Positions 1 through 44,137 of a stretch of 44,137 nucleotides of DNA are shown here, in pieces (the first letter of the stretch is position 1; the number at the start of each line of letters is the position of its first letter). The stretch is from a virus, in IMG/VR virus record IMGVR_UViG_3300046171_000151, positions 1 to 44,137 of that record; one strand, given 5' to 3'. The notes beneath the pieces are model-generated. The model searched no databases, was not told the DNA's origin, and saw nothing but the letters and a program-made list of their open reading frames with translations. A program made the translations under genes and the position numbers.

Positions 1-158
1 GGTCAGAGAATATGATGGGTTAGTGGTACACTACACCGTAACGCATGCGTGCTGTACCCTAGAACCCTAGTGTTTTCTACTAGATAACACATCTAGCGAG
101 CCCTGAAAGGGCTACACCAGCACCCCCACCCGGGGGGAAAGCACCTGCCCCTACGTAT
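1..158. repeat. Left copy of the direct terminal repeat
   Basis: Bases 1-158 recur at 43980-44137 with a single difference (C131 versus A44110). T7-like phages have direct terminal repeats of this order, so these are probably the physical ends, although a circular assembly with overlapping ends would look the same. The repeat holds a promoter-like site (minus strand TACCACTAACCC, 17-28), a 6-bp stem-loop (99-113, AGCCCT/AGGGCT) and a C5/G5 stem-loop (123-136). The one mismatch lies in the loop of that last hairpin. Confidence 0.85.
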
Positions 159-187
159 ACATAGGTCTGACAAATTTTTATCAAAAT

Positions 188-832
188 CTAAGTAGACACC
201 CACATGGCTGCATAGCACTTGGGAAACTGCAAAGAAATCAGTTCTTTACATTGTTCAGCGATAACTTTATGTTCTAACTGAGTACCATTACCAGTACGTA
301 GATCACAATACGTCAACCAAGACCTAAGATTACCATGCATATACAACTTAGTTTTAGAAGAGAGAGGAAGAACATCTCTAGCACATTCTTTAGCTACCCC
401 TGCTTCTAACATTTGTTTATACAACCACATAGACGTATCATGATGTTGTTGAATCTGCATTTGAAATTGTTGAACATCAAAAGCATTTAAGTCATCAATA
501 CTATTTTGTCTATTAGAAGTATCTTGTCTACGTAAATCAGGGGTAGTAGGGAAATCAGTTACTTCAGCATACCGTTGAGAGAACTCTTGAAAAGAGAATG
601 ATCTATGACGTAAGAGTTGAGCAGCTACACTTCTGGTAGTCTCAATTTCTACACACATAGATACCATTTCAAAAGGGGACCAATGGTTATGTTTAATGAG
701 GTAATTAATTAACCTAGGAGCTGTAGTTGTATTATTTTGATTATTAGGGTTAGAGACTCTAGCCATATAGGCTACTAAGTCATCACCATTATCTGTTGAA
801 TGAATAAGAGTTACTTGGTGGTCAGTAATCAT
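188..832 (-). CDS. thyX: Flavin-dependent thymidylate synthase ThyX
   Basis: Converts dUMP to dTMP using methylene-tetrahydrofolate and FAD, supplying thymidylate for phage DNA synthesis. The ThyX signature RHRSFSFQEFSQRY (pattern RHRxxS...SxRY) is present near residue 75 and the length of about 214 residues fits the family. I prefer the ATG at 832 (MITDHQVTL), which matches the usual N-terminus; an ATG at 853 adds seven residues. Neither has a clear Shine-Dalgarno. It is the last gene transcribed, separated from terL by a structured 230-base gap, and complements the nrdAB genes far upstream. Confidence 0.93.
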   Translation of the reverse strand: MITDHQVTLIHSTDNGDDLVAYMARVSNPNNQNNTTTAPRLINYLIKHNHWSPFEMVSMCVEIETTRSVAAQLLRHRSFSFQEFSQRYAEVTDFPTTPDLRRQDTSNRQNSIDDLNAFDVQQFQMQIQQHHDTSMWLYKQMLEAGVAKECARDVLPLSSKTKLYMHGNLRSWLTYCDLRTGNGTQLEHKVIAEQCKELISLQFPKCYAAMWVST

Positions 833-853
833 AGAATTGATAAGTAATAACAT

Positions 854-1082
854 TCATCGTTTTACAAGATCAATAAGTAGATAGTTAATCTTGTGTCATT
901 GACGAAGTCGGGGGTTTAACAGGACTTACAGAATAACCATTCAAGAGGTTATTAATAAAGAAGGAAGGAGTCATGATAATGACTGTCTTCCTTCCTACAG
1001 GGTTCGAGTCCACCCTTCTCTCCCCCTGTATAGGGTCCACACCAGCCAGAACGCAGTGACTGCAATGGATTTGGTTGTCTTA
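854..1082. other. Structured intergenic region between terL and thyX
   Basis: No gene seen. It contains a 7-bp stem-loop (932-953, AATAACC/GGTTATT) and a long two-part hairpin (960-994: GAAGGAAG with CTTCCTTC, then AGTCAT-GATA-ATGACT). Read on the minus strand the long hairpin is followed by TTTATT, so it may be a terminator between terL and thyX. A T-arm-like GGTTCGAGTCC follows on the plus strand at about 1004-1014, but a tRNA cannot be folded around it. Bases 1024-1044 are a copy of a stretch in the RNA polymerase gene near 38691-38711. Confidence 0.5.
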
Positions 1083-2816
1083 TTAAACCCAGGTAGGAAC
1101 CACTTTTTTACCAGCTAACATACGAGCTTTTTGACGTTGATTTAAGTCCATACCAAAGGCCATATGAGAGGCTGCTGCTTCAGGATCGTCTAACCAACCC
1201 GCCATCATGTCATTCCAGTCATCACGTTTACGTTGATTCATGGCTTCATGAGCAGAGATAGCCATAGCATCAGTGAAGTATTTAACACCTTGTGCTAGAG
1301 AGTCTAATCTGTCGTCATGTTTAACAGCACCTTTCTCTCTACACATACGGCTCATTTGATAGAAGAGCATGTATAGGAGTCGTTCTTCAGGTGCAGAGTC
1401 AGGGTTTGATTTGAAGTCCCATTCGATAACAGAACGATCCACAATGAGACGATGCTGATTAAGCACAGGTTCGAGAGAGTCGATAATCCTGTCTTCTTTT
1501 CTGACATTAGCTCGTACCTCTTCTATGTCAATTAGTTGTTTAGTTTGCTGTAGATGTTTTTTAAATAATTCAGCTACGATACCATCACCAAAGTTAGTTT
1601 CAATTAATAGTTTAGTGACTTTAAATTTTTTACAACCACGTAGTATATCTAACAAGGTACGGTCACTGTACCCGTCTCTGTAAGCACGCATTTCATGCAC
1701 GTAGAGGAAGCCGTTTTTCTGAGATATGAAGCACGCGGCTGTTTCGTCTGTTCCTCTACCCGACGGATCAATTGAGCAGATTGTTTCGGAGTAATCAGTC
1801 CATTCCCCAGAGAGTTGCATTGGAGAATAAAAGTAATCTCCTGGGAGACCGACCGTAGGTAAGTCTTTAATAATGTTTGATGGGTCTGAGCACCATACGA
1901 CATTGTCAGGAGCAGTAGTGGGGTTAACACTAGTGACAACCAGATCAGACATTTTAAGTGGGAATTTTTCTGCATCACTAAGGCTTGTGTCTAACATGAA
2001 CTGCAACATAAAGTTGCTACGACCCATTGATGCTTCACGTTCTAAGAGATCATCATTATCGAAACGATCTGGGTCAGTTACGTTCCAAGTATCAATTCCA
2101 TTTTCAATATCAGCCACTAGCTGAGGCGCTAAGAGCCCTTCATACTGACTTACCTTCCTAGGGTACCTAGCAGGCCAAACAAAGGGCTTGTAGGACCTCT
2201 CAGCTAGCTTACGATAGATAGTAAAGGTTGTCTGAGGAGTACCCAAATACATAATCCTAGAATCAGTTTTAGGAGTAAGAATAGATTCAGCTTCTGTACA
2301 GAGTTGAAGTAGTTTTTCTCGCATGAGTTCTGTCATCGAGTTACCAGGAACTTCGATGTCATCAAGGATCATTAGGTCAGCACGACTACCAGTAAGCTGA
2401 CCAGTAATTCCAACTGATTTAACTGAAGGCGCTTGGTGTGGTGAGCAGTTAACATCAAATGATATTCGAGCCCAGCGGGAATCATCAGATTTAGGACGCA
2501 GATGGTTAAGCCAAGGAGTTTCAATGATTAGTTTTTGTAGAAAGATGGACATATTATCGGCTCGTTCTTTAGAAGCCGAGATGATCATGATCTTTTTTTC
2601 AGGATCGTTGAATAAGGTCCAGAGGACAAAAGCACCGGTAATCCAAGATTTACCAACACCTCGAAAAGCTTGAATCTGTAAACGTTTCGGGCCATGTTGT
2701 AGATAATCAGCGATTGCGTATTGGGCACGGGTAGGAGAAGGAAGGTCAAGCTGAGCCCACAAAGCTTGTAGAAACAGCTTGAAATCTTCTTGTAATAGAT
2801 CAAGACTTGTTGTCAT
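1083..2816 (-). CDS. terL: Terminase large subunit (T7 gp19-like)
   Basis: ATPase and nuclease that pumps concatemeric DNA into the prohead and cuts it at the terminal repeats. At 577 aa it has the expected length. The Walker A-type loop FRGVGKS lies near residue 53, the Walker B-type ADLMILDD near residue 147, and an acidic nuclease-like segment ETICSIDPSGRG near residue 345. It begins inside the last codons of the upstream HNH-type nuclease gene (17-base overlap), showing translational coupling. Partners are TerS (5180-5431) and the portal. Confidence 0.95.
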   Translation of the reverse strand: MTTSLDLLQEDFKLFLQALWAQLDLPSPTRAQYAIADYLQHGPKRLQIQAFRGVGKSWITGAFVLWTLFNDPEKKIMIISASKERADNMSIFLQKLIIETPWLNHLRPKSDDSRWARISFDVNCSPHQAPSVKSVGITGQLTGSRADLMILDDIEVPGNSMTELMREKLLQLCTEAESILTPKTDSRIMYLGTPQTTFTIYRKLAERSYKPFVWPARYPRKVSQYEGLLAPQLVADIENGIDTWNVTDPDRFDNDDLLEREASMGRSNFMLQFMLDTSLSDAEKFPLKMSDLVVTSVNPTTAPDNVVWCSDPSNIIKDLPTVGLPGDYFYSPMQLSGEWTDYSETICSIDPSGRGTDETAACFISQKNGFLYVHEMRAYRDGYSDRTLLDILRGCKKFKVTKLLIETNFGDGIVAELFKKHLQQTKQLIDIEEVRANVRKEDRIIDSLEPVLNQHRLIVDRSVIEWDFKSNPDSAPEERLLYMLFYQMSRMCREKGAVKHDDRLDSLAQGVKYFTDAMAISAHEAMNQRKRDDWNDMMAGWLDDPEAAASHMAFGMDLNQRQKARMLAGKKVVPTWV

Positions 2817-3642
2817 AAATAGCTAGTTCAGGTTTATTAACCCGTTGCATAGACTTGTTTAGTTGAGATGGTGTAATCAAGACTTCAGATTCACGTTCAA
2901 CAATTTTTTTAGCTTCTTTAATTTCTTGGAGGATCACGTTAGCAAATTTGAGACGTTCTTTAAGTGACATACCTTCAAGTGATGCGTGGTCGTATTTCAG
3001 AATTGCTCTTTTGACATATGACTCGTGCACTGAGGTATGGATAGATGAAGAAAGATCAGCTCTGTTGCGTGCATCATTGCCAATGTAAACACCACGCTTT
3101 TCAAAGTGTTCAATTAATTTTAGAGATTCACGTTCGTCAAGACCATCAAAAAGAAATTGAAGGGATTTAATAGGAGCAATATGATGTGCTTCAGTATCAG
3201 CAATTTGCGGCCGATCTTTTAGAAAAGATTTACCAGTCACACCAGGTTTAGACTGTTGTTTGCCCTTTTGATCCCTGTCAAGAACTTCAGCCTGTTTATC
3301 ATCACGATGACGAAACTGACTAGGTTTTTGACCGTTTGATTGATGATAATGAAGATCACCAGCTTGATCTTTAAACAAAGGTTTTTGAAGTCCTTTTCTT
3401 TTATCGTCGAATGCAGCCATGTCAGCTTTAAAACGACCAAAGCCAGAGTGACCACCGGCTGTACCTTCATAGTCTGCTTTGTTTAAAACACGCGGTGGTG
3501 GTTTAGGAGCTTTTTTTACTGCTCGTTTTGCTGCACCATTAGCTGCACCATTGGCACCGTTCTTGGCACCTTCAGTAATTGTTCTTTTGCCGTTTTTAAA
3601 AACGTATTCCGCAGTATCTTTAATGGCTTTTTTAATTGACAT
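2800..3642 (-). CDS. Putative HNH/AHH-fold nuclease with basic N-terminus
   Basis: This 280-aa protein has a Lys/Ala-rich, low-complexity N-terminus (NGANGAANGAAKRAVKK near residue 27) and a central segment EAHHIAPIKS...GVYIGNDARNRADLSSSIHTSVHESYV. The HHI...N...H...H order is that of AHH/HNH nucleases, including those of polymorphic toxins. Catalysis is inferred, not shown. It is the last gene before terL and overlaps it, so a role in DNA packaging or in degrading host or competitor DNA is plausible. Its start codon follows directly after a terminator-like hairpin. Confidence 0.6.
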   Translation of the reverse strand: MSIKKAIKDTAEYVFKNGKRTITEGAKNGANGAANGAAKRAVKKAPKPPPRVLNKADYEGTAGGHSGFGRFKADMAAFDDKRKGLQKPLFKDQAGDLHYHQSNGQKPSQFRHRDDKQAEVLDRDQKGKQQSKPGVTGKSFLKDRPQIADTEAHHIAPIKSLQFLFDGLDERESLKLIEHFEKRGVYIGNDARNRADLSSSIHTSVHESYVKRAILKYDHASLEGMSLKERLKFANVILQEIKEAKKIVERESEVLITPSQLNKSMQRVNKPELAIYDNKS

Positions 3643-3667
3643 AAAAAAAGCGCCCCTTGCGGAGCGC
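3643..3667 (-). terminator. Terminator-like hairpin abutting a start codon
   Basis: On the minus strand GCGCTCC-GCAA-GGGGCGC is followed by seven T and then directly by the ATG of the nuclease gene at 3642. Stem of 7 bp with one G-T pair, tetraloop and U-tract make a textbook intrinsic terminator. Its place between a promoter-like site and the gene it serves is unusual; it may terminate host-polymerase transcription, attenuate, or protect the 5' end of the mRNA. Confidence 0.8.
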
Positions 3668-3675
3668 GGTATATT

Positions 3676-3691
3676 TATTCGTTAGTGGACA
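3676..3691 (-). promoter_or_regulatory. Phage promoter-like site (class A), before nuclease-terL
   Basis: Minus strand TGTCCACTAACGAATA, one of about ten sites around CACTAACGTAT. It lies in the 54-base gap between the histone-like gene and the nuclease gene, pointing towards terL. If initiation falls on the G of AACG by analogy with T7 (CACTATA|G), the terminator-like hairpin would begin about 13 bases into the transcript. Confidence 0.6.
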
Positions 3692-3696
3692 GGTAT

Positions 3697-4638
3697 CTAG
3701 TAGTTTCGATTACCTGGATAACCAGCTTTAAGTGCTGCAGACTTTTTGGGTTTGTTCTCTACTCTGTCAAGAATTGCCCGTTGTTTAGCAGTACCACTCT
3801 TGCGAATCATTTTCGCATTAGCTTTAGCCCAAGCTGCCATACGCTTGTCTTTAGAAGCATTTTCCATCCGATCCTTCTTAGGGATAGGTTTTGGTGGTTT
3901 TGGTACTTTTGATACTTTTGGTGCAGGTTTAGGTGTAGATGCAACAGCTTGCTTTGGTTTTTTAGCAGTTGGTCTAGGTTTGTACTTACGATTTTTCCGA
4001 ATAGTCTTAGTTACAGCTGTAGTAGGGAGTTTATTTTTGTCTGCTTTTTTCTCAGATTTTTTCGCGTTACGTTCTTTAGCAGTACTACCTCTAGCAGCAT
4101 TAATAACATCATTAGCTGCCATAGCAGCCATCAGTGCACTACCTGATCCATCATCACGACCTGCAACAAGGCGGGTAGCACCTTTAAGAGCACCTTTTAA
4201 AACTTTGCCAGCAGTACGAGCAGCGGTTGACATTTGAGCGCGTCGAACAGCAGCGTTGACACGTTCAGCACCGTATAGACGGTTAGCAGCACCTGCAGGT
4301 TGTCCTACACGTTTACCACCAGTGGTTCCTTGAGCAGCTCGTGCTTGTTTAGCTGCAGCCTGTGCACGACGACTCGATGGTCTTCCAGTAGTACGAGTTT
4401 TGGCGGGAGAAAGAGCTTTAGGAGTAGATGCACCTTTGAGTTGATTCTTAGCTGGCGGCAATGCTTTAGGAGTAGGTGAACCTTTAAGAAGCTTTTGAGC
4501 ATTTTCTATCTTTACAGTTACTTGTTGAATACGTCGATCAACAAGTGCTTTGGCCTTAGGTGTAGTTGCAAGTGCACGCTGTTTTTTTAGTTTTGCTCTT
4601 TGTGATTTAAGCAAACTAATTTTTTTTCTATTAGCCAT
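3697..4638 (-). CDS. Histone H1-like Lys/Ala/Pro-rich basic protein
   Basis: A protein of about 313 aa with strongly biased composition: Lys, Arg, Ala, Pro and Ser dominate. It has near-repeats around residues 60-90 (GSPTPKALPPAKN, GASTPKALSPAKT) with SPAK-like boxes typical of H1-type DNA-binding tails. A less basic Ala/Gly-rich centre (around residues 125-180) may be a folded or helical part. No catalytic motif is seen. The start at 4638 (MANRKKISLL) overlaps the HNH gene stop. Inference: a nucleic-acid-binding packaging or internal protein, given neighbours TerS, HNH and TerL. Confidence 0.6.
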   Translation of the reverse strand: MANRKKISLLKSQRAKLKKQRALATTPKAKALVDRRIQQVTVKIENAQKLLKGSPTPKALPPAKNQLKGASTPKALSPAKTRTTGRPSSRRAQAAAKQARAAQGTTGGKRVGQPAGAANRLYGAERVNAAVRRAQMSTAARTAGKVLKGALKGATRLVAGRDDGSGSALMAAMAANDVINAARGSTAKERNAKKSEKKADKNKLPTTAVTKTIRKNRKYKPRPTAKKPKQAVASTPKPAPKVSKVPKPPKPIPKKDRMENASKDKRMAAWAKANAKMIRKSGTAKQRAILDRVENKPKKSAALKAGYPGNRNY

Positions 4639-4954
4639 TTGTGTAGTTAGCAATAATTTGTTCCCGTAGTGGGTTGTTAAAGCGAGTTATGAATTCTCGC
4701 CAATATGTTGATCCCTTTTCCTGATTACAGCTAGGACAGGAGCACACAAGGTTGTGTGTTTCATCTTTTCCACCATGATACTTAGGATGGACATGGTCAA
4801 GAGTAAGTTCATTAATGTCATAGGTTCCTCCGCAATAGACACATGTACAGTCAAAATGCTCTTTGATACTGCGCCTCCAAAGGCGCTTGGCTTCAGAGGA
4901 TGTCATGGCTATTAGGTTATGTAGATAATGGTCAGGAGTAGGGAGTGGCGTCAT
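4631..4954 (-). CDS. HNH endonuclease
   Basis: A 107-aa protein with a compact HNH domain. A first zinc knuckle (CVYCGG, residues about 40-45), the catalytic LTLDHVHPKYHGG, the Asn in ETHNLV and a second knuckle (CPSC) are all in order. Small HNH proteins encoded beside terminases often help to process DNA ends; otherwise they can be free-standing homing endonucleases. The gene overlaps both neighbours by a few bases, so it is a built-in member of the TerS-HNH-TerL string rather than a recent insertion. Confidence 0.88.
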   Translation of the reverse strand: MTPLPTPDHYLHNLIAMTSSEAKRLWRRSIKEHFDCTCVYCGGTYDINELTLDHVHPKYHGGKDETHNLVCSCPSCNQEKGSTYWREFITRFNNPLREQIIANYTNG

Positions 4955-5205
4955 TTGATTGAGCGATTCTTACGTGCAGAAATAGTCATTAGTCCATTCG
5001 ATGAATGATGGACGTCTGGTCCGCCTTTACCTTCAAGTCCGTTATTACGACGGAATTTTCTTGTTTCAGCGTTCTTTTTCTTACGTGCTGGTTTCTTCGC
5101 TGCTTTTAATGATGTAGTTTGATGCTTTGCATCTGCTTCAGGATTATTTCTGTAGAACTTTGCTGTCCTACTGAGCTTTTTATACGGGAGTTTCTCTCTT
5201 GCCAT
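4951..5205 (-). CDS. Small basic hypothetical protein
   Basis: About 84 aa, very rich in Lys and Arg (LKAAKKPARKKKNAETRKFRR), ending in a Gly-rich GLEGKGGPDVHHSSNG segment. I know similar short basic proteins from cyanophage genomes but no function. The ATG at 5205 (MAREKLPYKK) is preferred over the upstream ATG at 5223 because AGAGG lies four bases before it. It overlaps terS upstream and the HNH gene downstream. Confidence 0.7.
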   Translation of the reverse strand: MAREKLPYKKLSRTAKFYRNNPEADAKHQTTSLKAAKKPARKKKNAETRKFRRNNGLEGKGGPDVHHSSNGLMTISARKNRSIK

Positions 5206-5431
5206 AAAGCCTCTGTTGAACAAGATCTGGATCTACATCAGGAATAATTCTGGCAAGTTTACTTAGAGGACTACCCTCAATAGCAACACCAGTAATGTCA
5301 TTCTGTTTAAGCCAATCAATTGCTGCTTTAAGATCTTGAGTAGAAGCCTCTCCCGATTTAATACGAGAGAGGAGTTCTTCAGTCAAAATATTATGCAGCT
5401 CGTTAAATTTAGATTCAGCTGCTTTTTTCAT
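5180..5431 (-). CDS. terS: Terminase small subunit (T7 gp18-like)
   Basis: An 83-aa protein: N-terminal helical part (KFNELHNILTEELLSRIKSGEASTQDLKAAIDWLKQNDITG) followed by a Pro-containing tail (LARIIPDVDPDLVQQRLYGK). Length, the helical oligomerisation-type segment, the LKAAIDWLKQNDI pattern and position just after the tail fibre gene match gp18-type small terminases, which recognise the packaging site and recruit TerL. No promoter is visible; it is probably translated from the late message. Confidence 0.8.
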   Translation of the reverse strand: MKKAAESKFNELHNILTEELLSRIKSGEASTQDLKAAIDWLKQNDITGVAIEGSPLSKLARIIPDVDPDLVQQRLYGKRETPV

Positions 5432-5435
5432 TTAC

Positions 5436-5717
5436 TTAGTTACTAGGTTCAGTGGGCCAGGTAATTGAATGGGGGAACCCTTCAGTACTTGGAAGATCAC
5501 GTAGTTGCTGACGGTATGTAGCCCACTCAGCTGTATCCCATGGAGCATCAGATACCATACGATAATCAGAAGCTTGTAGAAGCCTGTTGCGTTCTTGTCT
5601 ATTTATATCAGCCAACTCAAGTAAGTAAGCATCATCAACAGAAAGAGAAGTATCTTCTTTCCGTTTCTGGTAACTTGACCAAAGCCTAAGAGTGTATTCG
5701 TAATTAGATTTATTCAT
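5436..5717 (-). CDS. Putative tail fibre assembly chaperone
   Basis: A 93-aa protein. The C-terminal half (WATYRQQLRDLPSTEGFPHSITWP) matches the pattern of phage tail assembly chaperones, whose typical core is YRQxLRDxP...GFPxxxxWP. Such proteins help fold or mount tail fibres. It lies two bases after the fibre gene, which fits. The N-terminal helix (YEYTLRLWSSYQKRKED) is of unknown role. The assignment is from motif memory, not a search. Confidence 0.6.
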   Translation of the reverse strand: MNKSNYEYTLRLWSSYQKRKEDTSLSVDDAYLLELADINRQERNRLLQASDYRMVSDAPWDTAEWATYRQQLRDLPSTEGFPHSITWPTEPSN

Positions 5718-5719
5718 AA

Positions 5720-8455
5720 CTAACTAGGAGTAATAGAATTAGATGTATAACTATCGGAACCACTTGAGTTGGTAGCTTGAATTTCAGCCTGTAATACTGT
5801 ACCTACAGGTAGCTCAAAGTCGGGGGAATTTCCAGATGGGAAGGTTGCCGGAAAAGTAAGGTCATGAGATAAACCCGGACCTTGCTGAATAAAACCTGGA
5901 TCTGTACTAGCAATATCGGTAACTTGACCAACGCTATTAATCACAAGATAACGTGTAGAAGAAGAAGATGAAGTTGATTGACTTCTACTTACAATAACAT
6001 CACCAGTACTAAAGGAATAGTTTGAGTTAATATTAAAAGTTCCGTTGGCACTATTTAGATTAGAGATGTTACCCCATTTAGTTTGGTCATCTTCATGGCC
6101 ACTAAGTGCAATTGGTTCACGCTCACCCCAAGTAGATAAAGCTCCTGCAGTAGTTGTAGCAGCTTGAGTTATCTGTTGCCGGAAACGAGTTGTATACATA
6201 TATGGAGAACCACTACTACGATAACCAGAAGTTACAAGTTGTCCAAAGCCAAGAGCTGCGTACCAAGTATCATCACCAGTACTTCCTTGATGGACATTAC
6301 TGACCATTACACTCCAAGAACTACCACTATCTTGCGACTGAACAATATTAAAGTGACTATTTGCATCTCTAAAGCAGCCAATCATATATCCATCACGAAT
6401 ATACGGTAGATTTTGAAGCTGTTGGTATATTGGACTCAACCATTTTGTATCCCAAGAATTGGTTGTGTGATTCCATTTTTGCAAGCTTCTGTTTTGATTA
6501 TAACGATAAACTCCGTATGCACCATCGGAAACTAATGCAGAAACATCAGTGGAATCGGTCGCCACCTCTTGCTTGTTAGTCAAACGGTTAAGAGAAATTC
6601 CTACAGTTCGATCAATATCAAATGTAACTGTAGCAGTAGTACCAGCTTTTTGACCTGTAATAATTATTTTATCGGATACTTCATCGTAAGCTATATTGGC
6701 TTGTTCAGCATTATAACTACTAAAACTAGTAAGAAAATCTACAGTTAATGTGCCAGACACAAAGCTATCAAAAGAATTAATAGGGGATGTGCTAGTCAAA
6801 TCTTTATTCAGTATCTGTAATTCTAAACCTTGAGTACTATTGACTCCAGTTATATAATACAGCACTTCACCATCACTGGTAAAAGCTCCACCCGGGTCGT
6901 TAAAACCACTTGAAGTCGCATGTTCAAAACACGATGTACTGCCATCAGACCAAGCAACCAATTTTGGTCTACTATTCGCAGCAACAGTCCAATATGTACC
7001 TTTATAATGGCCAATGCCGATTATATCAGTAAAATTACTTCCTTGCGCTGTTCCATTATGGATATTGGCGCCGGTACCAGATGAAGAAGCGTCATTTTTG
7101 AAGAATATACCAGTTTCTCCAGAACTAGAATAGTTGGAAGAATAAACGAAATACCAGCCATTAGATTTATAAGCTGGTGTTACGAGAGTTCTATTACCAT
7201 GATTTACGTTTGTTGTAGTAGAAAGAACTTGAGCGTTATAAGTAGTAAACCCAGAATTAGAAGTACCAGCGTTAGTAACAGTATTTCCTGTCAAAGCAGG
7301 TAACGACGCATAATTAACAAAATTTGCAGTAACAGTAGCTTTAACTCCTTTTTGGGAAACAGGAGTACCATTATCTACCATCGTGGCATCAACAGAAAAA
7401 GTTGAAGATGTAAAACGATTACCACCAGGTGAGTCATCTGTAAGGGTTACATTACTAATAACAGGAACTGACAAAGCAGACGCCGAAGTGCTGATTTCAA
7501 CCCATGCAGTACCATCCCAAGATTTTAAGATAGGAGGGTTTGTTGTAGTATCTGTCCAGAAGTCGCCAGTGTCAGGAGTAGCTGGTGCAGTATTAGAGAA
7601 AGTATTGGTACTAGGATCGATAGTTACAGCACCACTTGAGCCGTTAACTGAAGATACATAGTTAAAGGTAACAGCACCCGTAGCACCATTTACTGATTCA
7701 ACATAAGATGTATTAGCGGTTAGATATCTACTATCAGGGTCTGGAACAATATAATCAATAAAACTAAAGGCTGTACCATTATGTTCAAGCCTCAATTTAA
7801 TGTCTGCAGATCCTACAAAGGTGGTGTTGCCATTTGAATCTGTAGGTAGATTAACGATAAGAGATGAAGACTCTGCGCCAGTAGAATTAGTTACCTCAAA
7901 TCGATCACCAGTAAAGGGTGTGACAAATTGAAGATCAGATACTGTAGCTACTGCAGTGTATGGAATAAGATTATTAACTTGGGAAATTGCAGTAGATGCA
8001 TTGGCATCAGCAGTAGTTGCCAAACCAATAGCAGTTGTAGCAGAGGCTAAAGCATTAGTAGACTTTGTAAATGCAGATGCAGCAATAGCCTCTGTATCAA
8101 CAGTACGAATACTTGAGTCCTGCGTAACATGAAGTAACTGCTCAAAATTATTATTTAGATCACTAGATCGAATTGCAGAACCAGCTTGGAAAGTAGCTGG
8201 CAGCACATTATTAGGAGTACACCTAAAGATCCTAATAGGACCAGATGGTGCAGTTACAAAATTAACGACGTTAGGGTTAGCAGAATCAACTGAGTAATCA
8301 GTTGTGTAAGCAGGGTATGTGAAATTAGGATATGTCCCTAGACGAACCTGTACATCTGTTTTACTGTTAACATCATAAGGAAAGGTGATAGTGTACGCTG
8401 TAGTAACACCATCACCAGTAAAGTCATCATATTGAACTGTAGGGTTGCAAGCCAT
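5720..8455 (-). CDS. Tail fibre protein (T7 gp17-like N-terminus)
   Basis: A 911-aa receptor-binding fibre. Residues 1 to about 125 (YDDFTGDGVTTAYTITFPY ... AIRSSDLNNNFEQLLH) are the conserved T7-type tail-attachment domain. Ala/Thr-rich coiled coil follows (about 125-165), then Ser/Thr/Gly/Asn-rich beta segments. GAVTFNYVSSVNGSSGAVTI near residue 260 contains two tandem VNGxxGAVT units, as in trimeric fibre shafts. The distal part (about 380-800) is Ser/Tyr/Asn-rich and unlike anything I recognise, as expected for a host-range region. The gene sits between gp16-like and the chaperone. Confidence 0.88.
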   Translation of the reverse strand: MACNPTVQYDDFTGDGVTTAYTITFPYDVNSKTDVQVRLGTYPNFTYPAYTTDYSVDSANPNVVNFVTAPSGPIRIFRCTPNNVLPATFQAGSAIRSSDLNNNFEQLLHVTQDSSIRTVDTEAIAASAFTKSTNALASATTAIGLATTADANASTAISQVNNLIPYTAVATVSDLQFVTPFTGDRFEVTNSTGAESSSLIVNLPTDSNGNTTFVGSADIKLRLEHNGTAFSFIDYIVPDPDSRYLTANTSYVESVNGATGAVTFNYVSSVNGSSGAVTIDPSTNTFSNTAPATPDTGDFWTDTTTNPPILKSWDGTAWVEISTSASALSVPVISNVTLTDDSPGGNRFTSSTFSVDATMVDNGTPVSQKGVKATVTANFVNYASLPALTGNTVTNAGTSNSGFTTYNAQVLSTTTNVNHGNRTLVTPAYKSNGWYFVYSSNYSSSGETGIFFKNDASSSGTGANIHNGTAQGSNFTDIIGIGHYKGTYWTVAANSRPKLVAWSDGSTSCFEHATSSGFNDPGGAFTSDGEVLYYITGVNSTQGLELQILNKDLTSTSPINSFDSFVSGTLTVDFLTSFSSYNAEQANIAYDEVSDKIIITGQKAGTTATVTFDIDRTVGISLNRLTNKQEVATDSTDVSALVSDGAYGVYRYNQNRSLQKWNHTTNSWDTKWLSPIYQQLQNLPYIRDGYMIGCFRDANSHFNIVQSQDSGSSWSVMVSNVHQGSTGDDTWYAALGFGQLVTSGYRSSGSPYMYTTRFRQQITQAATTTAGALSTWGEREPIALSGHEDDQTKWGNISNLNSANGTFNINSNYSFSTGDVIVSRSQSTSSSSSTRYLVINSVGQVTDIASTDPGFIQQGPGLSHDLTFPATFPSGNSPDFELPVGTVLQAEIQATNSSGSDSYTSNSITPS

Positions 8456-8460
8456 AATTG

Positions 8461-11400
8461 TTACTTAGGAATATTTTGCAAAGCATCAAGCTCTGCTGCA
8501 CGTTCAGAGTCACCCGACATACGTGCACGTTGTTCAAGCTTTTTAAGATGTGATTCTTGTGCAATGCGGTTGACTGTTGAATCCTCAGCTTGAAGTTGCG
8601 CCCAAGCTGCAAGTTTAGCTCTACGAAGAATTTGACTAATACGAGTGCCATGGAAAGTATCATTAGGACTAAATGATTCACCATTAGCATGAGCACGTTC
8701 CATATCAAGAATAGACTTCATAACAGAAGGATCTTGGAACAAGTCCTGGAATTGCTGTTCAAGGTTCTGTTGGCTAATAAGATATTGGAAACGAGAAATA
8801 ATATTAGGGTATTCTTTTAGACTCTGACCATCAGGAGAAGTAGTAAACGTTTGATGAAGGTTTACACCAGACCTAAAGACCATTTCTCTAGCTTGTGAGC
8901 CAATCTTACTAATACGGAATGGAAGAACCCTATTGATCATGTTGGTCATAGGATCCCAGTCAGCGAGGGGTTCACCAGTAAAGATGTCATAGCGATAGGG
9001 AAGTTTGCCGTCCTCACCTACCATGAACTCAGCCCAAAGGTTGCGGTTCTGGATCTGTTCTTTGAATGATCCTTCAAGCTCACGCATACCAGGGTTGAAT
9101 GCTTTACCAATCTCATTCCTCAAACTAGACAGAGGAATCTGATTATTAACCAGGTTGGCAGCAACAGCACCTGGTGACTGTCCTTTACCAGACATCAGAT
9201 CACCAAGCTGCATGAGACCAGCCAAGAAAGTTTTATTAGTTACGTTTGCAGCAAGTAGATACTGCAATTGACCCAGACGATCTTCAGTGAACTGCTCACC
9301 CATCACACCTTGTGCGTCACCAATATCAGCAACAGCAGCAAGGAATGCATTGAACGGTTCAAGCGATTCATAGCTGACCCATACGTCACCGATCTTGATA
9401 GATCGAGCCTGCCACCTACCAGTTTGTTCCCAAGCCTTACGCAGCTTTTGATCCGGTGGTCCGTTACCTGTTAGATGTCCACCTAGATAAAGTGAACCTG
9501 CAAGTCCAACCATGCCAGCACCAATAGCCTCACGTCCACGAAGAACAGCACGGGCTTGTGCAAGATCATCAGCATTGCGGATGCCATAACGAAGAAGGTC
9601 AGGATGACCAGCCTCTTTAGTCATAATGTCCGCAGACTCTTGTAAGAAGCGATTGAGGATAGGTGTGTACTTACCAGTAAGTTGCAGTGCATTAACACCA
9701 GTCTTCATAAACAACCCAACAAAGGGTTTGATAGCAGGTAACATCTCTAGACCAGCCTGGATACGCTGTGCATACTCAGGAAGATCACCAGTCAGTGCAG
9801 CTTCTTTCCATTGGAAGTTTGCAAACTCATCAGCTAGTTCACCATTAGAACGCCAGACACTCTTGTTAAAACGCTTTTCCGCTTCACGGATAGCAGACTT
9901 CATTTCAAGATCACCGAGTGCACCACCGGTCTCTAGCATACGGTCATAGACTTCGTTAAATGCTTTAGAACGTGCATTACCTCGAGCAATCATCTGACCA
10001 AAGAATGAGTCAGCTGCTTTCATAATTCGTGGTCCATAGGATAAGAATGGGTTTTGATTCAACCCTCGCATCATCCTATATACGTTAAACATAGCCTTCT
10101 CTCCATCAGTACCACGTACTGCATAGTGAGAAGCCATTGCTTCAAACTCATTACCAAGTTGTTGAGTGGTATAACCTCGAAAGTTACCACCATTATCAAA
10201 GTAAGTATTGAAGTCAGCTACAGCTTTGCGCCATGCTTCAGGAATACTCTCTAAGAGACCACCAATCTGAGACAGTGCAGCCATCTTTGTCTTACGATCA
10301 CCAGTAAAAGTAGCTCCTACAATTGCAGCAGCCGGACGCATCATCGTATTAATACCAGTTCCAACAACGGCACGAATAGGAGTCTTAGGTCCAGACAACA
10401 TGGAGTTAATACCCATAGTCATCAGCTCACCAACAACCTTGTTACGTTGGAATCCACCAGGACCTGAGTAACCCTTCAGACGCTTGGCAAAGAACTCATC
10501 CATGTCAGCCATGGTCATGAGGTTGCCGTTAGACGCAGCAGAGAAGTAACGGAAAGCTTCAAACAACTCTCCTGTCTCGTCCTCACGGATGACCTGCAAC
10601 AGCAGATCAGTCTGTGCAGCAGCACGCTTCTTAGCTTCAGCAGCTATCTCCAGGGCAGCCTTTGAACCAGGTTTAGGACCTTTGCCAGGAGCACGGAACT
10701 CACGCAGACGATTAGCAATCAAAGCAGTCGTCTGTTGACGCATCCCTTGGAGAGCCTTAAATCGAACAGCAATCTCATCAAGCATTTCACCGGCTGCTTT
10801 ACTGTCAACAATTCCATCAACACTCAAAGAAGCACGAGAGATGTCTCTCATCTCTTGAGCCAACTGACCAAGCACAACATCAGTCATTTGGATCTGAGCT
10901 TGTGTCAATGCACGTACACCTTTAGATCCTTTACCAGAGCCGATATAGTCAGCTGCATCATCATCGAATGCATAGATAAAGTCTGTCAATTGCTGTTCTG
11001 TAAAATTAGAAGCACGACCATTAGGTGTAATAAACTCTTGCAATTGCTCAGCTGCAACTAGCATGTCATCAACAAGTTCTTCAGAAGATGCACCTTTGTA
11101 CAAGTTACGGTACTCTTCATTTTGAAACAGTGCTTTAGCTTGCTTCTCGATTACATCTACATCAACACCAGATGTCTCAGCCATTCTATGGATCTGAGCA
11201 GAAGTCATCACACCACGATTAGAGCCATATTTACTGCCAAAGTTAGAACGAATATCAATCTGATCACGTACAGCTTTTAGAGGTACTGAAGAACCAGAGG
11301 ACAGGGGGTAATTAGAAGTATCTGTTTTATCAGCGTTGTAGTAAGCACCTGGACGAGGAGCACCCTTGTCAAGATCCAGATCAAGCTGGTCTGCACCAAT

Positions 11401-12636
11401 CTCAAGATATTGCTCACCTTGCTTAGTGCTGAATTTAGAGTAGTTTCGAATCTCTCCCCAATCTATACCTTTCTTGTAAGCCATATCAATGGTTAGATCT
11501 TGACGGGCAGCTTCATCCAGCTGATCCCATGAAGGTCGGTACCAGGCTTCAGTTTCAGTTGTGGCTTTAGCAGGGTTCTTCCAAGTATCACGCCACTCTC
11601 CGATAGTGACGTCACTGTCAATGACGCCTCTACTTTTAAGTGATTTGAAGTATTGGGTTTCGTATTCAGTCTTAGCAAGACCAGTAACCCTGACAGTCTT
11701 TGCTTGATACTCAGCAGCTTCAGATTTAGTAAGAGCCTTGTTTACCTTAGATAAAGTGTCAGAAATATTCTCTGTAGGTTTAGTCACCTCAGAAGACTTA
11801 ATACCCTTAAGTTTTCGATAACCAACACCGGCTGCTTCAAGGAGAGCACCAGCTCCAAACCCTAGACCCATCCCCTCGAAGAAATTTAAGAATCCACGTT
11901 GAGCAGGAGAAAGATCTCTACCATCCTCTAACTGTAGGAGATTTTGAGCAAATACAGGATTAGACTTAATAAGAGATTCAGCTAAACCAGCTTCTTCAGT
12001 AGTTGTTTGATCCCATACATCAACTGCTCCACCCTTAATAGCATCAGCGCCAAGACGTTTAAAAAGTGCAGTCTTACCTGCAACGTTCACGACTTTACCG
12101 GTTTTATCAATGGTCTTGCCGGCCATCATCACACCACGGATACCTTTAACACCCATGCCGATTTTGCCAACACCGACCATACCAATACCAAAGTCAGTTA
12201 CGTCCCGTATAAACTTACCCCATCTAGTCTTCGGCATTTGTTGGCCGTTAAACTTAAGGTTAGAAGCAAACGAATAAGGGTCTTCCCCTTCGTTTCTCTG
12301 TCGATAACGTTCAGGATCAAAATAACTAGCAAGATCAATAGTGTTGTTCCAAGCATTTTGCACACCAGTGACAACAGCACGACCTGCATCTTCTAGATTT
12401 TCTTTAACACCAAACTCGTTAGGATCTAGCGTTTGGTAAGTACTCTTAGGTGTGCCATCTTCATTAGTCTTAGCTGCTACCTCATCAGCAACAGAATCAA
12501 CCTTTAGTTGACGATCAAGCGCATCCTTTGCTGCAATAACTGCACTCTCAGGATAGTCACTCGGATTATCAACTACGTTTTGATATTTAGCCATTCGCTG
12601 TTGTTCAGGCGAAAGCTCATTTAATTCATTGTTCAT
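8461..12636 (-). CDS. Internal virion protein D (T7 gp16-like)
   Basis: The largest gene, 1391 aa, in the gp16 position between gp15-like and the fibre. In T7 this protein leaves the capsid during infection, forms part of the trans-envelope channel and helps draw DNA into the cell. Here I see extended helical regions, Gly-rich hydrophobic segments (MVGVGKIGMGVKGIRGVMM near 155; AIGAGMVGLAGSLYLGGHL near 1080) that could insert into membranes, and a long charged C-terminus. I do not see the N-terminal transglycosylase motif of T7 gp16; a lysozyme-like domain is instead on the preceding gene product. Confidence 0.85.
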   Translation of the reverse strand: MNNELNELSPEQQRMAKYQNVVDNPSDYPESAVIAAKDALDRQLKVDSVADEVAAKTNEDGTPKSTYQTLDPNEFGVKENLEDAGRAVVTGVQNAWNNTIDLASYFDPERYRQRNEGEDPYSFASNLKFNGQQMPKTRWGKFIRDVTDFGIGMVGVGKIGMGVKGIRGVMMAGKTIDKTGKVVNVAGKTALFKRLGADAIKGGAVDVWDQTTTEEAGLAESLIKSNPVFAQNLLQLEDGRDLSPAQRGFLNFFEGMGLGFGAGALLEAAGVGYRKLKGIKSSEVTKPTENISDTLSKVNKALTKSEAAEYQAKTVRVTGLAKTEYETQYFKSLKSRGVIDSDVTIGEWRDTWKNPAKATTETEAWYRPSWDQLDEAARQDLTIDMAYKKGIDWGEIRNYSKFSTKQGEQYLEIGADQLDLDLDKGAPRPGAYYNADKTDTSNYPLSSGSSVPLKAVRDQIDIRSNFGSKYGSNRGVMTSAQIHRMAETSGVDVDVIEKQAKALFQNEEYRNLYKGASSEELVDDMLVAAEQLQEFITPNGRASNFTEQQLTDFIYAFDDDAADYIGSGKGSKGVRALTQAQIQMTDVVLGQLAQEMRDISRASLSVDGIVDSKAAGEMLDEIAVRFKALQGMRQQTTALIANRLREFRAPGKGPKPGSKAALEIAAEAKKRAAAQTDLLLQVIREDETGELFEAFRYFSAASNGNLMTMADMDEFFAKRLKGYSGPGGFQRNKVVGELMTMGINSMLSGPKTPIRAVVGTGINTMMRPAAAIVGATFTGDRKTKMAALSQIGGLLESIPEAWRKAVADFNTYFDNGGNFRGYTTQQLGNEFEAMASHYAVRGTDGEKAMFNVYRMMRGLNQNPFLSYGPRIMKAADSFFGQMIARGNARSKAFNEVYDRMLETGGALGDLEMKSAIREAEKRFNKSVWRSNGELADEFANFQWKEAALTGDLPEYAQRIQAGLEMLPAIKPFVGLFMKTGVNALQLTGKYTPILNRFLQESADIMTKEAGHPDLLRYGIRNADDLAQARAVLRGREAIGAGMVGLAGSLYLGGHLTGNGPPDQKLRKAWEQTGRWQARSIKIGDVWVSYESLEPFNAFLAAVADIGDAQGVMGEQFTEDRLGQLQYLLAANVTNKTFLAGLMQLGDLMSGKGQSPGAVAANLVNNQIPLSSLRNEIGKAFNPGMRELEGSFKEQIQNRNLWAEFMVGEDGKLPYRYDIFTGEPLADWDPMTNMINRVLPFRISKIGSQAREMVFRSGVNLHQTFTTSPDGQSLKEYPNIISRFQYLISQQNLEQQFQDLFQDPSVMKSILDMERAHANGESFSPNDTFHGTRISQILRRAKLAAWAQLQAEDSTVNRIAQESHLKKLEQRARMSGDSERAAELDALQNIPK

Positions 12637-12671
12637 TATAATTAAAAAGGAAGGAACCGCCTTAACAGCGC

Positions 12672-12686
12672 ATACGTTAGTGCACT
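12672..12686 (-). promoter_or_regulatory. Phage promoter-like site (class A), before gp16-like gene
   Basis: Minus strand AGTGCACTAACGTAT in the 93-base gap between the gp15-like and gp16-like genes, with the core at least 36 bases before the gp16-like ATG. It is the best late-region example of the CACTAACGTAT motif and suggests separate transcription of the gp16-like, fibre and terminase genes. Confidence 0.6.
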
Positions 12687-12729
12687 AAAAAGAAATATTG
12701 ATATTGAAAGTGGATCAGCCGTAGCAATA

Positions 12730-15573
12730 TTACTTTCTACTGGCTGAGTGTGCATAGATTGCTGTATCGATTTCTGTATTAGCAAAGGCGGTTCCCTGTA
12801 CTCGTGTGTCCTTTTGAATCCTATCTACAACTTGTTTTGTTTCTTCGTAGCTAAGATGGTCTTTAACGCCAATCCAACGACTACGAATACCAAAAGTAGG
12901 GTCACCAGGAAATGCACGCATAGTCATGCGGATATAAGTAACTGCAAGTTTGTCTTGAGTAGCAGCATCAAACAATGAATCACGACTGATACCACCTGGA
13001 TTACCGCGATCAAATACATCCTGCAAAGTAGATCCAAGGAACTGATAACGACCAGCAGCATGAAGCTGACCAGCAGCCTGCTTATCCATGATCTCTCCTA
13101 CAGTCATTTCAATCAATGGCTTCTTAAAATAGACAGTACCTGTATTAGAACCAATAGCTCGTGAACCACCGTGTGTACCACCAAGATTCATAGCGTCATA
13201 ACCACCATGCACCGTGTCATTAGACGACTCATAAGATGCAATAAGGTTGAGCAGTGGACGGTAAACCTCTAACGATTGAGCACCTTGTGCACGAGCCTGA
13301 TTAATAGAACCGAGGACAACACCAGCAGCGGTAGGAGCGACACCAATACTGTTCAAGAATCCAGGAGAGATACCCTCAGCAGCATCCTCTAAACGTGACA
13401 GTGGTAGACGGTAATCACCATAGAGAGCAGCCTGTCTATTGAACAGTATTTTCCAAGATGTATTGGTGTAACGAGCAAGATTGGTTAACCAGGTTGGTGG
13501 CTTTCCTGTCCTAATAATTTCAGGGATTTGTGATGCCCAACTATTGGGATCATTTATATCACCGAGCATTGGCTTTGTGCTAAGTACAGAAATATCCTTG
13601 TCAATAGTTTCGACAGTACGCTTCCAAGTAGGTGAATCAGTAACAGGGGGAGCGTATACAGCTACAAAACCACCATCAGAGCCAGTAACAAGCTGACGGT
13701 TACCATCAGGCCCTTCTGATGTAATACGTCTGTAGATACCTTCTCCTAAGCCTCCATTAGCATTAAGTCTTGCACGATGCTCAATTAATAGTTCACGAGC
13801 AATCTGCTCATCACTGTAAGTGCCATACTTCTTTGAATCATTTTTACGTTCAAGGAATTCTTGAACAAAAGTACGCTGCATAATACCAATCATTCCAGTG
13901 GCTTGAGCACCTGGATCAATTTGATTAGAAGTCTTTGTAATTGATTTAATCTCTTGAGCAAGTACATCTGTGTAAGTTTTTAATCCCTTACCGCTACCAC
14001 CATGGCCTGCCATACTTGAAGCCGATGCAAGTTGTTGGCGTTGTGTAATGGAAAGGGTTGGAAACTTAGCAGCTAACTGGGCTTCAGTTAATGGTCCACC
14101 AAGTGAAATCTCTTCTAAAGCCATCTGATATTGCATTTTTCTATCAGAAGGTAATGACCTATGAGTCATAATATCCAACAGCAAGCCATCAATAACGAGG
14201 CCCCTATTCTTAAACTCAACCTCAACTACTTTTCTTTCATCATCACTCAAGCCATCACCAGTGGCTTGTGCAACGACTCCTTTAAGCATTTTATCGCGGA
14301 ACTCTTGTTCCTTTCGATCTTCTTCTCGTGCAGATTGCACCTTATTATTGTGAAAGGCTGTACGTAGTTGACGCAGCAAACCGCGTTCGTCGCTAGGTAT
14401 CTCTTTGCCGTTTGCTTTGAGATATTGCTCCTCAAATGTAACTGTCTTACCACTAATAGTGAATTCTTGTTTCATAAGATCACTAATGCTGTCTTCAGAA
14501 AAGCCCCCATAACTACCGTCGGTAGTCATACTGACCATAGCTTCTAACACCTTTTTTCTAAGACTGCCGTATACTTCCCTATTGCCACCAGACTCAGATA
14601 AAATGAAAGTTTCTAATGCACGGGGGTCAGATTTAAAAGAATCAAAGAGATTCACAACACTAGTATTAAACCTGTCCTTTTCTTCCTTTTCAAATTTTTC
14701 TTGAACTCTAGAAGAGAAGTCAAGATCATCATTGTCCCTTGTCTTTCGCATACCAGGGAAAATATACTTCTCAGCAAAAGACAGGGAATAACCTTGATAG
14801 CGTTTTAGAAAATCACTAGTAAGAAGACCCCTAATTTCATTATAAGCATCCTCATCTAAGTACTCGTCGGCTTGCTGTAAAGAAAGCTCTGTACCATTAG
14901 AAAGTTTAAACTTTTTAGAACGTGTCTCTGGATTCTTTAGATAAGCGTGATAAGCAGAACCAGCATTACGTGCTAATTCTTTCTGTGCACCAAGAAGGAT
15001 CCAACCATCTAGTTCACGGATCTGTTTGATTTGACCAGAAGTTGCACCATTCTTTTTAAGACGTTCAATGATTGCATTAGCAGCTGTGTGCTCAGCAAGC
15101 AAATCATCTTCTGTAGAACGAAGAACATCTAGCTCATCCGCCTTGAGACCGGTATGGAAGATAAGAGACATACCTTCTCTTTGACGGTTCTCCTTGTGCT
15201 CATTGTAAATTTCAGCACCAAGCTTTGCAGCTTCTTGAGAGAAAGTAGAGAGGCGATCATAACGGCTCCTCTCTTGGTCAGCTTCTGCTTTTTGTTTTTG
15301 AAGTTTCTGATCATAACGTTTACGTAAGGCTTGCTCGTAAGTTTGCCGATACGTTTCTTCAAGACGATTATTTCGATCTAAAGCATTTAGCTCTTGATTA
15401 CGTGCAGCCGTAAATTCGTCTTGATACTGCTTGCGGTTGTCAATAGTCTTTGCGAAAGTATTCCGTAGATCATCTATCCGCTTTTGCCCCGCTTGTTTAA
15501 TACGGTAAGCATTGTCAGGTAGGTCGATGGCATTAAAACCACTACTTCGCGCAGAACTTTTAAATTGCGCCAT
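12730..15573 (-). CDS. Internal virion protein (gp15-like) with lysozyme-like C-terminus
   Basis: A 947-aa internal core protein. Residues 1 to about 500 are helical and highly charged. The C-terminal part (about 765-940) reads LLNLIASYESSND ... GGYDAMNLGGTHGG ... AGRYQFLGSTLQDV, the pattern of phage lysozyme/transglycosylase-type domains, with Glu in SYES a candidate catalytic acid. Such a domain would open the peptidoglycan during DNA entry. In T7 this activity is on gp16, so the domain appears to be on the neighbouring protein here. The gene lies directly downstream of the gp14-like gene. Confidence 0.82.
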   Translation of the reverse strand: MAQFKSSARSSGFNAIDLPDNAYRIKQAGQKRIDDLRNTFAKTIDNRKQYQDEFTAARNQELNALDRNNRLEETYRQTYEQALRKRYDQKLQKQKAEADQERSRYDRLSTFSQEAAKLGAEIYNEHKENRQREGMSLIFHTGLKADELDVLRSTEDDLLAEHTAANAIIERLKKNGATSGQIKQIRELDGWILLGAQKELARNAGSAYHAYLKNPETRSKKFKLSNGTELSLQQADEYLDEDAYNEIRGLLTSDFLKRYQGYSLSFAEKYIFPGMRKTRDNDDLDFSSRVQEKFEKEEKDRFNTSVVNLFDSFKSDPRALETFILSESGGNREVYGSLRKKVLEAMVSMTTDGSYGGFSEDSISDLMKQEFTISGKTVTFEEQYLKANGKEIPSDERGLLRQLRTAFHNNKVQSAREEDRKEQEFRDKMLKGVVAQATGDGLSDDERKVVEVEFKNRGLVIDGLLLDIMTHRSLPSDRKMQYQMALEEISLGGPLTEAQLAAKFPTLSITQRQQLASASSMAGHGGSGKGLKTYTDVLAQEIKSITKTSNQIDPGAQATGMIGIMQRTFVQEFLERKNDSKKYGTYSDEQIARELLIEHRARLNANGGLGEGIYRRITSEGPDGNRQLVTGSDGGFVAVYAPPVTDSPTWKRTVETIDKDISVLSTKPMLGDINDPNSWASQIPEIIRTGKPPTWLTNLARYTNTSWKILFNRQAALYGDYRLPLSRLEDAAEGISPGFLNSIGVAPTAAGVVLGSINQARAQGAQSLEVYRPLLNLIASYESSNDTVHGGYDAMNLGGTHGGSRAIGSNTGTVYFKKPLIEMTVGEIMDKQAAGQLHAAGRYQFLGSTLQDVFDRGNPGGISRDSLFDAATQDKLAVTYIRMTMRAFPGDPTFGIRSRWIGVKDHLSYEETKQVVDRIQKDTRVQGTAFANTEIDTAIYAHSASRK

Positions 15574-15591
15574 GATTAAATTTAAAGAGTA

Positions 15592-17070
15592 TTAAAGAAA
15601 TAGACTACCAATTGACAAAAGTAGATTAGCTCCATCACCAACATCATTCCAAATACTAGTCTGCTGTATAGACCCTTTAATAGGCTTAGGAGCCGTTATA
15701 GGAGCGGTTGGCATTGGTAGCTTCGTACGAACTGTTGCAACAGGTGCTGGGAGGGGTACAGGCTTCTTAGGACGGGCAGGGATTTGACCCTGTGCACGGA
15801 TATTTGCGGCAGCTTCGTCGAGCTTAATTTGATTCTTGTCAGCTTTAAATTGAGCCTTTGCTGAATCGTAAGTAGTTTTGATTTGCTGCTTATCAAGGTA
15901 ATTTTGATCCTTAAGCGCCGTCTCTTTATCACCAAGCCTTGTTTCTTGAGCACTAAGATTATTAAGATTCTTGATCTCTTTTGCATCAAGACGTTCTTGC
16001 TCGTAACCAAGCTGGGCTATTGTTTCAGTAAAAGCTAAATCAAGTTTAGACTTTTCATTACCCAATCTATCAACAGTCCTATCACGTTGAAGAGTGTTTA
16101 ACGCTTTGTCTTCATCAATAATTGATTTGTCAATATTTTTTTGACCAACTTTATAGGTCGTCGTACCAGTAATTTTAGTATCTGCAAGTGTTTTATCAGC
16201 TTGAGAAAAAACTAATTCGTCTACAAGTTGAGCCTGTTTACGACCATAGTCAGCTAACGCTGAGGTTACTTCACGCTCTGCACTAAGACCTTCTCGACCA
16301 GATGCACGGGCTTTTCCCGTAGCCTTTTCTCGTTCAATAATAAGACTGATTCTCTTATTGAAATTAGGTACCTGCTGTTTCTCATAAGCAGTCTTCGCAC
16401 CTTGAAGATCCCAGCCTTCAGAAGATTGAAGGAATGAAATATCATTGTCTAATTTGTCTTTAGCAAAATTTAGTTTATTTTCAGCTAACCTTGCAGACTC
16501 ATTAGCAAATGTAACTTGTGCTTCGTTTTCAGCATCATCAATTGCTTTCACACCTCTGGCAAGAGTGTCTTTAGCAGTAATAGAATCAGTATCAATTCTA
16601 TCCATATCTTGAACAAAAGTTTTTTCATTCTGCATCTGACTTTTTTCAAATGCAAGATCAGACTTCTGCTCACCAAATTTAATCCTTTGACCTTCTAGAT
16701 TAAAATTTTTAGCAATAAGCGCCTCTTCTTTTTTTCTCCTAGCACCTTCTAATGCAATAGCGCCAGACATAGAGTTCAACTCTGTCTGAGTATCGTAATC
16801 CTTTAAAGCTTGGTTGTAAGCCTTTTTGTCTGTATTAAATTGACGATTTTGAAGTCTTTGGTTATATTTAAATTCACGTTGTTTTGTCTTGTCTGCAGCA
16901 TCAGCTCTTGCATCAAGCGTAGCTTGTTGAAGTTCTGTGCGGGCTACAGCAGTATTATATCTATCTTCATTAACTAGCTTTGTGTAACCATGCATCCGAG
17001 AGTCAGCTTTATACTGCTTCTGGACCATTTTATTTTGTTGTTCAATTTTTTTATTAGTTCCTCCTGACAT
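15592..17070 (-). CDS. Internal virion protein (gp14-like), coiled coil
   Basis: A 492-aa protein dominated by Lys/Glu/Gln/Asp-rich heptad-like sequence from residue 5 to about 400 (RKKEEALIAKNFNLEGQRIKF, ARLAENKLNFAKDKLDNDI), then a Pro-rich linker (PARPKKPVPLPAPVATV) and a short hydrophobic C-terminus (DGANLLLSIGSLFL). By gene order it corresponds to internal core gp14. An excellent ribosome binding site (AGGAGGT seven bases before ATG) fixes the start. It overlaps the preceding gene by 17 bases. Confidence 0.75.
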   Translation of the reverse strand: MSGGTNKKIEQQNKMVQKQYKADSRMHGYTKLVNEDRYNTAVARTELQQATLDARADAADKTKQREFKYNQRLQNRQFNTDKKAYNQALKDYDTQTELNSMSGAIALEGARRKKEEALIAKNFNLEGQRIKFGEQKSDLAFEKSQMQNEKTFVQDMDRIDTDSITAKDTLARGVKAIDDAENEAQVTFANESARLAENKLNFAKDKLDNDISFLQSSEGWDLQGAKTAYEKQQVPNFNKRISLIIEREKATGKARASGREGLSAEREVTSALADYGRKQAQLVDELVFSQADKTLADTKITGTTTYKVGQKNIDKSIIDEDKALNTLQRDRTVDRLGNEKSKLDLAFTETIAQLGYEQERLDAKEIKNLNNLSAQETRLGDKETALKDQNYLDKQQIKTTYDSAKAQFKADKNQIKLDEAAANIRAQGQIPARPKKPVPLPAPVATVRTKLPMPTAPITAPKPIKGSIQQTSIWNDVGDGANLLLSIGSLFL

Positions 17071-17557
17071 TTAATACCTCCTCTAAATTAAAATCAGGTG
17101 GGTCCATCCTGTGATATAGAGCTGTAAAGACTCTAATGTCGTGGTCAAGTTCTTTCATCATTTCATAGCCTTGGGTTAAATACGCAACCAACGGAAGTAA
17201 TTCATCAATATAAAGACGCCATGTCCTTGAATGAAGCTTGTCAATTATCTGACCTTCTTGCTCGTATTTGTTAGCAGCCAACCATGTATTCCAAATAGTG
17301 ATGTGTTGAGAGACAAGCATGTCATAGTTAGCCCTAAAAAATTCATTCATATGAAGATTGACAAAAAGAGCCTCCATAGCTTTGAAGTAAGAATCATGAG
17401 AGATCTCTCTATCATTGTCTACAACATCATCAATAACACGGGTAGTGAAAAAAATAGTTGCAAGATAATCGAAAGCAGCGTTATCAGGACCCGCAGCCTT
17501 ATGGATCATTTCAGAAGTTTTATTGTGAATAACTTCACGTTGTGCATCAGTAGTCAT
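17054..17557 (-). CDS. Conserved helical protein in gp13 position
   Basis: A 167-aa, all-helical-looking protein between tail tube B and the gp14-like gene, where T7 has gp13. It is rich in aromatic residues (RTWRLYIDELLPLVAYLTQGYEMM) and acidic pairs (TRVIDDVVDNDREI). The DDVVD segment recalls the Asp-rich motif of terpene synthases, but the rest does not, and position argues for a virion or assembly protein. The start overlaps the stop of the tail tube gene. Confidence 0.6.
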   Translation of the reverse strand: MTTDAQREVIHNKTSEMIHKAAGPDNAAFDYLATIFFTTRVIDDVVDNDREISHDSYFKAMEALFVNLHMNEFFRANYDMLVSQHITIWNTWLAANKYEQEGQIIDKLHSRTWRLYIDELLPLVAYLTQGYEMMKELDHDIRVFTALYHRMDPPDFNLEEVLNVRRN

Positions 17558-19659
17558 GAGCGGCGATAATACCTAGGTGAATATTGACCTTCCCAAGTCA
17601 TGCTGAGAAGAGAAACAGGGTAGGGGGAATCAGACGATATTTCAATATCAAAGTTATCATTACGTTGATGGATAGGAACAGTAAATAGACGCTCATCATC
17701 AATAGGAGCACTGTCTAATCGATACCAGTTTGATTGTTCAACACCTCCAATAGTTTCAGCATCACCCTCTGCCCTTGGTTGAATCTTAAATGAAACATTA
17801 CCAGTCTTACCCATCGCAAACTTAAACCTAGAAATAGTCAGGGATGCAGTAAAATCTGCAGCTTCTCCTTGTCGGTAGTAGACCTTAGGTAGTTTAATAT
17901 TATAGGGATAAGTGAAACCAAATTGAATGTCAATGTTGGATAGGTCTTCATCTACTGTATAAGTAGTATCACTTGTTTTAGTGACAGCATAAATCTTACC
18001 GTTAGAAGAAGTAGGATCAGTAGAGTCAAACGTAGTGACAACAATTGGAGTCCAATTGCTATTATTAGGATCCTTAACACCAGAAGTAATAGTAGTAACA
18101 CCATTACTTACAGTTTTGTTAGAACCACTAGGAGTCTGGATATAATCTAAGGAAGGGTTTGTGATAACTCCGTAGATAGACTTAATGAGTGGGTTGTCCT
18201 CATTAGGGTTGATAAAAGCTGTAACTGCAGATACTTTGGAATTAGCAGAAATGATGAATTGAATAGAATCCTGCTGTGCTGCAGCAAACAAGATCTTACC
18301 TGGTAGTTCCCAACTAAACCATGTCTTCAATGGTTGCTGACCATCAACATCAAGAGAACGGAAGAGGTAAGCATAGTTAGAAGAGTTGTCAATTAAACCA
18401 ATAAGGTCATTCTGATTGCTTCTAAAGGCTCTATTAATGTTCTTTGGCAGCCATGTAGTAACTACCTTACTTTCATCAATAACAACAGGGTTATTATTAT
18501 CACCACGTGTCAGCATAGACATCATCCTAGAATAGCTATCCGCTTTAGCAACAAAGTAAAGCTTATCCTTTAGTAGTACTGGATCTACCAGAGGAGATAT
18601 CTCGTACCGTGATACAGAATTGATAGAAGCTGTCGAGGGTGTAAGAACATTGCTATTGCCAGCAGTCATAACAAATTGCTCCTTGGGGCTAAACAGGACA
18701 AGCCCCTGGGTCATAGGATGCACAGCAAACAAGTTAACGTCATCAAGACTCGTAGCCTTCAGGTCAATAGGGTCTGCATCAGTAGTAGTGAGGGAGCTAT
18801 TCCGCCAGAAGTTAAAGAACTCCAATGGTTGACTCATAATGACATTGTCAACTGAGACGAAACCTAAACGGTTCTTGTAGAAAAAGATGTTACTGATCTG
18901 TTGTCCAACAAATGATGGTTGTCTGCTACTACCTGTATTACCAGATATACCAGACACACGATTAGTCCATGGTGATGGAGTAAAGGTAAAGTTGTCAGTA
19001 CTAGTTCGAGTCAGTAGGTAAGGAAGCGTAGAAGCATCAAAACTAATTAGCTCGCCAGGTAGTACTGTCTCAGCCCAAGTTTGACCGTCCCATCTAATAA
19101 CATAGTCATCTGCTGCCCCATCGATACCATTAATGCGATAGATCTCACCACCGCTTTGCGAAAGGGTGTTAGCAGCAGGTAATTCAGCAATAGTGTTAAC
19201 AGTACCAGTTAATGTACCAGGAGCAAGAGCAGTATCCATTGAAACAACAACGCTGGTATTCAACAACGCTAAATTATCACGGCGTTGAATATGTCTAAAT
19301 TGCTCTTTAGTACCATTCAAATATGGAATAGTAGTGATGGGATTACCACCAATAGAATCAAGGATAGTAGCCTGGGTACCAGTAGCTAGATTCCAAATCT
19401 TTAAGGACTGTCCGTAAACAGCGCAGATGTACTGTTCTGTAGAATCGTCATAGTTAAATGGAAAGAAATAACCATCATCAAGATCAGATGAATTACCTAA
19501 CTCTGCATTTAAGTATGTGCCAGGTCGTTTAACTAGACCAAAGGTTGTATCAGGGTAAGCATTAATGGCTTCCTTAACTGATCCTAGTTGTTTGTTTTTA
19601 TCTGGTTCTCGTGAGACACCAGCAAGATATTGTTGAATAGTTTGAGATACTGCAGCCAT
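17554..19659 (-). CDS. Tail tubular protein B (T7 gp12-like)
   Basis: A 701-aa tail nozzle protein. The N-terminus MAAVSQTIQQYLAGVSREPDKNKQLGSVKEAINAYPDTTFGLVKRPGT is the well-conserved start of gp12-type nozzle proteins. The rest is beta-rich with many short Asp/Asn/Gly turns, ending in SPYPVSLLSMTWEGQYSPRYYRR. Six copies form the lower tail to which the fibres bind. Its ATG overlaps the stop of tail tube A at 19659. Confidence 0.93.
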   Translation of the reverse strand: MAAVSQTIQQYLAGVSREPDKNKQLGSVKEAINAYPDTTFGLVKRPGTYLNAELGNSSDLDDGYFFPFNYDDSTEQYICAVYGQSLKIWNLATGTQATILDSIGGNPITTIPYLNGTKEQFRHIQRRDNLALLNTSVVVSMDTALAPGTLTGTVNTIAELPAANTLSQSGGEIYRINGIDGAADDYVIRWDGQTWAETVLPGELISFDASTLPYLLTRTSTDNFTFTPSPWTNRVSGISGNTGSSRQPSFVGQQISNIFFYKNRLGFVSVDNVIMSQPLEFFNFWRNSSLTTTDADPIDLKATSLDDVNLFAVHPMTQGLVLFSPKEQFVMTAGNSNVLTPSTASINSVSRYEISPLVDPVLLKDKLYFVAKADSYSRMMSMLTRGDNNNPVVIDESKVVTTWLPKNINRAFRSNQNDLIGLIDNSSNYAYLFRSLDVDGQQPLKTWFSWELPGKILFAAAQQDSIQFIISANSKVSAVTAFINPNEDNPLIKSIYGVITNPSLDYIQTPSGSNKTVSNGVTTITSGVKDPNNSNWTPIVVTTFDSTDPTSSNGKIYAVTKTSDTTYTVDEDLSNIDIQFGFTYPYNIKLPKVYYRQGEAADFTASLTISRFKFAMGKTGNVSFKIQPRAEGDAETIGGVEQSNWYRLDSAPIDDERLFTVPIHQRNDNFDIEISSDSPYPVSLLSMTWEGQYSPRYYRRS

Positions 19660-20321
19660 TAGAACCTGCTTAATGAATCAATAGGTTGATAGGGTGTATA
19701 CCCATGTTTATGAGTATCCATACCAAAGAATGAATAATCACCTTGAGATGTTTCATACTCCATAGCTTGTACCCTGCAATAGTCCTCTCGTTCCTTTAGC
19801 ATTTGATACTGCGAGGAATCACCTGTAATCCTAGAGCTACAAATAGTAGATGCTCTAGCAATAATATAAGTAAGGATAGGGATCGGAAGAGTTTCGAAAT
19901 CGTAGTAATAGACAATGTCGCAGAGTGGGTCATACGTCCAAGTATTACTGTGATTCTCTTTATCTCGTAGAAAAAAATTAGTACCATCAGAGCGGATAAT
20001 ACTGCTATGGTTTTGATTATCAACGTTTCTTGCTAGATCAACACGAAGTTCTGTGCGAGCTTGAGAAAGCAAAATATAATCAACATACCCTGTAGTAGCA
20101 GATCGCATTAGCTTGACATTTTTCTCCGTATTGAAAGTCCAGCCTTCAGCTTGAACTTCTCTAGAGGTTGACACCAATGTATTCCAAGCAATCGAAACGT
20201 CCGGGTTTGATGTGTCTAGGGTAGAAACAGGAGCCTGACCAATAGATTGCAGCAAGTCATTCACAGCTGCTTTTTGTTCAATGGTAGGGTTGGAAGGCGG
20301 TTCTCTCCATGAATTAGTCAT
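19659..20321 (-). CDS. Tail tubular protein A (T7 gp11-like)
   Basis: A 220-aa adaptor joining the portal to the nozzle. Diagnostic is the N-terminal EQKAAVNDLLQSIGQAPVSTLDTSNPDVSIAWNTL...REVQAEGWTFNTEKN, the conserved gp11-type motif set. It is the first gene after the strong terminator behind the capsid genes, so its transcription depends on read-through or on a promoter I did not find; the gap upstream is only about 50 bases. Confidence 0.92.
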   Translation of the reverse strand: MTNSWREPPSNPTIEQKAAVNDLLQSIGQAPVSTLDTSNPDVSIAWNTLVSTSREVQAEGWTFNTEKNVKLMRSATTGYVDYILLSQARTELRVDLARNVDNQNHSSIIRSDGTNFFLRDKENHSNTWTYDPLCDIVYYYDFETLPIPILTYIIARASTICSSRITGDSSQYQMLKEREDYCRVQAMEYETSQGDYSFFGMDTHKHGYTPYQPIDSLSRF

Positions 20322-20345
20322 TGATAAATATTCTCAATAAGGAGT

Positions 20346-20370
20346 AAAAAAAAGGGACCCGAAGGCCCCC
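20346..20370 (-). terminator. Strong intrinsic terminator after the capsid genes
   Basis: Minus strand GGGGCC-TTCG-GGTCCC followed by eight T. The UUCG tetraloop and long U-tract make it the strongest terminator in the window. It occupies the place of the T7 late terminator behind gene 10, limiting transcription of tail genes relative to capsid genes. Confidence 0.9.
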
Positions 20371-20374
20371 TAAA

Positions 20375-20590
20375 TCAAGCACGACTGATAGCAGGTGAGT
20401 CGCTTTCAGAAGTGTGATAAGCAAAACGAAGATTCTTTGTTTCGCTATAGACAGTAGACGCAGATACAGCAGAGCCGTATCCTTTTTGAGTCTCAGCTAC
20501 CGACTTACGGATAGCAGTATTACCACCGGAGATACCAGAGGTAGAGCCAGAAACACCGTTGTTTCCAGCTGCAGTAGTTGGGTTAGCCAT
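20375..20590 (-). CDS. Small Ser/Thr/Gly-rich protein behind the capsid gene
   Basis: A 71-aa protein (NNGVSGSTSGISGGNTAI...TKNLRFAYHTSESDSPAI) encoded as the last of three genes between the MCP start and the strong terminator. Composition and position suggest a minor or decorating capsid protein, but there is no recognisable motif. Three bases separate it from the preceding gene, so the two are co-translated. Confidence 0.65.
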   Translation of the reverse strand: MANPTTAAGNNGVSGSTSGISGGNTAIRKSVAETQKGYGSAVSASTVYSETKNLRFAYHTSESDSPAISRA

Positions 20591-20592
20591 AA

Positions 20593-20781
20593 TTATTGCA
20601 ATGGAAGAGGTTCAGGGTTTGACTGAGTAGTAGCTGCTGAGTAGGTCCCGCCATAAGCGAGACCCACAGAGCCACCACGTCCATACTCAGCCTTGGTTTG
20701 AGGGTTATAGGTTTCAGAAGTAACTGCACCTACACCAGTATTGATCTTGACAGAACCAATATTCCCAGGACGAATAGACAT
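20593..20781 (-). CDS. Small Gly-rich protein directly after MCP
   Basis: A 62-aa protein (MSIRPGNIGSVKINTGVGAV...GRGGSVGLAYGGTYSAATT). It starts 14 bases after the MCP stop behind a near-perfect ribosome binding site (AGGAGGT), so it should be made in large amounts, as expected for a capsid-associated protein. No domain is recognised; a decoration or head-fibre role is inferred only from position and expression signals. Confidence 0.7.
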   Translation of the reverse strand: MSIRPGNIGSVKINTGVGAVTSETYNPQTKAEYGRGGSVGLAYGGTYSAATTQSNPEPLPLQ

Positions 20782-20794
20782 GGTTTACCTCCTA

Positions 20795-21838
20795 TCAGCC
20801 AGCTTGCAGCTCAATGGCGCAAGCGGGATTCAGAGTACCAACGCCCATCGCAAGGCGACCAACGATGATGTCACCCTGGTACATGGTCTTCACATCAGAA
20901 CCAGTGGTCTGAACGCTAGGACCAATACCTTCAACAACACCAGCAGCATCCTTCATGTAGATGAGACCGCAAGAGTTAGTGAAGTCACCGGAGTAATCAT
21001 TGTTCTCACCGTTGACACGAGCAACAGCACCACCTGAACCTGAACCAGTAATCATGAACGGCAGGTTGTTAGAACGCTTGATAGAGATACCAGCGATCTC
21101 ATACAAACCATCGCCGCTGTTCAGGTTGCCCTGAGTGTTACCGAAATCACGGTTGAGGATGTTGCTGTCAACCTGAGAAACCAGTGCATAGTACTGGCGA
21201 GGAGACAGGACAGCATGACGACCTTCGCGGGGTACATTCTTTTCATCGAGGATAGAAGCAGCCTCGAAGAAAGCATCAACAAGATGCTGAGCAGAATACT
21301 GATTACCAGCACCCAGCTGAATGATAGAACCACCGGGCTCAGGACCAGGTGCTGCAGTCACAGGATGTGCTTCACGTGCAGCCTTGGCAATGGTGCGGAA
21401 CACCTTCTTGTCATAGGCTTCAGCCAGAGCGTGACCGATCTTCTTAGAGATTTCGGAACGCAGAGAGTAGTGAGCAAGAGTCTCATCAAGGTCATAAATG
21501 AAGGCGCTGGAGATCAGCAGGTCATCCATGATGATGGTCTTCTCAGCCACTGGAGGATCACCACTACCAAGAATCGGAGTTCCAGGGGTGTGGTAATCAG
21601 CGGTCATGCGACCAGTGAAGATGAACTGCATAGACTTACCGTTACGCAGGGTACGGTTCTGCACAGTTCCTTTAGCGATACATGCTGACTCATACGCTTT
21701 GAACATCTCACCAGAAAAGAGTTTCAGGTAAGTCGCGTATTTGCCAGTAGTACTTCCATCGTTATAACCCTGTGTAAGGGCGATGGACGAAGGGTTCGAG
21801 TTAATCGAACCAATCGGAGTAATTGTAGTGTCAGCCAT
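20795..21838 (-). CDS. Major capsid protein (T7 gp10-like)
   Basis: A 347-aa HK97-fold capsid subunit of T7-like type. Features: N-terminal Gly/Thr-rich arm (LTQGYNDGSTTGKYATYLKLFSGEMFKAYE), the conserved GKSMQFIFTGRMTADYHTPGTPI, and C-terminal MYQGDIIVGRLAMGVGTLNPACAIEL. It is preceded by nine A just before ATG and a roughly 150-base structured leader rather than a clear Shine-Dalgarno. Downstream lie two small capsid-associated genes and the main terminator. Confidence 0.95.
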   Translation of the reverse strand: MADTTITPIGSINSNPSSIALTQGYNDGSTTGKYATYLKLFSGEMFKAYESACIAKGTVQNRTLRNGKSMQFIFTGRMTADYHTPGTPILGSGDPPVAEKTIIMDDLLISSAFIYDLDETLAHYSLRSEISKKIGHALAEAYDKKVFRTIAKAAREAHPVTAAPGPEPGGSIIQLGAGNQYSAQHLVDAFFEAASILDEKNVPREGRHAVLSPRQYYALVSQVDSNILNRDFGNTQGNLNSGDGLYEIAGISIKRSNNLPFMITGSGSGGAVARVNGENNDYSGDFTNSCGLIYMKDAAGVVEGIGPSVQTTGSDVKTMYQGDIIVGRLAMGVGTLNPACAIELQAG

Positions 21839-21988
21839 TTTTTTTTATAAGAGGTTAGTTGCTATTCCTCTGACGTCAGAGATATTTAATTGTTTATGTG
21901 TGGTCTGTCCCACCGTCTAGACGGCTAAGGGTATCCGCGTACGGGCCAAAGCCAATACTGGTGGGAGGACTTGCACCTCCCTGTAAGC
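21839..21988 (-). promoter_or_regulatory. Structured 5' leader of the major capsid gene
   Basis: A 150-base gene-free leader with at least three perfect inverted repeats: GGGAGG-TGCAAGT-CCTCCC (21963-21981), CCGTCTAGACGG (21913-21924) and CTCTGACGTCAGAG (21868-21881). The AGAGG of the last one can also pair with CCTCT about 20 bases further on, next to the poly-A before the start codon. No class A promoter motif is present. It may stabilise the message, be a processing site, or control translation. Confidence 0.6.
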
Positions 21989-22099
21989 TTACTTATCCAG
22001 TTGCTTGTAAACTACACCACGATAACGAAGACAGTCAGCTTTGTAGTTCTGAGCTTTCTTCTGTTGTTTGATAATGTAGCGAGAAACGATGTTAGACAT
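21989..22099 (-). CDS. 36-aa YRGVVY peptide downstream of riboswitch-like RNA
   Basis: Starting at ATG 22099 the peptide is MSNIVSRYII...CLRYRGVVYKQLDK; an ATG at 22135 inside the RNA hairpin loop would add 12 residues. It is basic and amphipathic, and its LRYRGVVY segment resembles the YRGxxY motif of short cyanobacterial proteins (DUF4278-like). Known downstream-peptide RNAs of marine cyanobacteria and a cyanophage precede short ORFs of this kind. Function is unknown; small nitrogen-regulatory inhibitors are one model, by analogy with riboswitch-controlled glutamine synthetase inactivating factors. Confidence 0.65.
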   Translation of the reverse strand: MSNIVSRYIIKQQKKAQNYKADCLRYRGVVYKQLDK

Positions 22100-22117
22100 T
22101 TGTTCGTACTTAAGAAA

Positions 22118-22170
22118 ACCTAACCCCCGTTCCATGGTTAGGTAACATGCGTCCCGAAGGATGAACGTAC
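22118..22170 (-). ncRNA. Probable glutamine riboswitch (downstream-peptide type)
   Basis: On the minus strand ACGTTCATCC-TTCG-GGACGCA is followed by a perfect 8-bp hairpin ACCTAACC/GGTTAGGT whose loop contains GGAACGG. The CGTTC at 22167-22163 can pair with GAACG in that loop (22132-22128), giving a pseudoknot. The CGUUCAUCC...GGACG block, following hairpin, pseudoknot and short peptide ORF agree with the glnA/downstream-peptide glutamine aptamers. It lies exactly in the gap between two genes. After the hairpin comes TTTTCTT, so termination could be the output. Confidence 0.62.
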
Positions 22171-22175
22171 GATGT

Positions 22176-22526
22176 TTATGCAAATACTCGTTTAGGGTTT
22201 TCAGGAGTAACTTCAAACTCTTCCCATCCTTCAGGGAGAGCACCAAGATAATTCACATGCCAACCTGACATAACAGTAGGAGGTGAGACAACAATGTCTT
22301 CACCATCTTCATCTACTTCATAGACACCATCGTCGTTATACAAGACACCGACAACATCAATAGCGCGGTCATGCGTATAAGCGAGGAGTTGTTCAGTCTC
22401 GTTACCTTCGTCATCAGTAACGGTAGTCATGAAGCCTGCTGCACGAGCTGCAGTAAGCCAGGCTTCTTCATCAGTAAACCGGAAGAAAGGACCGGGTACT
22501 GGTGGAGTATTAAGTTCTTCTTCCAT
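22176..22526 (-). CDS. Acidic hypothetical protein
   Basis: A 116-aa, strongly acidic protein (NDDGVYEVDEDGEDIVV; TDDEGNETEQ) with a Pro-rich N-terminus (NTPPVPGPFFRF) and C-terminal GWHVNYLGALPEGWEEFEV. I do not recognise a family. It lies between the lectin-like structural gene and the riboswitch. The EGWEEFEVxPxxPxRVFA ending looks conserved-type and argues for a real product; perhaps a tail or head assembly factor. Confidence 0.65.
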   Translation of the reverse strand: MEEELNTPPVPGPFFRFTDEEAWLTAARAAGFMTTVTDDEGNETEQLLAYTHDRAIDVVGVLYNDDGVYEVDEDGEDIVVSPPTVMSGWHVNYLGALPEGWEEFEVTPENPKRVFA

Positions 22527-22528
22527 GT

Positions 22529-24445
22529 TTATTCAGTGAGTCTTATTACTGTGTCATTACTTACACGATCAGGCCAGTAAGTGAAGCGTTTAATGGTCAT
22601 GAATGGACCACCGCCGAGAGCGGAAAAACCAAAATGAACTTGATCTAATACTGGAATATTAACAGTAGTGTCTAAATTGTTTAAAGTACCATCCAAAGCA
22701 TTGATAGCATTATCTACTTCAAAAGCAATAACGCCTTTTTTATTTTGACCATATGAAACATCATTATGAGACTGATTCAATTGATTAATACCACTACTTT
22801 GAATATTAAAGGTCTCTTTGTTAGTACTTCTTTTTTTAAAAAACCTAATCTCATTATCAAGAGATCCGTCAGAAATGCTAAAGTAGAAATGATTTACATC
22901 TGAAAAGTCTCTAACAATACCTTCACCATAAGCTGTACCTTTTTGATCTGCAGTGTTATACCAAGAACTAAAATTAGATCCAGTAATATTTACATTATCA
23001 GCTGCACGTGTAACAGTAGAGCCTGAGGTATGGATATAAGAAGATGGGTTTACTCCTTCTTCGATTTGAGCAGCCAGCACGATAATACTTGCACCAACAG
23101 TACTTGAAAGAGGTGCCATACTCTGCAAATGAGCACCTGAATTAGCTGGCACAAAGTTATAACTTAACTTGATAACATTACTGCCAGCATCTTCAACTTG
23201 TAAGTTACTAATTGTTCCGTGATTGGCATCGTTAACAATGGTATAAGAGTTTACATCTAAATGATCAGAGCTAGTAGAAGTTTTTTTAACTTCACAAGTT
23301 GCAGTGGTCCCGTTTAATTTTATCGTTGAACGAAATTTATCGCTAGGGTTCACATCTCCTCTCATCCACCAATTAGTGATTGTGTAAGTTGTGCCAGCTG
23401 CTAATGTAGGAAAATTATTACTGGCAGCTCTAAGCCCATGGAAGGTTTGACCTTCACTGATAGACCTTACACCGTTAAAAACACCTAATTTGTTTAAAGA
23501 TAAGTTAGTGTTGTTTTGTGCTGCACCGCCAATGTTACTCTGCCAACCGTTATTTATTTCAACAGCAGAATAAATCACTAGATTTGTCCTAGCATCTTCA
23601 ACCAACAACCCAAGGCTTTCACCTGTTACGGGATCATGATCAAAGCGTGGAGTACTGTTTGCTGTACCAGTTGTTTTAACGTATTCACCAACGGTGCTGG
23701 ATTCTTCTAGTTGGGCTCCCCATACGTAAATACCAGAGACACCATCACCTGTGTAGTTTTGAGTACCATTATTCGGATTATTACTTAATCTGAGCTGAAC
23801 ACCAGTACTAGCGGTAGTGGTAGCGGTAGCTGTTAGTGAACAGCGATACCAACCATCTGGGTATGCTTCAATGCTTGCAGTTGCTGTTCCACCAGTAGTA
23901 GTAAAACTACCATCACCGGTAAGATTAAACGCTACAACTCGGTTTGAAGTAAACGAAGTTGAAACAAAAACAAGTCCAAAATGACGATCTTGTGTACCAG
24001 TATTACTATATTGTTTAGCCCAGCAAGAAACAGTATAAGTTGTATTTGCTACAAAATTGTGGACATTATTAATGTAACGACCAGCTGTTTGTGTATCTTC
24101 AACCAAAAGAGTAGCTGTATTTGTACCATCAGGTGCAGTAGCAGCATTGTCAGTAGCAGTACCTCTTAAAGGTGTTTTTCCCCAGTCTCCAGAAGCACCG
24201 AAACCTTCACTAGCTTCAAAATAGTTAGTAACTGCTGTTTTAATATTCCCGCCACCATCAACATACGTTGCACTACTAGCGCGGGTATGTGTAACTAAAT
24301 CCTTACCTGTGATACTATCAACCAGGCTTTCATTATTAGCAAAATTTAGATCAAGAGTAGGTCTAGCTCCACCAAGGTCATAGAGCTGATCACCAAGACC
24401 TCGATACTGATTAGTTGAATTCGCCTTGGTTCCACTCAATCTCAT
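22529..24445 (-). CDS. Large lectin-like structural protein
   Basis: A 638-aa protein rich in Thr, Ser, Asn and Gly. It begins with a conserved-looking ARPTLDLNFANNESLVDSIT..LVTHTRASSATYVD, then two tandem beta-sandwich-like units, each ending in a similar phrase (VWGAQLEESSTVGEYVKTTG near 245; VLAAQIEEGVNPSSYIHTSG near 465). This is the pattern of carbohydrate-binding jelly-roll domains in phage appendages. Its position between scaffold and capsid genes, away from the main fibre gene, suggests a second virion appendage or capsid-surface protein. Confidence 0.7.
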   Translation of the reverse strand: MRLSGTKANSTNQYRGLGDQLYDLGGARPTLDLNFANNESLVDSITGKDLVTHTRASSATYVDGGGNIKTAVTNYFEASEGFGASGDWGKTPLRGTATDNAATAPDGTNTATLLVEDTQTAGRYINNVHNFVANTTYTVSCWAKQYSNTGTQDRHFGLVFVSTSFTSNRVVAFNLTGDGSFTTTGGTATASIEAYPDGWYRCSLTATATTTASTGVQLRLSNNPNNGTQNYTGDGVSGIYVWGAQLEESSTVGEYVKTTGTANSTPRFDHDPVTGESLGLLVEDARTNLVIYSAVEINNGWQSNIGGAAQNNTNLSLNKLGVFNGVRSISEGQTFHGLRAASNNFPTLAAGTTYTITNWWMRGDVNPSDKFRSTIKLNGTTATCEVKKTSTSSDHLDVNSYTIVNDANHGTISNLQVEDAGSNVIKLSYNFVPANSGAHLQSMAPLSSTVGASIIVLAAQIEEGVNPSSYIHTSGSTVTRAADNVNITGSNFSSWYNTADQKGTAYGEGIVRDFSDVNHFYFSISDGSLDNEIRFFKKRSTNKETFNIQSSGINQLNQSHNDVSYGQNKKGVIAFEVDNAINALDGTLNNLDTTVNIPVLDQVHFGFSALGGGPFMTIKRFTYWPDRVSNDTVIRLTE

Positions 24446-24819
24446 TAGATCAACTCCGTAACTTCAAGAGTTCCATTAGTACTACCGTCACGAATGACAG
24501 CAATGTTTGCACTAGTAGGTACAGCAAAATCCAGACGCTCACCATTAGCGATGAAGTGACTATTACTGTCAGCTGTTTGAGTGCCAGTACCAATTTTAAA
24601 CCGTAGATCAGCACCTACAGCACGGATAGAAATACGAGATACACTAGCTGTCAGGTTTTGATTAATAGAACTAGCGTTTGAAGTCGTTAGTTTTCGAGCA
24701 ACACCAGGAGTGCCAAGGACTTCAACATTTTCAACATAGGATCTGGCAGTAATAGTGCGATCTGCTTCGGAAGCTAGGTTAACACCTACACCAGTAAAAT
24801 AATCGTAGTAAGTACTCAT
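24445..24819 (-). CDS. Small structural protein, probable virion component
   Basis: A 124-aa beta-rich protein (MSTYYDYFTGVGVNLA...RISIRAVGADLRFKIGTGTQTADSNSHFIANGERLDFAVPTSANIAVIRDGSTNGTLEVTEL). The ADLRFKIG...HFI..GERLDFAVP..ANIAVIR segment is typical of short phage head-decoration or tail-associated proteins with a single beta domain. Its stop overlaps the start of the lectin-like gene, so it may be a base or anchor for that protein. Confidence 0.65.
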   Translation of the reverse strand: MSTYYDYFTGVGVNLASEADRTITARSYVENVEVLGTPGVARKLTTSNASSINQNLTASVSRISIRAVGADLRFKIGTGTQTADSNSHFIANGERLDFAVPTSANIAVIRDGSTNGTLEVTELI

Positions 24820-24822
24820 GTC

Positions 24823-24987
24823 TTATTTAGAATTAGGGAATAGACCATTACGGATGAATTCAACAGCTTGGTCATCTACATCATTATCAGTCTCAGCAGC
24901 AAGACGTTCAAGCATGTCTACGATCAAACGCTTGACTTGTTCAGATTTGACAAAAGAAAATAGAATGGGGCGAATAAGAGTAATCAT
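24823..24987 (-). CDS. Small hypothetical protein MITLIRPILF
   Basis: A 54-aa ORF: a hydrophobic N-terminal stretch (MITLIRPILFSFV), an amphipathic helix (EQVKRLIVDMLERLAAETD) and an acidic end. It overlaps the upstream membrane-anchored gene (ATGA overlap). The length and single hydrophobic segment would allow a holin-like or lysis-accessory role, but this is not shown; I recall similar proteins from cyanophages without function. Confidence 0.65.
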   Translation of the reverse strand: MITLIRPILFSFVKSEQVKRLIVDMLERLAAETDNDVDDQAVEFIRNGLFPNSK

Positions 24988-25214
24988 TGTTTAGTTGCAA
25001 TTTTGTCTAGTTTGTTTTCAATGCGAACCATGTGCGCTTCTACTCGTTCAAGAGCAGTGCTGAACTCTGCTTTACTGAGATAGTTCTCAGCAATACGAAG
25101 TTCAACACCGTCTACTCGTCGGTCTAGCTCATGGACTCGCATGTGGAGCTTTGACATGAGTACACCAAAACCAGTAGCTAAAGCAACACCAACGGGAATT
25201 AGTGTTTCTAGCAT
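24984..25214 (-). CDS. Membrane-anchored coiled-coil protein, lysis candidate
   Basis: A 76-aa protein with one N-terminal membrane segment (LIPVGVALATGFGVLM) followed by a long charged coiled coil (LHMRVHELDRRVDGVELRIAENYLSKAEF...VEAHMVRIENKLDKIATKQ). This N-in or N-out single-span layout is common in phage holin/spanin-type or superinfection proteins. No T7 gp3.5 amidase was found in the window, so this and the next gene are the best lysis candidates. It follows the psbA remnant by nine bases. Confidence 0.6.
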   Translation of the reverse strand: MLETLIPVGVALATGFGVLMSKLHMRVHELDRRVDGVELRIAENYLSKAEFSTALERVEAHMVRIENKLDKIATKQ

Positions 25215-25223
25215 TTTGATTAA

Positions 25224-25328
25224 TTATCCAATTGTAGGAGCTTTAAGTGCTACGTGGGTGGTATTACTGGATGCAAGATCCAAAGGAAAGTTATGTGCAT
25301 TACGTTCATGCATAACAGTTGCAGACAT
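25224..25328 (-). pseudogene. psbA: psbA (D1) C-terminal remnant, 34-codon ORF
   Basis: The ORF reads [22 protein letters not shown], continuing to ...[24 protein letters not shown] is the invariant D1 C-terminus: it includes the manganese-cluster ligands His332, Glu333, His337, Asp342 and Ala344 and the site cut by CtpA. The other roughly 90 percent of D1 is absent. The position beside hli matches intact psbA in other cyanopodoviruses. A GGGAGG lies 23 bases upstream of ATG, too far for a standard ribosome site, and a direct repeat AATTAATTAC (25338-25347, 25367-25376) flanks that leader. Deletion remnant, new mini-gene or assembly collapse are all possible. Confidence 0.8.
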
Positions 25329-25379
25329 AGCGGGATTAATTAATTACTGAACCTCCCACCTACCGCAATTAATTACATA

Positions 25380-25580
25380 TCAGGAGAGATGACCCATGCC
25401 ATCTTCATCAAGTGTATAGAGCTGCTCGTGTTTTGTATTAACCTCTGGAGTATCAGTAGGCTTTGTACCGAGAGCATTGGAAATAGCTTTCACGCCTTTA
25501 GCAACCTTCAATCCAGTCTTAAGTTTATTGGTGCGAGAAATTGCTTTGTTAGCTTTCTTCTTCTTTTCGTTGTCAAGCAT
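25380..25580 (-). CDS. Small basic hypothetical protein
   Basis: A 66-aa protein with a very basic N-terminal half (NEKKKKANKAISRTNKLKTGLKVAKGVKAISNALG) and an acidic tail (EQLYTLDEDGMGHLS). It overlaps the upstream 48-aa gene. No family is recognised. It belongs to a cluster of tiny basic proteins around hli that lies between scaffold and capsid genes. Confidence 0.6.
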   Translation of the reverse strand: MLDNEKKKKANKAISRTNKLKTGLKVAKGVKAISNALGTKPTDTPEVNTKHEQLYTLDEDGMGHLS

Positions 25581-25719
25581 AGTTAGAATCAGGTTGATGT
25601 GATTTAATTTTCATAGGCTTGTTCTTATTAGAACCCAGGATTGGATTACCAATAGCAGCCATCAGTTTAGCTTTTTTCTTGACAGAGTTCTTAGAAGCTT
25701 TCTGTCCTTTCTTGTTCAT
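25573..25719 (-). CDS. Small basic hypothetical protein
   Basis: A 48-aa ORF (MNKKGQKASKNSVKKKAKLM then AAIGNPILGSNKNKP...) that begins at the hli stop codon and overlaps the next gene by eight bases. The tight ATG-stop packing with both neighbours is the main evidence that it is real. It is highly basic, with no recognisable domain. Confidence 0.55.
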   Translation of the reverse strand: MNKKGQKASKNSVKKKAKLMAAIGNPILGSNKNKPMKIKSHQPDSNYA

Positions 25720-25910
25720 TACCAAATACCAGGAATGATTTGTCCAGTGATTGCATAAGCGCCCAGAGCAGCCATGACGCCAAGCATTGCAAGACGACCA
25801 TTAAGCTTCTCAGCCTTTTCATTGTGAGTTTCGTACACGTCGATTACTTCCATAGGTGGTTCTTTAGCGAAGACGTTGTAGCGTCCGCCGTCTTCTGTAG
25901 TGGTGGTCAT
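25719..25910 (-). CDS. hli: High-light-inducible protein (Hli)
   Basis: A 63-aa thylakoid protein with one membrane helix. The family signature is present as AEKLNGRLAMLG (E-x-x-N-G-R-x-A-M-x-G) followed by the hydrophobic VMAALGAYAITG and the usual GQIIPGIW end. Hli proteins bind chlorophyll and protect photosystem II from excess light; phage copies keep photosynthesis running during infection. Its neighbour here is only a remnant of psbA, so the hli-psbA pair typical of cyanopodoviruses is broken. Confidence 0.95.
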   Translation of the reverse strand: MTTTTEDGGRYNVFAKEPPMEVIDVYETHNEKAEKLNGRLAMLGVMAALGAYAITGQIIPGIW

Positions 25911-26039
25911 TTACTTTTTAATTTTTACGCAGTTGTTTACACGGGTACCGCCTTTAACTTTAGTACCCGATTTTTTGTAGCCCTTCCAGCAAGAAGGATC
26001 AAGGCGCTGCTTAATAGCCTTAGGCTTACTTTTTTCCAT
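25911..26039 (-). CDS. 42-aa basic protein RLDPSCWKGYKKSGTK
   Basis: MEKSKPKAIKQRLDPSCWKG continues YKKSGTKVKGGTRVNNCVKIKK. Cys at residues 17 and 37 and the phrase LDPSCWKGYKKxGTKVKGGxRVNNC look strongly conserved, and I recall near-identical small proteins in other marine cyanophages. It fits exactly between the preceding ORF and hli (stop and start adjoin). Function unknown. Confidence 0.65.
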   Translation of the reverse strand: MEKSKPKAIKQRLDPSCWKGYKKSGTKVKGGTRVNNCVKIKK

Positions 26040-26181
26040 CTTTCATTACCGAGGAAATAAGTAGACCGGCAAGACCTAAGCCACCACTAGCAAGAAGCTT
26101 ATCAATACCAGATCCTTTCTTACCTTTCTTTTTTCCTTGCTTAAAAGCTTTGTATTCAGGGGTGTTCTTTTTGTAATCCAT
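26026..26181 (-). CDS. 51-aa protein with Lys cluster and hydrophobic helix
   Basis: MDYKKNTPEYKAFKQGKKKG continues KKGSGIDKLLASGGLGLAGLLISSVMKDGKK. A Lys-rich head is followed by a Gly/Leu hydrophobic segment that could be a single membrane span. Its ATG overlaps the scaffold stop codon and its end overlaps the next gene, which supports a real gene. No function assigned. Confidence 0.6.
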   Translation of the reverse strand: MDYKKNTPEYKAFKQGKKKGKKGSGIDKLLASGGLGLAGLLISSVMKDGKK

Positions 26182-26930
26182 TAGTACATAAGTTCAGTAG
26201 AACGTTCGAGCTTGTTCATAATATCTTGACGATATGCAGGATCTCTATCATAACGAGGATCACTCATAGCTTCTACGACTTCAGCTTGGCTTCTGAATAC
26301 ATCTGCAGTTTGAACAGAGGATCGTCCTGAGAGGAAGTCACTAGAGTCCCAACCCTCAAGTTCAGCCATACGGAATGCCATTGCTTGTACAGCAAAGAAA
26401 CATGACTCAAGATTACCCTTAGCCATGACAGCGTCATACATCTCGATAGTCTGCTCATCACAATTATCAGCTGCCCAACGCAACATATTGACGTACTGTT
26501 CTTGACCACCTACAACATCGTAGAGATTAGAAGTCTCCTCAGCTGTGAGTTCATGAGGTTGGTTTTCAGCACGGTAATCAAGATAAGCTTGTGCAATATC
26601 AGCAGGGTCACTATCACGGAGAGCTTCAAGAGTAGCTTCATCGTATTCAGATTGTGACTGCTGCCACAAAGCTTCCATCAGATCAACATCAGCTTCCTGA
26701 TCTTCAGACTCTTGCACAGCTTCGCCTTGCTCAGGTTCATCTGATTTATTAGATCCGAACTTCTGTTGTAGTTCAAGATAAGCTTGTTCAAGTTGTTCAG
26801 CAGATTCATACTTACCAGCAAGAAGTTGTTGCTGTTCTTGCTCAAGCTGTTCTCCAACTTGAATTGAATTAAGTTCTTCTTCAGAGAATTCAGGTTGTCC
26901 TTGATCAGGTTGGTAGGTCAGAGTTGTCAT
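26181..26930 (-). CDS. Capsid scaffolding protein (T7 gp9-like)
   Basis: About 249 aa, very acidic and Glu/Gln-rich (EEELNSIQVGEQLEQEQQQLLAGKYESAEQLEQAYLELQQKFG), helical, in the scaffold position after the portal gene. It directs prohead assembly and is released before packaging. AGKYESAEQLEQAYLELQ is the conserved phrase of these scaffolds. I prefer ATG 26930 (MTTLTYQPDQ) over ATG 26963; no ribosome site is obvious for either. Confidence 0.85.
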   Translation of the reverse strand: MTTLTYQPDQGQPEFSEEELNSIQVGEQLEQEQQQLLAGKYESAEQLEQAYLELQQKFGSNKSDEPEQGEAVQESEDQEADVDLMEALWQQSQSEYDEATLEALRDSDPADIAQAYLDYRAENQPHELTAEETSNLYDVVGGQEQYVNMLRWAADNCDEQTIEMYDAVMAKGNLESCFFAVQAMAFRMAELEGWDSSDFLSGRSSVQTADVFRSQAEVVEAMSDPRYDRDPAYRQDIMNKLERSTELMY

Positions 26931-27189
26931 ATGCAGTACTTGAGTGGAGATTTCCGAGGCCAACTTCAGTTACATAAGCAGTGCTACGACCAAGTGTCGG
27001 AGTTCCTACTTTTTGTTGGCGCTTATATTTATTAGTTTGATTGTTGAGATATCGGCGATCCTTTACTGAAAGGCGCTTAACCTCCGGCGACTCCTCCAGG
27101 GGCTGGAGGTTGTCCGCCTTCTGGACCGGCTTGCGTGGGGAGCTGGTTCCCGCCTTCTTCTGTGGGCGGACTGGTTTGGCTTGGGTCAT
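26905..27189 (-). CDS. Basic protein overlapping the portal C-terminus
   Basis: A 94-aa ORF that begins inside the portal gene, shares 113 bases with its 3' end in another frame, and overlaps the scaffold start. Its second half (SVKDRRYLNNQTNKYKRQQKVGTPTLGRSTAYVTEVGLGNL) lies mostly in otherwise non-coding DNA and looks like a genuine small protein. There is no start codon in the non-overlapping part, so overlap with the portal tail seems obligatory. Alternatively only a fortuitous ORF. Confidence 0.5.
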   Translation of the reverse strand: MTQAKPVRPQKKAGTSSPRKPVQKADNLQPLEESPEVKRLSVKDRRYLNNQTNKYKRQQKVGTPTLGRSTAYVTEVGLGNLHSSTAYDNSDLPT

Positions 27190-28711
27190 TTGGTAATTGT
27201 TGGAGTTGTGCGGCTTGCTTAGTCAGAGCCAGATCTTGATCCATAGAAGCTTGCTGTTGCATCTGCTCCTGTCGTTCGCTCTTAACTTGATCCATACCTT
27301 TTACAAGACCAAGTTGATCGATACCCATAGAGCCGGCAAGACGGCGAATAACTTCTTCTGGATTGATGTAAGTCTGGAGTGCTTCTGGTCCCATACTTTG
27401 AGACAGTGTTTGAAGGAACTCACTTAGACTTTCACGATCTGCACCACGACCAAGAGCATTGATGCCAGCTACAATTGTGGGTCTAACTAAATCATTAGGT
27501 AGCTTAGGGATGGCACGTGATTTCTGTAGCTGATCAAGTTTGCGGCTGAGATATGGAACAAGGAACTCAACAGTAAGCAGACTAAACAATCCACCTAGCT
27601 GTGATTCAAGTTCTTGTTGTGTCATACGGACTTCCTCAGCCGTAGTACGTTCTGAATCACGAACGTTCATAACGAGGAAGGCTTCACTCAGTCTTTTCTG
27701 GAAGACTTGTGACTGTTCAAATGCTGTGCGGAAGTCAGCAGTCTTACCTACTTGAACAACACCAATGTCATCTGGCCTTCCCTGCACGATTGCACCGTTA
27801 CCTGCAGCCGCGAGAGTGGCAGGTTTAGTGGTGCTTGAGGGTGACACTACGAACACCACTTTTGCAGCTGCTGCAGAGCCTTCTACAAGGGCCTGAGAGA
27901 GTGATTCGAGTGACTTCAAATCACCCATAAACTCTTCAACACGTCCTCGACCATATGCTTCACCATCTACATAATTAAAACGCAGAGGAAGCCAAGGGTT
28001 TTTATCTAGAGGAGACTTACCATAGCTGCTGGGAATTACTTTTCCATAAACCTCTTGGTACCACGTCACACGATTGTTGTCTCGTTTGACATGCGTGTAG
28101 ATATCACACTCACCTGGGTTAGTATCGTATTCGTTAGCAACATGATTAGGTTCATAATCAGGTAAAAATTTTTCGACTAATTTCTTACTGACTGTTTCTT
28201 TGGTGATGATCTCTACAACATTACCGTTACCATCACGTTCTACAACATAGCGGTTTAATGGATAAAGCTTCAACTGATTCTTATTCATAAAGATCAGAGC
28301 ATTACCAGCAACAACCAAATGTTTGAGTGCTTGGTGTACTACTACACGATCATCAGAAGCTGCAATAGACTCCATGATCGTTCGCTCAATCTTTGCGAAT
28401 GAAGTATCCATCTCTGTTTTTACACTAGGGTTCTTCTCAAATAGACCCGGAGGTATACCTGACTCATCAATCTGCAACTTAAAGAAAGTAGTTTGAGGAG
28501 GAAGAAGAGCAAGCATCAGTTTAGATGCAAGTGTTACTACACCCTTAGCACCTACTGATTGCCATGGTGTCTTGAGAACCTTATTACCTTTAGTGTATTC
28601 ATCATCACGACGAATTAGATATGGAAGAGTAAGCTGTGAAGCTTCCCATGCTTTGTCTAGAAACTGTTGGCGGTCACTTTGAAGAACATCGTACCTTTGC
28701 TTAGCTTTCAT
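27077..28711 (-). CDS. Portal / head-tail connector protein (T7 gp8-like)
   Basis: A 544-aa ring protein at the capsid vertex through which DNA is packaged. Typical gp8-type elements are QQFLDKAWEASQLTLPYLI, WQSVGAKGVVTLASKLMLALLPP, the central YGRGRVEEFMGDLKSLESLSQALVEGSAAAAKV and NVRDSERTTAEEVRMTQQELESQLGGLFS. The C-terminus (about 490-544) is a Gln/Pro/Gly-rich low-complexity tail, the part overlapped by the next ORF. Its ATG is next to the stop of the preceding basic gene. Confidence 0.95.
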   Translation of the reverse strand: MKAKQRYDVLQSDRQQFLDKAWEASQLTLPYLIRRDDEYTKGNKVLKTPWQSVGAKGVVTLASKLMLALLPPQTTFFKLQIDESGIPPGLFEKNPSVKTEMDTSFAKIERTIMESIAASDDRVVVHQALKHLVVAGNALIFMNKNQLKLYPLNRYVVERDGNGNVVEIITKETVSKKLVEKFLPDYEPNHVANEYDTNPGECDIYTHVKRDNNRVTWYQEVYGKVIPSSYGKSPLDKNPWLPLRFNYVDGEAYGRGRVEEFMGDLKSLESLSQALVEGSAAAAKVVFVVSPSSTTKPATLAAAGNGAIVQGRPDDIGVVQVGKTADFRTAFEQSQVFQKRLSEAFLVMNVRDSERTTAEEVRMTQQELESQLGGLFSLLTVEFLVPYLSRKLDQLQKSRAIPKLPNDLVRPTIVAGINALGRGADRESLSEFLQTLSQSMGPEALQTYINPEEVIRRLAGSMGIDQLGLVKGMDQVKSERQEQMQQQASMDQDLALTKQAAQLQQLPNDPSQTSPPTEEGGNQLPTQAGPEGGQPPAPGGVAGG

Positions 28712-29031
28712 TATGTTGGACGTTTAGGATTACGATTTTTGTAAGTCTTCGAATAGTCACTAACAGGTTTATAGTCATTAATCATTTTTGGTCGTCCACT
28801 TGGTGCAGCAACTTTTGTTTTTTTCAGACCACCACCTGGAAGATTAAGTTTAGGAAGCTTAGGAATACTAGGACGTTTAGGTGTGTCATTTGTGAATTCC
28901 TTACGCTTTACATCAAGCTTTTTCGGCTTACTGTTTTTAACGTCTGTAGCCATCTGGCGGATACTTGCCAGGTTGGCAGCTGATCTCTGCGTCTCAGCCT
29001 TTTTAGGCTTATACTTTTTTCCTCTAGCCAT
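28711..29031 (-). CDS. Basic Lys/Pro-rich hypothetical protein
   Basis: A 106-aa protein (MARGKKYKPKKAETQRSA...PKRPSIPKLPKLNLPGGGLKKTK) with predicted disorder. It is the first gene of the head block, immediately before the portal gene, and may be a small virion or nucleic-acid-binding protein. No recognised domain. The stop codon overlaps the portal ATG. Confidence 0.65.
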   Translation of the reverse strand: MARGKKYKPKKAETQRSAANLASIRQMATDVKNSKPKKLDVKRKEFTNDTPKRPSIPKLPKLNLPGGGLKKTKVAAPSGRPKMINDYKPVSDYSKTYKNRNPKRPT

Positions 29032-29051
29032 GATAGTAAGATAAATAATAT

Positions 29052-29228
29052 TTAGTCAATACGTTCCAGAAGCCATTCAACAACTGAACGTTGACCTGAT
29101 CGATACATAATTTGTTCAATCGTATCGCCAGGTGTTGGTGTAAGAGGTGGAAATTTTTCTTCTAGCTCTTTGACCATGGCATGATGTTCCATGCCCAAGG
29201 TCTCAAGCATACTGAGGGAGGTTGACAT
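29052..29228 (-). CDS. Conserved 58-aa protein after nrdB
   Basis: Starting at ATG 29228: MSTSLSMLETLGMEHHAMVK, then ELEEKFPPLTPTPGDTIEQIMYRSGQRSVVEWLLERID. The C-terminal PTPGDTIEQIMYRSGQRSVVEWLLE is of a type I know from cyanophages after RNR genes or before portal genes. It overlaps nrdB by 26 bases. No function is known; single helix-turn-helix-like fold possible. Confidence 0.7.
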   Translation of the reverse strand: MSTSLSMLETLGMEHHAMVKELEEKFPPLTPTPGDTIEQIMYRSGQRSVVEWLLERID

Positions 29229-29919
29229 TAGAATGCTCGAAAAAGGCTGGCATACGACCTGCTTTAGTTTCGGCAAGCTGTGGAGCTTTACCTTCATACA
29301 TCAAGCGATCACTAGAATCCAGCCAAAATTTTTTGTCCAAATATTTATCGGATGCTCCAACCTTCAGTGGTTGCATCACCCAGTTGATAGTTGCTTTACG
29401 GAGCTTATCAAGAGAAGGACTGATATCAAGCCCCAACTCCCGACAAACAAGACTATTGGTAGCAACATGAATTTGTTCGTCACGACTTATATCCGCTGAG
29501 GTTGTACGCATTGCAGCGTCACCATTAAATCGAAAGAACGGGAGTAGAACAAAGAAAACCGCACGTTCGGCAACCATTGCTTTGAGTACCGTGTGATCTG
29601 GATGCGACACCCACGCCTTTCGGAGCGCCATGGCTTCTTGCTCAGCCTTTTTATCAACGCCGTAAGCATCGGCGATGTAACCAAGTGCCAAGTCGTGGTT
29701 CTCTTCATCCCGTACATTAGAGATGAGTATCTCTCGGGAGACTTCTGGTACTTCATTAGAGAGAGCATCAGTAATAAAATCTCCCACAGGTAGTTCCATA
29801 TGTCGCAATGCAAGAGCACGGTGGATCGTCTCCTCCGCGCCTTCTTTGCAAATACCAGCAGTAGGTTTTACTGGTGTCCATTTGCGCTTCCGCGCCATTA
29901 GTTTTTGATAAGGGTTCAT
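29203..29919 (-). CDS. nrdB: Ribonucleotide reductase beta subunit, tyrosine-less class I
   Basis: About 238 aa; start ATG 29919 overlaps the nrdA stop. Ferritin-like metal-site motifs are visible: DEENHDLAL (ExxH, helix C), AERAVFF (second-half Glu) and SRDEQIHVATN (ExxH). The residue four after the first His, where E. coli NrdB has the radical Tyr122, is Leu. The protein should therefore use a metal-based oxidant without a tyrosyl radical, as in subclass Id-like enzymes; cyanopodovirus RNRs were reported to be of this kind. Partner of NrdA; makes deoxynucleotides. Confidence 0.82.
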   Translation of the reverse strand: MNPYQKLMARKRKWTPVKPTAGICKEGAEETIHRALALRHMELPVGDFITDALSNEVPEVSREILISNVRDEENHDLALGYIADAYGVDKKAEQEAMALRKAWVSHPDHTVLKAMVAERAVFFVLLPFFRFNGDAAMRTTSADISRDEQIHVATNSLVCRELGLDISPSLDKLRKATINWVMQPLKVGASDKYLDKKFWLDSSDRLMYEGKAPQLAETKAGRMPAFFEHSNVNLPQYA

Positions 29920-31304
29920 TACTCTGCACAATCACATTCAGGTTCAGGTAAATCCACTGCATCTAAGAAAAGACTATCCAGGTATTTATCTACGTCCTCC
30001 TCATCAAGAGCAGCGTACGTATTAGATTTATCCTGAACGTCTCCCATTACTTGCAATGAATAATAAAGAGATGTTTGTGGAGACCTAAGCCACTCTTCAA
30101 TAAAGTCCTCATTCATAACAGCCAAGTCTGACCACCAGTTGAACGAGTAACCGTGAAGAAGTCCACTGCTTGCATACAGGGTCATGATCCCGTCAGCAAC
30201 ACGTTTATAGTTTTCCCAGCCTACTTCTGATGCAATTTCTACATCTCCGTAGTCGTAAGTTTGGACACCAAAGGTGCCACTGTCACGATCGACAGTCCGT
30301 GCAATGGGTGGTGCAATTTCAGGAGTACAAGTAAACCCATCAGCGTCCTCTGAGCGGTAGCTACAAGACGCTGTAGGGGCAATTGCGAAGGCTCGGACCA
30401 TACCGTTACGGCGAGCAACTGCAGAGGCTTCCTGGATGCCCTCATTGATCTTCTTGACCAATGTATAAGCAACAGTAGCTTTCTCTACTCCAGAATTGAA
30501 TTGATTGAGAGCCCTTCCGAACTGTTCATAAGTGACACCGTACCTCCGCAAGAGGTTTGCAAGACCCAACACTCCAAGTCCAACTTGTCGATCAGTGGAA
30601 CTAGGGAGGTATTCTCCAGTCTCTCCAACACCTGTTCTCCCATGAAGATCGCAAAGTTGCGACATCCCTTCACGGTAAGCACCTGGGATATCGTCGAATT
30701 CACAGGCTCCAAGATTAACATGCTGTAGGAGACAGGTTCCTCTACTGGGCAGGTACACTTCGAGACAGACGTTACCTCTAACTCGTTTGTTTCCTTCATA
30801 CTTTACCTTGTTGAGCCAGATATCTCCAGCTTTGATTCCTTGTATTAGTTTCTGCCGGACGATGATGTCTAGGTTCTCCCACCACTCTTCAGTGATGTTG
30901 ACGCAACGTTTTACCCATGTCAGTTGCTCACGTGGAGCACTGATGAAGTCTTCAACGTCTGGATGGTTAGCGTCTAAGTGCAGAACTATGGCTCCGTTCT
31001 TGTACTTTCCTCCCCTGCGGAGAGTTTCGTTAAGAGCCGAGTAGATTCGTCCAAATGAAACAGGACCACTCGCAACGACGCCAGACGCTCTCTCGTATCC
31101 TTTGGGGTCGAGTCGCGATAGATGGATAGCAACTCCTGCGCCGTTTCGTAAAGCGTGAGACGCAAATCTCCAAGACGCTTCGATTCCATTTGGTCCCTCC
31201 ATTGCGTTGTCAACTACAAAAACCGTGCACGACACGGGAAGACGACCATCGGGATCATCAATCCACGATTGCACTCGTCCAGTTCTAGAAATAAGTTCAG
31301 CCAT
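29919..31304 (-). CDS. nrdA: Ribonucleotide reductase alpha subunit (class I, compact)
   Basis: A 461-aa catalytic subunit, much shorter than cellular NrdA and without an ATP-cone. Visible active-site elements: SC in LPVSCTVF (first redox Cys), NVCLEV (the Asn-Cys-Glu catalytic triad), second Cys in NLGACEF, the phosphate-binding APTASCSYRSED and the C-terminal ECDCAE tail that receives electrons from thioredoxin or glutaredoxin. Directly followed by nrdB, with mazG-like and DUF3310 genes upstream: a nucleotide-supply operon. Confidence 0.92.
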   Translation of the reverse strand: MAELISRTGRVQSWIDDPDGRLPVSCTVFVVDNAMEGPNGIEASWRFASHALRNGAGVAIHLSRLDPKGYERASGVVASGPVSFGRIYSALNETLRRGGKYKNGAIVLHLDANHPDVEDFISAPREQLTWVKRCVNITEEWWENLDIIVRQKLIQGIKAGDIWLNKVKYEGNKRVRGNVCLEVYLPSRGTCLLQHVNLGACEFDDIPGAYREGMSQLCDLHGRTGVGETGEYLPSSTDRQVGLGVLGLANLLRRYGVTYEQFGRALNQFNSGVEKATVAYTLVKKINEGIQEASAVARRNGMVRAFAIAPTASCSYRSEDADGFTCTPEIAPPIARTVDRDSGTFGVQTYDYGDVEIASEVGWENYKRVADGIMTLYASSGLLHGYSFNWWSDLAVMNEDFIEEWLRSPQTSLYYSLQVMGDVQDKSNTYAALDEEDVDKYLDSLFLDAVDLPEPECDCAE

Positions 31305-31683
31305 TAATCAGATCATTCAAAATTGGTGGTTCATAGTTGGGTCCTTTCAAGACCTTGCCGTCAGCTCGACGGATAGGTTTCCCATCTAAGCCAAGCTTTG
31401 ACATATTTGATTTATGGACACGATCAAGAGCTTCTTCTAGATCCCACTCCATATTTTCTGCATGTTGGAAGCAGACGTACACAAGATCTGCTAACTCTTT
31501 CAGTTCTTCTTCGTAACCCTCACAGTCACAAGCATAAACAAACTCTTTGTATTCTTCAGCGATCAAATCCCGTTGCATAGTCCGGTTCTCCAAACTGTTC
31601 TGGATCCCATAGGAAGTCCGGAACTGGATCGCCTGGTCGGAAAGAGATTGAGCTTTGCAATGTTGTGGAATGTTTGAGTTCAT
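31297..31683 (-). CDS. MazG-like nucleotide pyrophosphohydrolase
   Basis: About 128 aa from ATG 31683 (MNSNIPQHCKAQSLSDQAIQ). The all-alpha NTP pyrophosphatase pattern is seen: RDLIAEEYKEF (ExxE), then ELKELADLVYVCFQHAENM (ExxD) and the C-terminal SNMSKLGLDGKPIRRADGKVLKGPNYEPP, common in phage MazG-like/PRA-PH proteins. It may hydrolyse dNTPs, dUTP-like substrates or ppGpp. The N-terminus overlaps DUF3310 by 128 bases in another frame; the long upstream extension of the ORF is probably not translated. Confidence 0.82.
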   Translation of the reverse strand: MNSNIPQHCKAQSLSDQAIQFRTSYGIQNSLENRTMQRDLIAEEYKEFVYACDCEGYEEELKELADLVYVCFQHAENMEWDLEEALDRVHKSNMSKLGLDGKPIRRADGKVLKGPNYEPPILNDLING

Positions 31684-31855
31684 TTTCAAGATAGTGGATA
31701 GCCTTTTTAAGGTCTTCAATCTTTGTCGAAGTACTTTTGTAACCGGCTCTGCAAATATATTTAATAGCATTGCCAAGGTGGTAATTCAGTTGTTGATCTC
31801 GGATAAAATCCCAGACCTCTATTTGTCCTCGTGTGTAATGGGAGGGTGATTCCAT
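31556..31855 (-). CDS. DUF3310 protein
   Basis: A 99-aa protein with the DUF3310 pattern: SPSHYTRGQIEVWDFI near the N-terminus and YHLGNAIKYICRAGYKSTSTKIEDLKKAIHYLENEL. DUF3310 members occur in many phages beside nucleotide metabolism genes and have been described as nucleotide-kinase-like; catalysis is not established here. It overlaps nblA upstream (37 bases) and the MazG-like gene downstream. Confidence 0.88.
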   Translation of the reverse strand: MESPSHYTRGQIEVWDFIRDQQLNYHLGNAIKYICRAGYKSTSTKIEDLKKAIHYLENELKHSTTLQSSISFRPGDPVPDFLWDPEQFGEPDYATGFDR

Positions 31856-32013
31856 TGTTTAAGAAGTTGACCTACGTTGTTTGAAAGAATAAAATTAGTG
31901 CGTTGTAATTCAAGAAATAAAGGAATAAGTTCCTCCTTCGGACACTTGGTCAGAAGATCCTCCATCCTCCTCATCTTGAATTGTTGTTCTATTGTCAACT
32001 CCAATGTTGGCAT
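31819..32013 (-). CDS. nblA: NblA-like phycobilisome degradation adaptor
   Basis: From ATG 32013 the 64-aa protein reads MPTLELTIEQQFKMRRMEDL ... LFLELQRTNFILSNNVGQLLKQWNHPP. NblA proteins have the layout xELSLEQQFxxR ... LLKxxW; the LEL-x-I-EQQF-x-x-R start and LLKQW end, spacing and length all fit. NblA links phycobilisome rods to the Clp protease, freeing amino acids; phage copies have been described. In-frame ATGs at 32040 and 32046 could extend it. About 100 bases overlap the gp6 exonuclease gene and 37 bases overlap DUF3310. Confidence 0.8.
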   Translation of the reverse strand: MPTLELTIEQQFKMRRMEDLLTKCPKEELIPLFLELQRTNFILSNNVGQLLKQWNHPPITHEDK

Positions 32014-32719
32014 TGGTGGGAGACCATAGGATGGGTCCATTGTCATAATCGTCAGCAGTGAGTATCTTTGCTAGCCGAGCATTTCTCAAAGCATCTACTT
32101 CAGTAAGATTTTTCGAATGAAAGGCTCTCACTACGGAATCCCAGGTGTATCCGTGTTCTGCGAAAAATTTTTGGCTAGTTTTTACACCGAACCCCGGAGC
32201 ACCTGAATAGCCATCAGTTTGATCACCAGCAAGTGTTTGGATAAGAAACCATTCCCATCCTGACTGTTTGTCGATTGTGAACGTCTCATCCATGTTGTAG
32301 AGAGTCCCAGGGATTTGTTTCATGTCTTTGTCTGGTGAGCAGATAATGCAGTCTTCATTCGAAGTTGCATAAATACCCATAGCATCGTCTGCTTCGAGAG
32401 ACGGCATACGAATGACTTGGTAGTCAACATGTAACTCATGGATAACTCGTCGGTATCCACAAGGTTTCTTACGGTTGCGATGTCCTTTGTAAGACGGCTG
32501 GATTTGTTTCCTAAAATTTGTACTGTCACTAAAAAATAGAATGACATTTGCATCAAAGAATATCGATTTGATCTTTTCAATATCTTTGATGGTATTAGCG
32601 TATGCTTCAGAGAAACGTGAACCAACCATGATTACATCATCCCCCCAATCAATGTCATACTCTGCTCCAGCACAAGCTTTGTAGACTATGTAGTCAGCAT
32701 CAATTAGTAGTTTTGTCAT
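31910..32719 (-). CDS. 5'-3' exonuclease (T7 gp6-like)
   Basis: A 269-aa FEN-type exonuclease. Metal-binding acidic residues appear in LLIDADYIVYKA, FFSDSTNFRK, SLEADDAMGIYA, ICSPDKDMKQIPG and AGDQTDGYSGAPGFGVKTSQKF (helix-hairpin-helix). It removes RNA primers and degrades host DNA in T7. The last 35 residues (VDNRTTIQDEEDGGSSDQVSEGG) are low-complexity, which corresponds to the part sharing DNA with nblA. A class B motif lies inside it (32269-32281). Confidence 0.93.
   Translation of the reverse strand: MTKLLIDADYIVYKACAGAEYDIDWGDDVIMVGSRFSEAYANTIKDIEKIKSIFFDANVILFFSDSTNFRKQIQPSYKGHRNRKKPCGYRRVIHELHVDYQVIRMPSLEADDAMGIYATSNEDCIICSPDKDMKQIPGTLYNMDETFTIDKQSGWEWFLIQTLAGDQTDGYSGAPGFGVKTSQKFFAEHGYTWDSVVRAFHSKNLTEVDALRNARLAKILTADDYDNGPILWSPTNANIGVDNRTTIQDEEDGGSSDQVSEGGTYSFIS
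32269..32281 (-). promoter_or_regulatory. Class B motif inside exonuclease gene
   Basis: Minus strand TTCACAATCGACA, one of five near-identical copies between 32 and 42 kb, all in the direction of transcription and in different reading frames (here Thr-Ile-Asp). Its CACAATCG aligns with CACTAACG of the class A sites. It would drive nblA, DUF3310, mazG-like, nrdA and nrdB. Confidence 0.5.
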
Positions 32720-32838
32720 TTACCTTGGCCACGACTCATCTTCCTGTCACCCCTAGGTTTAGAAAGACGACCTTGACCTTGGTGTGTAGTTTTCTTAGTA
32801 GACTTGATTTCAGCTTTGTTCTTTTTTCCGTAAAGCAT
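32716..32838 (-). CDS. 40-aa basic protein between pol and exonuclease
   Basis: MLYGKKNKAEIKSTKKTTHQ then GQGRLSKPRGDRKMSRGQGK. The ATG overlaps the polymerase stop (TAATG) and the stop overlaps the exonuclease ATG, so it exactly fills the gap. Very basic; possibly a nucleic-acid-binding accessory of replication. No family is recognised. Confidence 0.6.
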   Translation of the reverse strand: MLYGKKNKAEIKSTKKTTHQGQGRLSKPRGDRKMSRGQGK

Positions 32839-34175
32839 TAGTGTGTTTCACTCCAGTTTTTTCCAGTGGTGGCTTCTGCATCAATCCTGCAGCGGATGTT
32901 GTAGTACTCTCCAGCTTCTGTAGCGCTGAGTACCAAGGATGAACATAAGTCTTGTGCATGTTTAGGGTCAACTTCAAATTGCAATTCATCGTGGACAAAT
33001 GCAAGTTGAGAGCAGCATAGTCCTAGTTTTTTTATATGGTCTTGGTTGATTACCATCCATCTCTTTGCGACCACTCCTGCTCCCGATTGAAGTAAGTAAT
33101 TGAGCGATTTGTGAGGTGAATCAACTGCAATTTTTCTTCCATCGATAGACTTGATGGATCCTTTTTCTGCAGCCTTCTTAACTGCTTCCAGGAGTTCACC
33201 GAGTCCATCAACTGCGTCAACGTACGCTGCACGAATCTCTTTACCCTTCCGCTTTGCAGCTGCTGTTGATAGTTGTGCATCGAATGAGTGTCCTATCTTT
33301 TCGTCACCAGCACCGTATAGAAACGCATACGTGACGGTTTTAACTTGTTTCCGTGTAATCCCTATCTTGTCTGCGTTGGTTTGGTGAATGTCTCCGTTGA
33401 GAAGGATTTCTGCATACCTTCCCCCGTCATACCGAGCAAGATAATGGCTGAGCATCCTAAGCTCAATCCCAGACAGGTCAGCGCCGACCATACATAGACC
33501 TTTGCTTGGTACAAAGAGTCTTCTAAATCGATCATCTGACGGCACTTGCTGAAGATTTGGCGACCTACTGGCACATCGATGCGTGGCGGTTGCGACGGAA
33601 CAATGATGATGGATTCTCCCTTCATTCGTAACAAGCTTCAGCCATCCGTTCGCGCCGTTCGATAACATCCCAAGCATTTTCGTTACCGTCAAACATCTCG
33701 CAAACATCGTAGAAATCTCTGACCCAATCTCTGTCAGAATAACTTCGTCTATAACTGGTTTCCCAGTAGTTGTCTTCTGCTTTGGCTTCCAGCCATAGTA
33801 CTGTTGCAATATCCATGCGATATGGTCTCTTGATGTTGGATTTAGTTCTTTTAGTCGAGTAAAGGATGCACCCTCAACATATCCTTGCGTGCTGTTATTT
33901 CGTTTAGGAGTGAATTCTGTTCCTGAGACGTAAGGATGTTTCCTGCGTAGTGCTCCTTCAGTCTCTCGTAACTCTTCACGGAGAGTAGATGCAAATTCCC
34001 ATGCAGCATCTGTGTCAAACGTCCATCCATGTAGTTCTTGATTAGTAAGTATTTGAGCGACCTGGTGTTCTAACGAGACCCACTCAGGTAAGGTTGAAAG
34101 TGTTTCCAAAGTTTGGTGGTAACGTGTACATCTTGTATGCAATAATCTTCCATTTCTTGACTCCACTCCTTCCAA
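32838..34175 (-). CDS. DNA polymerase, polymerase domain (T7 gp5-like), second frame
   Basis: Family A polymerase palm-fingers-thumb part, 445 codons. Motif A GADLSGIELRMLSHY, motif B RKQVKTVTYAFLYGAGDEKIG and motif C FVHDELQFEV are intact, and GRKIAVDSPHKSLNYLLQSGAGVVAKRW is typical of T7-like enzymes. The frame opens only with a TTG and its first roughly 25 residues are an out-of-frame reading of the exonuclease gene; homology starts at LPEWVSLEHQVAQI. It is -1 relative to the exonuclease frame, so both ORFs are probably halves of a single polymerase. Confidence 0.9.
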   Translation of the reverse strand: MEGVESRNGRLLHTRCTRYHQTLETLSTLPEWVSLEHQVAQILTNQELHGWTFDTDAAWEFASTLREELRETEGALRRKHPYVSGTEFTPKRNNSTQGYVEGASFTRLKELNPTSRDHIAWILQQYYGWKPKQKTTTGKPVIDEVILTEIGSEISTMFARCLTVTKMLGMLSNGANGWLKLVTNEGRIHHHCSVATATHRCASRSPNLQQVPSDDRFRRLFVPSKGLCMVGADLSGIELRMLSHYLARYDGGRYAEILLNGDIHQTNADKIGITRKQVKTVTYAFLYGAGDEKIGHSFDAQLSTAAAKRKGKEIRAAYVDAVDGLGELLEAVKKAAEKGSIKSIDGRKIAVDSPHKSLNYLLQSGAGVVAKRWMVINQDHIKKLGLCCSQLAFVHDELQFEVDPKHAQDLCSSLVLSATEAGEYYNIRCRIDAEATTGKNWSETH

Positions 34176-34600
34176 TCAGTGTCTTTGCCAAATGAACCTT
34201 TAAATTCACCTAATCGATACCCATAGGACTCAAGAGAATGTCTGCCATACATTTGTAATGGCATGTTTTTCCAACTATGTTTCTGATCTACCCTGATCAT
34301 GTCAGGATGATAGAGCCGAGATAAAAGAAGAGTATCAACCACAATCCCAGCCCCATCAAACCAAGGATATAGTTTGTTGATAACAGGGCAGTCATAGCCA
34401 ATAATGTTGTGACCAATAATACAATCAGCATCCTGGAGTCTTTGAATACCACGAACAATGGGTTCTTTGTCTCCTTGGTCGTTATAAGATAACGTTTGGT
34501 TTTCATGAATATCGTGAATAACCAAGCAGTGGATGGTAGTAACATCTTTAACAAAACCATCTGTTTCCAGATCAAAGATCAGCACTATTTCGTCTTCCAT
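34070..34600 (-). CDS. DNA polymerase, 3'-5' exonuclease domain, first frame
   Basis: A 176-aa ORF with all proofreading motifs: FDLETDG (Exo I), IIGHNIIGYDCPVI (Exo II) and YCIQDVHVTTKL (Exo III). After KLWKHFQPYL it runs into SGSR and a stop at 34070, while the -1 frame continues with PEWVSLEHQ, where one-piece polymerases continue. No classical slippery heptamer is obvious at the junction (about 34085-34105). Either an indel (natural or sequencing), a programmed -1 shift, or two subunits. Confidence 0.88.
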   Translation of the reverse strand: MEDEIVLIFDLETDGFVKDVTTIHCLVIHDIHENQTLSYNDQGDKEPIVRGIQRLQDADCIIGHNIIGYDCPVINKLYPWFDGAGIVVDTLLLSRLYHPDMIRVDQKHSWKNMPLQMYGRHSLESYGYRLGEFKGSFGKDTDWKEWSQEMEDYCIQDVHVTTKLWKHFQPYLSGSR

Positions 34601-34671
34601 ACATACGTCTTATCAACGAATTGTGCTCGCTTGATCATTTCAGGTGTAGGTGGGTTTGGTGGTGTCAACAT
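34585..34671 (-). CDS. 28-aa Pro-rich small ORF before polymerase
   Basis: MLTPPNPPTPEMIKRAQFVD ends KTYVWKTK. It occupies the 90-base gap between the primase-helicase and polymerase genes and overlaps the polymerase start by 16 bases. The Pro-rich head followed by a basic helix is compatible with a small accessory peptide, but size alone gives little certainty. Confidence 0.4.
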   Translation of the reverse strand: MLTPPNPPTPEMIKRAQFVDKTYVWKTK

Positions 34672-34690
34672 GGCTTGCTGATGTGGTGAT

Positions 34691-36280
34691 TCAAAAGTCG
34701 GCTGGGTTGAATTCTTCTTCGAGTTCATGTTCATCGAATTTGCAAGTTTCTAAGTTATACTTGAGTGTACAAGCTATTCCAGTTTCGCCAGAATAACGAT
34801 TTTTAAGCACTCGCACAGTCGTAAAATCTCCATCTTTGTCGGATTGTTGATCTCTTTCCAATCCAATAACTGAATCGCTGAGTTGAGCGATTGCAGCAGA
34901 TCCGCGCAACTGCCCGAGTGTAACTCGTGCTCCTTCTTCATGGTTTTTGTCTCCAGTTGATCGCCTTAAATGTGAAACGAGGAATAATGAAATACCAGTG
35001 CGCTCAACTAATGACCTAAGACGGGTCATAGTATTGTCGATCATTCGTCGTTCGTCTCCGTCCAAACCGGATAACAAGATGGACAAATGGTCGAGAAAAA
35101 TGATCTTACAATCGAGACCCTGAGCAAGATACTCAATACGATTATAAATAACATCAGGATCATAGGAGCCGAAACCATCAAACAGGTAAAGGTCCCAATT
35201 ATCCATCGTCGCGTCAAACGCTTTTGTAAGTTCTTGATGTGAATGCTCTCCTAGATGTAGTGATTTACCTACAGCAGAAGACATTAAGCCTAGAGCTGTT
35301 CGTCGATTGGACTCCTCAAGAGCCAAGTAACCGACCCGTTCTCCGCTCTGGAGAAGAGAACATGCAAGCTCCCTACAGAAGCTTGATTTGCCAATGCCAG
35401 AGCCTGCAGTGATTGTGACAAGCTCTCCGTATCGAATACCGTGTAGTTTTGACTGTAGTCCTTGAAACGGGTAATCATGATCAGATGGTGGTTGTGGTGT
35501 AGTTACAAGTTCAAGCAAAGAACGACCTTCAACAATGCCGTCAGGTCTATAAGGTTTTGCACCCCAATATGCATTTTCAACAGCCTTGTAATCATTAGCC
35601 TGTAAAGCGTCTGAGGCGTCCTTGTAAGCGTCTAGAGAGGCGATGAATACCTTGCCAGGTGGTAATGCATTAGCAGCATCGTTCACAGCCTTCTGACCGG
35701 CTTCATCGTTATCAAAGAACAAGATAATCTTCTCAAACTGCTGAAGCCATTCATAATTAGTCTTCATTGCTTTCTTGGCCGCGGCTGCTCCACTAGGGAG
35801 AGACACAGCTGGAAAGTCTCCTAAGGCTTCACATACAGAAGCAGCATCAAGCTCACCCTCTGTGATGACAACACTTTTCTCCTTACTGTTGCGGAAAAAT
35901 AGTTGTTGTCCAAAGAATGAACCGTCAGACTCACCTTCATACGTGAAAACCTTGTTCTTTGTACGTACTTTTGATCCGATTGGGGAACCATTTGAATCGT
36001 GGTAGTACATCCGTAAGGTCTCTCCGTCTCTATAGATCTTGTATTTTTCACAAGTCTTTTCGGAGATATTACGTTTCTGCAGCCTTTGAGCTGAGCCTTT
36101 ATAACTCATTCGAGTTTTTGTCGATTGTGAATAGTTTGTGGCTCCTGGTGTCCATTGGTGACATACGAAACAAAAGGTGTGGCCGTCCGTATAGACAGCT
36201 AATCCATCAGAAGAACCACACGAATTGCAAGCTTCATGTCTTAAAAACTCAGACGAGCCACTCGATTGGAATGTTTGCAA
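34691..36280 (-). CDS. Primase-helicase (T7 gp4-like)
   Basis: A 529-aa bifunctional enzyme. The N-terminal zinc finger is CNSCGSS...CFVCHQW (residues 18-41); the TOPRIM core has VVITEGELDAAS and LFFDNDEAG; the RecA-like helicase has Walker A GSGIGKSS (about 305), Walker B IIFLDHLS and the VSHLRR motif. It makes primers and unwinds the fork with gp5. The ATG overlaps the gp3 gene by 32 bases. A class B motif lies near the N-terminus. Confidence 0.95.
   Translation of the reverse strand: MQTFQSSGSSEFLRHEACNSCGSSDGLAVYTDGHTFCFVCHQWTPGATNYSQSTKTRMSYKGSAQRLQKRNISEKTCEKYKIYRDGETLRMYYHDSNGSPIGSKVRTKNKVFTYEGESDGSFFGQQLFFRNSKEKSVVITEGELDAASVCEALGDFPAVSLPSGAAAAKKAMKTNYEWLQQFEKIILFFDNDEAGQKAVNDAANALPPGKVFIASLDAYKDASDALQANDYKAVENAYWGAKPYRPDGIVEGRSLLELVTTPQPPSDHDYPFQGLQSKLHGIRYGELVTITAGSGIGKSSFCRELACSLLQSGERVGYLALEESNRRTALGLMSSAVGKSLHLGEHSHQELTKAFDATMDNWDLYLFDGFGSYDPDVIYNRIEYLAQGLDCKIIFLDHLSILLSGLDGDERRMIDNTMTRLRSLVERTGISLFLVSHLRRSTGDKNHEEGARVTLGQLRGSAAIAQLSDSVIGLERDQQSDKDGDFTTVRVLKNRYSGETGIACTLKYNLETCKFDEHELEEEFNPADF
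36119..36131 (-). promoter_or_regulatory. Class B motif inside primase-helicase gene
   Basis: Minus strand TTCACAATCGACA near codon 50 of gp4-like (Tyr-Ser-Gln-Ser-Thr frame). Exact match to the copies at 32269, 40023 and 41910. It would lead into primase-helicase and polymerase. Confidence 0.5.
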
Positions 36281-36602
36281 AGCTCGTCCAAGGTATATTG
36301 TGTTTGTCGCACCATTGTGCGTATGTTGTTTTAGATTTTTTGCTGATCTTATTAAAAGGTGACTGGAACACCATCCTTAAATCAATCTCTGGATGCTGCT
36401 GTTTGACGGCTTTAATCTTACGACGATCCTCCGCCTCCCAGTACCCTTTGCACTCAAGATAAACACCATTAGGGAGAAGAAAATCAGGAGTGTAGTTATG
36501 TTGAATTTGATAGGGAACCTTAGTCGATTCATACTCATACTTCACTCCTAGTTCAACCATAAGATCAGCGACTTTCTCTTCAAGTCCTGATCGAAATGCC
36601 AT
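36249..36602 (-). CDS. Endonuclease I (T7 gp3-like), Holliday-junction resolvase
   Basis: A 117-aa nuclease with the gp3 pattern: SGLEEKVADLMVELGVKYEYES (catalytic Glu in the first helix), YTPDFLLPNGVYLECKGYW (PD...ExK core) and RMVFQSPFNKI. It resolves branched DNA and helps degrade host DNA in T7. It starts at the SSB stop codon and overlaps gp4, the usual T7-like order SSB-gp3-gp4. Confidence 0.94.
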   Translation of the reverse strand: MAFRSGLEEKVADLMVELGVKYEYESTKVPYQIQHNYTPDFLLPNGVYLECKGYWEAEDRRKIKAVKQQHPEIDLRMVFQSPFNKISKKSKTTYAQWCDKHNIPWTSFANIPIEWLV

Positions 36603-37168
36603 TAGAAGTCGTCTTCCAAATTCACAGCAGCAGGAACTACATTTGGCTCAGAGGCTTTGTATCCTTTCGTGTTTCCGAAAAGTTGCGCGACTTCTTCGCT
36701 GTTGAGATCCCCTGAGTCGGTTCCCGCAGAAGAGCTGAGAGACACAACTTGCACACCCACGAGTTTAAGTGAAGTACCGTAAGTAACGCCATCCTTAAGA
36801 ATGTATGGCTTCTGATAGAACGCGACCTTGACTTTTGACCCAGAGTATAGAGGTGTTGATTCGTCTGTAATCGGAGTTCCTTCAGTGTCAACAATAGGTG
36901 GCTTGGTCTCTTCGTTATAGGAGAACTTAACCTTGTATTGTCCATCAGCTACCTCCTCCCACGGCTCAGGTTTAAGTGTTGAACGCTTAGGGTTTTTTAG
37001 TTTAGATTCAGCCCACTTCAAATTCTCAGTGCGATCAGCCTCAAGGGCATCAATCATTACACCTGGAATAGTGGTAGAAAGTGAATAACCAAATTTACTT
37101 GGTTTCAGTACAGCTTGAAATCCTTCAAGAACAACAGGCTGTTCAGTCTTATGAATTGTACGTGGCAT
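36602..37168 (-). CDS. Single-stranded DNA-binding protein (T7 gp2.5-like)
   Basis: A 188-aa OB-fold protein in the gp2.5 position. Beta-rich core with PYILKDGVTYGTSLKLVGVQVVSL and the diagnostic acidic tail ending NLEDDF with terminal Phe, which contacts polymerase and helicase. The start codon follows a class A promoter-like motif with no room for a Shine-Dalgarno, so the message would be nearly leaderless. Confidence 0.92.
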   Translation of the reverse strand: MPRTIHKTEQPVVLEGFQAVLKPSKFGYSLSTTIPGVMIDALEADRTENLKWAESKLKNPKRSTLKPEPWEEVADGQYKVKFSYNEETKPPIVDTEGTPITDESTPLYSGSKVKVAFYQKPYILKDGVTYGTSLKLVGVQVVSLSSSAGTDSGDLNSEEVAQLFGNTKGYKASEPNVVPAAVNLEDDF

Positions 37169-37181
37169 ACGTTAGTGGATA
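37167..37181 (-). promoter_or_regulatory. Phage promoter-like site (class A) abutting SSB start
   Basis: Minus strand TATCCACTAACGTAT; the last bases are part of the SSB start (GTATGCC). The motif fills the 14-base gap between the RNA polymerase stop and the SSB ATG. With a T7-like start on the G of AACG the 5' leader would be only two bases. Confidence 0.6.
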
Positions 37182-37182
37182 G

Positions 37183-39519
37183 TTAACAGAAAAAATATGT
37201 TGAGTCAATAACGGATTCTGGTGTCAGATCTCCAATTATTGGTGGTTTTGTTTCAGCACCTATCTGATTAGCCCAAGACTCTAAGTAGGAGTTCTCAGCA
37301 AATAGATACATGTAAGTCTCTCGAACGATTCGTGAAAGCGTATTCATGTCAGTAGCACGACATAGAACAGAATCGTGTATCAATGAGATCGGATGATTAA
37401 ACCGTAGCGTAGACAGGTGGAGGAGACTTGCATCTAATGAATGGATGAGATTAGGAGCAGTTGCATTCTTGTGATGCAAAAGATCTACCTTATCGCTATC
37501 TTCTGTGGCAACTGTTATCTGCACACGACCAAGCAATTGCAAAGTCACAGTGCTAGTAAGTTTTTTATTTAGCTTTTGTGTGACAACAAAACCAGATGGT
37601 GTGGTCCACTTGAGTTCCGTTGCTCCACGTTTAATAGCTTTTGTTACCTCAGCTTCAATCCATTTCATTGCAGCCATAGGACCAGGTACAACCTCATCCA
37701 TAGCTTCACGTACTGCTTTGACAGTAGTAGTTAGATCGTCTTTATCTACTTCAATACCTTTCTCAAGTAATGCTTCACGAATATATCCGCGATTACTATG
37801 AGGTTTGGCATTGTACGGGACAGTCATAACAACACGCTTGACTGTCTTTCTGTCCATGTAGGGTCTTATAGACTCAGGGACGTTTGGTTTAGCGTGCTCG
37901 GCGACGACGGCATAAGCGTCTTGGGGTCGCTCTGCTGGCAAGACATTGACAAGATTTGCAGTTCTTGCATCTCTGCATAATCCGGCGAGTATCTGTAAAC
38001 CAGAGCAGGTGGCATCAACTGCAATTGGCAGAGAAGTGAAATTTCGATCACGAGTAATTACACAGTGGTGGTATTCTTCACAAGACGCGAGGAATTGGAA
38101 GGGTTCATCAGCGGCTTCCCACAAGTGGATGTTGCCAATAGGGTCTAAAGCGACAGCAGAAATCACCTCATCATTTTCAGCTACCCATTGCATACGTTCA
38201 TGTATAGGAGCTTTATCTAGACCATATGTTGTAGCCACTTGGAAAGCTAGCCATTCCTCAGCATCAGGTGTCATGTATGACTCCTCACTGAACTTAAGTA
38301 ATGACTTACCAAAGTCAGTATCTTGCGGTGTCAAAAAAGCGGGAATTGGGTAAGCTCTTCCGCGATAATCGAAGCTCCATGGAATGAAGAATTCTTTCTT
38401 ATCCTTGAATAGCTTAGCTGCTTCCATTGTCATGCGTGTTCTGCATGACTTCTTAAACGATGCTGCGTTCTTGTTCATCACTTCAGCAGCATCTCGCCTG
38501 TACTGCTTACGAGAATCATAATTCTCTGCAATATCAGGTGGTTTGTTTGGTAGAGGTATCTCTACGATAGGGATAAACTTACCGACCTTGTAACCTTTAT
38601 CTAACAGAGTCTCAGCAACTTGGTAGACAAAAGTATTCAGTCGATAACCAACCTTCTGAATCTTATTCAAAAAGTTGATTGGTGTCTCTCCCTGTATAGG
38701 GTCCACACCACGCCGAACCATGTCGTGGCCTTTCATTACCTCATTTAGTAGGTAGCCACCTTGTCGATTGTGACCCCAATCATTAGGTTCAATCAACATG
38801 GGATATGCGATTGGTGAGAATAATTCTGCATTAGCCATAACCTCATCCTTGATAGACAAGAATTCAGGCGTTGGTTCGATAACTATGCAGCTTTTATTTC
38901 TCTCTTTCCTATCTACCCTCATGAACCATTGGCTCTCTTCCATGATGCAATCAAGCAGCCAACCTCCCAGCTTTACCCGAGTAGGCTGTGACCATCTTGT
39001 CCACTGAGGTACATCATATCGCTGAATAAGCGTACGGACAATGACAAACTTCTGATGCGTGCCAGTGGTGTTATGCCAGTAGTTCTTTTTAATTGTATTT
39101 AGCAGGCCAGGGCAGTTCCTCTCGTAATACTGCATCTGAGCCTCTTGTTCAACAGCTTGGCCGATTGACTCAGTAATAGTTACAAGTTTATTGGCTTTGT
39201 CTTTGTAACTAAATACTTTGTCAAAAGTAATCTTTAATGCAATGGCAGCTGCTGCACCTGGATCTATTGGCTCTAGATACTGATGTATCTCCTTAAAAGA
39301 CTTACCAATACACCCTTTCTTGATTCTGAGATTGGTGTCCTCGATACGCTGAGTGATCTTGGGGAGCAGCTTAGAAATACTGCTGCAGCCATAGACCGTT
39401 GCACTAGCGTATGATTTCCCCTCTAAATCTTTTGTATTTTTACGTAATCGCTGAAGTCCAAGGCGAATGGCTTCTCTTTCAAAATTGACTTGTTCCTCAA
39501 TCTGTGCAGGTGTTGGCAA
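37183..39519 (-). CDS. Phage RNA polymerase (T7 gp1-like)
   Basis: A 778-aa single-subunit polymerase. Hallmarks: FFIPWSFDYRGRAYPI, IAVDATCSGLQILAGL (motif A Asp), DRKTVKRVVMTVPYNAKPHSNRGYI (motif B Lys/Tyr) and HSLDASLLHL...HPISLIHDSVLC (motif C His-Asp). It should transcribe middle and late genes from the CACTAACG-type sites. The start is TTG: GAGGAG lies six bases upstream at 39525-39530 and no ATG fits. Located after integrase and attP. Confidence 0.95.
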   Translation of the reverse strand: MPTPAQIEEQVNFEREAIRLGLQRLRKNTKDLEGKSYASATVYGCSSISKLLPKITQRIEDTNLRIKKGCIGKSFKEIHQYLEPIDPGAAAAIALKITFDKVFSYKDKANKLVTITESIGQAVEQEAQMQYYERNCPGLLNTIKKNYWHNTTGTHQKFVIVRTLIQRYDVPQWTRWSQPTRVKLGGWLLDCIMEESQWFMRVDRKERNKSCIVIEPTPEFLSIKDEVMANAELFSPIAYPMLIEPNDWGHNRQGGYLLNEVMKGHDMVRRGVDPIQGETPINFLNKIQKVGYRLNTFVYQVAETLLDKGYKVGKFIPIVEIPLPNKPPDIAENYDSRKQYRRDAAEVMNKNAASFKKSCRTRMTMEAAKLFKDKKEFFIPWSFDYRGRAYPIPAFLTPQDTDFGKSLLKFSEESYMTPDAEEWLAFQVATTYGLDKAPIHERMQWVAENDEVISAVALDPIGNIHLWEAADEPFQFLASCEEYHHCVITRDRNFTSLPIAVDATCSGLQILAGLCRDARTANLVNVLPAERPQDAYAVVAEHAKPNVPESIRPYMDRKTVKRVVMTVPYNAKPHSNRGYIREALLEKGIEVDKDDLTTTVKAVREAMDEVVPGPMAAMKWIEAEVTKAIKRGATELKWTTPSGFVVTQKLNKKLTSTVTLQLLGRVQITVATEDSDKVDLLHHKNATAPNLIHSLDASLLHLSTLRFNHPISLIHDSVLCRATDMNTLSRIVRETYMYLFAENSYLESWANQIGAETKPPIIGDLTPESVIDSTYFFC
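38762..38774 (-). promoter_or_regulatory. Class B motif inside RNA polymerase gene
   Basis: Minus strand GTCACAATCGACA, differing from the other copies only in its first base; the frame here reads Gly-His-Asn-Arg-Gln. It would precede SSB and the replication genes. Confidence 0.45.
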
Positions 39520-39524
39520 TAAGA

Positions 39525-39530
39525 CTCCTC
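39525..39530 (-). promoter_or_regulatory. Ribosome binding site for TTG start of RNA polymerase
   Basis: GAGGAG on the minus strand, six bases before the TTG at 39519. It is one of few good Shine-Dalgarno sites in the left-flowing middle region and decides the start of the RNA polymerase gene. Confidence 0.7.
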
Positions 39531-39551
39531 GCTAGAACCAGTGAATAGATT

Positions 39552-39566
39552 TATACCTTAGTGGAT
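39552..39566 (-). promoter_or_regulatory. Class A promoter-like site before RNA polymerase gene
   Basis: Minus strand ATCCACTAAGGTATA, with one change (G for C) in the CACTAACGTAT core. It stands 33 bases before the polymerase start, allowing autoregulation by the phage enzyme. Confidence 0.5.
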
Positions 39567-39578
39567 CCTTGTGTAGGA

Positions 39579-39616
39579 CTGACGTGCCAGCTATTTATGC
39601 TGGATAGATACGTCAG
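39579..39616 (-). other. Stem-loop between attP and RNA polymerase gene
   Basis: Two nested inverted repeats: CTGACGT (39579-39585) with ACGTCAG (39610-39616), and CCAGC (39587-39591) with GCTGG (39599-39603) around a TATTTAT loop. No U-tract follows on the minus strand, so it is more likely an integrase-related or RNA-processing structure than a terminator. Confidence 0.55.
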
Positions 39617-39634
39617 CGTTCAGATTCCTCGCAT

Positions 39635-39675
39635 GAACCTGAAACTAGCGCGTCTACCAATTCCGCCACATCCGC
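39635..39675 (-). other. attP: Putative attP: 5' half of a tRNA-Leu gene
   Basis: Read on the minus strand these about 41 bases are the 5' half of a tRNA-Leu: acceptor GCGGATG, TG, D-arm GCG...TTGGTAGACGC, and anticodon loop TTCAGGT (anticodon CAG). The match breaks off right after the loop, as expected for an att core, and the 3' half is missing. It lies just downstream of the integrase gene, as in cyanophage P-SSP7, which carries a 42-base match to a host tRNA-Leu. Confidence 0.85.
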
Positions 39676-39758
39676 GTGTGGATTCCAGCGATGAGACTCA
39701 CCGGGAATGCTGCCGTCCGCAGCCAGAACAAGGTAGCACACGACACCACTAGTCGCGC

Positions 39759-40622
39759 TCAGATAGCAGCCATTGCATCCGTGAGTGCTGCATCTGTAGC
39801 CTTCGCATATCGTAATGTTGTTTCAATGCGTTTGTGTCCGCACAGTGCCATGATCGACCTGATAGGGACGCCAGCTTCAGCGAGCCATGTCGCGTAACTG
39901 TGTCGAAGGGTGTGGAAGACATAAGCCTCATCCTTTGGTAGTAGTTTGTTGACCTTTTTGAATGCACGCAATAGTTGATCCTTGTCACGCCATTCATCAC
40001 CGAACAAGCGCACATCATTGCGTGTCGATTGTGAACAACGACTGACAACTATGTCCATGATTCTGTCATGAATAGGAATAGCTCGCCAGTTCTTAGGTTT
40101 GGTTATTTGAGTAGGTACACCACCAACATGGATGCGATTAGCAGCAAGGTCAATGTCCTTAGCTCTGATCTTTAAGATCTCACCCTGTCGCATACCTGTG
40201 TACGCACCAAACATGATGATGTCAGATAGATCATCTCGCATGAATACATCAGTGGACAAGAGAGATAGTTTATCTACCTCGTCCTTTGTGTACCAAAAGA
40301 CACGACCCTCATTCTCCTTGCGTCTCCTAAACTTAGGAGCTGACTCTATGAGTCCATCAAATGCACAATGGTTAAGCACTGTGCTAACTGCAGACACAAC
40401 TCGGTTAATCGTGGCGTCAGACTTTCCTTCATCTTCAAGTTCGATGCAGACTCCCGTGATAATCGGTTGAGTGATTTTTGCAACTGGGAATGAAGATCCT
40501 CTAAGACGAGTGAAGTGTGTGCAATTGATGGCTGATGTTCCTTTGCCATTACCGTGTCTCCATGAGTGACGTGTTTTGAATGTGTAGTCCATGGCTTGAC
40601 CCCATGTTGTAACCTTATCCAT
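39759..40622 (-). CDS. int: Tyrosine recombinase / integrase
   Basis: A 287-aa site-specific recombinase. Catalytic residues are in place: GAYTGMRQGEILKI (Arg I), FHTLRHSYATWLAEAGVPI (His-x-x-Arg) and LCGHKRIETTLRYAK (His and nucleophilic Tyr). The N-terminal arm or core-binding part is short. With the tRNA-Leu-like attP directly downstream and a MarR-like gene upstream it forms a possible lysogeny module. Stable lysogeny by such phages is rarely observed, so use in nature is uncertain. An exact class B motif lies inside. Confidence 0.93.
   Translation of the reverse strand: MDKVTTWGQAMDYTFKTRHSWRHGNGKGTSAINCTHFTRLRGSSFPVAKITQPIITGVCIELEDEGKSDATINRVVSAVSTVLNHCAFDGLIESAPKFRRRKENEGRVFWYTKDEVDKLSLLSTDVFMRDDLSDIIMFGAYTGMRQGEILKIRAKDIDLAANRIHVGGVPTQITKPKNWRAIPIHDRIMDIVVSRCSQSTRNDVRLFGDEWRDKDQLLRAFKKVNKLLPKDEAYVFHTLRHSYATWLAEAGVPIRSIMALCGHKRIETTLRYAKATDAALTDAMAAI
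40023..40035 (-). promoter_or_regulatory. Class B motif inside integrase gene
   Basis: Minus strand TTCACAATCGACA, here read as Cys-Ser-Gln-Ser-Thr. It would drive the RNA polymerase gene about 500 bases downstream. Confidence 0.5.
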
Positions 40623-40974
40623 AGATAGTGGATTTGATTAGGTGGACAAGTTGCTCACCCTTAGGTGTCAGCTTGCACATGTGTCGGCGTCTATTACCTG
40701 GATCTGTGTACTTAACAATAAGACACATCTCACTAGGGTTAACGCCAGGTCTCTTTGTTCCTGTTAAGAATGAGATCATCCTTGAACAAGACGCAGTAGT
40801 GAGACCACAGTCCTCCTCAATAGCCTGCTTATGACATGGGTTGTGGCTGGCTACATAGAGAAGAACGGTGACAGCTTGTGCAGGTACCTCACGATGTGTG
40901 AGGCGTAGCATCTCCCAAGCATTGAGCAGAGATGCAGCTTTATCATCTGTTTGTAGACGCTTTAGGGGATCCAC
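40615..40974 (-). CDS. MarR-like winged-helix regulator
   Basis: About 119 aa if translation starts at the GTG at 40974; a TTG at 41001 is possible but lies at the predicted transcription start. Helix-turn-helix region QAVTVLLYVASHNPCHKQAIEEDCGLTTASCSRMISFLT is followed by a wing (VKYTDPGNRRRHMCKLTPKGEQLV), the usual MarR end (RRxxxxLTxxG). It could repress the early or integrase genes or sense stress. Overlaps the integrase start by eight bases. Confidence 0.75.
   Translation of the reverse strand: MDPLKRLQTDDKAASLLNAWEMLRLTHREVPAQAVTVLLYVASHNPCHKQAIEEDCGLTTASCSRMISFLTGTKRPGVNPSEMCLIVKYTDPGNRRRHMCKLTPKGEQLVHLIKSTIYG
40623..40633 (-). promoter_or_regulatory. Weak class A-like site at integrase start
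   Basis: Minus strand ATCCACTATCT directly before the ATG of int, within the end of the MarR-like gene. It keeps CCACTA but deviates after it. Its position, just before a start codon, mirrors the SSB case. Confidence 0.35.
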
Positions 40975-41000
40975 GGGATGGAAAGCTGATCTCCATAACA

Positions 41001-41006
41001 ATTATA
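41001..41006 (-). promoter_or_regulatory. Host-type -10 box TATAAT before MarR-like gene
   Basis: A perfect TATAAT on the minus strand in the 110-base gap upstream of the MarR-like gene. No good -35 hexamer lies 17 bases further upstream. It would allow expression of the MarR-int-RNA polymerase block by host RNA polymerase before phage polymerase exists. Confidence 0.45.
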
Positions 41007-41110
41007 CCGCAGTGTACATGCACAGTGCTGCGATGAAGCCAGAAGTCGAAATGGCATACGTCGTTGAAACCAATGAAGAAACTCAAATGTCAACTGAGAG
41101 TAGATAGAAG

Positions 41111-41302
41111 CTACCGGATATCTAAAGAAATGCCGTTGAATTCGAACAAACTACGGACTTGGTCATTTGTTTTTGCTTCTTCGTGCAAATGTGCAGAAAT
41201 GATGTCGTGTGCCACCTCACTCATCGTCATACGGCGTAACACAGCGTACATTTTCAGGACGTTGTGGCGCTCTTTACTCATGTTCACTGTCAGCCTCTTC
41301 AT
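41111..41302 (-). CDS. Ribbon-helix-helix type small DNA-binding protein
   Basis: About 63 aa from ATG 41302: MKRLTVNMSKERHNVLKMYA then VLRRMTMSEVAHDIISAHLHEE. A beta-strand (RLTVNM) followed by two helices (KERHNVLKMYAVLRRM and TMSEVAHDIISAHLHE) is the Arc/MetJ ribbon-helix-helix layout. It probably binds DNA as a dimer and may regulate early genes or the adjoining MarR-int block. Starts within the preceding small gene. Confidence 0.7.
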   Translation of the reverse strand: MKRLTVNMSKERHNVLKMYAVLRRMTMSEVAHDIISAHLHEEAKTNDQVRSLFEFNGISLDIR

Positions 41303-41429
41303 CAAATGTAAAGCACAATGAATACAAACTAGCAAAATTAGGCCAATTTAACCCATCATTTATGTCACCATGCCCAAGAAAGTATGAGTATTCCTCAGTG
41401 GACAGGTTTTCAATCTGTTGCTGGCTCAT
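41274..41429 (-). CDS. 51-aa hypothetical early protein
   Basis: MSQQQIENLSTEEYSYFLGH then GDINDGLNWPNFASLYSLCFTFDEEADSEHE. Acidic, aromatic-rich. It overlaps both neighbours (20 and 29 bases), which supports a real gene in this densely packed early cluster. A sequence related to the promoter motif (TGTCCACTGAGG) occurs inside it, probably by chance. No family recognised. Confidence 0.55.
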   Translation of the reverse strand: MSQQQIENLSTEEYSYFLGHGDINDGLNWPNFASLYSLCFTFDEEADSEHE

Positions 41430-41721
41430 CATGGTATTTAACAAGGTGGATAGCGTCATGATTTGCAACGGTAACTTCGTACATGCCGTCGCTCATGTAT
41501 TTCAAAAGCTTCTTTTGTGCAGCCTTGGGTTGCTGGTAAACGTGTTCATACACCTTCCCTGATTCCTTGTGTTCAGCTCTGATGATGCATGACACACTGG
41601 CAGGGATTTCCCACATGCATAAACGCCAGTCATAGAACTCTTCCCATGTGCACTCTTCAAAGACATGATCAGGTGCTTCTGCAATTGCATCGAAATTATT
41701 GGGGTAATACTTACCACTCAT
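41410..41721 (-). CDS. Hypothetical early protein
   Basis: A 103-aa protein (HVFEECTWEEFYDWRLCMWEIPASVSCIIRAEHKESGKVYEHVYQQPKAAQKKLLKYMSDGMYEVTVANHDAIHLV). Mixed alpha/beta with several Trp, Tyr and Cys. The VSCIIRAE...GKVYEHVYQQPKAAQKKLLK segment looks like a compact folded domain. It may be one of the phage's host-takeover proteins by position only. Confidence 0.65.
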   Translation of the reverse strand: MSGKYYPNNFDAIAEAPDHVFEECTWEEFYDWRLCMWEIPASVSCIIRAEHKESGKVYEHVYQQPKAAQKKLLKYMSDGMYEVTVANHDAIHLVKYHDEPATD

Positions 41722-41941
41722 CTGCCATTCTCACATTTTTAAGGGTCATATTACGCTGAGTGGATAACTCCAAGGCTTGCCATGCAGCAAGCTCTGAATT
41801 AGGAGCTAGAACATATTCAGTGCATACGTTCTCAACGTCGTCACACATAGTGACTTCATATTCATGATAACGGACACGGCCAAGTAGCGCCAATAGTAAA
41901 TGCTCCAGTTGTCGATTGTGAACTTTAGATAATACTGGCAA
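41711..41941 (-). CDS. Hypothetical early protein
   Basis: A 76-aa protein (SKVHNRQLEHLLLALLGRVRYHEYEVTMCDDVENVCTEYVLAPNSELAAWQALELSTQRN). The beta-rich middle and C-terminal helix recall small phage host-interaction proteins, but no family is recognised. The class B motif lies within the first codons (Val-His-Asn-Arg-Gln). Confidence 0.6.
   Translation of the reverse strand: MPVLSKVHNRQLEHLLLALLGRVRYHEYEVTMCDDVENVCTEYVLAPNSELAAWQALELSTQRNMTLKNVRMADEW
41910..41922 (-). promoter_or_regulatory. Class B motif in early gene cluster
   Basis: Minus strand TTCACAATCGACA, the rightmost of the five copies, about 900 bases before the MarR-like gene. Codon frame differs again, so conservation is at DNA level. 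Confidence 0.5.
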
Positions 41942-42026
41942 GGATACCTATGCCAATGAAGATTAAAATCGCACTTGCATTTAGCCCACATAAAAAAGAA
42001 AGGAGGGCACCAATACCCATGCACAT
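41925..42026 (-). CDS. 33-aa membrane peptide
   Basis: From ATG 42026: MCMGIGALLSFLCGLNASAI then LIFIGIGILASII. Almost entirely hydrophobic with two short segments or one long span. It overlaps the next gene by 17 bases. Too small for a family call; tiny early membrane proteins could block superinfection or perturb the host membrane. Confidence 0.5.
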   Translation of the reverse strand: MCMGIGALLSFLCGLNASAILIFIGIGILASII

Positions 42027-42036
42027 AATGAAACGA

Positions 42037-42156
42037 TTAACGTTTACCACGTGAGTAGTAGCGAGAGGTGATACGATTACTGCGTTGGTATACAGTAGCT
42101 GTAGCAAATAGACCTATCATCCCTACAATTGCAAGGATAATAGTTGACTCACTCAT
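42037..42156 (-). CDS. 39-aa single-span membrane protein
   Basis: From ATG 42156: MSESTIILAIVGMIGLFATA then TVYQRSNRITSRYYSRGKR. A clear membrane helix (TIILAIVGMIGLFATATVY) is followed by a positively charged cytoplasmic tail, i.e. N-out/C-in. It overlaps the preceding gene by eight bases. Function unknown. Confidence 0.6.
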   Translation of the reverse strand: MSESTIILAIVGMIGLFATATVYQRSNRITSRYYSRGKR

Positions 42157-42322
42157 GATCATCAGAAAACTCCTCAATACAAGAAAGGTATGCGTACATG
42201 TATTGATGAAAGCGAGGATAAACAACTGATTTGTTGTTATCATCCCACGCATGTTCATGCGCGTCATTCAATGAGTCATACCAATTGTCCACGTTGTAGT
42301 GGAGCTGTGTGTAATCAGACAT
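42149..42322 (-). CDS. 57-aa acidic early protein
   Basis: From ATG 42322: MSDYTQLHYNVDNWYDSLND then AHEHAWDDNNKSVVYPRFHQYMYAYLSCIEEFSDDHE. Acidic and aromatic-rich, possibly a DNA-mimic-like or host-protein-binding product. Overlaps both neighbours by eight bases. Confidence 0.6.
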   Translation of the reverse strand: MSDYTQLHYNVDNWYDSLNDAHEHAWDDNNKSVVYPRFHQYMYAYLSCIEEFSDDHE

Positions 42323-42464
42323 GAGAATAGTTTGCGTTGGAGTTAAAGTCGAGAAGATAATCAATGCACTCTAAGTAGTCAGCTTGACTGACATACTCCG
42401 CATTGTTGATGTAGTCAGTGATCAGACGGATCATCTCCATTCGATAATCAGGAACGTCAGTCAT
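42315..42464 (-). CDS. 49-aa acidic early protein
   Basis: MTDVPDYRMEMIRLITDYIN then NAEYVSQADYLECIDYLLDFNSNANYSHV. A helical, acidic protein whose ATG overlaps the previous stop (TAATG) and whose stop overlaps the next ATG. The packing is the chief evidence; no function assigned. Confidence 0.6.
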   Translation of the reverse strand: MTDVPDYRMEMIRLITDYINNAEYVSQADYLECIDYLLDFNSNANYSHV

Positions 42465-42622
42465 TAGTCAACCTCTCGGTAGTCAACATAAGAGTGCGGA
42501 TAACGCACCTCTGAGTAGTAGTCAAACGCTTCGATCATTGCGTCCCTGTCATTGACAAAGAATCCCAATGATTGCTCGTGTCCGTCATCAATTAGACGGT
42601 ACACTTGATAGGTGATTGTCAT
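42464..42622 (-). CDS. 52-aa early protein
   Basis: From ATG 42622: MTITYQVYRLIDDGHEQSLG then FFVNDRDAMIEAFDYYSEVRYPHSYVDYREVD. The fold looks like a small beta-beta-alpha unit with a conserved-type YQVYRLIDDGHEQSLGFF start. It follows two hairpins that separate it from ardA. Confidence 0.6.
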   Translation of the reverse strand: MTITYQVYRLIDDGHEQSLGFFVNDRDAMIEAFDYYSEVRYPHSYVDYREVD

Positions 42623-42635
42623 AGTGAGAAAGTAA

Positions 42636-42682
42636 ACCTCTCTCATTGAGAGGTAAAAGAAAGCCAAGGACTTGCACCTTGG
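42636..42682 (-). other. Two hairpins between ardA and next early gene
   Basis: First hairpin in transcription order CCAAGG-TGCAAGT-CCTTGG (42664-42682), followed by CTTCTTTT; second ACCTCTC-AATGA-GAGAGGT (42636-42654), followed by TTTACTTT. Either can be a weak terminator; in T7 early mRNAs are cut by RNase III at hairpins in similar positions. The first has the T-loop-like heptaloop found twice elsewhere. Confidence 0.6.
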
Positions 42683-42702
42683 TGAAGGCTTAGAACCTAC
42701 GA

Positions 42703-43092
42703 TCAGAAATTAGAATTGAAGAAGTAAGTCTCACTATCAAACTCGATAGTGAAGAAGTCATGGCGCAACTCGCAATCCCACATAGATCGCCAATCAATGT
42801 GGTTGTAGACGTAGTCAGGAATGTCAACACAGTTGATTTCCGTAGTTACATACTCAGCAAAGTCAGCCTCTGCTTTGTATGAAGTAGACTGATAGAAGTA
42901 AGCATCTTCAAACTGCTCAGCAGTTGTGATGCCGTAATCACTCAATTCATCCATGAATTCTTGACACTGTTCAGCATCAAGCTTGGTGAATTCAGGACAA
43001 CGATCTTCGATCATGTCGTACAACTCCTGATCCTGTTCGGTCAGGTTGTCGTACCAGTCAGCACCAGTGATAGGTGCAGTTGCAATAGTCAT
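42703..43092 (-). CDS. ArdA-like antirestriction protein, short form
   Basis: About 129 aa from ATG 43092 (MTIATAPITGADWYDNL). The second half, YFYQSTSYKAEADFAEYVTTEI...IPDYVYNHIDWRSMWDCELRHDFFTIEFDSETYFFNS, matches the ArdA C-terminal domain (E/D-FAE...IP...YIDYxxxxRDLxxxDYFxxE). ArdA mimics DNA and blocks type I restriction enzymes. It is strongly acidic as expected, but lacks about a quarter of the usual length at the N-terminus. Entering early, it would be the analogue of T7 gp0.3. Confidence 0.8.
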   Translation of the reverse strand: MTIATAPITGADWYDNLTEQDQELYDMIEDRCPEFTKLDAEQCQEFMDELSDYGITTAEQFEDAYFYQSTSYKAEADFAEYVTTEINCVDIPDYVYNHIDWRSMWDCELRHDFFTIEFDSETYFFNSNF

Positions 43093-43097
43093 GTGAA

Positions 43098-43112
43098 ATA
43101 CGTTAGTGAACA
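43098..43112 (-). promoter_or_regulatory. Phage promoter-like site (class A) before ardA
   Basis: Minus strand TGTTCACTAACGTAT, identical over 15 bases to the site before the KTSC-like gene. The ATG of ardA follows after TTCAC, without Shine-Dalgarno, so a message starting on the G of AACG has a leader of about nine bases. Confidence 0.6.
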
Positions 43113-43195
43113 AGATGACACATAAAGTGTCAGGTGAGTTCGTGAACGAACCCAAGGCTGCAACCGGGCATTGCACCCGGTATGTGAGCTATGAC
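43113..43195 (-). other. Hairpin cluster between KTSC-like gene and ardA
   Basis: Three perfect stem-loops in about 80 bases: ACCGGG-TGCAATG-CCCGGT (43163-43181), GTTCG-TTCA-CGAAC (43138-43151) and TGACAC-TTTAT-GTGTCA (43116-43132). The last ends just before the promoter-like site. None has a long U-tract; RNA processing or insulation is more likely than classical termination. Confidence 0.55.
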
Positions 43196-43480
43196 TCAAA
43201 CAGCAACAGGTTGTTGATTCATTAGTTGCTCAAAGTGAGATACAACCTTGCACTCACCAAACAACCGGGTCTTGCAATCGTAAGGAAGCAAGTTATTGTT
43301 AACCCAGAAACCCAATGACATATTGGGATTCAACAACAGGTTGGCAATTGCACGACGTGATACGTGAGTGTATCGGTACACATTACCTTTGGCATATGCA
43401 ACCTCAACCACAGCAGTGATTGGATTGACATACATAACCTCGACACAATCAGATGTACGAGGAGAAACACGAATGAACAT
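43196..43480 (-). CDS. KTSC-domain-like early protein
   Basis: About 94 aa from ATG 43480 (MFIRVSPRTSDCVEVMYVNP). The pattern IxxVxYxxxxxxVxVxYxxGxVYxYxxVSxxAIxxLLxxxSxGxWVNxxL fits the KTSC domain, a small beta domain often found in phage and bacterial proteins, possibly linked to RNA or translation. It is the first clear gene entering the cell. A T7-like promoter site and a terminator lie directly before it. Confidence 0.65.
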   Translation of the reverse strand: MFIRVSPRTSDCVEVMYVNPITAVVEVAYAKGNVYRYTHVSRRAIANLLLNPNMSLGFWVNNNLLPYDCKTRLFGECKVVSHFEQLMNQQPVAV

Positions 43481-43485
43481 GGATG

Positions 43486-43500
43486 ATACGTTAGTGAACA
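43486..43500 (-). promoter_or_regulatory. Phage promoter-like site (class A) before KTSC-like gene
   Basis: Minus strand TGTTCACTAACGTAT, immediately behind a terminator and about nine bases before the ATG of the KTSC-like gene. Identical to the ardA site. Confidence 0.6.
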
Positions 43501-43525
43501 AAAAAGCCCTTGCTTAACGAGGGCT
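43500..43525 (-). terminator. Intrinsic terminator upstream of first early gene
   Basis: Minus strand AGCCCT, nine-base loop CGTTAAGCA, AGGGCT, then six T. It would end transcripts from the tandem promoter-like sites to its right, so that the KTSC-like gene depends mainly on the site at 43486-43500. Confidence 0.8.
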
Positions 43526-43562
43526 ATGCAATGAGTGCGATTCGATCGCAAGCATCACGCTG

Positions 43563-43578
43563 TATACGTTAGTGTATA
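43563..43578 (-). promoter_or_regulatory. Class A promoter-like site in early leader
   Basis: Minus strand TATACACTAACGTATA. Exact core CACTAACGTATA, flanked on both sides by GTATAC, so the element is nearly symmetric. It stands right upstream of the terminator at 43500-43525. Confidence 0.55.
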
Positions 43579-43680
43579 CCTCACTGCACTTGGTCTGCCA
43601 CTCCTCACCCAAGAAACCCACTGGGTTGGTCGTCACCACGTAACGGAGTGCTTATTCAGTTGTCCAGGTTCTACCACTGT

Positions 43681-43695
43681 ATACGCCAGTGGACA
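43681..43695 (-). promoter_or_regulatory. Class A promoter-like site in early leader
   Basis: Minus strand TGTCCACTGGCGTAT, with AA changed to GG inside the core. It keeps TCCACT and CGTATA. Confidence 0.45.
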
Positions 43696-43791
43696 GCTTT
43701 GGAGAGAAGGTGGTCGGTTCGTCAGTTGGCACAGTGCCAAGCGGTGAGTCAGCCGTATTCGGTTGTCAGTTGTCTCTCAACTCTTAGTTAA

Positions 43792-43837
43792 GTTAGAGAT
43801 CTCTCTCACCTTATCAGGAGAGATCGATAACTCTAAC
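43792..43837. repeat. Cruciform-like nested inverted repeat near genome end
   Basis: GTTAGAG (43792-43798) pairs with CTCTAAC (43831-43837), and inside it GATCTCTC (43798-43805) pairs with GAGAGATC (43818-43825). This is 15 bp of stem with a 12-base loop, about 145 bases from the terminal repeat. It may be a signal for concatemer cutting, a replication feature or an RNA leader. Confidence 0.6.
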
Positions 43838-43885
43838 GTTAAAAGAGTAGGAGAGGTCTGAAGGTAGCAGGTCAAATCGGTCGAT

Positions 43886-43897
43886 TGGTAGTGGACA
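43886..43897 (-). promoter_or_regulatory. Class A-like site in early leader
   Basis: Minus strand TGTCCACTACCA, continuing AATCGACCG, so it carries elements of both motif classes (TCCACTA and AATCGAC). Closest site to the right terminal repeat outside it. Confidence 0.4.
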
Positions 43898-43979
43898 GTC
43901 GAACAAACTGTCACATCAGGTCATCAGATCCCAGTCATGCCAACGGTTATTAGCTTTACTTATCGAAGGTCAGACAGAT

Positions 43980-44137
43980 GGTCAGAGAATATGATGGGTT
44001 AGTGGTACACTACACCGTAACGCATGCGTGCTGTACCCTAGAACCCTAGTGTTTTCTACTAGATAACACATCTAGCGAGCCCTGAAAGGGCTACACCAGC
44101 ACCCCCACCAGGGGGGAAAGCACCTGCCCCTACGTAT
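43980..44137. repeat. Right copy of the direct terminal repeat
   Basis: Identical to 1-158 except at 44110 (A for C131). Because all genes read leftward, this is the entering end of the genome. The promoter-like TACCACTAACCC (43996-44007, minus strand) points into the early region. The sequence ends at CTACGTAT, a TACGTA palindrome that may mark the cut. Confidence 0.85.

Follow-up and report, generated by a model that had tools for sequence, protein, structure and literature searches.

A predicted glutamine-II riboswitch cassette encoding a YRGxxY microprotein upstream of the capsid gene in T7-like cyanophages

The DNA analysed here, 44,137 nt from a marine T7-like cyanophage (IMG/VR record IMGVR_UViG_3300046171_000151; the whole stretch is called the window), contains a predicted glutamine-II riboswitch aptamer followed directly by a 36-aa open reading frame. 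Taken as a whole, the evidence is best explained by a self-contained cassette, in which a riboswitch probably governs how the adjoining YRGVVY microprotein is translated. The cassette is most likely an ON switch, the microprotein being made at high glutamine.

The window is a T7-like cyanophage genome, complete or nearly so. It is bounded by direct terminal repeats of 158 bp (99% identity) and carries the T7-type genes for RNA polymerase, primase-helicase, DNA polymerase, head-tail connector, scaffold, capsid and terminase. The coding strand of all identified genes is the minus strand. The cassette is flanked by two genes:

20795-21838, minus strand: major capsid protein, T7 gp10-like (Pfam PF21703, Gp10A-like, E 5.5e-79), downstream of the switch and outside it
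22176-22526, minus strand: upstream ORF of 116 aa with no assigned function (phrog_18574, E 6.6e-16)

The place taken by the 116-aa ORF in the window is occupied by psbA in many isolates. Part of this ORF (22200-22288) shows 78.7% DNA identity to the T4-like cyanophage S-TIM54, a match read here as exchange between phage families. Between scaffold and capsid there is a tail-like protein of 638 aa (22529-24445, phrog_5939), in the slot that psbA has in many cyanopodoviruses. An integrase-like protein is encoded at 39759-40622 (phrog_1, E 3e-52), and given its presence a strictly lytic lifestyle of this phage may be doubtful. A 34-nt repeat (88%) at 1019-1052 and 38685-38718, containing the palindrome CCCTGTATAGGG and then GTCCACACCA, is a candidate phage promoter or terminator.

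When the whole 44-kb window was searched with cmscan, RF01704 was the sole Rfam family above threshold; in a single-genome search the aptamer matched it at E 7.2e-14. RF01739 (glutamine-I, glnA) gave no match around the locus up to E 10. The elements of the aptamer are:

22118-22170, minus strand: glutamine-II riboswitch aptamer, as predicted by a full-length match to RF01704 (53.3 bits, GA 33, E 3e-10)
22163-22167, minus strand: 5′ strand of the pseudoknot, CGUUC by sequence, corresponding to C1-G2-U3-U4-C5 of the crystal structure and invariant in 34 phage aptamers
22152-22161, minus strand: P1 hairpin, UCC-UUCG-GGA, with 3 of 4 pairs changing on both sides in relatives
22118-22143, minus strand: P2 hairpin of 8 bp, with 8 of 8 pairs changing on both sides in relatives
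22128-22132, minus strand: 3′ strand of the pseudoknot, GAACG by sequence, in the P2 loop
22149 and 22127, minus strand: long-range pair C19:G41 by sequence, with C19 at 22149 and G41 at 22127 in the P2 loop

The pseudoknot CGUUC/GAACG and the pair C19:G41 can form in the window and likewise in 34 of 34 relatives. In the crystal structure glutamine is contacted by C1, G18, C39 and G40 (PMC6698751). All four bases are found in the window (22167, 22150, 22129 and 22128, respectively), and the blocks that contain them are invariant among the 34 phage aptamers. The window RNA is therewith taken to be a glutamine-II riboswitch aptamer. A sequence-only reading of the locus had listed the block CGUUCAUCC-UUCG-GGACGCA, an 8-bp hairpin (ACCUAACC/GGUUAGGU) and the loop-to-5′ pseudoknot, all of which are present, and had proposed a downstream-peptide (glutamine-II) aptamer, an identity borne out by the covariance-model match (RF01704, 53.3 bits against 33). 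The 36-aa ORF with LRYRGVVY that it had placed directly after the RNA is there as well (21989-22099, minus strand), with counterparts in relatives. As far as the aptamer and its small YRG ORF are concerned, this reading stands; the coupling to the capsid gene that it had considered does not.

In an alignment of the 34 diverse phage aptamers, standard pairs occupied 96.5% of the paired cells, 11 of 18 pairs changed on both sides, and the covariation score was reached by none of 500 shuffles. The compensatory changes on which the sequence-only reading had staked its proposal were seen in P1 and P2 of related phages. Because related aptamers with such changes occupy the same place in many phages, an aptamer at this locus is judged to be far beyond chance. 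The pseudoknot pairs are constant throughout this set and hence uninformative alone; a compensatory test of the core pairs was supplied by two variant groups. The first (~26 contigs) has the pseudoknot CGUUU/AAACG, in which C5:G36 is replaced by U:A. The second (32 contigs, including the isolate S-CBP3, NC_025461, with its aptamer at 29.8 kb) has the core ACGGG...CUGGAACGCGC, in which C19:G41 is changed to G:C and the A33:G42 contact to C:G. These core-swapped aptamers score ~15-19 bits with the Rfam model, which is below threshold. A YRGVKY microprotein follows all 32 of them, and the capsid gene lies 257-361 nt downstream in 31, the last contig having no capsid match. The aptamer structure thus appears to be under selection in phages. 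Core-swapped aptamers represent natural compensatory mutants of the glutamine pocket, and those missed by the Rfam threshold may have an altered affinity or ligand.

The product of the cassette is encoded immediately behind the aptamer:

21989-22099, minus strand: 36-aa YRGVVY microprotein ORF, MSNIVSRYIIKQQKKAQNYKADCLRYRGVVYKQLDK, with its ATG at 22099-22097

The peptide contains LRYRGVVY and the ORF ends five residues past this motif. An in-frame ATG in the aptamer loop (22135, giving 48 aa) was rejected as the true start; the frame relation is unconserved and some relatives have CAGGG there. Intact YRGxxY ORFs of 13-39 aa were found behind the aptamer in 87 of 89 capsid-linked cassettes (broken in L139 and L207), starting as a rule 21-30 nt after GAACGGG. 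The microprotein of P-SSP7 (MKVTFVYRGVAYTRVIG), which has 17 aa and is unannotated, was found after lowering the ORF length cut-off. Across 67 distinct phage coding windows, YRGxxY never varies at Y, R or the second Y, and its G is present in 66, while third codon positions vary; pN/pS is ~0.28 (125 non-independent pairs). Both point to purifying selection on the ORF. A search for the peptide in other cyanophages and in hosts, as had been suggested from the sequence, returned counterparts in many phages and host relatives with two to three motifs, where phage microproteins have one. Against DUF4278 (PF14105) the window peptide failed the gathering score (13.8 bits versus 25.3) and the best phage relative tested reached 19.0 bits, whereas a host protein passed with 44.2. 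Because it lies below the Pfam cut-off, the peptide is classed as DUF4278-like rather than as a member. No solved structure for a DUF4278 relative was found.

The ORF might be thought of as a leader whose translation matters while its product does not, in attenuation or in mRNA protection. The ORFs are indeed very short (minimum 13 aa) and their N-terminal parts diverge. Nevertheless, we consider such a non-functional product unlikely: Y-R-G-x-x-Y is fixed at the protein level with silent third-position variation and the pN/pS given above, and the same motif is repeated two to three times in single host proteins. In addition, the ORF survives decay of the aptamer. At five loci (L122, L173, L182, L183 and S-SBP1) the 5′ half of the aptamer is lost and the 3′ half is kept together with the ORF; in the truncated aptamers whose sequences were inspected, the 3′ half is fused to the end of another gene. 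Since the ORF is retained there without the aptamer 5′ half, regulation would be dispensable at these loci, where selection appears to hold the peptide rather than the sensor. By analogy with host relatives, the nitrogen metabolism of the host is the probable field of action of the microprotein.

How might glutamine reach the ribosome site? When the aptamer and the ORF start were folded without the 5′ flank, no general change in ribosome-site accessibility appeared. Once the 5′ flank was included, a helix termed P0 was revealed, in which this flank is paired with the region just upstream of the start codon:

22167-22172, minus strand: 5′ strand of P0, UCGUAC, complementary to the ribosome-binding region; its last C is pseudoknot C1
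22104-22109, minus strand: 3′ strand of P0, GUACGA, 4 nt before the start codon, from pairing probability

In the window the pairing probability of P0 is 0.64 when folding is free and 0.03 with the pseudoknot bases barred from other pairs. Over 100 podovirus cassettes the mean P0 helix score was 12.62, versus 10.18 ± 0.22 with flanks permuted among loci (0 of 500 permutations), and 36 of the 100 had a strong P0, against 8.3 expected. P0 mostly covers a Shine-Dalgarno-like GGAG or the nucleotides before the AUG. The same flank-permutation test showed no excess in 31 host cassettes. P0, the core-variant aptamers and the single-motif microproteins look like phage-specific traits. Another pairing in the window, of P2 GUUAG with CUAAC after the start codon, was discarded, being absent from close relatives.

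Because C1 is common to P0 and to the ligand pocket, glutamine and P0 would exclude each other at this nucleotide in the window phage. At low glutamine P0 would be closed over the ribosome site and the switch OFF. Bound glutamine would stabilise the pseudoknot and withdraw C1 from P0; the helix would open, the ribosome site would become free and the microprotein would be made, i.e. the switch would be ON. The microprotein, present when glutamine is plentiful, would then act on host nitrogen metabolism, perhaps via glutamine synthetase or a partner recognising YRGxxY. Mutual exclusion of P0 and pseudoknot does not appear to be a general rule, as C1 belongs to both in only 12 of the 50 cases with a strong P0. 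In the phages whose P0 does not overlap C1, which are most of the others, the coupling could be geometric, or the logic even inverted.

This raises the opposite polarity, in which the glutamine-bound aptamer stabilises the enclosing P0 and the microprotein is switched off in nitrogen-rich cells. The enclosure of the aptamer by P0, and the fact that in most strong cases P0 does not overlap the pseudoknot strands, fit such an OFF switch. We hold it to be improbable for two reasons: the host type-2 riboswitch that has been tested is an ON switch (PMC6316151), and in the window phage C1 of the ligand pocket is also part of P0, whose probability falls from 0.64 to 0.03 once the pseudoknot bases are barred from other pairs. 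The ON switch remains our preferred reading.

To see where the cassette occurs, the region upstream of the capsid gene was compared among annotated phages and IMG/VR contigs. RF01704 was above threshold in 10 of 12 reference cyanopodovirus records (P-SSP7, S-TIP37, S-TIP28, S-RIP1, S-RIP2, P-SSP2, NATL2A-133, S-CBP1 and two uncultured fosmid phages); of these 12, S-SBP1 gave only the 3′ half of the aptamer and S-B28 no RF01704 aptamer. Over 76 records, 57 matched at E <= 0.001 and 45 were above threshold, fractions that are no unbiased census as 64 of the 76 are contigs picked by capsid similarity to the window. Of 101 host genomes sampled, 66 have the aptamer, in 1-7 copies each. A degenerate DNA pattern gave many chance matches in GC-rich bacteria, so cyanobacterial loci alone were used; a few viral pattern matches (L022, L028, L049 and L113) likewise look like chance. 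Two tandem glutamine aptamers precede two-motif YRG proteins in L009, L013, L017, L043 and other viral contigs. In other riboswitches, tandem aptamers have been linked to sharper responses.

The distance from aptamer to capsid start is 243-553 nt in the window genome and most relatives, and this proximity is what favours the idea that the riboswitch mainly controls the capsid, with transcription or translation of gene 10 gated by glutamine. However, the cassette lies 0.8-1.3 kb from the capsid gene in several phages; in NATL2A-133 it is directly behind psbA, ~1.3 kb upstream of the capsid gene, in G008 it is ~21 kb away, and in G018 it is near the other contig end, far from the capsid gene. 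Because it also occurs in these distant locations, the cassette appears to move as a unit and to have its own ORF as target. That ORF has its own start at a fixed spacing behind the aptamer. Moreover, the capsid gene has a conserved leader of its own:

21896-21982, minus strand: conserved capsid-leader RNA of ~87 nt (model R1, 92.3 bits)
21963-21981, minus strand: hairpin 1 of the capsid leader, tRNA T-arm-like, within the R1 element

Hairpin 1 takes one of two forms: it mimics a tRNA T-arm perfectly, with 5-7 bp that close UUCRANU or UGCRANU, or it has CACCUCAGWGUCGGA as its fixed loop. It is followed by a two-part, UUGG-containing stem with a YNMG tetraloop and an AYAC bulge, and accompanied by a third hairpin. 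The covariance model R1 was built from 25 sequences, in which both partners change in 16 of the 21 pairs (0 of 500 shuffles). It matches 16 of 17 cyanopodovirus records at E <= 4e-9, upstream of the capsid gene wherever checked, and is present without the riboswitch in S-B28, G006 and G013. Given this separate leader, kept in phages that lack the riboswitch, and the cassettes far from the capsid gene elsewhere, the coupling to the capsid gene that had been suggested from the window falls away: these comparisons lend no support to a riboswitch acting on the capsid gene, which we regard as very unlikely. The capsid gene would be controlled separately, through its own leader RNA.

The capsid leader has no match in Rfam, and ARAGORN found no tRNA in this region. 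It is a possible processing or stability element. A Syn5-type phage promoter was dismissed, there being no good match to the Syn5 promoter sequence ATTGGGCACCCGTAA. In S-TIP28 (L206), whose capsid gene starts at 1973, the leader before this start resembles a degraded tRNA, with GGTAGAGC and GGTTCGATTCC present; the T-arm hairpins might derive from tRNA. A cyanobacterial assembly contig (L373, host assembly G048) has a T-loop leader (R1 50.7 bits) beside a distant capsid protein (34% identical), and the element may extend beyond close relatives. A second T-loop hairpin, CCAAGG-UGCAAGU-CCUUGG, lies ahead of another gene of the window (42682-42664, minus strand); the genome thus contains two hairpins of this type on the coding strand, versus 0.25 expected from shuffles. 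In other phages (L124, L136, L167) the second T-loop site is likewise conserved and carries AGCU...AAAAUGGUCUUAC.

A recently captured host fragment that does nothing for the phage would agree with the 1-7 copies of the same aptamer family in hosts. It is scarcely credible, since the element is found across diverse T7-like cyanophages, shows strong covariation, is under purifying selection and comes with a phage-specific P0 and ORFs of a single motif.

Nitrogen is limiting for marine picocyanobacteria, and T7-like phages that infect them are abundant. The cassette suggests that the virus reads the nitrogen state of its host and acts on it during infection. Going further, T7-like cyanophages may have made from the host glutamine-II class a riboswitch design of their own (the P0 clamp and the rewired-core lineages G19:C41 and C33:G42), dispensing YRGxxY effectors of 13-39 aa that reprogram host nitrogen assimilation; we put this forward tentatively, as an idea that could well prove wrong. 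If true, proteins that are among the smallest conserved in phages would control infection in a glutamine-gated manner. A glutamine sensor before a microprotein in the model phage P-SSP7 would allow a direct test of the phage response to host nitrogen status. The phage peptides of 17-36 aa are also simple natural constructs for finding binding partners of YRGxxY/DUF4278 in picocyanobacteria, in which the regulation of glutamine synthetase has been called unclear (review, PMC6316151).

Among the papers covered by our literature search, none deals with type-2 switches of T7-like cyanophages, with P0, with the core-swapped aptamers or with phage microproteins of 13-39 aa. A public description of the glutamine-II motif mentions one phage. 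The nearest known systems share features with the cassette. Cyanophage CP12 is a host-type small regulator with which phages redirect metabolism, and the microprotein would likewise be a small regulator that cyanophages carry; CP12, however, acts on the Calvin cycle, and no riboswitch before it is described in PMC7760959. The Synechocystis glutamine synthetase inactivating factor IF17 (gifB) is likewise a small protein with a DUF4278-like part behind a glutamine ON switch. Yet the phage peptide is equivalent to no more than a part of the IF17 N-terminus, which is disposable for its inhibitory function (PMC6316151), and has no counterpart of the inhibitory C-terminal part. Phage-borne glutamine aptamers have also been mentioned for T4-like cyanophages, S-CREM1 and the methylophage Melnitz (PMC9602691, PMC9964418, PMC9004378), where they are of the glutamine-I class (glnA, RF01739), a three-way junction, and thus of another aptamer class in another phage group; in the T4-like P-SSM2 and P-SSM7 an RF01739-type aptamer (slightly below threshold in P-SSM7) precedes a two-motif YRG protein. 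The host counterpart is the glutamine-II riboswitch (RF01704) found in Prochlorococcus and marine Synechococcus. For hosts, this aptamer class has already been described together with its ligand and its link to small YRG proteins (PMC2864571, PMC6316151), and it has been called restricted to picocyanobacteria (PMC6316151). Type-2 glutamine riboswitches work as ON switches close to the start codon, probably at the level of translation, and precede DUF4278 proteins (PMC6316151, PMC6698751). Host and phage versions have in common the consensus, the pseudoknot, the ligand-contact bases, P1 and P2, and the small YRG ORF directly behind; the phage cassette differs by a P0 predicted to reach onto the ribosome site and by a single-motif product of 13-39 aa, where the host proteins carry two to three motifs.
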